DNA of 64,000 bases from Sphaerolaimus hirsutus (lineage: Eukaryota > Nematoda > Chromadorea > Monhysterida > Sphaerolaimidae): assembly GCA_964036195.1 (NCBI GenBank), contig OZ038458.1:248001-312000 (forward strand). The letters are read 5' to 3'. Every line of letters begins with the position of its first letter. The stretch's first letter is position 1. The position numbers were made by a program, and so were the translations under genes. The notes beneath the pieces were generated by a model. It was given only the letters and a program-made list of their open reading frames with translations. It did no database searches and was not told the origin of the DNA. Below, one piece after another: positions 1 to 64,000 of this stretch.

Positions 1-917
1 ATATACGTAATAAGTTGACGTAAAATGGATATTTTTGAAAGAAATCACTGCTTATAATGCTATTCCATGACTCCACAGTCATAATATGACCACAATAGAC
101 ATAACAATACATTGTCTGACTAGGGTTGGAAAAAAAACGTTTTTTTTTAACTCGATGTTTTTTTTTTAAAAAAACAACGTTTTTTTTTAAAACAACAACG
201 TTTTTTTTAAATAAAAAACGTTTTTTTTTTAAAAGCTTCCAGATATGACCTAGTGTCAACATATATAGGTATATCAGACACTGGCAATACTCTGTGATGT
301 TGAATATGACCATATAATGGCTGTGGAGCCATGGGATAGCATTATAAGTGGTGATTTGTGTCAAAAATATCCATTTTTTGTCGACATATCGTTCGTATAT
401 CGCCTTATAGTCCAATGTTCGTGACTTCAGGTAAAGTTTGGCACGGAATGGTGATCAAACAAGGTTATAAAAGGAGGTTGTTACTTTGGGAGTGAAGTTA
501 CACACTGTGGAGGTACATGGAAGCACATTACCTCAATATTATATATTACAGCAACATATGTCGGCTTATTCACCCATGGTAGCACATAGAAATGGATGTT
601 TTGATACTAAAAATGCAACAAAACCAATGAAAACAACCACCAATGTAAATTTGTGTGTGAAATTGCGCGCTTGCGCGCAAAAATTTTGCAAAATACCTAG
701 TGCTTAGTACTAAAAATTTCGGCTGATGTTTTTAAAAAAAAAAAAACATTTCGGACGTCATGTTTTTTTTATAAAAAAAAACGTTTAAAAAAAAACATCG
801 GCCAACCCTATGTCTGACACTTAACATACATATATTTTTTCTTTATTTTGGGCGATTTAAAAAAAATCATTTTTTTTAAATCAAGGCGCTCAAAAAAAAT
901 GATTTTTTCCAACCCTA
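1..917. mobile_element. Family B hAT-like MITE, left end cut by window, with a nested family A MITE
   Basis: Positions 1-120 and 811-917 match the interior and right end of the complete copy at 14931-15549. The right tip is CCAACCCTA at 909-917. The element is split by a family A insertion at 121-810. Confidence 0.8.
121..810. mobile_element. Family A hAT-like MITE (copy 1), nested
   Basis: Tips TAGGGTTGG and CCAACCCTA, subterminal poly-T/poly-A runs punctuated by ACG, and an interior of about 550 bp. Flanked by an exact 8-bp duplication TGTCTGAC (113-120 and 811-818). The uninterrupted site TGTCTGAC occurs once at 15427-15434 in the homologous family B copy, which proves the boundaries. Confidence 0.93.
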
Positions 918-956
918 GCCTGAACTGAAATAACATCCACAATGAAGTGTGGAACT

Positions 957-1945
957 TAGATACCGAGTTTGCTAGAATAATTCCCTTGGGGAATCATTTT
1001 TTCGTCAGACGTTTTTGTGGGGAGAGAACTGTTCAAGGAGGGAGGGGGAATTATTATTTTATCAAAATTTCCAGGAATCTTTCTATCATTACGTAAATCA
1101 CATGCCTATTTTGTTTCAATTGAACACATCAAATTTATCATATAACAAAAGGGGGATTTGAGGAGTTTGATTCCGAAACCCGTTATCTGCAGGTTTTTGG
1201 GTTTTTTGAAAATCGCATTCGAAACTTTGACATTGGCCCACGCGGGCATGCTTCAAGTGACAACGCTTGCCCAAAACTTTTTGAAAAGTTCATGAATTTC
1301 TCTACATTTTCCATAATTACAACCCTCTGGCCGGGGTATATACCTAGAGTTATGGTGATTTGTTTGACGTCACATCAGCATAAATGCATGCAGATAACGA
1401 GTTTCGGGTGCAAAGTCACCTGCAGATAACGAGTTTCGGGTGCAAATTCATAAAAACCATAAAAAATTTCCTTAATGAGTTTCGGATGCAAACTCCATTT
1501 TTGTATGGTGATTTTGACACCTCCATACTAAATCCTTAACGAGTTTCGGATGCAAACTTTTTTCTCTGCAGATAACGAGTTTCGGGTGCAAAAAATGATA
1601 GTTTTTTTTTTTTGTAGATAACGGGTTTGAGTGCAAACTCACCTATTTTGGGCTGCAGATAACGGGTTTCGGATGCAAAATTGCATTTTTTTCAAAAAAC
1701 GATATCTCGGTAAACGATAAACGATAATATTGAGGTAATTTTTTTTCTATCACGAAGAAATATATATTTATATATATATACGTCAGATCCGAACTTAACT
1801 CAATTTTTTTTTCACTTTTGCACTTAACGGGTAACGGAACCAAATGCTCCAATTATTCGAGCGGGAGTTATTTGCCCTCCCTTGTCTAACAAGGGGGGGG
1901 GGGTCAAGAATCAAGAGTGGGAATTATTAGGGCAAATACGGTACG
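957..1945. mobile_element. Decayed CCGTATT-type inverted-repeat element containing a second repeat family
   Basis: The left part resembles the CCTCGAATAA..CCCC ends of the CCGTATT family, and the right part ends GGGCAAATACGG followed by TA near 1938-1947. Inside, about 1160-1680 holds a dispersed array of roughly eight copies of GATAACGAGTTTCGG-like motifs, one inverted at about 1172-1192. Confidence 0.5.
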
Positions 1946-2065
1946 ATCGATTCAAAAACCGCCCATTCTCACAACAGTCGGAATATCGACCCTAAGTTCA
2001 TTCAGTCCAGGGCTCTGATCCACTTCTAAATTGAAGCCACATTTCAAAACCACTCAAACACCAAC

Positions 2066-5000
2066 CCAAGGCGATTTCATTAGAACCGGGTCCTGGCACC
2101 TTACTAATGTCCTCAGTGTGCGGCGGCAGTGAGAGTCTTTGCATTTGAGCGCGTCTCAGCTGGCCCAATAAACTTGCATTTGTGTCCAGAAGTGCATTGG
2201 TACTGGATTGTTGGCGCGGTGCCAAGTCGCGTTCTGAAGTTGGGTGGGGATGAGATTTGAATACATTTGAGATATTTGGAGGTAGATTGATGGTTTCGGT
2301 AGCTGTATAGATCTACTGTTTTTGGATAGGGGTGGAAAAAGCCTTTTTAACGACGCCGTTTTATTAGAACCAACGTTATGAAATATTAACCTAGATAAAA
2401 ATTTAGACTGTTGTTTTTCTGAAGGAAAAAACGGTTTCGATGCTTGCGTTTTTCTAAAAGATTGAAAAACATGAAATAAATATTTTCACCGATATCAATT
2501 ATATTAGGAATAGTTTGTGAACCATTTTCCGGCGATACGAAACTAAATTAAAATTTCGAACTAACCCAGGCTATCCAAAAAGCTGACATCAATGCCGACT
2601 TGTCTCAGAGAACGTAATTGTTCGAAGTCAATATCGTCCGCCTGCAAATTGTTCATGTTTTTTTTGTTGCAAAAAAGTAAAACGAAAAAAGCAAGAGACT
2701 GTAGAAATTACAAAACAGCACGCACCGTATCAGCCGCAGTATTTTTCTCAGTTTTGACCCAAGCTCCAGGCAAACTGTGAATAATGATTTTAAGCATATG
2801 AATCTAAAACAATAGAAAGTGAGGCGGTACTAAAATGCAACACTAAATTTCCGAAAAAATACTCACTCTCACGTTTTACTCACATTTACTCACGAGTAAA
2901 GATAAAAATTACTTTTACGTTTTCTGTACTCGGTACAAGTGAGTAAACGAGAAATACTTTGCATTAAAGTTTAGTTTTCAAACGGGATCCCGATCCCGAA
3001 TACCGAAAAATTTCGGGATTTTGCAGTCCCGATCCAGAAACATTAAAAAAACCAATCCCGATCCCAAAATCTGAAAATCCCAATACCGATCCCGATCCCG
3101 AAAAGTCAATCCCGTTTAAACCCGACTTTTTCCAACGCGGCTCACCCGGCCAAATGCGTGTCCATGTCTCTGCTGGTCTGCGCGTCCACAGTCGCCCAGC
3201 TGGAGTCGTAGCACGGCGCGAAGGAAGCGTAAGCGCCGTAGTCAAGGTGCCGCGCTGAGCGAATCGGTGTCGCCAATAAAGGAGCAGTCTAGTCAAGAGT
3301 TGTTGAAAGTACTTTTTTCAAAAGTAAACGTAAACGTCAAGTACTTATTTTTTACTCACACGTGCGTACAGAAAACGTAAAGTATTCATTTTTTACTTTT
3401 ACACATGAGTAAACGTGAGTAAATTACTTTTGTCCCCGGAAAACGTAAAAGTGGGTATTTTTGAAAAATTTTGCCTCAATTTTCGATCAAAATCACTACT
3501 TTTTGAACTTTTTCAGCATCAAATTCACTAGTTTATGTGTTTTTGCCTATTTTTATGCTATTTTGGATGTTTGTCCATATTTTAAGCTTTTCTCGCCCTT
3601 TGGTTCCTTTATGCCTTGAAAAAGTACAAAAAAACCCTGTTTCAAATAAGTTTTTGTACTCGCGTACTTTCAAAAAGTACTCGAGTATCCGTATTTGTCG
3701 AGTAAACGCAGATACGTTTTAACAACTATGGAGTCTACTTCTAAAAGTCCATATCTCCGAAAACGGATCGCGAAAAAATGGCATTTTTTAAGTTTAATTT
3801 CCAATTTTTTTGTCGGTGACGCTAGTCCAAAGGGCGCGCTCGTTGACTATCATAAAGCCCAAATAATGATTATAAAATGTCAAATTTTATGCCTCTGCTC
3901 TCAAAATATAGGGGCGCGGTCGCCTTTCACAACATACATACATTTGGACAGGAACGAAAAAAAAACAGGAAGAAATTTTGGGAAAAGGTAGCGTGTTATT
4001 AATGAAAAATGTTTCTCTTTCAGTGAAATAAAACCGCGACATTTCCATCTATCCACAGATTCTTAACGCAAAAACTCCAGTCAAATTCCCAGTGTGGCGG
4101 CACCGCAGCCATAAAACTCACGCGGCACATAAGGATCACTTGGCAAGGTGCCAGACGGCAGCCACTTGACCCCTCCATCTCTGTGCTGCGGCACGCGCTC
4201 ACCCAAAGTCTTGGATTCCTTCGTGCGGCACGGAGAATCGCCCACGTGCTCGGGTAGTATTATGTTCAGTTTGAGTGCGGCGAGCTGGGAGTTTGCGAGG
4301 GTTTTTTTTGTTAGATGAGGGTAGGGTTGGCCGATGTTCTTTTTTTAAAAAACGTTGTTTTTTAATAAAAAAAACACGCTGTCCGAAACGATGGTTTTGA
4401 GATTATATTTTCTCAAAATCACCCATTTCTTCAATGCTAATTGGCGTGAAGACTTGTAGGTTGAGCACACTTGCAGGGCGGTCATAATTACTTGCAGGCC
4501 GCTACAATTTGCAGAGAGGTACGGGAGCGGTCAGGCGACACGAATATATGGCACCATTCTAAATACCACGCAGTTCGCTCAAAATTACAAAATAAACCTG
4601 TGGAACTTTGTTGACGCTGCAATCATTTCGCTCAACATTTTTCTCCGCTTGAACACGCCACTCGGCAGATTGCGACCTGCGAGGGAAAAGTGACAGAAAA
4701 TTTGGTTCACAAATAATTAATATATGATAAAAACATATGTGGGGACTTCCGTTCCAAAAGTTCACAAGCGCCAAATCCAGAAAAATCGAGTTAGCTGTGG
4801 ATTCGACATCCACGTATAATTCTGCCCATTTTGGTAAAAAAATCAGTGTTATAGTTCATTTCGTTCCCGAGATACAGTGGTACCGTTTTTCAGAAAAATC
4901 ACAATTTTCATATCGAAAGTGCACATATCCATCTCAGATAGGGTTCAAACGATATCACTTTTCGATATCGATATTCGATATTTTTTCAAAATTTTCGATA

Positions 5001-8000
5001 TCGATATTCGATATTCGATATTTTTTCAAAATTTTCGATATCGATATTCGATACGATATGGACCCTCGATATCGATATTCGATACTTAAAAATGGTCGAT
5101 ATTCGATATCGATATTTCGATATTTTCGATATTCGATATTTAGCTTTTGGTATAGCAAGGCGTATTTCAAGCAGCATATTGTATTTTCATATGGTTCCAA
5201 ACATGGTTGATTATCTCTTTACTGAAAAGTACAATTGATTTTAACAAGGTTTACAATGGTCAGAATGAGAAAATCGAAGAAAAAACATGACAAATTCATG
5301 TTATTGTAACTTATAACTTTTAATTATAAGTTACAATTCATACTTATAACCCAATTGTTTAAGGGCATGTTGCAAAAAGCAACATATCAGCATTTTCTGT
5401 CTTCAAATTTGAGGTAGGTAGAGTTAAGGGAATTATTTTGGGGTCCCTCAGCCCAGGGGGCAGTCCCAAGCCCTGTAAAGTGTAAAGTAAAGTGTCAAAT
5501 GTAAAGTAAAGCGTCAAGTCAAATGTCAAATGTAAAGTCAAGTGTCACGTCAAATGTCAAATGTAAAGTAAAGTGTCAAATGTAAAGTCAAATGTAAAGT
5601 AAAGTGTCAATTGTGTATCCAAATCTCATTTTTTCGTATCCAAATCTTATGTTTTTGTATCCAAATCTTGTTTTTCGAAATAAGATTTGGATACAAAAAC
5701 ATAAGATTTGGATACGAAAAATAAGATCTGGATACACAATTGACACTTTACTTTACATTTGACATTTGACTTGACACTTGACTTCACATTTGACACTTTA
5801 CTTTACATTTGACATTTGACTTGACACTTGACTTTACATTTGACATTTGACTTGACACTTTACTTTACATTTGACACTTTACTTTATACTTTACAGGGCT
5901 TGGGATTGGCACCTGCTGGTGTTGTGGTGTTTATTCAGTTGTCATTGTGGACTGTTCACTTGTTATTATCATACTGGTCTGTGTGCTACTTATACAGCCC
6001 CCAAATGAGATGTCACTCAATGGAAGTGATCACTCACAATCACATACTCAACTGTAGTTCAGTAGGTATGTGGCCAAACCAAATACAAGAAATGTGGAGT
6101 GAGCACTCCAACAAAGATGACATTAAATACTTTACTTTTACTCATCAACTTAGGTACTATAAGCAAATCAAATTAATCACAAATATCTCAAAACAAAAAT
6201 AATAACTTAATTAAGGACATCATACAGGTTCGATATATCGAAAATATGGTCGATATTCGATATTCGATATTTTTTCAAAATTTTCGATATCGATATTCGA
6301 TATTTGATATTTTTTCAAAATTTTCGATATCGATATTCGATATTCAAAAATGGTCGATATCCGATATTCGATACGATATATCGTTTGAACCCTAAATCTC
6401 AGACCCCCTATGAAAAACAGGACTTTCATTTCGTAAGTGCACATATCCATGACGGACCACCGTAGTTTCATTTCATAAGTGCACATATCCAAAAAATAGT
6501 TTCATTTCAAAAAAAGTGCACGCGTGCTCCGGATCGCTCGCGAAGAGCCAGCCGGATTTCCCATACAAAATTAAGTTTCATTTCCAAATGTGCATACGTG
6601 AATTTCCAAATTTATTTTGCTCTATAAATCGAGTACGGGTATAAATATAGATCTGAAAATTTAGGTTTGTGTACTTCTCGAAAAGGGCTTCTCAGTGGTG
6701 TGATTGGTTTTGCCCTGCGATGCACCGTTAGGAAGTTATTTACATTTCAATTTCAAATTTACTCCTTCTTTTGGGTGGTTTACAAAATATGACATAACTC
6801 CCAAAATATTTACCAGCCGACAAAATTTAGGGACACAAAAATTGTAGACAAATGGCCGAGATATCTGAAAAGTGCAGGGCAAGCTTTGTCGCCCAAACAT
6901 GGCGCTGCCGGGCCAGCGCAAAACTTAGTAGGCGATTTTGAAAAATCGAAAAATCTGGATATGTTAACTTTTGGAATGAAAGTCCCCATGTATATTTCAA
7001 CTTAAACTTGATCGAAATGAGCGCTGGTCGACCGGACCAATATTGTTATCACATTTTGATGACTCACAATTCAAGCGATGACTAAATGCATAAAATTCAA
7101 CGATACTGAACCCGATCTAAGGAGTGCAAAAAGAAAAGAAATAGATAGAAACGAAGTTACTTTTATAGATACCGTATTTCCTCGAAATACCTCCCCCTCG
7201 TTTGACCCCCCCCCTCTCGAAACCACTATGAAACAATCACCCCCCTCGAAATACCCCCCCCCCCCCCAAATTGAGTGTAAAGAGAACGTACATGACAAAT
7301 ACTGCAGTTTGTGTTCTGCGTAGTGCAGAACACACGTTAAAACAATGTCGGAATCACGTTAGAACAGTGTTTATACCATCTACGTATTTACTAATATTAG
7401 TCTACAGGAGTCTTTACATGTCAGTTATTGATGCATTTTTCTACCCCAGCGCACATCACAAACAACGATTTTGTACTAGGATTTCAAAAAAGTTCTTACG
7501 AAATAATACCCTCCCCTCGAAATACCCACCTCCTCGTTTAACCCCCCCCCCCCTCTCGGGAGCACTATGAAACGATCACCCCCGGGGGGTATTTCGAGGA
7601 AATACGGTATATGGTTTCAAAATCGGGCAACACGAGAACGTTGTGATTTGCCCGCCAAATTGCACGTGAAATATAGCAAAATCAAACTCACTGTTCCTTG
7701 GGCGTCGGCGCTTTCTCAGCGGCTACATCAAACAAATTCAACAGAGAAGCGTCAATGTTATCAAAGAAAGGCAGTTCATGCGGCAGGTACTCCATGTGAG
7801 CCTGTAGATAAAAAAGTATATATTAAAAATAGGGTTGGAAAAAAACGTTTTTTTTTAACTCGATATTTTTTTTATAAAAAAACGTTGTTTTTTTTTTAAA
7901 CGTTTTTTTTAAAAGATCCCAGATATGACCTTGTGTCAACATATATGGGTATATCAGACAGTGGCAATACTCTGTGATGTTATATATGACCATATAATGT

Positions 8001-11000
8001 CTGTTGAGCCATGGGATAGCATTATAAGTGGTCATTTGTGTCAAAATTATTCATTTTTCGTCGACATATCGTCTGTATATTGCCTTATAGTCGAATGTTT
8101 GTGACTTCAGGTAGTTTGGCACGCAATAGTGATCAAACAAGGTTATAAAAGGAGGTTGTTACTTTGGTAGTGAAGTTACACACTGTGGAGGTACATGGAA
8201 GCACATTACCTCAATATTATATACTACAGCAACATATGACGGCTTATTAACCCATGGTAGCACAAGAAATGGATACTTTGATACTAAAAACGCCACAAAA
8301 CCAATGAAAACAACCACCAATGTCAATTTGCGTGTGAAATTGCGCGCTTGCGCGCAAAAATTTTGCTAAATACCTAGTGCTTAGTACTAAAAATTTCGGC
8401 CGATGTTTAAAAAAAAAAACATTTCGGACGTCATGTTTTTTTTTATAAAAAACGTTTTAAAAAAAAACATCGGCCAACCCTAATTAAAAAACATTGTTGA
8501 GCACTGTGCCCACTGAGGCTCCATTTTCAGCTATTTATATACGTTCTGCTAAAAAAGAAGAAAAAACGCTTTACATGTTGCGACTGCCGGAAGTTCTGTC
8601 AAAATGCACTCAAATTTCATCATGTCGCTGTATATGTATGTAAAATAGATACATATACTGCAGTCTTTGACACCAATGACGCCGTGGCGTGGCGCCTACG
8701 AATGGCGCGAGCGCCATGGCGAAACTCCCATACAACAGCTGTAAACTTTTAGGGGTGGGGCGCCGTCCCCCCGTTCGCCGGGCTCCGTAAACAATCAGCC
8801 CCCCCCCCCCCGCTCAAAAATCCAGTCTACGCAACTGATAACAACGAATGCAAAATATGCGAAATTTATCACCACTTCACAACAATCTTAGCGTAAAAAG
8901 ACACATAAAATATCCAAAATACATCATATGTAACCTTGCCGAACAGGAAATCCACGACTTGCTTGTACTTCTGCGCGGCCAAATGGTACACAGTATCAAC
9001 GGTGTTGTATTCGATCGCATTTTCGTATATCAGGTAAGCATCATTCTGAAAATATTTATTCACTAAAAACGTGTTACCAATGGCCCTGCGCACACTAGTT
9101 TTCACACGAAATTTCGAAAACTCACAAATCAGCTTAGAACGCATTTGAGTTTTCTACAATGAGGTGGCCGTCAACTCCAGTTGACAGAGATTACAAATGA
9201 CTCATTGTGGTAAACTCAAACACGTTCAAATTTCATTTATGAGATTTCTAAATTTGGTGTGAAAAATAGTGCGCGCAGGGCCATTGAAGCAGCGACACAG
9301 AGGTTAACCATACACGTAAAGTTACAAATGTAAAGTTGGCTAACTTAAATCAGCAAAATTTTAGCAATTTAACTTCACAGAATCACTGAAATTTCCTAAT
9401 ACTTTGCGTAAAGTATTACCCCCCAAACACCCCAAACGCTCTGTGTGAAATACACCCGAAAGCATGCTACCGTAATCCTAATAAAACTTTCATTTCATTT
9501 CACCGGCTATCTACCTATCTATCTATTTGGAGCAAATGAGTGATTTTGCCATAATTTTCGGTCAAAATCGCTAGACCGAACATTTTTGGCTTTTTATGTA
9601 ACACCCAAAATCGCTATTTTTAGATAACTTCGTACCGTTATCAAGAACTCACTTTGAATTGCAACAAATTGTCATATTCGTTTTTGTCAATCTTCAATCT
9701 CATAGTATACATGTCCATTGGAGTTTTAACAACATTGCTGTAGTCTGGAGCAACATCTTCAGTTACAGGGAACACAAAATACTCATCTGGGTCCTTTCTG
9801 AGAGGAAATAATTATATATTTTGAAGCAAAAAAAACATTGTCGATATTTCACCGAGGGGAGGGGCTATATCTGCTGAACCTCCCCTCTCAAAAAAAATCA
9901 GACAGATATCAATCTGGAATTTTTTCGGCTACTATCCCCTAACCCCCCCCCCCCCCCAAAAAAAAAATCGCCCAGCTATCTAACTATCCGGAGCGATTTT
10001 TTAGAAATTTTGCCCAAATTGTTGCTCAAAATTGCTACTTTTCACGCCTTTTTGTAGATTTTCACCTCCAAAATCGTTTGTACATGTTCATTATTGCCTG
10101 TTTTCGGCCATTTTGGCTATATATGTGCTTATATACCTAGTTGTGGCCATTTGTCACCTACTTTTAGCGAATTTTCTCCCTTTTCTTCCTTCTACATCCC
10201 GAAAAAGCCTATATATTGAAACCCCGCGAACCCCCCCCCAGAAAATTTTTTCAGCTATCTATCCCACCAGAGGAGCGATTTGCTATCTATCGAACCCCCC
10301 AGAGGGCCTAAATCTAGGAGACCCCTGTCTCACACACAACAAACCTCAACATGGCCCGCAAAAAGTAGTCGCACAACAACTGCATAGGCGTGTACAAAGC
10401 GAGTTCTTCACGACTGGGGGTAGGCATGACCAAATTTTCCGGTTCTGGGGTAGGTTCCTTCTCTGGCGCTGTGCTCGCTTGCGTCTGTTCAGACGGTTCA
10501 TCGCGCTGTAAATTTTCAATTCGAATGTTATTTTTCAAATTATTTTGATACATTGTACGCGAGTTTTGAAATGAATTTTGTTTTTAGATTATATTTAGCT
10601 ATTCCGGATTGAAAAAAGAAATTACAATAATGTATAGAAATTTTCTAGTAAGTTGCCTGCAGTTAAATTCGATAACGTTCTGCTAATTATAATGTTGTTT
10701 AAAAATGTTTTTTTTTTAACTCCGGCCAACCCTCCCTAGCATAGTTGTTAAAACGTAATTACGTTTACTTGATAAATACGTATACTCGCGTACTGCATAA
10801 ATATGTTTACGTTTCCTCCTGAAAACAATACCAGTACTCGCATACTCGCCTACTTTTTGAAAGTACGCGAGTACAGAAAACGTATTTTGAGGGGACAGAA
10901 AATGTCATTTTGCCAGACAGAGAGCGACAAAAATAGAACATTTTCCTAAGAAATACTTACCAGGAGAGAAAAACCCACATCTTTGATGTACAGGGATGGG

Positions 11001-14000
11001 CATTTTCAGTTACCGCTGGAAAAACGCGATAGCTTGAGCTACGGTTGAGCTATCGCAGTGAAATTTTAGCACAATAGAGTAGACTCCATAGGACACCTAT
11101 TCTGAAGTTTGCAACCCAAACGGCCACATTTTGGGTGAGTTGTGGAACACACAGTTTTTAGTGTAATTTTGTGACTTGACCCCCGTTATCTCAGGACTGG
11201 GGGACTATTCGAGAAAAACAAAGAATTTGGTTGTAGCCCCGACCCCAAACCCCAACATACTCAAAGGGCATCCAAATCGGCCAATGTACGACAGAATGGG
11301 ACAACACCAAAGACCGGTGACCCCCCCCCCTCAAATGCCACCCTCTATTTATCCTATGGGTGACGCCAAGTCACAAAATTACACTAAAAACGGTGTGTTC
11401 CACTACTCACCCAAAATGTGGCCGTTTGGGTTGCAAACTTCAGAATAGGTGTCCTATGGAGTCTACTCTATTGTGTTAAAATTTCACTGTGATAGCTCAA
11501 CCGTAGCTCAAGCTATCGCGTTTTTCCAGCGGTAACTGAAGATGCCCACCCCTGTACATATTTCAGAGTAAAAATTATAAAAACGCCAATTTTTACGTTA
11601 TTTTTGAGAGAAAAATACCCACTTTTACCTTGTCTGTGAGAAAAAACCCCATTTTTACGTTTTCCCTAGAACAAATGCTCATTTTTACGTTTTCTCTGGA
11701 AAAAAGTATTTGCTCACCTTTTACGCATTGCAAAAATAAAATACTTTACGTTTTCTGTACTCACATGTGAGTAAAATAAAAATACTTCACGTTTACGTTT
11801 AAAAAAGCTCAGTACTTTTAACAACTCTGCTGCCTAGTCTGGCCGATGGAATTTCAACCAAAATACGCGCGCGTGCTATACTCGGCAGACACGATACTCT
11901 ACAAACAGTTAAGAGTTTTCTCTTCGGCTGGCAGACGGCTTGCCGAGAACTTATGGAAGGCGTGATGACGGCGAAATGATGACGTCATGAAGACGACGTG
12001 ATGGCGAGAGATGATGGTGGTGATGAAAGTGATCACGTCATGATGGAGTGTTTCCTCCGGAAAAATGTACGGCGTAATGTCATCCGAGTATATACATAAA
12101 TATTTACCTTGCGTTTCCTACCGGGGACGCCCAGCTTCTGAACCGATAAGCGGAATTTCCTCTTTTTATAAGGTTTGCGTCTTTTGCGCTCTTTCGGTGT
12201 AGACGTGCCATCATCGTCCTCTGGTCGCTTCTGCGAGAAATTTCATTTTAAATGATAGATGTTGAATTTATATTTTAAAAGATTCAAAAACGTTGCTTTT
12301 TTAAGCAAGTCTGAACTTTTCGAACACTGGTGCCAATTCCACAAGGTGGTCAGTATCAAGAAAAGTTGGTAAATGATAATTCAATTTATAGGTAAACTGC
12401 CAAAGATTACAGGTGACAAGTCAATTTCTGGTTCGTTACTTGAATTATAGCTTCTTACTTTTGAACTTTGTTACTTGCAGCTGGTACACCAAATTCCAGA
12501 CGAAACCCACCTCTTTCGCTTTACTGACAATATCACTAAGCAGTTCATCATTGGAGTCATCATTGTCCGACTCGTTCATGCAGCTCGGGTCCGGCGTGCT
12601 CTCGGCCACCCTGCTCGCTTGTCTGACCGATTTGCGGTCGGTGGAATTCTGACGTGATAAACTGCCCCCGGCCGCAGCAGCGCCGCGCCGCCGCCGAGGC
12701 ACACCGCTCTGTGGGAAAGATTTTTTTAAGTACAAAAACACTGTGATCTCGCGGCACTGGTGATGTATTTCACTCATTCACGTGAATAAAAAAAAAACAT
12801 TTCATTTTTTATGATCACCTTATATTTCCCTCACGGTGGGAAACTTGGTGCATAATTTTCCTTATCACTTTATTCATCAAAATAAGGCAACAATAATTTT
12901 ATAACGTACAGTCCGATCAGTATAAATGACAATCGCTCCACTGGTGTGAAGTGTCAAACTTCTCGTGCAAAGTGACAACTTTTGACATTTGACAAATTTG
13001 TATGAAATGCATTACATTTGACACTTTATTGAGTGCGGCACTGGCCCCTGGCGCTGGTTGCACAACGAAGCACTTCACCAAAGTCCCGTAATTCCACAAA
13101 AATAGACCTGCACAAGTTGGTTCCTTACAGCGGCTGCGCGACGGGCCCGCTGCACCGGGGTAGCCAACACTTTATCCACATTTGCCGGGGAAACTATCAC
13201 CTGAGTAGTTGTCACAATCCAGGTAAAATTTGAATCCAGCTACAGTTAAGAGCATTCCCTTCGCAGCGTACAAGCCCATAATAGTGACTAGTACCCAGCC
13301 GCTAGAAGTTGTGACAAGAACACCAGCTGTGGTCCAGCGGTTAGGGCGCTCATGTTCTATACGGGAGGCGTGGTTTCGATTCCCACCGACGGCAGTGCAT
13401 TTTTCCCGAGGCACCTCCTGAAGCATTTTACCATACTTGAAATTGGTGCCCAGCCAAAGGCAAACATTTCATTTTCAGGAGCGGGGTAAGAGTCCCCACC
13501 CCTATTCAGTACAAAAATGTAAACTGTCATTTTGATATGTTTTAAACTTATTTCAATTTGCACTATTTCCCTACATTTTCCAACTGCCAAGATTCGATGC
13601 GCGAGCTGAACCCACGGGCACTCACGGCAACGGTCAGTAAGGTGACGCTCAAAAACATCGTTTACATGTGCCGACAAAAAATAAAATGAAAATATTCCGT
13701 AATTATGCAATGAAGTCACATATCAGGAAGAAAAAGCTTTGAACTGTGCTCAGTGTACACACATGCCGATCTGCAGATGATTTGAGCCTGTCGTTCAAAA
13801 CTTACAGGCATTTGATAACGAATTTCAGTTGTCAGTTCGGTTTTGGTTATGAAACCCAACAGACAACTGAAATTAATTTTCTTGAAGGCTCAAATTATCT
13901 GCAAATTGGCAGTGTAAACTTAACTAGTGATAATACTTCACAGCCTTTTTTTACAGATATGGAACTTTATTTCGGAATTATGGAACTTAAAAATAAACTT

Positions 14001-14241
14001 CCCACTTTATTTTTTCATCTGCACACGAAACCGCGCAAACGACCCTAATCTTCCAGCTACATTATTCCAACCCACGAACCTCCACATCTTTCACATCAAT
14101 TGTTGCCGGGGTCGGGGCTGCCGCACTTTCACATGCACTTTCCTTGGCAACGTCATGGCACTCGGTTTGTTGTTCCTCCTCTATTGTACTGTCATCGTCC
14201 GTGACTGTCTTCTGAAGGTTCTTGTCGCACAGCTCGGTCAT
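2066..14241 (-). CDS. BRD7/9: BRD7/BRD9-like bromodomain protein, 14 exons, 3' end outside window
   Basis: Subunit type of SWI/SNF chromatin remodellers (BAF/PBAF), expected in the nucleus reading acetyl-lysine. Exons in transcript order: 14241-14080, 13200-13129, 12708-12511, 12230-12108, 10505-10345, 9797-9653, 9045-8935, 7801-7692, 4676-4598, 4284-4122, 3254-3146, 2774-2726, 2641-2566, 2233-2066. Every junction has AG/GT and compatible phase, giving about 575 codons. Order: acidic N-terminus, a Lys/Arg-rich nuclear-localisation-like stretch (exon 12230-12108), the bromodomain, then the family-specific C-terminal region with RHLDYGAYASFAP (3254-3146), GIDVSFLDSLE (2641-2566) and RRAQMQRLSLPP (2233-2066). 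The family usually ends with a further 60-70 residues that I do not find before position 1. The start is uncertain: ATG at 14241 is chosen, but the frame is open back to an AG at 14294, so an upstream exon is possible. Relative to BRD7 a stretch before RHLDYG is missing, so a small exon may have been overlooked. BRD7 versus BRD9 is not resolved. Confidence 0.85.
2332..2520. mobile_element. Element fragment with TTTTTAACGACGCCGTTTT motif
   Basis: The motif and its A/T-rich surroundings recur at about 22085-22150 in TUBG intron 6. Boundaries are not resolved; it lies in the last visible intron of the BRD7/9-like gene. Confidence 0.3.
2979..3120. mobile_element. Truncated GGGATC-array element (family R)
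   Basis: Repeated CGATCCC units bounded by TCAAACGGGATCCC and AATCCCGTTTAAACCC, a short degraded relative of the complete copies at 18396, 23270 and 27647. It abuts the exon at 3146-3254. Confidence 0.6.
3294..3730. mobile_element. Family K element (GTAAACGT/AGTAC arrays)
   Basis: Tips CAAGAGTTGTTGAAAG and TAACAACTATG, filled with AAAACGTAAA and AAGTAC motifs, like 61881-62718. The flanking duplication is imperfect (cAGTCTAg versus gAGTCTAc), so ends may be off by one or two bases. It lies in an intron 40 bp upstream of the exon at 3146-3254. Confidence 0.6.
4323..4395. mobile_element. Solo end of a family A element
   Basis: TAGGGTTGGCCGATG followed by poly-T/poly-A and AACG, matching one terminus of 17524-18187; the rest is absent. 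Confidence 0.5.
4939..6395. mobile_element. Family S hAT-like element with CGATAT arrays, nested
   Basis: Tips TAGGGTTCAAACGATATC and GATATATCGTTTGAACCCTA, each followed inward by dense CGATATCGATATTCGATA arrays. Flanked by ATCTCAGA at 4931-4938 and 6396-6403. The empty site (TCTGAGAT on this strand) is at 37856-37863 in the other family T copy. A third element is nested inside at about 5448-5920. Confidence 0.88.
5448..5920. mobile_element. Family I inverted-repeat element (GTCAAATGTAAAGT arrays)
   Basis: Left end GGGGGCAGTCCCAAGCC, right end GGGCTTGGGATTGGCACC, with TGTAAAGTAAAGTGTCAAA arrays in opposite orientation in the two arms and GGATACAAAAACATAAG palindromes at the centre. The arms account for the short low-complexity ORFs seen here on both strands. 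Confidence 0.75.
7172..7607. mobile_element. Family H element, CCGTATTTCCTCGAAATA ends, TA target
   Basis: Perfect inverted ends CCGTATTTCCTCGAAATAC and its complement, flanked by TA on both sides, with C-rich left and G-rich right interior. Located in the 7691-4677 intron side of the BRD7/9-like gene, just downstream of the exon 7801-7692. Confidence 0.8.
7830..8482. mobile_element. Family A hAT-like MITE (copy 2)
   Basis: Tips TAGGGTTGG and CCAACCCTA; exact 8-bp target duplication ATTAAAAA at 7822-7829 and 8483-8490. Lies in a BRD7/9-like intron, beginning 29 bp upstream of the exon 7801-7692. Confidence 0.93.
9075..9290. mobile_element. Family J short inverted-repeat element
   Basis: Ends CAATGGCCCTGCGCACACTA and TAGTGCGCGCAGGGCCATTG, with GTAAACTCAAA and CAACTCCAGTTGAC palindromic blocks at the centre. 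Related copies lie at about 28570-28775, 41780-41970, 42203-42420, 46710-46955 and 48743-48920. Confidence 0.65.
9930..10327. mobile_element. Family D element, reverse orientation, degraded left end
   Basis: Ends TAGGAGACCCCTG at 10315-10327 and contains the family's CTATCTAxxTATC and ATTTTGCCC..GCTCAAAATCGC blocks. The other end is lost in C-runs around 9930-9960. Confidence 0.55.
10740..11829. mobile_element. Family K hAT-like element containing a 564-bp palindrome
   Basis: Tips CATAGTTGTTAAAACG and TTTTAACAACTCTG with GTACTCGCGTAC and ACGTTTTC arrays. Flanked by CTCCCTAG (10732-10739) and CTGCCTAG (11830-11837), an 8-bp duplication with one mismatch. Interrupted by 10991-11554. Confidence 0.8.
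10991..11554. mobile_element. Foldback palindrome CAGGGATGGGC..GCCCACCCCTG, nested
   Basis: Two long arms in inverted orientation (AGTTACCGCTGG.. with ..CCAGCGGTAACT, GATAGCTTGAGCTACGG with its complement, CCAAACGGCCACATTTTGGG with its complement) around a unique centre near 11190-11340. No direct flanking duplication was found. Confidence 0.75.
12925..13075. repeat. Degraded family I inverted repeat
   Basis: CACTGGTGTGAAGTGTCAAA at the left and TTTGACACTTTATTGAG..GCACTGGCCCCTGG at the right, resembling family I arms. Confidence 0.4.
13326..13394 (+). repeat. tRNA-derived sequence (SINE head or tRNA relic)
   Basis: Contains an A-box-like TGGTCCAGCGGTTAGGGCGC and a B-box-like GGTTTCGATTCCCACC with tRNA spacing. 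The ends GCTGTGG and CGACGGC pair at six of seven positions. The anticodon loop would read CTA (a stop codon decoder) with an imperfect stem, so a functional tRNA is unlikely. The segment after it, to about 13500, could be a SINE body. It lies in a BRD7/9-like intron. Confidence 0.5.
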
Positions 14242-14293
14242 CTTGGCGCCGGGCGCGGGCAGGTCGACGCGATGCGACACTCGTGTGTTTTGG

Positions 14294-15897
14294 CTGGAGA
14301 ATGGGTGATATTCAACGGGATTTTAGGGGCTAAATGGCGATAGAATGTGAGAAGAATCTTTTTATGGATGGAATTCATATTTTGCTTTCTTTATAGTCGA
14401 GAATCACGTGGGAAAATGAAGTTATTTGGGCCTGAAAAATAGTTGGCAACTTTCCAGAACCGTCATGAACAAGTAAAGAACGAGTGTGTCATACAATTTT
14501 TTCGTTTTTTTTTGCATATACACTTTTGGATACATAAGGGAATATGTAGATGTATCATCCATAACTACCTGAGTAATCTAATCGCGTAACTGCACCTTAA
14601 TTTGATGGCGATTTAAAATTTACATGCTATGGGAATTTCATCATTATCGCTTTTATTGATTTGAATGATTTTAGCTGTATCCACCCACTCAGATATTTTT
14701 TTGATTTTTGGCGCTTTGCCATAATTTATTTCGAAAATTTGCCGGATACGTTGCGGCATTTATTCGATTGCGTAACTCAACTGTGCGTACAGTTGGCGGG
14801 CCACGCGCGCAGTGCGGCACGGCGGCACGTTTTGGTGCCCATTTTCCTAATCCCTCATTATCATGTGTGACGCATCGATTTTGGCTGCTGCAGCGGCGCC
14901 CGCGCCTGATCTCGTAGTGTCTGTCGTGCGTAGGGTTGGCACTTGATTTTTTTAAACTGATTAAAAAAAAATCTGATTTAAAAAAAAATCAAAGGGTGGA
15001 AACTGATTTTAATTTAAAAAATCAAAAGGCAAAATTTCTGGTAGACGTGCACTAGGTATTTTGCATATTACCATTTGTGGTGTTTTCATGGGTTTTTGGG
15101 CATATTTAGTGTAAAATCTTGCATTTATTCATGTTACCATGTAATAATAAGCTGTGATTTGCTAGTGTAGTATATAATATCAAACCAATGTGCTCCCACA
15201 TACTTCTACAGTGTGTAACATCTCTGTCAATGTATTAGCCTTCTCTTACAACCTTATTTAAGCACTATTCCATGCTGAACTTCACTTGAAGTCACGAACA
15301 TTCGACAAAAGGCGATATATGTAATAAGTCAATGTAAAATGGATATTTTTGAAAGAAATCACTGCTTATAATGGTATTCCATGACTTCACAGTCATAATA
15401 TGACCACAATAGACATAACAATACATTGTCTGACACTTAACATACATATATTTTTTCTCTATACCCACATTTTTGGCGATTTTAAAAAAAATCTGATTTT
15501 AATTTAAAAAAATCAAGGCGTTTTTAAAAATTGATTTTTTCCAACTCTAGTCGTGCGGCGCGGCGCTATTTAGGGCGCCCGCAGTTCGCGTTTTCGATCA
15601 TCCTTGTTCCGTGTGCCGTTTTGCTCTACTTTCCGAAGTTCTGAAGCGTGTCTGACCAGGGCAGACGTTTCTACCTGAGTATTTTTTGCACTTATTTTCT
15701 ACCGTTTCCCGAATTAGCCCCTGCGGCTACTTTACATTACCGTTCGTGCCGCATAGTGTACATTCACGAATACCTCAGTTGCGTTCAGTGCATCAACTCA
15801 AAATACACAGATCACATGATCCATAGCGCACTGATCTACCTCCCCAACAAATCGCATACTTGGCGCAGAGCCAACTATCATCCACTAAGCAGTGAAG
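14294..15897. promoter_or_regulatory. Head-to-head intergenic region between the BRD7/9-like gene and TUBG
   Basis: The two genes diverge from this 1.6-kb interval. GC-rich blocks at about 14780-14930 and 15550-15640 are contiguous once the MITE at 14931-15549 is removed, and contain a CRE-like TGACGCA near 14867. That arrangement suggests a shared, possibly bidirectional promoter; this is inference, since no TATA box or mapped start site is evident. 14300-14780 is AT-rich with nothing recognisable. Confidence 0.4.
14931..15549. mobile_element. Family B hAT-like MITE in the divergent promoter
   Basis: Tips TAGGGTTGG and CCAACTCTA; subterminal arrays of TGATTTTTTTAAA/AAAAAATC; exact 8-bp duplication GTCGTGCG at 14923-14930 and 15550-15557. 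The interior is colinear with families A and C. Confidence 0.93.
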
Positions 15898-18800
15898 ATG
15901 CGTGAAATGGTCGTAGTGCAGTTGGGGCAGTGCGGCAACCAGGTGGGCACCGAGTTCTGGCGGACGCTGTGCTTGGAGCACGCGATCGCGCCCGACGGCA
16001 AGCTGGAGGAGCACTCGGTGCCCGGCTTGGACAGGAAGGACACCTTCTTTTATCAGGTGCCTTTTTGGGTGGGCTATTTTGGCTGAGATGTTGTCAAGTT
16101 TGTTGGGTGGAGTCGGTCAAAGCGATCAAATGTAAAATTTAAAAAATGGATAAATATAAAAAGGCAGTTTCATAGGACATTCACACATTAACATTGCATG
16201 GTGCAGAACTGGCTACTTAAAAAAGCCTCTGCCGGACCCTCTCGAATGTTCTGTAAAAGGTAAAATATCGAACGAAGTGTACAAAAAAAATTAACATTTT
16301 CTAGGTCTTAACACTTCGCTTGACATTTTACTGTGCGTTTTATGTCTGATTAGTGGCAAATCATAATTCACTGCCAATTTGTAACCACATTGAAAAGTTT
16401 TGTGTATAGGCTGACGACTTGCACTACGTGCCGCGCGCCGTACTGGTCGACTTGGAGCCGCGCGTCATCAACAACATTTTCCAGTCTGACTTCAAGCATT
16501 TGTTCAACAGGTTCGGTCATTCTTGTCAATTGAGTTGCCATTTGACAAGTGCTGCACTTGGCAGTGGCAGTGGGATTGTATTAGGGGATCAATGGCAAGA
16601 TTTTTGAAAATTGTGATCGTGACTAGGGATGGCAAGCGCTTTTTTTTAAGCGCTTTTTAAAAAAAAAACGCCGCTTTTTTTTAAAAAAAAGCGCTAGGGT
16701 CCCAGCGCTTTTTTTTAAAAAAAAGCGCCGGCAAAAAATTTTGTAGTTATGCACTAGGTATTTTGCTATTTTTTGTGCACAAGCGCAAAATTTCACATGC
16801 AAATTACCACTGGTGGCTGTTTTCATTGGTTTTCTGGCATTTTTAGTGTCATTGCTTCTATCCCTGCATGCTATCATGTGATAATAAGTTGTGATATGTT
16901 AGTGTAGTATAGAATATTCAGCCAATGTGCTCCCAAATACTTCAACAGTGGGAAACATTAGTCTCAATGTTTTAGCCTTCTCTTATAGCCTCATTTATAA
17001 GCACTATTTCATGCCTAACTTCACTCGAAGTCATGAAACATTCACAAACTGCGATATACATGTTTAGTCAACATAAAAAAGTAAATTTTTTTGGCAGAAA
17101 TCACCACTGATCATGTTATCCAATGACTACACAGCCATTATATGGCTATATATCATCACAAGTACTGCCACTTGTCTGATATACCTGTATATATTGATAC
17201 AGAACCATATTTGGGAGGTTTTTAGGGAACGTCTCAACATTTTTTGAAAAAAAGCGAAAAAAGCGCGTTTTTTTAAAAAAAAGCGGGCCGTTAAAAAAAG
17301 CGCTTTTTTTCCATCCCTAATCGTGACAGATAATCATGGAAATTGTGACTGGGAAAAACTGGGGACAGCGAGTATAAAACGGTATTGGGTTTCCGGGTTT
17401 ATTCCATTTGAACCATACTTTACACATACTTGGTCAGAATGTGGTTTAAGGTTTCCACAGTAAAATTTCTGTTAAACCAGGTATTTTATAAAAGAACACA
17501 AAAATGAATTTTTCAGTGTATACTAGGGTTGAAAAAAAACGTTTTTTTAACTCGATGATTTTTTATATTAAAAAAAACGTTTTTTTTTAAATAAAAAACG
17601 TTTTTTTCAAAAGCTCCCAGATATGACCTTGTGTCAACATATATAGGTATATCAGATAGTGGCAATACTCTGTGATGTTATATATGACCATATAATGTCT
17701 GTGGAGCCCATGGGATAGCATTATAAGTGGTGATTTGTGTCATAAATATCCATTTTTCGTTGACATATCGTTCGTATATCGCTTTATAGTCGAATGTGTG
17801 TGACTTCAGGTAAGGTTTGGCTCGGAATAGTGATGAAACAAGGTTATAAAAGGAGGTTGTTACTTTGGGAGTGAAGTGACACACTGTGGAGGTACATGGA
17901 AGCACATTAACTCAATATTATATACTACAGCAACATATGACGGCTTATTAACCCATGGTAGCACATAGAAATGGATACTTTGATACTAAAAATGCCACAA
18001 AACCAATGAAAACAACCACCAATGTCAATTCGTGTGTGAAATTGCGCGCTTGCGCGCAAAAATTTTGCAAAATACCTAGTGCTTAGTACTAAAAATTTCG
18101 GCCGATGTTTTTAAAAAAAAAAAAAACATTTCGGACGTCGTTTTTTTACAAAAAAAAACGTTTAAAAAAAAACATCGGCCAACCCTAGTGTATACTGCCA
18201 ATATTTGTTTCTCAAATGTACCGTTACAAATAGGTTACGTTTTGGGCCCCACACATCGACACCAAATGTCAACTGGTTCCGTTCCTAATTCAAAGATTGT
18301 GTTTGAACGTCGTTCATCCACTCATCAGCACGCTTTGAGTCGGGATCGGCACCATTTGACATTTGGTGTCGCTGTCAACTAGCGTGTGTGGGCCCTAGGG
18401 TTCAAACGGGATTGACTTTTCGGGATCGGGATCGGGGGATCGGGGTCGGGATCGGGATTGGGGTTTCGGGATCGGGATCGGGATTGATATTTTGAGATTT
18501 CGGGATCGGGATCGGGATTGGCCGGGATTGGGGTCACGGGATCGGGATCGGTATTGGCATTTTTTCGGAATCGGGATTTGGGTCTAGGGATAGAGATTTT
18601 CATCACTGTTCTGGCATTCACAGTTGTTCATCAAGGTATCAAAACACTGTTGGATGCCAGAAAAGTGACATAAAATGGACGCTGGGGGTTTGCGTTCACA
18701 TTTTTTGCACGCAAAAATGTCATTTTTCACTTTTTATAATTTCCACTATTTTTTCCGGGATCGGGATCCCGGACTTGGGAGATTCTCGGGATCGGGATCG

Positions 18801-21800
18801 GGATTTGAAAGTTTTCGGGATCGGGATCGGGATTGGTATTTTTGGATTTCGGGATCGGGATCGGGATTGGGATCGGGACTGCTAAGACCCGGAATTTCAC
18901 GGGATCCGGGATCGGGATCCCGTTTGAACCCTAGTGGGCCCTTAGTGTTCGCCTCCAAACCGACAACGCTTTTTGCCCAGAGAAAACGTTTACGTGTCGG
19001 CGGACGGGGGTGGCGCGGGCAACAGCTGGGCCAACGGCTACAGCCAGAGCGCCAACTGCATCGAGGCCATATTCGACACGCTCGACAGGGAGCTCGACAA
19101 CTGCGACTCTGTGGAGGTCTGCCGCAGTAAAACCTCGTGTAGAATGCCTTTGAAAATGTCAAACAACCGGTAAAAAATATTTGTCATGTTACAGGGCACA
19201 GACCGTTGTACACGAGATTTGACACTTTGCATGGCATTATACAGGCTCTGGGAGTGGCACCTGTGCAGGTGTACCATTCAATTTTCAAGAGCGGGGGTGT
19301 CTCTTAGAGGGTGTTGAATTTTTTTGTCATGTGGACTGGTGTATTTATTTGTTTTTGCATATTGCTCAGTGCATAATGTTGAATAATTATAAAGGATTGG
19401 CATCCCCCCCGTTCCGATAGTTTTTTGTTGGGATTGGAAACGTCCCTTTATTATTCCTTTTTGCAACATTTACGTTTTTCAACAAACCAAAAACTAAGGT
19501 CAAAAGACATTCCAGTCAATGCAAAGAGTTCAATGCGTCGCGCGTTTTTTCAAACCAACACATCTTCATTGTCGAATCACTCGATAAACGTATTTTCGAA
19601 AAACCAACATTCAAGCGCTCCGGTTTAAAAAAACCTTCACGTTTTTAAAAACCCGCTGAAAAAACGCCGACCATCTCTATTCAATACAAAAAACCCATCC
19701 CCAAACACTTCACAATCACAGGCACTGACCCTAGTTCACTCGATCGCCGGGGGCACCGGCTCCGGTCTGGGCAGCTACCTATTGGAGCGCATCGCAGACA
19801 GATATGCAAAAACGCTCCTGCAGACCTACAGTGTGTTTCCGAACCAGGATGATAGTAGCGATGTGGTCGTGCAGCCGTATAATGCACTTTTGACCCTGAA
19901 TAGATTGACCCAGCATGCGCACGCTGTGGTCAGTTTGGGGTTGAATAATTTTGTTGTTTTTAAAAACGAAGTTTTAAAAACGTTTTTTTAAACCGTTTAT
20001 TTTAATAGCTCCCAAATGTGGTTTCGAGTTAACATTTACTGGTATATCAGATCATACTTTGTTATTGTATTTAAATAAATATGAAGCTATAGAGTAGAAT
20101 GGCTGTGAAGCGATGATATACATTATAAGTGGCGATTTCTATTGAAAAAATCCACTTCCATATTGGCTTATTTGACAGGAGTGGCCAAACTTTCATTTGA
20201 CGCAAAATTCAATTTTTCAGGTAGTGGTGGATAATAAAGCGTTGACGACCGTGGCTGAAGATCGTTTGAAGCTGGAAAATCCAGATTTCAGACAAATCAA
20301 CACATTGGTCTGTTGGGGGGAAACTTTTTTTGGCTTGTGTGTTCGAGTGCCACCGAAAATAGATGAAAAATATTTATTGGAAACGTATCGAAACTGGCGC
20401 ATAATTTTCTATTGTCAAAATTCATGGAAAATGCCCTGTAAAATGACAAACGAGTTTGCAGGGAATTTTTGCATGACTTTTGACACTTTGCATGACATTT
20501 GACGCTTGACATTGAACAGTGTCTGCGGGTGCCCCCTGGTAATCTAATCCACTGTCACCTCGACCTAGGGTTGGCACTTGAGTTTTTAAACTAATTTTTT
20601 TAAATCTGATTTAAATTTGAAAAAATCAATTTAAAGAAATAATTGATTTAGAAAAAAAATCAACGCGTTTAAAAAATCGATTTTTTCTAACCGTACCTCG
20701 ACCCACCCCCCAGATCAGCCGCATAATGGCCGCCTCAACGGCGACTCTGCGCTACGGGACCCCCCTGTACGGGGAGCTGAGCAGTCTGCTGGCGCCGCTG
20801 ATCCCCGTGCCGCGGCTGCACTTCCTCTGCACCGGCTACACCCCCCTCAGCGTCGACTTGCTCAGCGTGGCCCCCGCTGCCGTCGTGCAGCCCAGCGTGG
20901 CCCAGGCTAGGGTTGGTGGGACTTTGGGGGCAGGGGTCTCCAGGATTTTGGCCCTCGCGGGGGCTGGATAGATAGCAAATCGCTCCTCCGGAGGGATAGA
21001 TAGCTGCAAAATTTTCTGGGGGGGGCTGGCGGGGGCACAATATATAGGCTTTTTCAACGTTAAGAAGGCAGAAAGGGGAAAAATCGCTAATAATCAGTTA
21101 AACGTAGCCAAAAGTAGGTATAAAATGGCTAAAAATAGGTATATAACCATTTATATAGCCGGAAAGCACGATTTTGAAGGTGAAAAACTATAAAAAGGTG
21201 CAAAATTAGTGATTTTGAGCGAAAATTAGGGCAAAATTTCTCAAAAACCACTCCAGATAGCTGAGCGATTTGGGGGGGGGGGGTTGGGGGTAGCCAAAAA
21301 TTTTGCCTCGGGATAGATAGATAGCTGAGCGGCCTCCGGGATAGATAGATAGCTGGCCGATTTGGGGGGGGGGCAGCCCCCCCCCCCCCCTAGGAGACCC
21401 CTGTTTGGGGGGCCCTGTGCCATTATGCATGTAAATCGATTATGCATGTAGATCCAGAACGCATTTAACTAAACCCGTCATGCGATAATATGCAATAAAA
21501 CACATGACCTAGTGATTTTAAAGGTGAAAATCTAGCGTGAAAGTATTAAAATTAGCGACTTTGGGTGAAAATTAGGGTAAAATTGCTCAAAAGCGCTCCG
21601 GATGGTTAGATAGCTAAGCAATTTGCTTGGGTTCTGTTCAGGGAAAAGTAACCAAAAGAATTGGCTCTGGTATAGATAGATAGCTGGGCAGTTTGGGGTG
21701 GGAAACCCGCCACCTTTCTTACCCCTGCGGGTATAATGTATCTATAATGGATGTATATGCATAATGCGTTTACATGCATAATAGGCCTTACCCGGGGGGA

Positions 21801-24602
21801 GAGGGGTTTTTCTGGTTTTTTAGTGGCGATTGACAATCGCGTCGGCGGCGAATTTTTGAAAATTTGGTCAACTCGTTGGTCAACCTTGAATGCATTTGAG
21901 TTTACTGGAATGAGATTTTATTTCTCCGTTAACTGTACATAGTTTACGAACGCTAATTCCAGTAGTAAACCAAAGCGTTTTTCAAAGTTGATTGATGAGT
22001 TTGCTAAATTTTTAGTTTACTATGTGACAAAAAACTAGTGTGGCCACTGCGCTGCGCAGCACCATTCGTTGCTGTTTAGAATGGAATAAACGTTTTTTTA
22101 ACGACGCCGTTTTTACAAACAACTTTTTATTACGTATTGCATGGTAGCTTGCAAAAATGAGAGGAATGCTTTCCATCAAAAATAAATTCAACAAAACATG
22201 ACAAAATGTTAATTTGCTAATTGCTGAAAATTTCAAATTGCTAATTGCTGAAAGTGAATAATTGCTGAAAATTTCAGCTGCTGTGTAGAAAAAAACGCTT
22301 TCGAACTCCGGCCACCCCAACAATAGACATTCAATCACACCCAATTCAATCAAACCTCGCTCCACAGGTGGAGAAAACGTCGGTGCTGGAAGTGCTGCGG
22401 CGGTTGCTGCAGCCGAAGAACATGATGGCGTCGATGCGGCGCGACCCACACACGCAGCACTGCTACATGTCGCTGCTCAACGTGCTCCAGGGGGACGTCC
22501 AGCCCACGGAGGTGATTTGCAAAGTCTTTGAGAGGCTTCAACTTTGAACACTACGGGTTTCAGTTTCGAAATTGTGAGGGTGTTTAAAAACAACGTTTTT
22601 TTTGTCTAAACAACCCAAATATGGATGAGAGTCACCATCATATGAGCCAAGTACATATGAGACATGTCTCAGTGCTTAGTGAGTTATAGCCATGTATTGT
22701 TTGTTGAACCATGGGATAGCGCTAGAAGTGGCGATTTGTGACAAAAATCCATTTTTATTTGACTCGTTGCGTATATAGCCTTTCGTCAAACGTCCATTAT
22801 TCAAGTGAAAATTTGCAAAATACCAGTGAATAAGAACTGAGAATTTCAGTTGCTGTTAAAACACGTTTTTGATACTTTCGTCTCTTAAATACCCTCAAAA
22901 ATACGTTTCACAATCTCTCACGTTTCACACTTTTCAACCCCCCCCCCCAAAAAGCCCCCCCCCCCACCAAAATAACACGAAAACAAATCCCAAAAATCTC
23001 AGATCGACCGGTCCCTAATGCGCGTGCGCGAACAACGCTTAATCGACTTCGTTCCCTGGGGACCCGCGGGGATGGAAGTTGCCCTGGCTCCCCGCTCCCC
23101 CTACGTGCGCTCGCAGAACAGAGTTTCTGGATTGTTGTTGGCTAATCACACGGGGATTTGTCAGGTTGGGGGGGGGGGCGGGCTGGTTTTCTCCGAGTTT
23201 GTGGTAGATGTTTGAGGGTTGTATTATGTATTGTGTCTGATATTTCACATTAGGGTTGGGAACCCCAACTAGGGTTCAAACGGGATTGACTTTTCGGGAT
23301 CGGAATCGGGATTGATTTTTTGAGATTTCGGGATCGGGATTGGCCGGGATTGGGGTCACGGGATCGGGATCGGGATTGGCATTTTTTCGGGATCGGGATT
23401 GGGGTATTGGGATAGAGCTTTTGGCGAATTTTCTGGCATTCACAGTTGTTCATAAAGGTCTCAAAACACTGTTGGATGCCAGAAAAGTGGCATAAAATGA
23501 ACGCTGGCGGTTTGCGTTCACATTTTTGCATACAAAAACGTCATTTTTTCACTTCTGATAATTTCCACTAATTTTTCCTGGATCGGGATCCCGGACTTAT
23601 GAGTTTTTCGGGATCGGGATCGGGATTTGAAAATTTTCGGGATCGGGACTGCTAAATCCCGGAATTTCACGGGATCGGGATCCCGTTTGAACCCTAACCC
23701 CAACCGAATCGCGGTTCCAAGCATATTTTGGAATCGAAAATTTTGAAATCCCCAACCATACCTGACATTTTTGGTCGATTTATTGTTTTTATTAGAAAAA
23801 TTCACCGTTAATATGATCTTTATACAGTTATCGCTGTATGTACATCACAAAAGCCACCCGTCACCGATAGTTTGATTGCGTTCGATCAACATTTTACGTG
23901 TTTGCGTTTATCATTGATTTTTTTTAAAGATTTTTTTTTTTTGAAAACGAGGCCTTTGTTTTCTTTTGTACATTTCCCACTGCCACTTCAAAAAGCCGAC
24001 ACTCGACTAAATACCTAATTAAATTCGAAATCTGCAATTTCCAGTTATTCGAGCGCGGCCTGGAGCAGTTCGACCGTCTGTACAAGCGGCGCGCTTTCCT
24101 CGACCAATTCGCAAACCAGACTTGCTTCTCTGATGGCACGCAGTTCGTTTATTACAACCCGTGCACTTTTTTCAACGTTTTTTTCAACGACCTGTTTTTC
24201 AAAAACATGTTTTTTTAAAAAAGCTCCCAAAATGGCTTTGAATCGGCATATACTTATTTACAGTTTCATCAGGCAAGTTTTAGTGCTTTGTTGTGTTGCA
24301 TATAGCCATACAGATACAATGGCTGTGGAACCATGGGCCAGTATTGATTAAGTGGCGGTTTCCGCCAAAACTCCACTGTATTTTTGACGCTTTTTTTGTC
24401 AAATCGACTTCAAGTGAAGTTGGACATTGAATAGTGCTCAAAAAGCTTCAAAAATGAAATCTGCATTCACATGGCATTTCGCAGAGAACTAGACGTGTGC
24501 CGGGAAGCGTGCGTGTCTCTGTGCGACGAGTACAAAGCAGCCACCAGACCGGATTACCTGCACTGGGCCACCGGAGACTTGGCCGCCCCGCAGCACAGGT
24601 GA
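15898..24602 (+). CDS. TUBG: Gamma-tubulin, 10 exons
   Basis: GTP-binding tubulin of the gamma-tubulin ring complex, which nucleates microtubules at centrosomes and other organising centres. Exons: 15898-16056, 16410-16510, 18981-19116, 19722-19928, 20221-20307, 20714-20911, 22368-22511, 23003-23164, 24045-24160, 24485-24602 (stop TGA). All junctions are GT..AG and in phase; the product is about 475 residues against about 450 in animals. Visible landmarks: LQLGQCGNQ-type T1 loop as [11 protein letters not shown] in exon 1, [14 protein letters not shown] in exon 3, the nucleotide-binding signature [11 protein letters not shown] and QTYSVFPNQ in exon 4, [13 protein letters not shown] in exon 6, RRLLQPKN in exon 7, DFVPWGP and [11 protein letters not shown] in exon 8, [13 protein letters not shown] in exon 10. 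Extra residues relative to vertebrate proteins sit at the end of exon 6 (about 10-12) and across the exon 9/10 junction (about 7). The exon 9 donor at 24161 is chosen by phase and is the least certain boundary. A polyadenylation-type AATAAA lies at 25006-25011. Confidence 0.95.
16624..17319. mobile_element. Family C hAT-like MITE (copy 1) in TUBG intron 2
   Basis: Tips TAGGGATGG and CCATCCCTA; arrays of AAGCGCTTTTTTTTAAAA; exact 8-bp duplication ATCGTGAC at 16616-16623 and 17320-17327. Confidence 0.93.
17524..18187. mobile_element. Family A hAT-like MITE (copy 3) in TUBG intron 2
   Basis: Tips TAGGGTTG and CCAACCCTA; exact 8-bp duplication GTGTATAC at 17516-17523 and 18188-18195. Confidence 0.93.
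18396..18933. mobile_element. Family R hAT-like MITE (GGGATC arrays) in TUBG intron 2
   Basis: Tips TAGGGTTCAAACGGGAT and ATCCCGTTTGAACCCTA; exact 8-bp duplication GTGGGCCC at 18388-18395 and 18934-18941. Both arms are arrays of CGGGATCGGGAT around a core with ACGCTGGGGGTTTGCG. Confidence 0.93.
19185..19270. repeat. Family I-type fragment in TUBG intron 3
   Basis: TTACAGGGCACAGACC, TTTGACACTTTGCATGGCAT and TACAGGCTCTGGGAGTGGC resemble family I arms. The rest of intron 3 (19271-19721) shows nothing recognisable. Confidence 0.35.
19955..20180. mobile_element. Decayed A/B/C-core element in TUBG intron 4
   Basis: AAAAACGTTTTTTTAAA followed by AGCTCCCAAATGTGG, TGGTATATCAGAT and CATTATAAGTGGCGATTT, all hallmarks of the shared core. 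One end is missing. Confidence 0.5.
20395..20545. repeat. Family I-type fragment in TUBG intron 5
   Basis: GACACTTTGCATGACATTTGAC followed by GTGTCTGCGGGTGCCCCCTGG, matching a family I right arm. Confidence 0.4.
20566..20695. mobile_element. Minimal family B MITE (130 bp) in TUBG intron 5
   Basis: Tips TAGGGTTGG and CTAACCGTA; little more than the two arrays of TTTTTTAAATC-type sequence, with no core. Exact 8-bp duplication CCTCGACC at 20558-20565 and 20696-20703. It ends 10 bp before the exon 6 acceptor. Confidence 0.92.
20931..21403. mobile_element. Family D hAT-like MITE (copy 1) in TUBG intron 6
   Basis: Tips CAGGGGTCTCC and GGAGACCCCTG; exact 8-bp duplication TTTGGGGG at 20923-20930 and 21404-21411. 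The interior has GATAGATAGCTGAGC arrays and G-runs. Starts 20 bp after the exon 6 donor. Confidence 0.9.
21500..21725. mobile_element. Family D fragment in TUBG intron 6
   Basis: GTGATTTTAAAGGTGAAAAT, GGGTGAAAATTAGGG and ATAGATAGATAGCTGGGC blocks of family D, without clear ends. Confidence 0.5.
22085..22320. mobile_element. Element fragment with TTTTTTAACGACGCCG in TUBG intron 6
   Basis: Shares its leading motif with 2332-2520 and has a three-fold TTGCTAATTGCTGAAA repeat at 22213-22270. Ends unresolved; stops shortly before the exon 7 acceptor. Confidence 0.35.
22585..22900. mobile_element. Decayed A/B/C-core element in TUBG intron 7
   Basis: AACAACGTTTTTTTTG, then GAACCATGGGATAGCGCTAGAAGTGG, GGCGATTTGTGACAAAAATCC and AAATACCAGTGAA in the family A order, with ends lost. 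Confidence 0.5.
23270..23696. mobile_element. Family R hAT-like MITE in TUBG intron 8
   Basis: Tips TAGGGTTCAAACGGGAT and ATCCCGTTTGAACCCTA; exact 8-bp duplication ACCCCAAC at 23262-23269 and 23697-23704. It sits inside another small TAGGGTTGGGAACCCC..CCCCAACCATA element (about 23251-23770). Confidence 0.93.
24165..24440. mobile_element. A/B/C-core remnant in TUBG intron 9
   Basis: AAAACATGTTTTTTTAAAA, AAGCTCCCAAAATGGC, CAATGGCTGTGGAACCATGGG and AGTGGCGGTTTCCGCC are core landmarks. The same remnant is in duplicon copy 2 (58680-58930), so it predates the duplication. Confidence 0.55.
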
Positions 24603-26013
24603 AGCGCTCATTGGTTACCTGAGTGATTTTGACTCCGCCTACTGGCTTTGTGCCAAACGTGTGATCTCTTGTGTTCCTTTTGGGTTGGTATACTCCGTGG
24701 ACCGCACTGCATGCATTTTTCTGACGCAAACACTCCCTCATGATTCATGAAGTCATGGTTAATAATATCAAATTTGTTCAAAAAATACAGAAAAAAAAAA
24801 ACATTTGTTGCTTGTACGTGACTCCGTTTTTTAAAGTATTTTTTTTGTGAAAGTGCAGGCATAAGTATTCGGCTATCGACTAAAGACATAAGTAATTGTG
24901 GACGCATACTTTGCGGTCCGCCGACTGTACGGTGAGTTAGAGTGATTTTGCTCGGATTTTGCATTGGAACGCATGCTTTGCACTGAATGTTACCATAATT
25001 TGATCAATAAAGTAATCTGATAAGCTATATGCTCAATCGACCAATGGTGAAAAATGCGTTGAGGCAAAATAAATACGTGGGTTGTTTCATTGTTCTCTTG
25101 AGCTATTCTAAGTTTTTACATTCCGGTGCAATGTGTGTGGTCGTTTTTAAAAAGAATTTTCATTTAAAAAAAAGGTATTTTAAGGATCTGTATAAATTCT
25201 GTCAACCCGGTATTTGAAGTTTGGATCTTGATCAATGATCTTATTATCAATGGAAAGTATAAAAACCTTTGAATCGAGTAATTACTAATTCTTTGCACGT
25301 TAGACATCGTACGATCAGACTTCCAAATCCAGTTAATAGGTTGTGCCTTTGTGCTACCCTAAAAAAACGGGGGTAGTTATTTGTTGTCGTAAAAATGGGT
25401 TTTATTTACGATTCTTTACTCGCAATCTGATGCTCATCGTTTGTTACTTTTTATTTGCAGAAATTTTTAACTCATCCGGATGCAGAATTCATTCGGTCGT
25501 ATTATTTTTTCTCCATATTTGTTCTATCACTTTTGTCTATATGTCGGTATAATAAATATTTATATAAATAAAGAGATACAGTGGTGGTATTGGTATAAAA
25601 AATGGCATGATTTCCACAAGAAATGTAGATTTAAAGGATATAAATTCCATTAAAGTTACACTTTACTGTACAATATTTCGAGAATAAATTTAAGCAAAGG
25701 TTGTTAGGTGAAAATGCACAAGGTTACGTGAACAAATAATAATTACCGTAGCCGATCGATTTCACTCTGCTTCTAAATATTTCCACGCACAGCTAATCAA
25801 GTTCATCCAGTTTGGTGAAACATTAAAGTATCCCGCAATGAATGATTATCGATCTCCGTCAACAGCAGTTAACAGACTTATTGTGGTAAACTCAAATGTT
25901 TTAAAAACATATTTATTTATGAGTTTCCCAAATTTCGGTGGTGTACTAGCGTGAGCAGTGCCAGTTCTAGCTATACCTGAAAAACTAGTCCGCACGCAGC
26001 AACCCCCGATTAC

Positions 26014-26172
26014 CTTCAAAACATCCCCTCGATGCAACATGGCAGTTTGGTATGCATGAAGCTGACGCATTTCGTCGGTGGTCACGCACAGCTGGGCGGT
26101 CATGTACAGGTTGGTGCACGTGTTGGATGGTTGCTTGCATTTGGCTCGTTTAGTTAATTTTGCTAAATTGTG
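26014..26172 (-). CDS. Candidate internal coding exon of an unrecognised gene, convergent to TUBG
   Basis: A 53-codon open exon on the minus strand, bounded by CGCAG at its 5' side and AAG|GTAATC at its 3' side, with phase 0 at both ends. It encodes residues such as LAKLTKRAKCKQPSN, CTNLYMTAQLCVTTDEMR and LHAYQTAMLHRGDVLK. An ATG within it (26103) could instead be a start codon. The polypyrimidine tract is weak. The duplicate at 61586-61744 keeps most residues but has lost the donor and gained a stop. I do not recognise the family and see no convincing neighbouring exon, so the gene's extent is unknown. Confidence 0.4.
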
Positions 26173-26404
26173 CTGCGTAAGAATGCCGGAAGAGGTCTAG
26201 AGGTTTTGCATGACTTTCGCTGTTGTTGAACCTGTTCTCGATTTACTCGAAATTGGAGCGACCCGTTATGCCCGCGTAAAATCAGGGTTTTTATATTAAA
26301 TGTAAAAATTTGCATTGCTCTGTGCTCGTTACTGATATACTCGGCGGGCATAACACTTGGTATGGGAACTTACCATAACCCATCTGAATGATGAACCAAA
26401 AATT

Positions 26405-27054
26405 GAGGCGTCCAATTCTAAAAGTCGACAAGTCCAAAATATGAAAATTTCGAGTTAGGCCCGGAAACGTCATCTGGGGCTACTTCTGCACATTTTTCAT
26501 CATTTTCCATAAATTTTTTGACCTCACATGCCCATATGGCAAAGTGCCAAATCTGACATTTTTGGGGAAAAATGCAAAAAGTTTGGGCAAGAAGTCGACA
26601 AGTCCACTTAGTTTTGGGCTAAAAGGCGACAAGTCCATCCTCCGCTTCCTTTTTTTATGGGAAAAAACGCAAGAAATGTGATAAGTCCACTATGGAAACC
26701 GATTTCTAAAGGGCGACTAACTCTGAAAGTCCATAATTTTCCCATAAGGCAGCCTCGGCTTCCCCGGGAACAAAAATGTTCACGCGTGCATGAAGGCGAC
26801 AAGTCCATTTCCCTCCCCGAAACAGTTTTGCTCTGACCGAATGGAATTTTATGGACACCCCATTCTTCACATATACGTTGAGATTAGGGGCTGAAAATTT
26901 GACACTTTATTGTCAACATATGGAACTTTATGAAAACCATGAGAGAGCCAAGTTGGACATGCACCACGGGCCTGGAATTGTATCGGAAACTTAAAATGCG
27001 ATTTACTCAAAATCACATTTTGTGGACTTGTCGACTTTTAGAATTAGACGCCTC
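26405..27054. mobile_element. Inverted-repeat element GAGGCGTC..GACGCCTC, AATT target
   Basis: Terminal GAGGCGTCCAATTCTAAAAG continues into GTCGACAAGTCC and is mirrored at the right end. Flanked by AATT (26401-26404, 27055-27058); the empty site AATT is at 62833-62836 in duplicon copy 2. GCGACAAGTCC motifs recur through the interior. Confidence 0.88.
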
Positions 27055-27224
27055 AATTATACAGTTTTTCATCGTGATATTTCGTTTTTTTCTATGGAAT
27101 AATTAATTTCGAAAATTTATCACAAGATTTTACTCATTAAATTATGGTAAGATTCTGTACATACTTTGAGGTCCGCAGAGTAAATATAAATACATATTTT
27201 ATTTGTTCAATTGGTGTGATCGTG

Positions 27225-27425
27225 TACGATGGCGCTGCACACACTACCTAGTACTCTCCAGAAACTCATAAATCAACTTTGAATGGCATTATAGTTTATT
27301 GAAATAATGTGTTCGTCAACTGCAGGTGACAAAGAGTAAAACTAGCTCATTCCAGTGAACTCAACTGCATTTAAGGCTGATTTATGAGTTGACAGCGTGC
27401 AGTTTAGTATGTGCAGCGACAATGA
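27225..27425. mobile_element. Family J element in the duplicon
   Basis: CTGCACACACTACCTAGTAC at the left and AGTTTAGTATGTGCAGC at the right, with GAACTCAACTGCATT and GTCAACTGCAGGTGAC at the centre. Shared with 62999-63190, so it predates the duplication. Confidence 0.55.
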
Positions 27426-27433
27426 GTTCCGAG

Positions 27434-28305
27434 TGGTGTAAAACAACTCTAGTTAGCATACTCTATCCAGTCACATTTTTCTATGCATAGCTGACTGGCA
27501 CTTGACCGGTACTAATTTACCTCTGCTAAATATATTGGCTGAAAACAGCAATTCCACTTGTAACGTTGACAATGCTGCCTTATTGCCCAAGACGCTGAAA
27601 CATGGGTAGTGGCTTAAAAAGCGCCAGGGGTTTGGCGCCACAGCAATAGGATTCAAACGGGATCCCGTGAAATTCCGGGATTTAGCAGTCCCGATCCCGA
27701 TCCCGAAACCCCAATCCCGATCCCGATCCCTAAATCCAAAAATACCAATCCCGATCCCGAAAACTTTCAAATCCCGATCCCGAGAATCTCCCAAGTCCGG
27801 GATCCCGATCCCGGAAAAATAGTGGAAATTATAAAAACTGAAAAAATGACATTTTTCGTGCAAAAATGTGAACGCAAACCCCCAGCGTCCATTTTATGTC
27901 ACTTTTCTGGCATCCAACACTGTTTTGAGGCCTTTATTGAACAACTGTGAATGCCAGAACAGTGACGAAAATTGCTATCCCCAGACCCCAATCCCGATCC
28001 AGAAAAAATGCCAATTCCGATCCCGATCCCGATCCCGATCCCGTGACCCCAATCCCGGCCAATCCCGATCCCGATCCCGAAATGTCAAAATACCAATCCC
28101 GATCCCGATCCCGAAACCCCAATCCCGATCCCGATCCCGAAATCTCAAAAAGTGAATCCCGATCCCGATCCCGAAAAGTCAATCCCGTTTGAACCCTACA
28201 CAGCAAAATGGCGCCAATGGCGGAAAGCGCGGTTGCGTTTTCTACTCTGGCGCTAGAGCCATGCGTCTGCGCCATCCCGCCATGGCGCTTTTACACCACT
28301 AAGCA
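27434..28305. mobile_element. Element with GTGGTGTAAAA ends and GGCGCC motifs, carrying a family R insertion
   Basis: Ends GTGGTGTAAAAC and TTTTACACCACT; GGCGCC-rich stretches near both ends. Interrupted by 27647-28198. The homologue at 63201-63556 lacks that insertion. Confidence 0.5.
27647..28198. mobile_element. Family R hAT-like MITE, reverse orientation
   Basis: Tips TAGGATTCAAACGGGAT and CCCGTTTGAACCCTA; exact 8-bp duplication CACAGCAA at 27639-27646 and 28199-28206. The empty site CACAGCAA is at 63407-63414 in duplicon copy 2. Confidence 0.94.
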
Positions 28306-28569
28306 TTGGCGCCTTCAAAAAGACTTCCATTCCATTTGAGTAATACACATTTCCCCTGTGCCGCTTGAGCCTGTGCTATATAGTTTACTGCCGTGGCTTA
28401 TATTTACAACAATTTTGCCATTTTTGCAATTTCTTGATTTGATTTTGTAACTTCGTTTGGGAGTGGTTATTTTTCACATGTTCTTGATGCATGAATTTTG
28501 TGCCATAGTTCCGAACCGAATCATGCATTTAGATACCTATATTCTGACGCTTCAAACTTGCAAATTAAT

Positions 28570-28775
28570 GTGCCTGCGCACACTAATTTTCACACGAAAT
28601 TTCGAAAACCCACAAGTCAGTTTAGAACGCATTTGAGTTTTCTACAATGAGGTGGCCGTCAACTACAGTTGGCGGAGATTAAAAATGACTCATTGTGGTA
28701 AACTCAAACACGTTCAAAGCTCATTTATGAGTTTTCGAAATTTCGTGTGAAAACTAGTGTGCGCAGGGTCAATAT
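28570..28775. mobile_element. Family J element
   Basis: GCCTGCGCACACTAATTTTC and GAAAACTAGTGTGCGCAGGG at the ends; interior close to 9075-9290. It is absent at the matching place near 63820 in duplicon copy 2, so it may be another insertion younger than the duplication. Confidence 0.6.
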
Positions 28776-29698
28776 TCCTAAATAAAAGTATCCTAACATC
28801 CTTATTTGGGATCATGGAGACTCTATGTTGAGTTAATTTTCTATGCTAAGAGTGTATTTTATATCTAATAAATTCTTCGAAAACACTGACCATATTTTCG
28901 TGCTAATTTCAACAAAATCAGGTTATACGATTAGTCAAGACCTAAAAATACCTAAAACCTAAAAAATAACATCAAAACAATTTCATTTGTTTCAAGATGC
29001 ACTTAGTCGCAAAAATCCATTCTGCATGCAGCATGAACCTGTATTTTCTAGTGCAGCGAAAATGCAATGTGCACATGCAATCGATTGCTCGCATGCCACT
29101 TGCAGTATAGTTAGCAGGCTTCATGCAAAAATGCGTTTTAACATCTAGATGTTTTTTGCAACATTTGGTGTGCAGTTTATGTTTATTGTGTGTTGTTTTG
29201 GTCAAAGTGATATTTTGTTTTATAAGTTTCTCAGATAAAAACTTGATGGAATTTTTTGATGTTCGAAAAGTGGGTTTGATCTGACTCATCATTTTTCGTT
29301 CAGGTAATATTGAAAAAAATTTCAATGAGCCAAACTTTGTTACATTTTTATCGTACAATACTGACCCACAAAATTACAATTACATTTTTCTGAGAGGGAA
29401 CCAAATTTTCCCGGTTTCCAAATGTTATAAATATGTTTATTTACATTCAGCCAAATTATCAAATAATGAATTTTTAGACAACGTAATGGAATGTCCACTG
29501 GTGTGTCTAGCGGCTGTTTTTGTCCCCATTGGCTGCTACAAGCATCCATGCAGAAGCGGCGCTGCAGCCAGCTGCATGGATTGATTCATGCATTGTTACA
29601 TGCGCCGGGTCGATTGCATGCTTCGCACACACTGCTACCGTATTTTGATGAATGAAGTCACGTGAGAAATTAGGTATACACAAATTCACCCGTTGTCA
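28776..29698. other. No gene recognised
   Basis: AT-rich sequence, with TGCATGC-type palindromes at 29020-29110 and 29550-29620. The start (to about 28960) is shared with duplicon copy 2. Confidence 0.5.
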
Positions 29699-29702
29699 GG
29701 GG

Positions 29703-31500
29703 TCTCTGGGGATATGACCCACCGGGGGGTTGGATAGATATGAAATCGCTCCTCCAGAGGGATAGATAGCTCAAATTTTGTTTGTGGGACGGGGTTCGCG
29801 GGGTCTCAATGTAAACACCTTCCCGGACAAGTTCACCACCCATTTTTTTATTTCACTTTGAATGCAATATCTCCGTCCATGGGGGTGTTATAAGGCTGAA
29901 ACTTTTTATATATAAAGTTGTAAGACCCCCTTACTGCCCAACAATGGGGGGAGGTGCGGCGACTCACTACAGGGTTGATCGCCCTATATGCAAAAATTTT
30001 TGTGGCGTTTTTGGTGTCCCAAGCAAGTTCACCACCAACTTGATTAGCTACACTTTGAAGGCTATATCTCCAGCTGTGAGGGCGGTAGAAAGCTGAAATT
30101 TAGGGGATGTCTTGCCAACAGCCCCCTCACAATACACCAGTGGGGCGGCTGCCGACGACCCACTAAAGCATGGGTCACTGCATATAAAGTTGATAATTTT
30201 TTAAGAACAGCCCAAGTGTCCCAAACAAGTTCGCCACCCAAATGCATTATAAAAAAATGTTGTGAGAACATACCTGATATAAAATTGAATCAGATTTGAA
30301 CCCTAGTTCTGCTCATTAAAACTTTTTCAGTAGGGCACCCACACTGTCCCATAAACAGCAGACTGAAAATTTCACTTTAAACCAATTTTTTGTATCACAC
30401 TTAAGAGGTTGGTTTACAAAGTTCACTAGGGGAGGGTCTAAGGTTCAAAGTTATGTAAACAACATAACCTCTAAAATGCTTCCATAAGGAAATTTATTTG
30501 GGGTGAATGAAAAAGTGAAAATTTTGTCAAATTTTGTTCCTAAAATGACATCATTTTGACATCATAGAATTCACCCCAAGTAAATTTCATTATGGAGGCA
30601 TTTTAGAGGTTATGTTGTTTACATAACTTTGAACCTTAGACAATTCTCTAGCGAAATTTGTAAACCAACTTTGTAAGTGTGAAACAAAAAAGTGGTTTAA
30701 AGTGGAATTTTCATTCTACCATTTATGGGACAGGGTGGGTGCCCTACTGAAAAAAATTTCTTCGGCTGAAATAGTGTTCCAACCCGATTCAGTTTTATAT
30801 TAGGTATGTTGTTGCAACATTTTTTTAATGCAGTTGGGTGATGAACTTGTTTTGGGACACTTGGGCTGTTTTTAGAAAATGATCAACTTTATATGCAGTG
30901 ACCCATGCTTTAGTGGGTTGTTGGCAGCCGCCCCACTGGTGTATCGTGAGGGGGGTTGTTGGTAAGACATCCCCCAAATTTCAGCTTTATACCGTCATCA
31001 CAGCTGGATATATGGCTCTCGTAGTGTAGCCAATCAAGTGGGTGGTGAACTTGTTTGGGACACCAAAAACGCCAAAAAAATTGTTGCATATAGGGCGACC
31101 CTCCCTGTAGTGAGTCGCCGCACCTCCCCCATTGTTTGGGGGTAGAGGGGTCTTACAACTTTATATATACAAAGTTTCAGCTTTAAAACACCCCCATGGA
31201 CGGATATATTGCATTCGAAGTGAAATAAAATAATGGGTGGTGAACTTGTCCGGGAAGGTGTTTAGAATAGAAGGTTTTTCAATGTGTAAAAGACAGAAAA
31301 GTGGAAAATTACTAAAATATAGGGAGAAATATAGGTAAAAATAGGTATACAATACAAGCACATGTAGGAAAAAATAGCCGAAAATTAGCAATAAGACACA
31401 CTGACTAGCTATTTTGAAGGTGAAAACGGGCAAAAAGTCATGAAACTTAGCGATAGCTGGGCGATTGGGGTGTAACCCCCCAACCCCCCCCCCACTCGCC
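29703..31500. mobile_element. Family D element split by a 1.45-kb foldback element
   Basis: CAGGGGTCTCTGGGG starts at 29700-29703 and the family D body resumes at about 31265 (AGACAGAAAAGTGG, GGTGAAAACGGGC, GCGATTGGGG). The right tip is degraded. Confidence 0.6.
29814..31262. mobile_element. Foldback element E: 1.45-kb palindrome, TA target
   Basis: AACACCTTCCCGGACAAG at the left and CTTGTCCGGGAAGGTGTT at the right, flanked by TA. The two arms mirror each other over most of their length, meeting near 30540. CAAGTTCACCACC motifs recur at 29830, 30023 and, as CAAGTTCGCCACC, at 30226, with mirrored copies in the right arm. Confidence 0.85.
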
Positions 31501-31504
31501 TCAT

Positions 31505-33170
31505 CGGATACCCGTACCTAGTACCCGTTCACCCCTAGTGAAAGCAATGTGATGGAGTGGGCAAAATACAAGTATGTTGGTTTTTTATTCAGATGTATTA
31601 CGGTATTCATATATCGAAGCATGCGTGCAGTCCGCAGACAATACATAAAATGCGCGTGTGTTTGTGTCCCGGCTGTAGGTAGCGCGGCAATAGAAACAGG
31701 ACCGTGTCATAGCATTTTGCTCGATTTTGTTGCCCAGTCTCGCGAGTTGTGTCTCTTTGCGTCGCGTGGCAAGTAAAGTAACCATGCTCATTCGGTTTAT
31801 GCACTCGCGATTTGTTGGGACTCGACCCGGACCCGGACCGACCCGGGTCGGGTATTTGTGTTGATTGACAGTTTTGCATGATTCGTGGTTCGGCTCGTGA
31901 TCTTGATGTGGCCTTTTAAATGCCTTATTATTCATTTTTGTAGTGGTAGAGAATGTCCGCTCAGCTGCCTGATTTTATTGTGTTTTGCGTATACTCCGCG
32001 GTCCTATGCAATTTCTGAATGAAACACTCCACCATGACGCCATCGTTAGTATAATCAAAAAACGTTTGAGGAAAAAACATTAGTCGCGTATACGCGACTC
32101 CGCTTTTTCATTTTATCAATATATTTATGTTGTTATGAAAGTGCGTGCATAAGCATCCTGCCCGAACACATAAATATGACATTTGAGCATTTTTCGCCAT
32201 ATTTTGTCTGTTTGTGCTTTGGCACTCTTCCAATGTAATTTTTACTGCCGTCCTATTGGAGACTGCCGTTCAATTGAAGGGTACCATTCTATTTCTTTTG
32301 TGAGTGCAAAAACGTGGCAAAACCTGCCGTTCTATTATAGGTTCCGCCCTCCTAGTGGAGATATGGCGTTGTATTAGAAGAAATAGAGTACTCGAAGAAA
32401 TACGGTGGCGACTTTGCAGGGAGTTTTGCTTGACTTTAGACACTTTCCATGACATATAACCCTCGGCACCGGGTCCTGCGAGTCGGGTCGGGTTTCTATT
32501 TCGAGTCCTAAACTGGCGCGCGACGGCGGCAGGAGCGTCCCCTCCGAGGCGACGCTGGGTGTATTACTTGCATTGCCGCGCGTGTGCTCTGTTCCCCTGC
32601 CCACTGCTCATGGCTGCCGTGCATGATTCCAGGGGGGGTATTCAAGGGGGGGGGGGGGCTATTTTGGCTTGCTTGGCTGGTTGGCTGTGCTTTAGAGTAT
32701 TTGTTCAAGGTAAATATTTAGGAGTACAATATTTGTTTATGATTTTTGAAGACCACCCTTTAGTTATTTTGAGTACCACTCTTTTTGGCTTTGGGGCGCG
32801 AAAATGATTCTTACTTGAATATATTCCGTATATCCTTGAGAAGTTTCCTTCCACAGAAAAATGTTTTCCGTCGGAATTTTTTCGAGGGGAACTTTTCAAG
32901 TGTAAGAATTATTTCTTCCCCTCAGGTAGTCGGGGGATGGGGGGGGGGGCTATTCGAGGGGTGGAACCACCCAGGGGATTGAGGATTCACGGTGCCTAAT
33001 AGCTGAATTGCGGATTGCTGAATCTGTGCATAAATAGCTTTCACTGTGCGGCGAAAATCAGAAACTGTACAATATTCTCCCGGAAAAATCGCCCCAGGAA
33101 ACGAAAAGCATTCAACCCGAAGCCACCACTCAAAAATTTCCAAACCCGCCAGCCAAACCGGCCTTCAGGC
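31505..33170. other. Repeat-rich stretch without a recognised gene
   Basis: Holds GACCCGGACCCG repeats near 31820-31850, a piece related to the duplicon (ACTCCGCGGTCC.., 31990-32160), a CCGTTCTAT-type fragment at 32230-32395, a family I-like fragment at 32405-32480, and G-runs of the CCGTATT type at 32630-32660 and 32935-32975. A GC-rich block at 32500-32630 could be exonic but shows no recognisable protein. Confidence 0.4.
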
Positions 33171-33346
33171 AGACAGGCACGGAGTTCCTCTGGAGGCTCT
33201 ATGGCTGGATATATTTATGCGCCGTGGCCCCTAGTCTGCCCACTGCGCACCTCTACTGACGGCGCTGCGGACTGCCCGGCCGCGCGACTCGCCTGTGGCG
33301 CTCGGGGGCTGTGCGCAAAGTCGTGGCCGTGGGGTCAGGCCTAAAT

Positions 33347-34863
33347 GGCATCTAATCCGCTTCGCATCTGGACCCGGATAGCATGGATTTCTGCCTGCTT
33401 GGCATCTAGACCTGCTTGGCATCTATCCAATGCTGGATGCCAAGCGGACTGTGGCATAGATGCCAAACGGGCGGGTAGGGCCAGATGCCAAGCGGGCAGG
33501 GGGGGTCTACATGTCCAGTGTATCATGTGCACAAAAAATATGAATTCAAAATGTGTAAAAATTTCAATGTTTTTCCCAATTATTATGATCAGCTGTCATG
33601 TGTCTTTGAATTTTTTTATTTAAATGCAAATATGAGTACAATTTGAAATGGGGAAGAAGGGTAGATACATGCATGCCCATGTAAATTCATAAATACAATT
33701 CTTTAGTAACCCTGTAAGAGTGGCTACTAGGATAAATTTTTATCAAGCCATTTTTTTGTGGGAATTGCATTTTGGGACACCATGCATGTAAAAAGCCTCA
33801 GTGTTAAGGGGCAACACTCAAATTGATTGATCATTTTTGGAAACAGCTTTGTAAACTTCCATGTGTATTGGGCCACCCTGTTCAAGTGGCTTTCAACATT
33901 GAGTTCCAGCAGTGTTCACATGGAATTTTAACTCATTTACAGGGTGGCCTACATTAGTGCATTCCTAGTTTCCCAGTTTAGCGCATATGGCTAAATTTCA
34001 ATCAAACACAGTATTTGGATCCACACAACACTAAATATATTGATCAATATTTTATTTCAATTTCATATCTCAAATTGGCTGATTTTGAGAAAATTAAATT
34101 AAATATGATCCCAGAAAATCTGTTAAAAATATCTAATTTGACCATTTATTTCTAAGCCACCATGTACACAATATTCAATGCATATCTCACCACACTACCC
34201 AGATCAATTTGAGTGTTGCCCCTTTAACACTGAGGCTTTTTACATGCATGGTGTCCCAAAATGCAATTCCTACCAAAAAATGGCTTGATAAAAATTTATT
34301 ATAGTAGCCACTCTTACAGGGTTACTAAAGAATTGTATGTATGAATTGGCATGGGCATGAATGTATTTATCTACCCTTCTTCCCCATTTAAACAGTACTC
34401 ATATTTGCATTTAAATAAAAAAATTCAGAGACACTTGACATCTGAAAACAATAATTGGGAAAACATTGAAATTTTTACACATTTTGAATTCATATTTTTT
34501 TGTGCACATGATACACTGGTCTGGATAAACAGGTGTACTCCTATAAAAATAAGTTGCAGGGTGACAGGTTCAGCTAGTAATATTTCAGCATGAATTTTTG
34601 AAAAAACAACATTTTTTGTCAGAATTCATTTTGGGACACCATGCATGCACAGGCGCGCAACAGCCCGCCATGAGGCACAGAAGCCATGAGGCTGTCTCGT
34701 GGGTGTGTGGGGGGGGGGGGTTCAGCCCGCTTGGCATCTACACCCACACAGCATGGAGACTGCATGGCATCTATGGGACGATAGATGCCACGCGGGTCTA
34801 GATGCCAAGCAGGCAGAAATCCATGCCACGCGGGTCCAGATGCCATGCAGGTTTAGATGCCGA
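33347..34863. mobile_element. Foldback element F: 1.5-kb palindrome with GGCATCTAGA-type arrays
   Basis: Left end has repeated TGGCATCTAxACC/GATGCCAAGCGG motifs (33347-33500), mirrored at 34725-34863. The inner arms mirror each other (for example GTGTATCATGTGCACAAAA with its complement near 34510, and CACCATGCATGTAAAAAGCC with its complement near 34240), meeting near 34020. Confidence 0.8.
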
Positions 34864-34892
34864 GCGGTGCAGACTCGTGGCCATGTCGTGTT

Positions 34893-35370
34893 CGGGGGTC
34901 TCCAAGATTTTGGCCCCGCGGGGGCTGGATAGATAGAAAATTGCTCCTCTGGAGGGATAGATAGCTGAAAATTTTTCTGGGGGGACTTGCGGGGGCAAAA
35001 TATATAAGGTTTTCCAGTGGATAGAAGGCAGAAAGGGGGAAAAATCGCTAAAAAAAGGTAAAACGTAGCTAAAATGGCTAAAACAGGTATATAAACATGT
35101 GTATAGGCGAAAGCGGTGATTTAAAAGGTGAAAAACTATAAAATGGTATGGAAATAAACGATTTCGAGCGAAAATTGGGCCAAAATTACTCAAAAATCAA
35201 TCCAGATAGGTAGGTAGCTGAGCAATTTCAGGGGGGGGGGGCTCAGGAGGTAGTAGCCAAAAAATTTGTCTCGGGATAGATGGATAGCTGAGAAACCTCC
35301 GGGATAGATAGATAGCTGGCGGATTTGGGGGGGCAGCCCCCCCAGCCCCCCCCCCCCCAGGAGACCCCTG
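34893..35370. mobile_element. Family D hAT-like MITE (copy 2)
   Basis: CGGGGGTCTCC and GGAGACCCCTG ends; flanks GTCGTGTT (34885-34892) and GTGGTGTT (35371-35378), seven of eight matching. Confidence 0.8.
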
Positions 35371-35499
35371 GTGGTGTTTATAGTTGGATTGTTTTTTTTA
35401 GGGGGGGGGGGGGCTTGAAGTGAAGTTCAGCATGGAATATTGCTTACATCAGGTTATAAGAGAAGGCTAATAAATTGACAATAATGATGGTCAATTCAG

Positions 35500-35680
35500 G
35501 GTACTTTCCAATGTAGGGGGTGGACATCTCCCAGACCATGTAAAAAATATTCTGTACAAATGACATATGTCAACTCGTGTAAAATGACAAACGGAAATTT
35601 GTCATTTTCCAGGGGCTTTTGATTGACTTCTGACACTTTGCATGACATTTGACATTTGACAGGGCTCTGAGTGTCAAGTC
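35500..35680. repeat. Family I-type fragment
   Basis: CCAGACCATGTAAAAAAT, TGACACTTTGCATGACATTTGAC and ACAGGGCTCTGAGTG match family I arms. Confidence 0.4.
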
Positions 35681-35962
35681 TAAAACAAAAATGTGTTCCC
35701 TTCATACCACTCTAACAAGACGGCAGCCACAATTTTTCGAACACACTTCGCACACGCGACTGAGTGCGTCCGGTGGCCAATGTGGCGCTTGGCTGAACGC
35801 TTCCCCCTTTCTGCCAGCCATTTTTCTATCCATGTGTGACTAGATTTATCAGTTGGCGTTTGAATGTTGATCATGCGAGATTACGCTTGAAATTTACGTT
35901 GAATAATCTTGTTTCAGTTTTTTACCCTTTTATGAAACAGACTTTATTCACTTATTTTATTA

Positions 35963-36204
35963 CCGTATTTGCTCGAAATACCCCCAGGGGGTCAATTTTT
36001 TCATAGTGGAAATTTTGAGAGAAAAACGTAAAAAAATGCAACAATAACCACCATTTATAAGTTTTTACAGCCTTATATAAGGATGTAGATGTTATAAACG
36101 ATGCTCTAACGTAACACAGTAAGTGTTTTGAACGTATGTTATGCATTTCCCGGACCACAAATACATAGTGCTCATTTTGAGGGGGGTATTTCGAGGAAAT
36201 ACGG
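35963..36204. mobile_element. Family H element, TA target
   Basis: CCGTATTTGCTCGAAATACC and GGTATTTCGAGGAAATACGG ends, flanked by TA on both sides. Confidence 0.8.
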
Positions 36205-36656
36205 TAACTAAGTGCGTCAATGCACTTTTTATCCTTATTAGTCTAGTTGCCTTAGCATGTCCCGTGCTGAAATTTCCTTCGGCCAACAGATTTCTTTTTA
36301 TCGCAGTATGATTCACGCTGCGTATGATCAAGTGATTAAAAATAAAATCATACTTATTTGGTGCGCGCCTGAAAAACCGGCCAGATTAATTTAAACAATT
36401 GGAATAACGTACATATTCATTTTACAGCGGCTCCAATTTTCTCCGCCTTAAACTCAGCCGAACGAATCTACCTATTCCAATGAACCATGATTAAAAGACC
36501 TACATAAATATTTCAACCCACCTAAAAATAACAAAACATCTATCTATCAATTTACTATCAACAAAACACAACGAATAAAATCCCCAAATCAACCCAAAAC
36601 CCGTCAAAATCTCCACCCATGCCCAAGCTGTAGTCCCTGTTCAGCTCCAGCGTGGA

Positions 36657-36776
36657 CTAGGAGCTGACCGGCGCCGGCGGCACGTACTTAATTAGCAGTT
36701 TTGCTGTGGCGGCAGCTGCAGCTCGCAGCCGCTTATGCCCGCGCAGGCGGGTGGCGCTAAGCGCGCCGGCCAGAAA
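36657..36776 (-). CDS. Possible terminal exon, unrecognised
   Basis: A GC-rich island in AT-rich DNA with an open minus-strand frame ending in TAG at 36657, encoding an Ala/Arg/Lys-rich segment (LRGHKRLRAAAAATAK, then LLIKYVPPAPVSS). No clear acceptor precedes it. An alternative reading takes CCTAG as an acceptor for a following exon reading STLELNRDYSLGMGGDFDG. The only basis is composition and an open frame. Confidence 0.2.
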   Translation of the reverse strand, partial: FLAGALSATRLRGHKRLRAAAAATAKLLIKYVPPAPVSS

Positions 36777-37277
36777 AATAGGGTGTGTTTTTTATTTTTT
36801 TATTTTTTTTTAGTTGAAATGGGTTTGATGGGTTGAAAAGAGTCGGGAATGTTTTTGTTGTCGTTGTGTTGGTGACCCTTGTGGCGGAGATTTGAATTTG
36901 TTTTTTTTCTATTCGGAAAATTAGGAATGTTGGGAAAAATGGAAATTGGAATGTTTTCAAATATTCTATGCTGTTTATGTCCAAAATGTTTCACCGACAC
37001 TATAGATCATCCCAGTAAAAATGTATAAAACGTGGGGATGGCATCCACACTAATAATAAACAATAAAACAGGTATTAGCCTAAGAAAAAACATGAGTAAA
37101 TATGAGTATAATATGAACGTCGGAACACTTTATTTTTAGTTGGTTCATTACCACCACTTGAAACAAACCAAATTCAGGCGTGCATGAAAACACGTGAAAA
37201 ATTAGCTGCTATTATGAAAATGAGATGGATTGAAATTTATATTAGGTATATATTAATATACATAGATGGCCGGATAA

Positions 37278-38055
37278 GTGGGGACTTTCATTCCAAAAGT
37301 TAACATATCCAGATTTTTCGATTTTTCAAAATCGCATTTTAAAGTTTGGCGCTGGCCCGGCAGAGCCATGTTTGGGCGACAAAGCTTGCCCTGCACTTTT
37401 CAGATATCTCGGACATTTGTCTACAATTTTTGTCGGCTGGTAAATATTTTGGGAGTTATGTCATATTTTGTAAACCACCCAAAATAAGGAGTAAATTTGA
37501 AAATTTGAACTTGAAATGTAAATAACTTCCTAACGGTGCATCGCAGGGCAGAACCAATTACACCACTGAGAAGCCCTTTGCGAGAAGTACACAAACCTAA
37601 ATTTTCAGATCTATATTTATAACCTTACTTGATTTATAGAGCAAAATAAATTTGGAAATTCACGTATGCACATTTGGAAATGAAACTTTATTTTGTATGG
37701 GAAATCCGGCCGGCTCTTCGCGAGCGATCCGGAGCACGCGTGCACTTTTGGAAATGAAACTATTTTTTGGATATGTGCACTTATGAAATGAAACTCCGGT
37801 GGTCCGACATGGATATGTGCACTTACGAAATGAAAGTCCTGTTTTTCATAGGGGATCTGAGATGGATATGTGCGCTTTCGATATGAAAATTGTGATTTTT
37901 CTGAAAAACGGTACCACTGTATCTCGGGAACGAAATGGACTATAACACTGATTTTTTTACCAAAATGGGCAGAATTATACGTGGATGTCGAATCCACAGC
38001 TAACTCGATTTTTCTGGATTTGGCGCTTGTGAACTTTTGGAACGGAAGTCCCTAA
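37278..38055. mobile_element. Family T inverted-repeat element, uninterrupted copy
   Basis: Ends GGGGACTTTCATTCC and GGAACGGAAGTCCC. Matches the reverse complement of 4738-6990 without the nested family S insertion. Interior contains ATATGTGCACTTACGAAATG motifs repeated several times. Confidence 0.7.
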
Positions 38056-38216
38056 GTGTCTCCAAATTGTGGACTTTTTATGTATTGACCCACCTGAATA
38101 TTGCCTTAAGTTATGCTGCCTTTCCAGGTGTATGGATTGGTGAAAACAAAGCTGTGGTTCAAAATGTTTGAAATATTACATTATTTTTATACTAGGTATT
38201 TATGTAGAGTTGCATT

Positions 38217-38886
38217 TAGGGATGGCAAGCGCTTTTTTTCAAGCGCTTTTTTTTTTAAAACGCCGCTTTTTAAAAAAAAAATCGCTAGGGTCCCAGCGCT
38301 GTTTTTTTTTAAAAAAGCGCTGGCAAAAAATTTTGTACGTATGCACTAGGTATTTTGCTATTTTTCGTGAGCAAGCGCGAAATTTCACATGCAAATTACC
38401 ACTGGTGGCTGTTTTCATTGGTTTTGTGGCATTTTTATAGTCATTGCTTCTATTCCTGCATGCTATCATGTAATAATAAGTTGTGATATGTTAGTGTAGT
38501 ATAGAATATTCAGCCAATGTGCTCCCACATATTTCTACAGTGGGAAACATTGGTCTCAATGTATTAGCCTTCTCTTATAGCCTTATTTATAAGCACTATT
38601 TCATGCCTAACTTCACTTGAAGTCATGAAACATTCACAAACAGTGATATACATAATGAGTCAACAAAAAAGTAATTTTGGGCGGAAATCACCACTTATCA
38701 TGTTGTCCCATGACTACACGGCCATTCTATGGCTATATATCATCACAATTGCTGCCAATTGTCTGATATACCTGTATATATTGATACAGAACCATATTTT
38801 GGAGCTTTTTAGGGAACGTCTGGACATTTTTTGAAAAAAAGCGAAAAAAGCGGGGCCGTTAAAAAAAGCGCTTTTTTCCATCCCTA
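38217..38886. mobile_element. Family C hAT-like MITE (copy 2)
   Basis: Tips TAGGGATGG and CCATCCCTA; left flank GTTGCATT (38209-38216), right flank GTGCATT (38887-38893), the latter missing one T. A family D element follows directly. Confidence 0.9.
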
Positions 38887-38893
38887 GTGCATT

Positions 38894-39368
38894 CAGGGGT
38901 CTCCAAGATTTTGGCCCTCCGGGGGCTGGATAGATAGAAAATCGCTCCTCCCGAGGGATAGATAGCTGAAAAATATTCTGGGTGTTGGAGGGGGCACAAT
39001 GTATAGTCTTTTTCAAGGTTAAGAAGGCAGAAAGGGGAAAAATCGATAATAATCAGTTAAAAGTAGCCAAAAGTAGGTTTCAAATGGCTAAAAATAGGTA
39101 TATAACCATGTATATAGCCGGAAAACACGATTTTGAAGGTGAGAAACTATAAAAAGGTGTGAAAATTAGTGATTTTGAGCGAAAATTGGGGCAAAGTTTC
39201 ACAAAAAGCTGAGCGATTTGGGGGGGGGGGGGTCTGAGGGTAGTAGCCAAAAAATTTGCCTCGGGATAGATAGATAGCCGAGCAGCCGCTTTGATAGATA
39301 CCTAGATAGCTGGCCGATTTGGGGGGGGGGCAGCCCGCCCTCCAGCCCCCTCCCCTAGGAGACCCCTG
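38894..39368. mobile_element. Family D hAT-like MITE (copy 3)
   Basis: Tips CAGGGGTCTCC and GGAGACCCCTG; left flank GTGCATT (38887-38893), right flank GTTGCATT (39369-39376). It used the same 8-bp target as the family C element to its left. Confidence 0.9.
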
Positions 39369-39827
39369 GTTGCATTTACATATAGGGTCACTTTTCGATA
39401 TGGATATTCGATATGAGAAAATAGTCGATTTATGTAAAATTTATATTGGAGAAACATTTTCTTTTATCATAGGTAGGCAATTTTAGTCAGACTTGAAAAT
39501 ATAGATTGTCTACGTAGTTCCACTAATTTTGCCACCTTACTCGTACTAAATGAAGTACAAAATGACTCAATTGAAATATTGAGCATAGTTAAGCTCATTA
39601 CGCTTTGCTTGTTCTCTTCAGTTTCCAATTCCTCAAGTTGACAAGTGACAAGTTGTGGTGACTAAAGTAAAAGTTTTGATAGTCATGTGATATGTAAGTA
39701 AACTTATAATGAGCAAGCATTTCGCTGGAGATTTTTTTCGGATATCAGTTGTGTCACACTTGACTTACCACCTACAACTTCATTTAACCCTTGCCACTTT
39801 TCTACTCACTCGTTCGGTTGCGTATTT

Positions 39828-40185
39828 GTCCCTGGGGCCAGTCCCAGACCCTGTAAAGTAAAGTGTCAAATGTCATGTAAAATGTCATGCAAAGTGTCAT
39901 TTATCATGACAAATGTAATGGAAAGTGTCAATTATCATGCAAAGTGTCATTTATCATGACAAATGTAATGGAAAGTGTCAATTATCATGCAAAGTGTCAT
40001 TTATCATGACAAATGTAATGGAAAGTGTCAATTATCATGCAAAGTGTCATTTATCATGACAAAAGTAATGGGAAGTGTCAATTATCATGCAAAGTTCAGT
40101 AATAAACTATTTTCTTTTTGTTTTGATTGACATTTTACATGACATTGACACTTTACTTTACACTTTACAGTGTCTGGAACTGCCC
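39828..40185. mobile_element. Family I inverted-repeat element with a 50-bp tandem array
   Basis: GGGCCAGTCCCAGACCCTG at the left and CAGTGTCTGGAACTGCCCCC at the right. About 39884-40095 is a tandem array of period 50 bp (TTATCATGAC begins at 39901, 39951, 40001, 40051). Confidence 0.75.
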
Positions 40186-41309
40186 CCTCGACCCTGGTGC
40201 CACTCACGGACTCTGTAAAATTCCAAATGACATGCAAATTATCAAACTCTGTAAAATGTTATTAAAAAACTATATAAGAAGTGTGCCAGTTTCTAGGGCA
40301 TTTTCTATGACATTTGACAGTTTGCATTAACAGTTGACATTTTGCGGGGCATTTTACATGACGCTTGCGACGTTGCATGACATTTTACATTTTACAGGGT
40401 CTGGGTGTGTGGCACCTGGTCTAACCTTGTAACAGGGCAGAGCACTTGACAAGTTGTTCAATTGGCTCCGGGTGTCCTCCTGTTTTGTCTGTTTCGAACT
40501 AAATGCGCCGCAAATTATTAAGCATTTGCGTGCAAGTGCAAAAGAGATTAGGTATTTATTTACATGTGCCCACTGCTCAGTGTGCGGTTGCGAGACAACG
40601 TGTGCTGATACACAGGGAGGTAAAACAACACTTTTCGATCGTATTTATGAAATTTTGTTCTTTTATATGGCATAGTAGTGTGTATTTGCTTCTATCTCTG
40701 CATTATCATTGTCACGTAATCTGAAGCCTCTACTTCAAAAAGTCGATAACTCCAAAAAGTCGATTTCGAGATACCTTATAGCATTTTATGCCGGTTATGC
40801 ACGCGTGTCCAATGGACGCGCTCGCTGACTGTGATAAAGTTCCAAATGTTGATTATCAAGTGTCAAATTTTTCGCTCCTGATTTCAATATGAAAGGAAGA
40901 TGCAAGAGAATTTCTGCACGTTTCACGTTTAGAAGTAGGTAAGCGCTGCACATTACCATTTACTGCTTGTTTGTTTTTTCAGAAAAAGAGTAGACTTATC
41001 GGCTTTTTGCTGGTAACAGCATGTACATAGTTATCGACTTCTTGCTGGAGATTATTTTGGAAATTGTTCCTGATTGTCCCAACAGTTTCAAAATGTGAAA
41101 CCTGAAAAACTGAAAAACCTGAATGTTGAACAATGTGCGAGATGTCGGTTCGGTACACAATTTTCGAAATATTGGAGTTGTCGACTTTTATAAGACGCCG
41201 CAATGCTCTAAAAACATTTGTCTCCCAAATCTTTAAGCTTACGTTTAAGCATACTTCAGGTATCCTCAATCTTTTGCAGCACAAGTCAGCGTCAGAAGTG
41301 AACTGTATA

Positions 41310-41686
41310 CCGTATTTGCTCGAAATACCCCCCTGGGGTTTAATTTATCAGAGTGAGAATTTTGAGGGGGGTTTAACGAGGGGCGATATTTCGAGGGGGT
41401 TATGATTTCGGCAGAATTTTTTAAACTGCGAAAACTAATTTGTTGTTTGTAAAGTACGCAGACTAGAAAATTGCAACAATAAGCAGCACGTATAATAGTC
41501 TATAGACTTTTATACATATTTATGTAGATGGTATAAACCCTGTTGTAACATCGTGTGTTCTGCGTTGCCCGCACCACAAACCGCAGCTTTTGTCATTTAC
41601 ACTCAATTTGGGGGGGGGGTATTTCGAGTCGGGGGTGCATAAATTCATACTGGCCATTTTGAGGGGGGTATTTCGAGGAAATACGG
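41310..41686. mobile_element. Family H element, TA target
   Basis: CCGTATTTGCTCGAAATACC and GGTATTTCGAGGAAATACGG ends flanked by TA. Confidence 0.8.
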
Positions 41687-41779
41687 TATATTTCCGTTTA
41701 ACTCACATAGGTAAGATCAAATGGCAACTGCGGTCCATTTTTCTTATCCCGTCACGCGACTTGCGCCCAATGCGTGTGC

Positions 41780-42420
41780 ACACGCTAAACTGCAAACTGT
41801 GTTCTGGTAAACTCATAAATCGGCTTTGAACGCATTTGAGTTTACTGGAATGAGTTATTCTTGATCCCCATCAACTGCAGTTGACAGATACCTTATTTTG
41901 GTAAACTCACATGCATTCAAAGCCAATTTATGACTTTACCAGCACACAGTTTGCAGTTTAGCGTGTGTACCCCCATTAAATGTAGTAAATGTGCATGGTA
42001 TAAATACGCATTTACTGGCCTCTACATTAGCGCCATTTCTACTGCAGCGCAGTGCAATTTTATAAAGTGCGCACAGATGTAGCATTGGGATTTAGTTCCA
42101 AAAAGCGTGACGAAATTTCAAATTTGGCGCGGCATTTTTTGGGAAAGGTTTCAGGTCATAAATAGTTGTTTTGTTAGACATTTTACGTGTGTACACATTG
42201 TCGCTGCGCACACTACTTTACTAACCAAATTCTGAATATTGAGTAAACTCATGATTAGTAAACTCTAAATCAGCTTTGAACGCATTTGAGTTTACTAGAA
42301 TGAGTGATTTTTATCTCCTTCAACTGTAGTTGACATACACATCACCCTGGTCAACTGATTATCCAATCAAAGCTGATTTATGAGTTTATTGAACTTTTAG
42401 GTTGCTGGGTGTAAACATCT
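41780..42420. mobile_element. Two tandemly placed family J relatives
   Basis: 41780-41970 (ACACGCTAAACTGCAAACTGTG and its mirror) and 42203-42420 share GAACGCATTTGAGTTTACT and CAACTGxAGTTGACA centres. Confidence 0.5.
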
Positions 42421-43535
42421 CAGAAGACATCACATACTCATTTCATTTTGAAACATCAGAATGTTATTTTTTCACTACTCTGCCACTCATGAAGTTCCCA
42501 TCACCACTAAGGCACTTATCATTGATTTTCATTTCATTTTTTAAAAGAAACAATAATAATTTTCTTGCATGATGAAATCTGAATATTTTAGTGTTTATGG
42601 GAACAGATGTGTAGATAGCACTGTGTTAAACATATCATCACTGTAAATAAAAATCTTCACATAAAAACTACCCTAGCAGTCACATGCTCAGTTGATTGCT
42701 TTGATCTGGAAATACTGGGATACTGAAAGTTAAATAAATTATGACACTTGTGCAAAATAAAGTAAAAATGTCCTGATGAAGCATTCAAGTATTTGAGTTA
42801 GTGCTTTTTTAGCCAGAAATGGAAGAAAATTAGAAAATATAGATAAAAAACAGCTGATTTTAGGGGAAAATGTCATATTTAGAAAGTGAACCTGTGATGA
42901 AACTTTGTATTTACTGAGACTATATACCTGACTGATTTTGTGAACATTTAGGGTAATGTTAGCATGTAATTTCTGGCGAAATAATAAACCCCTCGAATAA
43001 GCTCCACCTCGAGTGAACCCCCCTCGAATTAACTTCATTTGAATTAAACCCCTCTTGAATAATCCCCCCTTCAATTTTTTTCGCGAAATAATAAACCCAC
43101 TGGTGGTTTTTCAAGGAAAAATTTTAGATAGCCAGCTGCTCTGATAAAGTAAATGGTTAGCTTGGACATCTTCCTTTACATCAAAAGTTCTGACTGACCC
43201 AAAGGAATTTCACATAGGTAGTTTAATTCAGCTAAGACATTGAAATTCATAAAAAAATCTATAAAACAGATTTTATTTCATCCATCCAAAGAAATTAGGA
43301 TTTGGCATTTAGCCAATTTTAGGAATGTGTTTGTGCAACTGCACAGAACACTGCCCCAATAAATGTTGATCAGACAAGAGTACCCCTTCTCTACTGTAGA
43401 TCTCGCGGTAGATATATTTACTGCTTTTCAGTGCTTTTCTATTCATGCCATAACAAGTCTTTGGGCAAATACAATATTTGGAGTAAAAAATCTATTTAGA
43501 CTTTTGATTTTTGCTGATTTTAATGTAGCCATGTA
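42421..43535. other. No gene recognised
   Basis: AT-rich DNA with a CCTCGAATAA/CCCCTCGAATT fragment of the CCGTATT family at 42985-43115. Confidence 0.4.
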
Positions 43536-43925
43536 CCGTATTTCTTGTAAAAGAAGAGCGCCGTTCTATTTTTTCGTCGACTTTTTTACCTGCCGTTCTT
43601 CTAGATATGCCGTTCTATTGGAGGCTGCCGTTCTATTATTTCACCAATCTTTTTCACAGATTTTTTTCATCTGAACATATTATTTTCATGACACATGAGC
43701 AACATTTTGATATCATAGCATCAACTCAAACAAAACAAAATATGAAAACAACTCCTTTATCATAGTTCTGAGCACCTTGGATGTTCTCATTTCACTACCC
43801 ATTTTAAAATATTTGTGTTTTGGCACGCTTTCAGTGTTAATTCTACCTGCCAGTCTATTGGAAGTGTCGTTATATTGTAGGTTCCGTTATATTGGAGGTA
43901 TGCCGTTCTATTAGAAGAAATATGG
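43536..43925. mobile_element. Family G element (CCGTTCTATT arrays), TA target
   Basis: CCGTATTTCTTGTAAAAGAA at the left and TTAGAAGAAATATGG at the right, flanked by TA; CCGTTCTATTGGAG motifs repeat in both arms. Confidence 0.7.
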
Positions 43926-44219
43926 TAAATATTTGTCTTAATTACTGATATTAAATGAGTTTTAAGAGATAATTTTGATGAAATTAATTGATTTGTTCTA
44001 GACTAATCCTCCTCCCACACAGAGCATTGAATAATATTTTTGTTTACGGGATAAATTTATCAAAAATGACGTTGCGTTATCCAACTCAATTGTTTTCGTC
44101 GGGAAGTAATAACTATTTGCAAACATAAAAGCTTTCCCACACGCTAAGATAGGTCAATGATATACCGTAAATTTTCTCGAAATGCTCTCTGGGGTTTACT
44201 ATTTCGCTAGAAATTTTGA

Positions 44220-44422
44220 CCGGGTGGCAGTCCCAAGCCATGTAAAGTGTAAAGTAAAGTGTCAAATGTAAAGTCAAATGCAAAGTAAACTGTCAATTGT
44301 CATGCAAAGTTCAGTAATAAAATCTTTTCTTTTTTGTTTTGATTGACACTTTACTTTGCATTTGACTTTACATTTGACACTTTACTTTACACTTTACAGG
44401 GCTTGGGACTGCCCCCTGATGG
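44220..44422. mobile_element. Family I inverted-repeat element
   Basis: GGTGGCAGTCCCAAGCC and GGGCTTGGGACTGCCCCC ends. Nearly identical to 48010-48222, suggesting a recent shared source. Confidence 0.75.
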
Positions 44423-44556
44423 TATTTCGGCGGGGGGGGGGACTTACTTGATCGGGATTATGTTTTCGTCAGAAATGTTCCAGAAGGATCATAGTAAAGA
44501 GTAGACTTTTACGTACCCAAAACTGGTAATAAATGTTACCAAACACGATAGGTATA

Positions 44557-44667
44557 CCGTATTTCCTCGAAATACCCCTAGGGGGATTATTTTTTCAGAG
44601 TGAGAATTTTGAGGGGGGTATTTCGAGGAGGGGGGGAAATTCAAGGGGGGTATTTCGAGCAAATACA
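44557..44667. mobile_element. Short family H element
   Basis: CCGTATTTCCTCGAAATACC at the left and GGTATTTCGAGCAAATAC at the right, with TA on the left flank. Confidence 0.65.
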
Positions 44668-44844
44668 TAGGTGCTTTCCAATGCCGATTTCTAGTGCATG
44701 CATCAACTTTGAGTGTGCATGATGTCAGTTGTGCGTGATGCATGGTGGAGCGCACGCATTTCGAGCAGATGCAAATGCACATAATTCTATTTAGTTGCAG
44801 TGCAGTTTTGATCGGGCCTATCTCGGTCAACATCAACACATCTG

Positions 44845-45075
44845 GTGCCGGTTCCGCAAGTGGAAAAGTTAAGAGTGAAGGGTTAAGAGTTGAGTAAAAT
44901 GATAAATGATAAGTTAAGAGTAAAGTTAAAAGTTAAGAGTTGAGTAAAATCATTTGTCGTTTTATTCAACTCTTAACTCTTAAATTTTCTCATAACTTGT
45001 CATTTGTCATTTTACTCAACTCTTAAGTTTGAACTCTTAACTTTTCCACTTGCGGAACTGGCCCCTGATGTGCAA
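44845..45075. mobile_element. Inverted repeat with TTAAGAGT arrays
   Basis: CTGGTGCCGGTTCCGCAAG and CTTGCGGAACTGGCCCCTG ends; arms of GTTAAGAGTTGAGTAAAAT and its complement. Similar in plan to family I but with a different array motif. Confidence 0.65.
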
Positions 45076-45372
45076 CTAAGAACTGTTGTCAGTGTCCTTT
45101 GGACACACTCGTGCGGAATTGTCAATTGGGTATTGTATTTATGTGCTACTGGATGCACACATGATTGAAAAAATCTCGGGAGATTTATACTTTAAAAAAT
45201 CAGGAAATATTAAAAAATCTTGTATTTATTTTTTGATATTTTTTCGATGTTTTTTTCAGGGAGATTTTGTTATATTTTCTTTTTGAAAGAATTTCTGATA
45301 TATTATATTGTGTAAAATCACCCATTTTTAACGCTACTCTCAATTTAGTAGTTCGCCACCTCAAACATATTC

Positions 45373-45458
45373 GGGATCGGGATTGGGTCTTCAGGATCGG
45401 GACCACAAAATCTCGAAAACTATCGGGATTCGGGATCGTGGTCCCGTTTGAACCGTAG
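45373..45458. mobile_element. Family R remnant
   Basis: GGGATCGGGATTGGG and GGTCCCGTTTGAACCGTA. A single-sided, short relic. Confidence 0.5.
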
Positions 45459-46353
45459 CACAAACACATGCTTTTAAATGTGCCTCTAAATGCGGCTTCA
45501 ATTGAATTGGTGGGCAGAGCTCCCCTGCACATGTGTGCGTTTTGTGCTTGTGTCACAGTCCACACAGTGACCGATTTGAAAATACTCTTGTAGTTAAATA
45601 CTATAGCTTTAGTGACCACTGCTAATATTTAGAAGTAAAATGAAATTGTTCATGAGTTTACACGTTTTTCCCGTGTGCGCATTTTTAATGGGACAAGCGA
45701 GCTTCCATTCCTTTGGAACAAAAAAAATTAACCGGCTTACATACATAAGTATTTATTAAATACGTTCTGCCGGTGCCAAGTGCCGTCAAGTAGGAAGCTG
45801 CGCGCGTGTAGTATTAAAATTGCGATAAAACGTGTTATTTATAACCAGCCAGGGGGCAAATTCAGGTAGTCCTAAAAGCTATGCCCTCGTTTTGAACATT
45901 TCAGTTTGCCTGAAACCGCATGTGTTGCCCCTTTCCAGGAGGGCGGGAGTAACCTTTACCTGTGTTCAACAACAGTGTGCATGCAAAATGCATGGTGAAT
46001 TTTGTAGTGAAGGTAGTGACAGTAATGACAACTAGGCTTATGATATCATAGCTAATGTTGGTTGGTGCTGGCACATTGCCAACACTGGTGGCTTACACTA
46101 GCCAAAGTTTCATGATCACAACTTAAAGCAGCGTTGAGCTAGAGCACCATTTGTACATCAGTACAAAATGACCGAAATTGTAACCCCCACAGTTCCGCAG
46201 TGGGTGGAGCTAGAGGGGTGAAATTTTGGGTGAAAACTCAAAACACCTGATATCTTAAGCTGTCAAAATTTTATGACCGTAGCTTTCCCCTAGCGCGAAT
46301 GACGAGCACTGACCGGGGACTTTTTAGCCGGACTAAGTACATTGGTGTCTCGA
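45459..46353. other. No gene recognised
   Basis: Mixed AT-rich sequence; nothing supported beyond chance ORFs. Confidence 0.4.
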
Positions 46354-46499
46354 TCAGTGCATCTTGGATGCAACAACAACGCCAATAGCGCCAAGGGCGC
46401 CGCCTACCAATGAGCCCATACAAACAGCTACACATGTTCCCGGGCCGGAAAGGGGTGCAGCGCACCCTACAATGAAATCGGGCATGTTGAATTTGGTCC
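46354..46499 (-). CDS. Possible C-terminal exon with a Gly-rich hydrophobic helix
   Basis: On the minus strand, ACCAG at the 5' side opens a frame (start phase 2) that ends in TGA at 46354-46356. It encodes TKFNMPDFIVGCAAP followed by a hydrophobic stretch ending LVGGALGAIGVVVASKMH, which could be a membrane helix. No donor or preceding exon is identified, and the family is not recognised. Confidence 0.25.
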
Positions 46500-46709
46500 C
46501 TGGTAGGGCGTATTTTACGCCAATATCTATCTACGGCTGACAAAATGGTATTTATTATTATGCTTGAATGCACTGCTTGTTTCACACATTCCTGTGTACT
46601 GTATTATGCAAATTTTATTAAGCCACAGCCTTTACGTTAGCGCGCCGGAGACCGTGCTAATTAATTTTGTACCTACATGAATTAAATGTGAATGTTGTAT
46701 TGGCCCTAC

Positions 46710-46955
46710 ACACACTAGTTTTCACCGTGACCGATGTGAAAACTGAAATGGCCCAATGGCCACATCCAGCCTACTCTTTTTGTATGCTGTATGTGTTTTA
46801 GTTTTAAAATTTTTAAATTTTAACTTTCATTAATTAAAATTCCAATTAAAATTTAAAAAAATCATTCAACTTATTCATTAAGTGTTCATTAATTTGCATT
46901 TGAAAAAATTTCAGTTTTCACACGAAGTCACGGTGAAAACTAGTGTGTGTAGGCA
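46710..46955. mobile_element. Family J relative with long arms
   Basis: CCTACACACACTAGTTTTCAC and GTGAAAACTAGTGTGTGTAGG ends; CACGGTGAAAAC mirrored in both arms. Confidence 0.6.
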
Positions 46956-47346
46956 GATTCCAATGCAATCATTTAAATACACGTTCATCAATTAAGTTTG
47001 CGCAAATTGCAAAGGTTAAAGTGCGGACTGGTGAGATATTAGAATGTATCCAATACTTGTTTAATTTTTCGGTGTTTCCTTGCGGTGCGGTATTTATATA
47101 GGTAAGGTATTTGACCAAACAAAACATCTATATCCGGGGATACGACATTTTATAGGATTTGCGCATAATATGTTTGCTCAAATATCGACACATAATAGCA
47201 AAAATATGTCAACCAGCATAATTATTTACACAAAAATTTAATCTTAACCAAATATCTTCCGTCTTTTCGCAAAATAATCTCAACAGCAGGCGACCGGACA
47301 AATTACCATTCTAAAAAAAATTCTAAAAAAAATTTGAAAAAAATAA

Positions 47347-47448
47347 ATGGTGCGGCACGACGCGGCTAAAAAGAGCGTGCGCTTTCGGCGGCAACAAGCG
47401 CTGCAGCCGCCCGACCACAGGCATCTGCTCGGCGCCAGTTCATCGCAA
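47347..47448 (+). CDS. Possible first coding exon, unrecognised
   Basis: ATG at 47347 opens a GC-rich 34-codon frame in AT-rich DNA (MVRHDAAKKSVRFRRQQ, then LQPPDHRHLLGASSSQ), ending at a donor CAA|GTAAAA. KSVRF resembles an RVxF docking motif, but such motifs arise by chance. No second exon could be assigned. Confidence 0.3.
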
Positions 47449-47480
47449 GTAAAATTGCATAAATACAATTCTAAATACTA

Positions 47481-47884
47481 CCGTAGATCCTCGAATAAGT
47501 CCCCAGGGCAGTTATTTTTTCGTCAGAGTATTTGAGGGGGGAGTTATTCAAAGGGGGGGGGGGTTATTGTTTCCTCAAAAAACTTTACTTAATTCATGGT
47601 ATGAATGCATTCTGTTAACTCATGTAATCCAGGTATTTAACAGTTAAACAACAACAAACAGTGTGTATACACTGCGTACACGTTATGTATCTGCTGTCGC
47701 TGCTATACGTGAACATTATTTTGTGTTTTCATCGATCATTTTTGTAAATTTTGGGGGATATTTTTCACCCAGAGGGGGGGGAGTTATTCAAGAGATGGGA
47801 GTTATTCGAGTGGGGAGTTATTTTTTCGTCAGACTTTTTGAGGGGAAGTTATTCAAGGGGGAGGAGTTATTCGAGGATATACGG
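47481..47884. mobile_element. Family H element, TA target
   Basis: CCGTAGATCCTCGAATAA and TTATTCGAGGATATACGG ends flanked by TA. Confidence 0.75.
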
Positions 47885-48009
47885 TATTATCATTTGAATG
47901 GATTTGTCAAGTGCAGTTTGGGATTATGTGTGCAAGTGGACAAGTGACAGGAAAAGTGGTGTGAAAAGTGACTAGTAAGCTGATGACTTGAATGTCCAAG
48001 CATTTTTCA

Positions 48010-48222
48010 CCTGGTGGCAGTCCCAAGCCATGTAAAGTGTAAAGTAAAGTGTCAAATGTAAAGTCAAATGCAAAGTAAACTGTCAATTGTCATGCAAAGT
48101 TCAGTAATACCTAAAATCTTTTCTTTTTTGATTTGATTGACACTTTACTTTGCATTTGACGTTACATTTGACACTTTACTTTACACTTTACAGGGCTTGG
48201 GACTGCCCCCAGGGGCCAGGGC
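48010..48222. mobile_element. Family I inverted-repeat element
   Basis: CCTGGTGGCAGTCCCAAGCC and GGGCTTGGGACTGCCCCCAGG ends; near-identical to 44220-44422. Confidence 0.75.
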
Positions 48223-48277
48223 TGTATATCAAACGTACCCAAGTATTGAAAATATTAAGAATATTTACATTACATCA

Positions 48278-48512
48278 ATGGCCTTACACAGACTAGTTGA
48301 CAATGGAATAGAGTGTCAACTGGGCGGACTGGTTTTGATTGAGATTTTAGTTGATGGGCGGCCGAACGTTCAAATGCACATAAAATACCAATGTTAATTC
48401 CTTTTCCACGTTGGCACATGTGCACTTGAAAATTGTCCCGCAACCCGTCAGTCAACTAAGATCTCAATTGACGTGGAAACCAGTTGACATCCCGTATGTA
48501 AGGCCAATGAGA
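48278..48512. mobile_element. Inverted repeat GGCCTTACA..TGTAAGGCC
   Basis: Arms carry GTCAACTGG/CCAGTTGAC and ATTTTAGTTGA motifs; similar blocks recur at 51100-51370 and 51715-51790. Confidence 0.55.
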
Positions 48513-48742
48513 TGGGCGTTGTTTACAGTTGCGATCAATTTTGGCGCGTTGCCAATGCGAACAAGATGAAAATACTGCGTGGCACTTTTCCCGCCGCCAA
48601 GTACACCTAGCTTGACTTGTTCCGTGTGCAAACATTCCATCCCGCCAACAAATCATTCACATTAAACTATAAGCTACCGGAACTGGGTGGTCAGTTGGCA
48701 TGTGCATGCATCGATATGATCTATTGCATGAGATTATTCAAT

Positions 48743-48920
48743 GTGGCCATGCACACTAGAATAGTACAGCTCTGAAATTTGGGGAACTCAATGAATTTAC
48801 CATTTGAATTTATCACATTATTTTTGATCACCTTCAATAGTAGTTGACAGACTAGACATTCTGGTAAACTCGATGTGTTCAAAACAGATTTATGAGTTTC
48901 CCAAATATCGGTGGTGTCCC
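48743..48920. mobile_element. Family J relative
   Basis: GGCCATGCACACTAGAATAG at the left; GGTAAACTCGATGTGTTCAAA and TATGAGTTTCCCAAAT at the right. Confidence 0.45.
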
Positions 48921-50498
48921 AAATTTCCGTGCCCAAAATTCAAATGTTGTTGGTCAAGGAGGGTGACTGACGGAAAAATGTTGTAACATGTTGTAAAAAT
49001 GTTTTTGGGCATTTGCCAAGTTGTGCTATGGCATTTGGTGTGTGCACTGGCATCTTCTGGAACAATATTTCCAGGTATTAATCAAATGTGTGCTATACAC
49101 ACGTGTTTACTCGGTTTTCAATTGCTTCCCATCTCAATTCAGATTTTAGTTGACGACGAATAAAAGAAAGTGTTCTATTTACACTCCGAACTACAGTGAA
49201 CTATCCGTCCCGTAACATCTTTTTATTTGTCAATACTTCACCATGTGCATTCGAACATCTTCGTGCGACCCGTCATTGAATTGACATCGCAACCATTTGT
49301 CAACTCGTGAGTTGCCCGATTTGATGCAAAAGCCACCAGTCACACACGCCGCGCGGCCAATGGCAATCAAAACGGCAGCGAGATGTATGCGCGATTTGCA
49401 TGCGGAAGCATGATTCTGCCAGCGAAACTTGCATCTCATGCACTTTGCATGCGCTTTGTGCATGTGCACTGCGAATAGTCGAAAGAAAAGCGACATTTTT
49501 ACACTAGCCGCCGAGAAATTTGCATTTCGCACTACTTAGGAAAATGGGCGTCACGCGGCCGTCGCTGCATGTGTTAAAAGCGGTTTTCGGATCTTGGATA
49601 CTGATTTGGTAACCAATGATTTGGGCTGAACGCTTTTGGCGTTTGGCGCTATCTTGCTGTGGCGCTTTCGGCGCTTGTCGCTACTTTTGACTGGCGCCAG
49701 GAACAAAATGCCTGGCGCTTGGCGCTAGTGGTCGGAAAAGCGCCATGGCGCTTTTGGCGTCTGGCGCCCAAGTTCTGGCGCTTTTTGCATCACTATTCTA
49801 CTCATCACTATTCTACTATTCTGCATCATTTTTCGTCAGCTGAATGAGGCCTTTTTCAGTAATTTTTGAAATTGCCAAATTACTCAGACCGTTGGAACTT
49901 TGAATGCACCGATTATAGTGCCAAAATTTGTCCAACCAAAATTGTACCTAACTACAATCTTTTAGAAAAAATTTGTAGAAAAAGAAACCCTCTTATAAAA
50001 AAGTAGAAAGTACCAAAAAGACCAAATAGAACGTGTCAAAGTTCAATCGGACGAAATGTGTCAACCAAAAAGTGTCAACTCAGTGAAAGTGAAAACCAGT
50101 CAAGCCAGCACTCCTTGTGTGCCTTTGTAGTTTGTGCCCCAGCGCCGCCACATTAGTTTCCACGCATTAGCAGTAAATACGACAGCCTATTCCCGATAAC
50201 GGTGGCAAACGAAAATTCGAAAAAGTTTTCGTTTTTTTCTTAGTATTTTTAGTTGAAAATGCGGTTAAAATGCAGAAAAACGATTCAAAGCGCCAATTGT
50301 ACACGGCATCTATTCATAGCGGCGGAACGAAAAATTTTTAAAATTTGTCTGCGGTAATAGCTTGGAAGGCTTCAAAACTCAGCAAACAAATTCGAAAACG
50401 CATTAATTGACCGGTAAAAATTTGAAAAGTATTCAAAAAAATTTCAAAAAATTCGAAAACTGGGTAAATTCGAAGATTTGAAAACTATTTTTGTAATA
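48921..50498. other. No gene recognised; GGCGC-rich repeat inside
   Basis: 49625-49800 is a run of TTTTGGCGCTTGGCGC-type motifs resembling the GGCGCC element in the duplicon. The rest is anonymous, with TGCATGC/GTCAACT repeats at 49250-49460. Confidence 0.4.
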
Positions 50499-50874
50499 CC
50501 GTATATCCTCGAATAAGCCCCCATCGTATAACTCCCCTCGTCAGCTGGGTGCAGGGAAATACCCCCCTCGAATAACTCCCCCTGTAGGCTGGGTGCGGAA
50601 AAATACCCCCCCTCGAAAAAAACCCTCCTTGATTGGTGGGAGAAGCAAAACATGTAAAAAAACGTTTTATGTGTGGAAAAACGGTTTATAGAACTAATGT
50701 AGGCAGATTCAAGCAATATAATGATCATGAATTTTACTAAATATTCTGATGAAAAAATAACTCCTCCCCTCGAATCACTCCCTATCCCCTCGAAAAATTC
50801 CCCCCACTCGATTAACTCCCCTCAAAAACTTCTGAGGGAAAAAATAAGTGGAGAATTTATTCGAGGATATACGA
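50499..50874. mobile_element. Family H element, TA target
   Basis: CCGTATATCCTCGAATAAGC and TTATTCGAGGATATACGA ends flanked by TA; the right tip has one mutation. Confidence 0.75.
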
Positions 50875-51099
50875 TAAATTCGAAAATTCAGTTGAGAAAA
50901 GAAATATTGTAAAAAATAAACCACTAATCCATATCGTTTGCCACCGTAAATCCCCCGCATGCTTTACCGTCCTCTGGTGCACATGAATTCTTGATTAACG
51001 CCCGACTGCGGCTGCAGGGCGGCACGTGCCGCTGCAGCTTTCAGTTGCGACGTGTTTGAGTGATAAGTTCAGACTTTTGCAAAGGTGAAGCGCGACTGA

Positions 51100-51800
51100 G
51101 AGACGAGAAAAATGCACCATGCATTTGGTAGTGCAGATGTCTGAATGGTCTACACGCTGGTCGCTGGATGTCAACTGGTTTCGGTGTCAACTCGATTTTA
51201 GTTGAATTTTGGTCGCAGGGCAACTTTCTAGTGCACTTGCGGCAATGTGGAAAAGGAATCAATAGCTCCATGTGCATTTGAACGTGGTTTTGCAGCCCAT
51301 CAAACATCTTTATGGAAACCAGTTGGCCCAGTTGACATCCAATGACACCCAATGTCAACTGGGCCGACTGATTTCCATTAAAATTTTAGTTCATGGTTTG
51401 CATAACAATGTCAAATGCACATGGCAATATAGGTATACTCGGCGTACATGATACTCTGCCCTCGCACTGATGTATGTCTCGTGTTGGAAGCGTGCCAATG
51501 ATTGTTAAATCATGCGATTTCCATAAAAAGATGGAAGAATTATCGATGTGAATCTGTTAATGAATAACATTAGAGCAACAATCAATTTTGTCATCTTTTT
51601 ATGAAACTCGCAAGCGTTAACCATCGTTGGCACACTTCCAGCGGGAACCACGCGTGCAAGGTGTCAAGTAACCGGAGTATAGATAGATTTCTTTTCGACA
51701 TTGCCGCGTGTTCACTGTAAAATTGTCCTGCGACCTAAATTGCACGAAAATCGAGTTGACACCGAAACCAGTTGACATCCAGTATGTGTGTAGTGCTAAT
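51100..51800. repeat. GTCAACTGG-type repeats and a copy of the 241-bp duplicon insertion
   Basis: 51100-51370 and 51715-51800 carry CCAGTTGACATCC/GTCAACTGGTTTCGG motifs. 51430-51690 is the reverse-complement relative of 59406-59646 (CATGATACTCTGCCCTCGC.. and ..CCACGCGTGCAAGGTGT). Confidence 0.6.
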
Positions 51801-51980
51801 GTTTTGGAACTAGTCCTTTTATTTGAATTCTTCGCACCTTTGTGTATTTTGAATCTGACGGAAAGGTCTGCATTGAGCACGTGAAACGTCTGTAGACGTC
51901 TCGCTTCCCTGGGGTCAGATTCAATTCGAACGCAAGACGCACGCCGTGCACAATTTCATACCGTATGAATCATACGCTTA

Positions 51981-52076
51981 CCGTATTTCTTCTAATAGAA
52001 GAGCGCCGTTCTATTTTTCGTCAACGTTTTTACCTGCCGTTCTATTTGAGGTGCCATTCTATTGGAAGAAATGCGG
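51981..52076. mobile_element. Minimal family G element (96 bp), TA target
   Basis: CCGTATTTCTTCTAATAGAA and TTGGAAGAAATGCGG ends flanked by TA, with CCGTTCTATT motifs between. Confidence 0.7.
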
Positions 52077-52288
52077 TACTCGCGTGTCGGGCGCCTGTTA
52101 CCTTCGAATTGGATTTGGGCCCTGACTCGAACAGCTTTTATCTCGTTTTTGATGCTACTTTTCCCCCGAGGCGATTACAGTCGCTTTGCTCAGAAGTTAC
52201 TTTTAACGCAAACTTTAGCATGCTGGGCACAGCAGAACATTCCTACACTTACAGAATGCTAAGTATATGTGAGCGAAGTATACTCGGT

Positions 52289-53115
52289 ATCAGGGGTTTT
52301 GTAGATTTGGACCCCCGAGGGGGTTCATATAGATAGTAAATCGCTCCTCCGTGGGGGGGGGTAGATAGCAGATTTTTTTTTTTTGGGGGGGGGGGGTTCA
52401 CGGGGATTTTCCAAGGTATAATTTAGAAGGAAGAAAAGAAAAAAGTCGCTAAAAGTAGCTGAAAATAGGCAATAAAACATAGGTGAAAAACTAAAGGTAT
52501 GAAAATTTGCTATTTTTAGCAAAAATTTGGGCAAAATTTCTGAAAAATCGCTGCATGTAGGTAGATAGCTGGACGATTTTGGGGGGGGGTCAGGGGATAG
52601 TAGCCAAAGAATTGGCCTCCAGTATAGATACCGTATTACCTCGAATTATCCCCCCCCCTTGAATTAACCCCCCCCTCGAAATACCCCCCCTAAAATTCGG
52701 CTGAGGAAATAATAAACCCCCCCCTCGACATACCCCCCCCTAACATTGAGTGTAAAGAGAACGTACATGACAAATACCGCAGTTTGTGATGTGTACAATG
52801 CAGAACACACGTTAAAACTGAAGATTGAGTGACGTTAGGGAAGGGTTTATGTGTATTTACAGTTACATATACCTATAAAGGCATATACATCTATGTAATT
52901 GTTCGATTTTTCTACGTCGGAGTATGGGGAATTTCCGAAAATTTCTGGCGAAATAATAGACCCCCCCCTCGAATAAACCCCCCCCTCGAATTATCCCCCC
53001 CTAAAATTTTGCTGGCGAAATAATAAACCCCCTGGGGGTATTTCGAGGTAATACGGTACGCAGATTGTTGGCGGATTTGGGGGTGGGGCAAAATAACCCC
53101 CCCCCCCCTTAACCC
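52289..53115. mobile_element. Family D element interrupted by a family H element
   Basis: CAGGGGTTTTGTAGATTTGG starts the family D part; its GATAGATAGC..GGCGATTTGGGG body is split at a TA by 52631-53056. The right tip is lost in C-runs. Confidence 0.6.
52631..53056. mobile_element. Family H element, TA target, nested
   Basis: CCGTATTACCTCGAATTA and GGTATTTCGAGGTAATACGG ends flanked by TA. Confidence 0.8.
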
Positions 53116-53362
53116 TACCTATTAAACCCTCGCCCGGTATGTCAAAATCATCAATATGTTTTGTTAACGAATGGTTCAACTTGACGTTAGCATTGCAACT
53201 AGTTTGTTTTGCCACTGCCCAAGCAACATGAGGGAGGCTTTGCAAAACAAATTGCAGCGGGGCCGAGTCGTAAAAGAGCGGGCGTGATCTAATTTGAGCT
53301 GCATTTTCGACGTTGGAAACAAACCCGTGGCTTGTGTGGCAATGAACGATGGCAAAACAATT

Positions 53363-53720
53363 GAGGCGTCTAATTCTAAAAGTCGACAAGTCCACAAAAT
53401 GCGATTTCGAGTAAATCGCATTTTAAGTTTCAGATCCAATTTGTGGTCTGTGCAGCGTGTCCAATCTGGCTCTCTCATGCTTTACATTAAGTTCCATATG
53501 TTGACAATAAAGTGTCAAATTTTCAACCCCTGCTCTCAACGTTTATGTGAAAAATGGGGTGTCCATAAAATGCCATTTGGATATTTGCAAGAAATCAGCA
53601 GCAAAATCCAGTAAACAAAGGTGGACTTGTCGACTTCTTGCTGCAAACACCTTCGGACTTGTCGACTTCTTGCTTTAAACCATGTGGACTTGTCGACTTT
53701 TTGCACTTGCAAACATTTGA
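53363..53720. mobile_element. Fragment of the GAGGCGTC inverted-repeat element
   Basis: GAGGCGTCTAATTCTAAAAG and three GGACTTGTCGACTT motifs match 26405-27054; the far end is missing where the satellite begins. Confidence 0.65.
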
Positions 53721-53740
53721 TTTAAAAGCACCTGGAAGTT

Positions 53741-56668
53741 GCGCCATTTTTATGGAGTCACGCTATCGACTCCAAAATAGCGCCATTTCCATGGCGTTGG
53801 CGCCATTTTTATGGAGTGGTGCTATCAACTCCAAAATAGCGCCATTTCCATGGTGTTGGCGCCATTTTTATGGAGTGGCGCTATCAACTCCAAAATAGCG
53901 CCATTTCCATGGTGTTGGCGCCATTTTTATGGAGTGGCGCTATCGACTCCAAAGTAGCGCCATTTCCATGGCGTTGGCGCCATTTTTATGGAGTGGTGCT
54001 ATCAACTCCAAAATAGCGCCATTTCCATGGTGTTGGCGCCATTTTTATGGAGTGGCGCTATCGACTCCAAAATAGCGCCATTTCCATGGTGTTGGCGCCA
54101 TTTTTATGGAGTGGCGCTATCAACTCCAAAATAGCGCCATTTCCATGGCGTTGGCACCATTTTTATGGAGTGGCGCTATCGACTCTAAAGTAGCGCCATT
54201 TCCATGGCGTTGGCGCCATTTTTATGGAGTGGCGCTATCGACTCCAAAGTAGCGCCATTTCCATGGCATTGGCGCCATTTTTATGGAGTGGCACTATTGA
54301 CTCCAAAATAGCGCCATTTCCATGGCATTGGCGCCATTTTTATGGAGTGGCGCTATCGACTCTAAAGTAGCGCCATTTCCATGGCGTTGGCGCCATTTTT
54401 ATGGAGTGGCGCTATCGACTCCAAAGTAGCGCCATTTCCATGGCGTTGGCGCCATTTTTATGGAGTGGCGCTATCGACTCCAAAGTAGCGCCATTTCCAT
54501 GGCATTGGCGCCATTTTTATGGAGTGGCGCTATCAACTCCAAAATAGCGCCATTTCCATGGCGTTGGCACCATTTTTATGGAGTGGCGCTATCAACTCTA
54601 AAGTAGCGCCATTTCCATGGCGTTGGCGCCATTTTTATGGAGTGGCGCTATCGACTCTAAAGTAGCGCCATTTCCATGGCGTTGGCGCCATTTTTATGGA
54701 GTGGCGCTATCGACTCCAAAGTAGCGCCAATTCCATGGCATTGGCGCCATTTTTATGGAGTGGCACTATTGACTCCAAAATAGCGCCATTTCCATGGCGT
54801 TGGCGCCATTTTTATGGAGTGGCACTATCAACTCCAAAATAGCGCCATTTCCATGGCATTGGCGCCATTTTTATGGAGTGGTGCTATCGACTCTAAAGTA
54901 GCGCCATTTCCATGGCGTTGGCGCCATTTTTATGGAGTGGCGCTATCGACTCTAAAGTAGCGCCATTTCCATGGCGTTGGCGCCATTTTTATGGAGTGGC
55001 GCTATCGACTCCAAAGTAGCGCCATTTCCATGGCATTGGCGCCATTTTTATGGAGTGGCGCTATCGACTCTAAAGTAGCGCCATTTCCATGGCGTTGGCG
55101 CCATTTTTATGGAGAGGCGCTATCGACTCCAAAGTAGCGCCATTTCCATGGCATTGGCGCCATTTTTATGGAGTGGCACTATTGACTCCAAAATAGCGCC
55201 ATTTCCATGGCGTTGGCGCCATTTTTATGGAGTGGCGCTATCGACTCCAAAGTAGCGCCATTTCCATGGCATTGGCGCCATTTTTATGGAGTGGCGCTAT
55301 CGACTCTAAAGTAGCGCCATTTCCATGGCGTTGGCGCCATTTTTATGGAGTGGCGCTATCGACTCCAAAGTAGCGCCATTTCCATGGCGTTGGCGCCATT
55401 TTTATGGAGTGGCGCTATCGACTCCAAAGTAGCGCCATTTCCATGGCATTGGCGCCATTTTTATGGAGTGGCGCTATCAACTCCAAAATAGCGCCATTTC
55501 CATGGCGTTGGCACCATTTTTATGGAGTGGCGCTATCGACTCTAAAGTAGCGCCATTTCCATGGCGTTGGCGCCATTTTTATGGAGTGGCGCTATCGACT
55601 CTAAAGTAGCGCCATTTCCATGGCGTTGGCGCCATTTTTATGGAGTGGCGCTATCGACTCCAAAGTAGCGCCATTTCCATGGCATTGGCGCCATTTTTAT
55701 GGAGTGGCACTATTGACTCCAAAATAGCGCCATTTCCATGGCGTTGGCGCCATTTTTATGGAGTGGCACTATCAACTCCAAAATAGCGCCATTTCCATGG
55801 CATTGGCGCCATTTTTATGGAGTGGTGCTATCGACTCCAAAGTAGCGCCATTTCCATGGCATTGGCGCCATTTTTATGGAGTGGCACTATTGACTCCAAA
55901 ATAGCGCCATTTCCATGGCGTTGGCGCCATCTTTATGGAGTGGCACTATCAACTCCAAAATAGCGCCATTTCCATGGCATTGGCGCCATTTTTATGGAGT
56001 GGCGCTATCGACTCTAAAGTAGCGCCATTTCCATGGCGTTGGCGCCATTTTTATGGAGTGGCGCTATCGACTCCAAAGTAGCGCCATTTCCATGGCATTG
56101 GCGCCATTTTTATGGAGTGGCACTATTGCTCCAAAGTAGCGCCATTTCCATGGCGTTGGCGCCATTTTTATGGAGTGTTGCTGTTGACTCCAAAGTAGCG
56201 CCATTTCCATGGCGTTGGCGCCATTTTTATGGAGTGGCGCTATCGACTCCAAAGTAGCGCCATTTCCATGGCATTGGCGCCATTTTTATGGAGTGGCACT
56301 ATTGACTCCAAAATAGCGCCATTTCCATGGCGTTGGCGCCATTTTTATGGAGTGGCACTATCAACTCCAAAGTAGCGCCATTTCCATGGCATTGGCGCCA
56401 TTTTTATGGAGTGGCACTATTGACTCCAAAATAGCGCCATTTCCATGGCGTTGGCGCCATTTTTATGGAGTGGCACTATCAACTCCAAAATAGCGCCATT
56501 TCCATGGCATTGGCACCATTTTTATGGAGTGGTGCTGTCGACTCCAAAATAGCGCCATTTCCATGGCGTTGGCGCCATTTTTATGGAGTGGCACTATCAA
56601 CTCCAAAATAGCGCCATTTCCATGGCATTGGCGCCATTTTTATGGAGTGGTGCTGTCGACTCCAAAAT
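53741..56668. repeat. 59-bp satellite, about 50 units, with a 944-bp higher-order repeat
   Basis: The unit is GCGCCATTTCCATGGCGTTG, GCGCCATTTTTATGGAGTGG, then CGCTATCGACTCCAAAGTA (59 bp). Variable sites (GCG/GCA before TTGG, CGACTC/CAACTC/TTGACTC, CCAAAGTA/CCAAAATA/CTAAAGTA) repeat in the same order every 16 units. For example the rare TTGGCACC variant at 54561 recurs at 55505, exactly 944 bp later. 59 is not a multiple of three, so frames rotate between units and the ORFs here are not genes. Confidence 0.95.
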
Positions 56669-57150
56669 TTTTTTTATAAATTTTTTTCAAATTTTTTTTC
56701 AAATTTTTTTTTATATTTTTCTTTTTTTTCAAATTTTTTTTTTATATTTTTCTTTTTTTTCAAATTTTTTTTTTATATTTTTCTTTTAAAAAAAATTTTT
56801 TTTCCTAATTTTTCTTTATTTTTACAACTTTTTTCAAAATTTTTTCTTCAAATTTTATCTTTGAAAAAAAATTTTTTCAATTTTTTTTATAAATTTTTTT
56901 TTATAAATTTTTTTTTTCTATTTTTAAATAAAAAATTTTTTTTATTATTTCTTTTTTTCAAAATTTTTTTTTTCTTTTTTTATAAATTTTTTCAAAAAAA
57001 ATTTTCATAAATTTTTTTTTCAAAATTTTCAAAAAAAAATTTCAAAATTTTTGTATCAATTTTTTTCTTCTTTTTTTTCAAAATTTTTTAAATAATTTTT
57101 TTTCTTTTTTATTGTTTTTAAATTTTTTAAATAAAGTTTTAAGTTTTTAA
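56669..57150. repeat. T-rich, nearly G-free low-complexity tract
   Basis: About 480 bases of T-runs separated by AAA, CAAA and TATA, with only a few G on this strand. It follows the satellite directly and precedes the gap. Confidence 0.9.
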
Positions 57151-57217
57151 GTTGCTTTTATTCTTCAGTGGAAGAAGTTGGCCCTATTATGTGAATCTTT
57201 TTCAGATTTAATTTGAG

Positions 57218-57417
57218 NNNNNNNNNNNNNNNNNNNNNNNNNNNNNNNNNNNNNNNNNNNNNNNNNNNNNNNNNNNNNNNNNNNNNNNNNNNNNNNNNNN
57301 NNNNNNNNNNNNNNNNNNNNNNNNNNNNNNNNNNNNNNNNNNNNNNNNNNNNNNNNNNNNNNNNNNNNNNNNNNNNNNNNNNNNNNNNNNNNNNNNNNNN
57401 NNNNNNNNNNNNNNNNN
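57218..57417. other. Assembly gap of 200 N
   Basis: Unsequenced placeholder; the round size suggests an estimated rather than measured length. Confidence 0.99.
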
Positions 57418-58320
57418 TCACACATTGCGTGTTGACACCCCCCCCCCGCAGCAGCCGCGTCCAGACATATGGGAGCCGCACATGCGGAATGAGCCACCAT
57501 ATTTCATGAGCGGCATGGCGCGGCAAACTCAAAGGGCACACAACAATGGAAGTTATGAGTAACAATGTTTGCCCTTTGTTTTACTGCCAAAATGTCACTT
57601 CTTCAAATCGCCACCCCCCCCCCCCCACCAAACAGAATGTAGCCGCGTGTCACGCGTCCGTGTGAGGCGGCTGTTTGCGCTTGTTGCAAAATTTCATTAT
57701 GTTCGATTCTTGAGGAATAATTTTGCTGAGGCTGCGAATTTTTTCAGATATTGAATGATGATTTTCGGAATGGAATGGAACTCCCCATGTGCGCCACATG
57801 TGCAAATCACACGCGGCGCATGTCAATTACCCCCCCCCCCCCCACAGTTGCCCCCCATACTTAATTGCGTGTTGAGCAATTAAGTGATTATTGTGTGGGC
57901 AATTCGCGGTTGGTGCTGATCAATTAAAATATTATCAGCCGTGATCTGCCCACACAATAATCACTTAATTGCTCAGGTCCGGCCATTCGCCAGCCATGAA
58001 CTGCACACGTGATTAATTTAATTGCGTGTGGCGCGGCTGTAGCGTTTGAAGCCGGAAGTGAGCAATGGCAATGCACAACCCAATTAGGTATTTCATTGCC
58101 TTTTGGGGGGGGGCGATTTGATGAAGTGACATTTTGGCAGTAAAACAAAGGACAAACATTGTTACTCATAACTTCCATTGTTGTGTGCCCTTTGAGTTTG
58201 CCGCGCCATGCCACTCATGAAATACGGTGGCTCATTCCGCATGTGCGGCCCCCATATGTCTGGACGCGGCTGCTGCGGGGGGGGGGGGGGGGGGGTCAAC
58301 ACACAATGTGTGATCACTGG
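57418..58320. mobile_element. Foldback palindrome interrupted by the gap
   Basis: Sequence from 57418 (GTGTTGACCCCCC-like, GCAGCAGCCGCGTCCAGACA, CCATTGTTGTG on the other strand) is mirrored at 58090-58316. The mirror continues inwards through GATTATTGTGTGGGC blocks to a centre near 57930. 58320-58500 adds GGCCTATCCCGCA-type repeats. The left outer end lies in the gap. Confidence 0.75.
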
Positions 58321-58547
58321 CCCATCCCGCATTTTGGCCTATCCAGTTTTTCGGCCTATCCCGCACACAAACCCATCACGCACACTGCCTATCTCGCACA
58401 TTACACCGGCAAGATGCGGGATAGGCCAAAATGCGGGATGGGCAGCTAAATGTGCGGGATGAGCCAAAATGCGGAATAGGCCGATGTGCGGAATAGGCAT
58501 GCGCCTCGACTAAATACCTAATTAAATTCGAAATCTGCAATTTCCAG

Positions 58548-59087
58548 TTATTCGAGCGCGGCCTGGAGCAGTTCGACCGCCTGTACAAGCGGCGCGCTTT
58601 CCTCGACCAATTCGCAAACCAGACTTGCTTCTCTGATGGCACACAGTTTGTTTATTGCAACCCGTGCACTTTTTTCAACGTTTTTTTCAACGACCTGTTT
58701 TTCAAAAAGCTCCCAATATGGCTTTGAATCGACATATACTTATTTACAGTTTCATCAGGCAAGTTTTAGTGCTTTGAGATGTTACAAATAGCCATACAAA
58801 TACAATGGCTGTGGAACCATGGGCCAGTATTTATTAAGTGGCGGTTTCCGCCAAAACTCCACTGTATTTTTGTCGCTTTTTTGTCAAATCGACTTCAAGT
58901 GAAGTTTGACATTGAATAGTGCTCAAAAAGCTTCAAAAATGAAATCTGCATTGACTTGGCATTTGGCAGAGAACTAGACGTGTGCCGGGAAGCGTGCGTG
59001 TCTCTGTGCGACGAGTACAAAGCGGCCACCAGACCGGATTACCTGCACTGGGCCACCGGGGACTTGGCCGCCCCGCAGCACAGGTGA
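58548..59087 (+). pseudogene. Duplicated last two TUBG exons (partial gene copy)
   Basis: 58548-58663 and 58970-59087 repeat TUBG exons 9 and 10 (24045-24160, 24485-24602), including the intervening intron, both splice sites and the stop codon. The reading frames remain open. Of six base differences I count in the coding parts, five are synonymous and one changes Tyr to Cys (TAC to TGC near 58657). Homology begins abruptly at 58507 (TCGACTAAATACC), so exons 1-8 are absent on this side; upstream is a palindromic element and then an assembly gap. Most simply a 5'-truncated copy carried by the duplicon, but an unassembled second gene or a haplotype join is possible. Confidence 0.8.
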
Positions 59088-59405
59088 AGCGCTCATTGGT
59101 CACCTGAGTGATTTGACTCCGCCTACTGGCTTTGTGTGCCAAACGTGTGATCTCTTGTGTTCATTTTGGGGTTGGTATAAATACTCCGTGGACCGCACTA
59201 TATGCATTTTTCTGAACGAAACACTCCGTCATGACGTCATAGTAAATAAAGTGAAAGTTGTTCCAGAAGAACGTTTCAAGGGGGAACATTTGTCGCTTGT
59301 CCTTTTCGATTTTGAATTTTTTTATGAAAGTGCGTGCATAAGTATTTATTTATTTATCGATTAAGATATGAGTCATTTTGGACGCATATTTTGCGTTCCG
59401 CCGAG

Positions 59406-59646
59406 TATATACTGCGGTTACTTTACACCTTGCACGCGTGGTTCCCGCTGGAAGTGTGCCAACGATGGTTAACGCGTGCGAGTTTCACAAAAAAATATGA
59501 CAAACTTGATTGTTGTTATAATGTTATGCATAAGCATAATCACATCGATGAATTTTTTTATCTTTTTACGGAAATCGCACGGTTTAATAATCATTGGCAC
59601 GTTTCCAAAACGAGACATAAATCAGTGCGAGGGCAGAGTATCATGT
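59406..59646. mobile_element. 241-bp insertion private to duplicon copy 2
   Basis: Flanked by CCGCCGAG at 59398-59405 and 59647-59654. Copy 1 has a single CCGCCGAC at 24918-24925 and no insert. Terminal inverted repeats are weak. A reverse relative is at about 51430-51690. Confidence 0.8.
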
Positions 59647-60277
59647 CCGCCGAGTTTACGGTGAGTTCAAGTGTGATTTTGCTTGGATTTTGTTACGGGA
59701 ACGCATGCTCTGCACTGAATGTTACCGTAATCTGATCAAAAAGTCATCTTATACGCTCTGCTAAAATTATCCCTTCGTGAAAAAATGCATTGAGGGAAAA
59801 TAAATACGTAGGTGGACATTTTTCGTTTCATTATTGCGTTGAGCTATTCTCAAAATTTACATTCCGGTGCAAGGTGTGTGGTCGTTTTTTTAAAGAATTT
59901 TCATTTAAAAATAAGGTATGTTAATATTTGTGTAAATTCTGTCAACCCGGTATTTGAGATTCGGAGCGCTTATACGACGCAATAATTTTCTTATCAATTA
60001 AAAGTATAAAAACCTTCGAATCGAGTACCTAAATACGTATTTTTTTGCGCGTTTGATATCGCACATCAAACTTCCAAATCCAGTTAATAAGTGGTGCCTT
60101 TATGCTACCCTAAAACAACAGTGGTGTTATTTGTTGTGGTAAAAAGTAGGTAAGTTTTAAATACGATTCTTGACTCGCAATCTGATGCTCATCGGTTTTG
60201 TTACTGTTTTTTTTTGCAGAAATTTTTAAAACAGTACGATTCGGTGGTATAATTTTTTATTTTTGTTCTGTTATTTA

Positions 60278-60438
60278 CCGTGTTACCTCGAATTCTACCC
60301 CTTGAATAGACCCTCCCTCGAATTAACTCCCCCCGCAAATTTTGCTGACCCCCCGTAAATACCCCCCTCGAATTAACCCCCCTCAAATTTTGCTGGCGAA
60401 ATAATAAACCCCCATGGGGTTTATTATGGGTAATACGG
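60278..60438. mobile_element. Short family H element, TA target
   Basis: CCGTGTTACCTCGAATT and ATGGGTAATACGG ends flanked by TA; absent at the matching place near 25525 in duplicon copy 1. Confidence 0.75.
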
Positions 60439-61168
60439 TACATTTGTCAATGTATTGGTATTTTGTCGGTATCATATTTGTTTGCAACGGTGTTCAAATA
60501 AAAAATATCTCAACAACAAATTTTCGGTTAAAAGATATAAATTCCATTCAAGTTTCACTTTGCTTAAAAATTTTTCACAATATTTATCTGCAACGTCACA
60601 ATGTAAAATTCAGTTTACAGCAAATGTTTGTGAAGTTATTTTCTGGACAAAGATATAAATTTTTTTAATACTATTTTCTGGAATATTGTGCAGTAAAGAT
60701 TGAAAGTTGTTTGGTGAACGGCAACGTGAAAAACTGAATACCTTGGTAATTACCATGGCTCGATCGATTTCAGTCTTTTCAGGCTACCATAACACAATGA
60801 ATTTATGCTGCCGCAGAGCTAATTACGTTTAGCCAATCTGGTGAAACAATTACAAGATCGTTTTTTTACGTTTTCAATTCAAAATGAAAACGTTTGAGCT
60901 GTGAACTACGTTATATGCAAGCTTCCTGGATTCATGCGGTGGTTCCACTTTTCACCCCCATTTTCAAAAAATACACAAACCAAATTTAGCTTCTGTGCTT
61001 ACTATGTCGCAATGGAAATGGAAAATAGGTAGCTTTGTAGCGAACGTTACTTTGCGCAGCTATTGTTTGTTTCTGCAGTAAATTAAATGATTCTATGTGG
61101 TCACACACTAGTACACCATGGAAACTTCGCGAACTCATACATCTGTTTTGAACACTAAGTTGACACAA

Positions 61169-61467
61169 CAGTTGTTAAAATGTACGTACAATTACTCGAA
61201 AAATACGCGAACGCGAGTACGCGGTAAATACATTTACATATAAATACTTTTGAAAAAAATAATGTACACACGATTACGCGTACACTTTAAAAGTACACGC
61301 GTACTGAGAAAATATATTTTTGTTGCTAAAATCACAATTTTCTGTTGCTAAAACGTGCATGAGTACGAGTAAAAAAAGTATTTTACATTTTCTATACTTT
61401 CTGGTGAGTAAAATAAAATACTTACATTTACATATACTTTTTAAGTTCAGTAATTCTAGCAACTCTG
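61169..61467. mobile_element. Family K element inside a family J relative
   Basis: CAGTTGTTAAAATGTACG and TCTAGCAACTCTG tips with GTACGCGT/AAAGTAC arrays. TTGACACA occurs on both sides, one to two bases out of register, so the duplication is only tentative. Confidence 0.6.
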
Positions 61468-61585
61468 GCTTGACACATTGTGGTAAGCTCAACGGTCTAC
61501 GAGTTTCCCAAATTTTGGTGGTATACTAGTGTGCGCAATGCCAATTCTAACCGAAAACATACCACATACAGCAACCCCCGATTAT

Positions 61586-61744
61586 CTTCTAAACATCCCC
61601 TCGATGCAACATGGCAGTTTGGTGTGCATGAAGCTGACGCATTTCGTCGGTGGTCACGCACAGCTCGGCGGTCATGTACAGGTCGGTGCACGTGTTGGAT
61701 GGTTGCTTGCGTTTGGCTCGTTTGGTTAATTTTGCTAATATGTG
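61586..61744 (-). pseudogene. Decayed copy of the 26014-26172 exon
   Basis: Same length and reading frame as the exon in the first duplicon copy, but a TTG codon has become TAG just before the end, and the donor GTAATC has become ATAATC. Other replacements are mild (for example TNLY to TDLY, TAQL to TAEL). This suggests the 26-kb copy is the functional or ancestral one. Confidence 0.4.
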
Positions 61745-61880
61745 CTGCGTAAGAATGCCGGTAGATGTCCGTAGAGATTTTGCATGACTTTCGCTGTTGT
61801 TGAACCTGTCCTCGATTTACTCGAAATTGGAGCGACCCGTTATGCCCGCGTAACTTGGTATGGAAAATCGGGGTTTTTAT

Positions 61881-62718
61881 CAGAGTTGCGAAAACGTATT
61901 TACGTTTACCCGAAATACCCGGTTATTCGGGTATTTATACTTACGTTTACGTTTACGCTTTCCAAAAATACCGTTACGCTTTGTTACGTTTTCCTGGCAC
62001 AATTACCCGGGTACCAGAGAAAACGTAAAAATATGCTACACGGAACTGTTATTGTTTGACAAATGTAGTGTATTATGATGAGTTCAACATGTTCTAATGT
62101 TGAGGAGTTCTAATTCCGCAATTGGAGAACTCAAACACCAATTTGTAAGTGAAAACTAAAAATTTGAAGGAAAGTATTTTTTGTGAGGTAGAACTGAAAT
62201 GCGAATAAAAAGTCAAAGACATTTCAAGTGTTTTCTCATGACTGGCCATTTGTCGTTTAACTCGCCATTTAACTTACAAATTTACTTTTCTTTAAATTTT
62301 TACTTGCCATTCAACTTGCCTTTACTTCTCACTCATAAATTTTTTTTAGTTCTCCTGTTATGGAATTGGCACCTTATAGTTGACACCCACTAGTTGACAA
62401 TGACGCAAAATGTGAACTCCAATCCCAATTCAATACCCCGATCCCATCATTCTTAATATATAACCAATACAGGTAAGCAGAACATGTCGATGATGGGGAT
62501 CATATGAACATCATTAATGTTGTTAAAAAACCCATTGTGTTTTTCGTATTCTCTGATAGCGGAAGCACTTAATATAATTTTTACGTTTACGTTTTATTTT
62601 ACGTTTTCCCCGGTATTTTCAAAATACCTTACGTTTTAGTATTTATACTTTTGATTTCGAAAAGGTATTTACGTTTACGTTTACGTTTTCCAAAAATACC
62701 AGTATTTGTACAACTCTG
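61881..62718. mobile_element. Family K hAT-like element, private to duplicon copy 2
   Basis: Tips CAGAGTTGCGAAAACG and TTTGTACAACTCTG with ACGTTTACG/CGTAAACGT arrays. Exact 8-bp duplication GTTTTTAT at 61873-61880 and 62719-62726; the empty site is at 26287-26294 in copy 1. An inner repeat with GGAGTTCTAATTCCG-type ends lies at about 62100-62370. Confidence 0.94.
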
Positions 62719-62998
62719 GTTTTTATATTAAATTTAAAAATTTGCATTGCTCCGTGCTCGTTACTGATATACTCGGCGGGCATGACACTTGGTATGGGAA
62801 CTTACCATAACCCATCTGAATAATGAACCAAAAATTATACAGTTTTTCATCGTGATATTTCGTTTTTACTATGGAATAATTAATTTCGAAAATTTATCAC
62901 AAGATTTTACCCATTTAATTATGGTAAGATTCTGTACATACTCTGCGGTCCGCCGAGTATACATATTTTATTTGTTCATTTGGTGTGGTCGTGTACGA

Positions 62999-63556
62999 TG
63001 GCGCTGCACACACTACCTTGTACTCTCCAGAAACTCCTAAATCAACTTTGAATGGCATTATAGTTTATTGAAATAATGTGTTCGTCAACTGCAGGTGACA
63101 AACAGTAAAACTACCTCATTCCAGTGAACTCAACTGCATTTAAGGCTGATTTATGAGTTGACAGCGTGCAGTTTAGTATGTGCAGCGACAATGAGTTCCG
63201 AGTGGTGTAAAACAACTCCAGTTTGCAACTCTCTCCAGTCACCTCTCTCGATGCATAGCTGACTGGCACTTGACCGGCACTAATTTACCTCTGCTAAATA
63301 TATTGACTGAAAACAGCAATTCCACTTGTAGCGTTGACAATGCTGCCTTATTGCCCAAGACGCAGAAACTTGGGTAGTGACGTAACAAGCGCCAGGGGTT
63401 TGGCGCCACAGCAAAATGGCGCCAAGCGCTATTTTGAACGCAATCGCACCGGGGCAAAATGGCGCCAATGGCGGAAAGCGCGGTTGCGTTTTCTACTCTG
63501 GCGCTAGCGCCATGCGTCGGCGCCATCCCGCCATGGCGCTTTTACACCACTAAGCA
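62999..63556. mobile_element. Duplicon copies of the family J and GTGGTGTAAAA elements
   Basis: 62999-63190 matches 27225-27425, and 63201-63556 matches 27434-28305 without the family R insertion. 63557-64000 continues the duplicon with no gene recognised. Confidence 0.6.
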
Positions 63557-64000
63557 TTGCCGCCTTCAAAAAGACACGCCCTTACATATTGGAGTAATAC
63601 ACATTTCCCCTGTGCCGCTTGAGCCTGTGCTATATAGTTTACTGCCGCGGCTTATATTTACAACAATTTTGCCATTTTTGGACTTTCTTGATTTGATTTT
63701 GTGATTTCGTTTGGCAGTGGTTATTTTTAACATGTTTTTGATGCATGAATTTTGAGCCATAGTTCCGAACCGAATCATGCATTTAGATACCTATATTCTG
63801 ACGCTTCAAACTTGCAAATTAATATTCCGAAATAAAGTTATCCTAAAATCCTTACTTGCGATCATGGAGACTCTATGTTGAGTTAATTTTCTATATTAAG
63901 AGTGTATTTTATATCTAATAAATTCTTCGAAAACACTGACCATATTTTCGTGCTAATTTTAACAAAATAAGGTTATTCAAGACCTAAAAATACCTAAAAC

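Follow-up and report, generated by a model that had tools for sequence, protein, structure and literature searches.

The window analysed here is the whole stretch of 64,000 nucleotides from the nematode Sphaerolaimus hirsutus (contig OZ038458.1, positions 248,001 to 312,000, forward strand). By sequence comparison it holds six hAT-type elements of 619-696 bp each (A1, A2, A3, B1, C1 and C2), together with interrupted, fragmentary and reduced copies:

1..120, plus strand: left part of the B copy into which A1 is inserted, truncated at the edge of the window, 95% to B1 385-504
121..810, minus strand: element A1, inside a B copy; target site duplication (TSD) TGTCTGAC
811..917, plus strand: right part of that B copy, including the B right arm, 80% to B1 497-619
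4322..4388, plus strand: A-type left arm fragment including the tip, 85% to A1 629-690
7830..8482, minus strand: element A2; TSD ATTAAAAA
14931..15549, plus strand: element B1, words YGA (TTGA/CTGA) before the T-tracts at both ends; TSD GTCGTGCG
14931..15048, plus strand: B1 left arm, from tip to core landmark, inner limit approximate (from sequence and family slots)
15475..15549, plus strand: B1 right arm, inner limit approximate (from sequence)
16624..17319, plus strand: element C1, words YGC (GCGC/CCGC); TSD ATCGTGAC
17524..18187, minus strand: element A3, words YG (CG/TG); TSD GTGTATAC
20566..20695, plus strand: arm-only B-type element of 130 bp without core; exact TSD CCTCGACC
38217..38886, plus strand: element C2; imperfect TSD GTTGCATT / GTGCATTC

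All six elements proposed by a previous reading of the DNA made from the sequence alone (the sequence-only reading) are real, and their tips match (both ends read TAGGG[AT]TGG, save for a single decayed base each in A3 and B1). The A elements lie in reversed orientation relative to the B and C elements. The common core claimed by that reading was also borne out, the interiors being colinear with pairwise identities of 72-74% (A-C), 78-79% (B-C) and 72-76% (A-B), and the core landmark CACTAGGTATTTTGC recurring genome-wide. The TSD is 8 bp long and exact at five of the six elements, and imperfect at C2. Since the 130-bp B-arm element has an exact TSD of its own, arms without a core have moved. 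At window 1-917 A1 lies within a B copy, and at two other loci, L024 and L026, B copies are nested in A-like copies, there without a clean 8-bp duplication; the word types therefore overlapped in time. Judged by eye, a tubulin-like coding sequence with an apparent intron lies between B1 and C1 (about 15898-16510). Beside A3, at 18253-18375, stands an inverted repeat whose arms of 43 nt are 84% complementary; it is possibly another small element.

Members of the hAT superfamily have short terminal inverted repeats of the form YAGGG and a target bias nTnnnnAn. The tips of the elements are of this type, and the duplications agree as well. Among 62 tip pairs, for which TSDs were not used in detection, 49 had exact 8-bp duplications, nine had one mismatch and four had five or more; exact duplications of at least 9 bp were found in 0 of the 62, and a control with re-paired flanks gave 0 of 62 duplications at one mismatch or fewer. 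The 49 exact TSDs preferred G at position 1 (23), T at position 2 (28), A at position 7 (30) and C at position 8 (29). With less than 700 bp, no long frame and 8,819 genome matches to the core landmark at up to one mismatch, versus 23 for the pattern read backwards, the elements are MITEs. The longest stop-to-stop frames, lying mostly inside B1, C1 and A3, span 68-91 codons (judged by frame length). We conclude that the elements are non-autonomous hAT-type transposons.

The genome assembly comprises 348 Mb in 762 contigs. From 100 listed landmark matches of the 8,819, taken in contig order, 58 regions were fetched, and the sample was enlarged by the best-matching relatives of copies from A, B, D and E and by arms retrieved with an E2 and an F query, ten copies per query. 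The 133 core matches yielded 129 cores of sufficient length, which together with 20 arm pairs make 149 elements; best-match sampling favours similar copies, and the sample gives no family sizes. Contigs C5, C8, C10, C11 and C12 are absent from all genome-wide match lists, unlike other low-numbered contigs, and may be small, masked or of other origin.

The core tree revealed further families on the same core, namely D, E1, E2 and F, plus an older A' beside A. On a tree balanced to no more than 14 rows per group (72 rows, drawn from 126 cores of at least 330 bases), B (100/100), C (100/100), D (100/96), E1 (100/98) and A (99/95) are single clades. E2 is not monophyletic because L076, labelled E2, joins E1; F is represented by one core only (L132), and the odd copy L110 stands without group.

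Each end of an element opens with the tip, behind which the slots stand in fixed order; every slot is a short word with a T-tract after it. Immediately before the T-tract stand YG (CG/TG) in A, A', E2 and F, YGA in B, YGC in C, YGTC (TGTC/CGTC) in E1, and GG or GGG in D, all of them variants, by one or two bases, of YG with a following T. The same word stands in both orientations, and the lengths of the T- and A-tracts vary widely among copies. Across families the consensus sequences of the arms are colinear all the way from the tip to the core; they are weak for the E1 right and the D left arm (3 rows), and the B right arm was read from single copies. The right arm runs A-run, word, T-tract, family linker, word, T-tract, the linker being AACGACCC in E2, F and E1 copies, AACGGCCC in C, CAACGACAG in D copies and AACTCGA in A. 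The linkers before slot s5 of the left arm (CATCGAAA, GTCCGAAA, GTGGAAA, GTCCCA) are unlike those of the right arm. Between families 1-4 bases differ per slot, and the linkers are slot-specific and largely common to families. Judged by this alignment, the A, B and C end sets are one array with different words and not unrelated replacements; the three interchangeable sets of the sequence-only reading thus turn out to be colinear word variants of one array, which occurs in more families (D, E1, E2 and F). A search for the same arms on other cores, run on 54 tip pairs whose duplications are exact, gave none, the sole 'NOCORE' flag (window 7830) being an A copy missed by the regular expression.

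The derived words form one clade each on the core tree, and the YG copies do not form one; forcing the YG rows together was rejected (p-AU 0.008, in a test picked after the tree was seen). Since the YG copies are not one clade, it is simplest to regard YG as ancestral and the other words as derived from it on four separate occasions. The five word types require four changes on the core tree, which is the minimum. The occurrence of one word type in several core clades means that word and core are separable, and the restriction of each derived word to a single clade means that descent was vertical with few switches. Strict clustering of cores by array type with deep divergence, which had been named as evidence against array switching, was thus half borne out, each derived word being a single clade. 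Long stems lead to B (0.13) and C (0.07), and no order of events can be seen on them. The E1 stem (0.019 + 0.030, about 0.05 substitutions per site) is accompanied by the same new base at 6 of 7 scored slots.

The derived word occupies nearly all scored slots in both arms, the exceptions being s6 in E1 and s5 in D, where CCG was kept in 9 of 11 copies. With slots missed by the regular expression excluded, so that n differs per slot, the new C of E1 was present at s4 in 8/8, s5 in 14/14, r1 in 5/5, r2 in 7/7, s1 in 6/9, s2 in 5/7 and s6 in 0/7 cases. The corresponding counts for C in E2 and F, with L076 and L135 included, were 0/24 (s4), 2/19 (s5), 0/19 (r1), 1/21 (r2), 0/16 (s1), 1/14 (s2) and 0/15 (s6). 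Two exact slot patterns, which detect well-kept copies only, were applied genome-wide. A pattern spanning r1 and r2 with C or T allowed found 95 arms, 15 of them C/C, 80 T/T and none mixed. Among 100 listed of the 102 arms matching an s4 and s5 pattern, 10 had both slots switched, 87 neither and 3 were mixed; both sets were counted by eye. In a hand-entered table of majority words, agreement within families exceeded that in every one of 200,000 permuted tables.

Some copies carry both states. L076, sister to E1 (96/90), is switched at s2 and s5 and unswitched at s1 and s4 (s1 and s2 read by eye), L135 within E2 is switched at s2 alone, and three copies within E1 (L031, L117 and L129) miss the new base at s1 or s2. 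L076 and L135 have the form of expected halfway states, which decay or conversion could mimic.

The sequence-only reading had held that both ends of an element always match. In automated typing, 99 of the 149 elements were typable on both arms (A 37, B 28, E2 9, F 8, E1 8, C 4, D 3, A' 2; 65 of the 99 are A or B), and 92 of the 99 agreed. The claim therefore stands as a rule with seven exceptions: three with 'none' on one arm (L073, L085, E2_L163), three typed on one or two motifs (L031_1501, E2_L159, F_L181) and a D/YG mixture (L102). Although the automated procedure flagged these seven as hybrids, motif counts revealed no clear left/right hybrid among them.

A second hAT group, with tips CAGAGTTG, was found to differ in the same respect, the repeated word near both ends being ACG or GCG/GTG depending on the copy in otherwise similar ends. 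In the copy at window 61881-62718 and in L042, one end carries three ACG words and the other a palindromic pair of them, a pattern that L045 repeats with small decay. L044 has GCG at 5 of 5 places, L064 (one end) and L059 (the other end) agree with GCG, and L061 has GTG at one end. Seven more ends with these tips (six loci and the window) represent other subtypes, and L060 is mixed. In this group, too, the word has changed at both ends in the manner described above.

The N-terminal DNA-binding domain of known hAT transposases is of the BED type. The words described here are most likely, by analogy, binding sites of such a domain in the transposase that mobilised the elements. In Hermes, AAG(T/C) repeats close to the ends are bound by the BED domain, and a helping role has been suggested for the AT-rich DNA that follows the word (PMC10368747). 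Like the elements described here, Hermes has a short word in both orientations near the tips and an 8-bp TSD type; it differs in being one element with one word, AAG(T/C), and no series of families with switched words is described in the accessible part of that report (PMC10368747). Domains of the BED/Hermes type derived from hAT elements prefer mostly CGG or CGC, with some GCGC or AT-rich, and for four hAT proteins the motifs match the subterminal regions of their own elements, according to the portions of the study at hand (PMC8097297). These specificities, of CGGBP / hAT-19 type domains, resemble the words found here; they were obtained on the protein side in other species (PMC8097297), and no such domain was found here for our elements. 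The Herves transposase, another hAT enzyme, binds short repeated subterminal motifs, and the same motif occurs at both ends as in our elements, while in the available text Ac and Tol2 are described as having different motifs at their two ends; all three, unlike the families described here, are single elements (PMC3143072). The proposal that subterminal arrays are likely transposase sites thus finds support by published analogy.

The published binding of words by hAT and BED domains leads us to infer that the words follow the specificity of the transposase and that the slots changed singly. The word families are probably best explained by a substitution of slot after slot that followed a change in transposase specificity. 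Transposase variants with shifted specificity would favour copies that carry matching words, and point mutation together with selection for mobility would change the slots singly until most of the array had been rewritten. MITE lineages might in this way split into sets, each served by a different transposase. The mixed copies, on which the slot-by-slot account draws, could be decayed copies instead of intermediates.

The same word distribution might have arisen by concerted evolution without selection, in which very short conversion tracts, slippage or template switching at T-tracts spread a word among the slots. The T- and A-tracts do offer short homology beside every word, the word occurs in both orientations, and tract length is highly variable among copies. 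However, the linkers adjoining the words have stayed slot-specific, so that tracts ending within a few bases would be required at almost all slots, and some slots (s6 in E1) never switched; we regard this explanation as unlikely. The sequence-only reading had envisaged wholesale replacement, in which a new array is gained at one end and hairpin-templated repair copies it onto the other, so that both arms switch at once. The agreement of the two arms in 92 of 99 copies would be expected under such copying, but the linkers differ between left and right arm and are yet common to families, only 1-4 bases differ per slot, unswitched slots remain in E1 and D, and mixed slots occur within one arm of L076, which stands beside E1, and of L135. 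Copying of one end onto the other explains neither the kept linkers nor the unswitched slots nor the mixed copies, and the replacement model is, in our view, quite improbable.

Simple vertical descent from few master copies, with word differences that are irrelevant to binding, would account for the observation that the core clade predicts the word type, and MITE bursts can begin from single copies. The same T-to-C change at 6 of 7 scored slots on the E1 stem is unexpected for independent neutral substitutions, and the permuted word tables never reach the agreement seen within families, which renders such descent very improbable. In other transposons, subfamilies can swap their ends by ectopic recombination, Galileo of Drosophila mojavensis being an example with 12 chimeric among 170 copies in the available text (PMC3573991). 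As in our families, the ends are the most variable part of the Galileo subfamilies, and multiple sites have been proposed in them; Galileo differs in belonging to the P superfamily, in its long TIRs and in the exchange between copies (PMC3573991). Here the words change in place within arms that are colinear variants and not foreign blocks, and 0 clear hybrids were found among the 99 copies typed on both arms, so that we give hardly any credence to end exchange. Slot-by-slot substitution remains the reading that we prefer.

One ancestral word, four small switches through nearly all slots of both ends, copies caught in between, and a second hAT group that underwent the same process may together, as we suggest tentatively and at somewhat less than even confidence, be the record of a transposase's recognition code being rewritten, in which coexisting words possibly form separate channels by which a MITE lineage could follow particular transposases or escape them. 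The change of a recognition word in an element with many sites is a hard case of protein-DNA coevolution, for which these families provide a core tree with word states ordered along it, together with mixed copies. If slot-by-slot switching is the true reading, MITE ends alone would predict transposase specificity. No description of such switching was found in the literature on subterminal repeats, specificity, coevolution and hAT MITEs, in a search that lay mostly outside subscription journals.

As no partner transposase was found, the transposase as driver of the word changes is itself something that we infer. All 28 matches to PF05699 in the genome were scanned for tips together with about 1.5 kb on either side, and none lay inside an element with the ends described here. 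L058 was considered as a partner, because a core fragment lies 0.7 kb from its hAT domain, and was rejected since the domain belongs to another group. A genome profile search with PF10683 gave 0 matches, and its controls were equally silent; zf-BED gave eight genome matches, none linked to these elements. Six of these eight lie within about 22 kb on contig C1 (7466186-7488779), all on the plus strand, and a seventh about 190 kb further. The group to which L058 belongs is a further hAT group (L058-L060, L063 and L066) with TAGGGTGTCAAC tips, TTTCCG-type end arrays and a remnant hAT domain, the copies of which are about 97-99% identical to one another.
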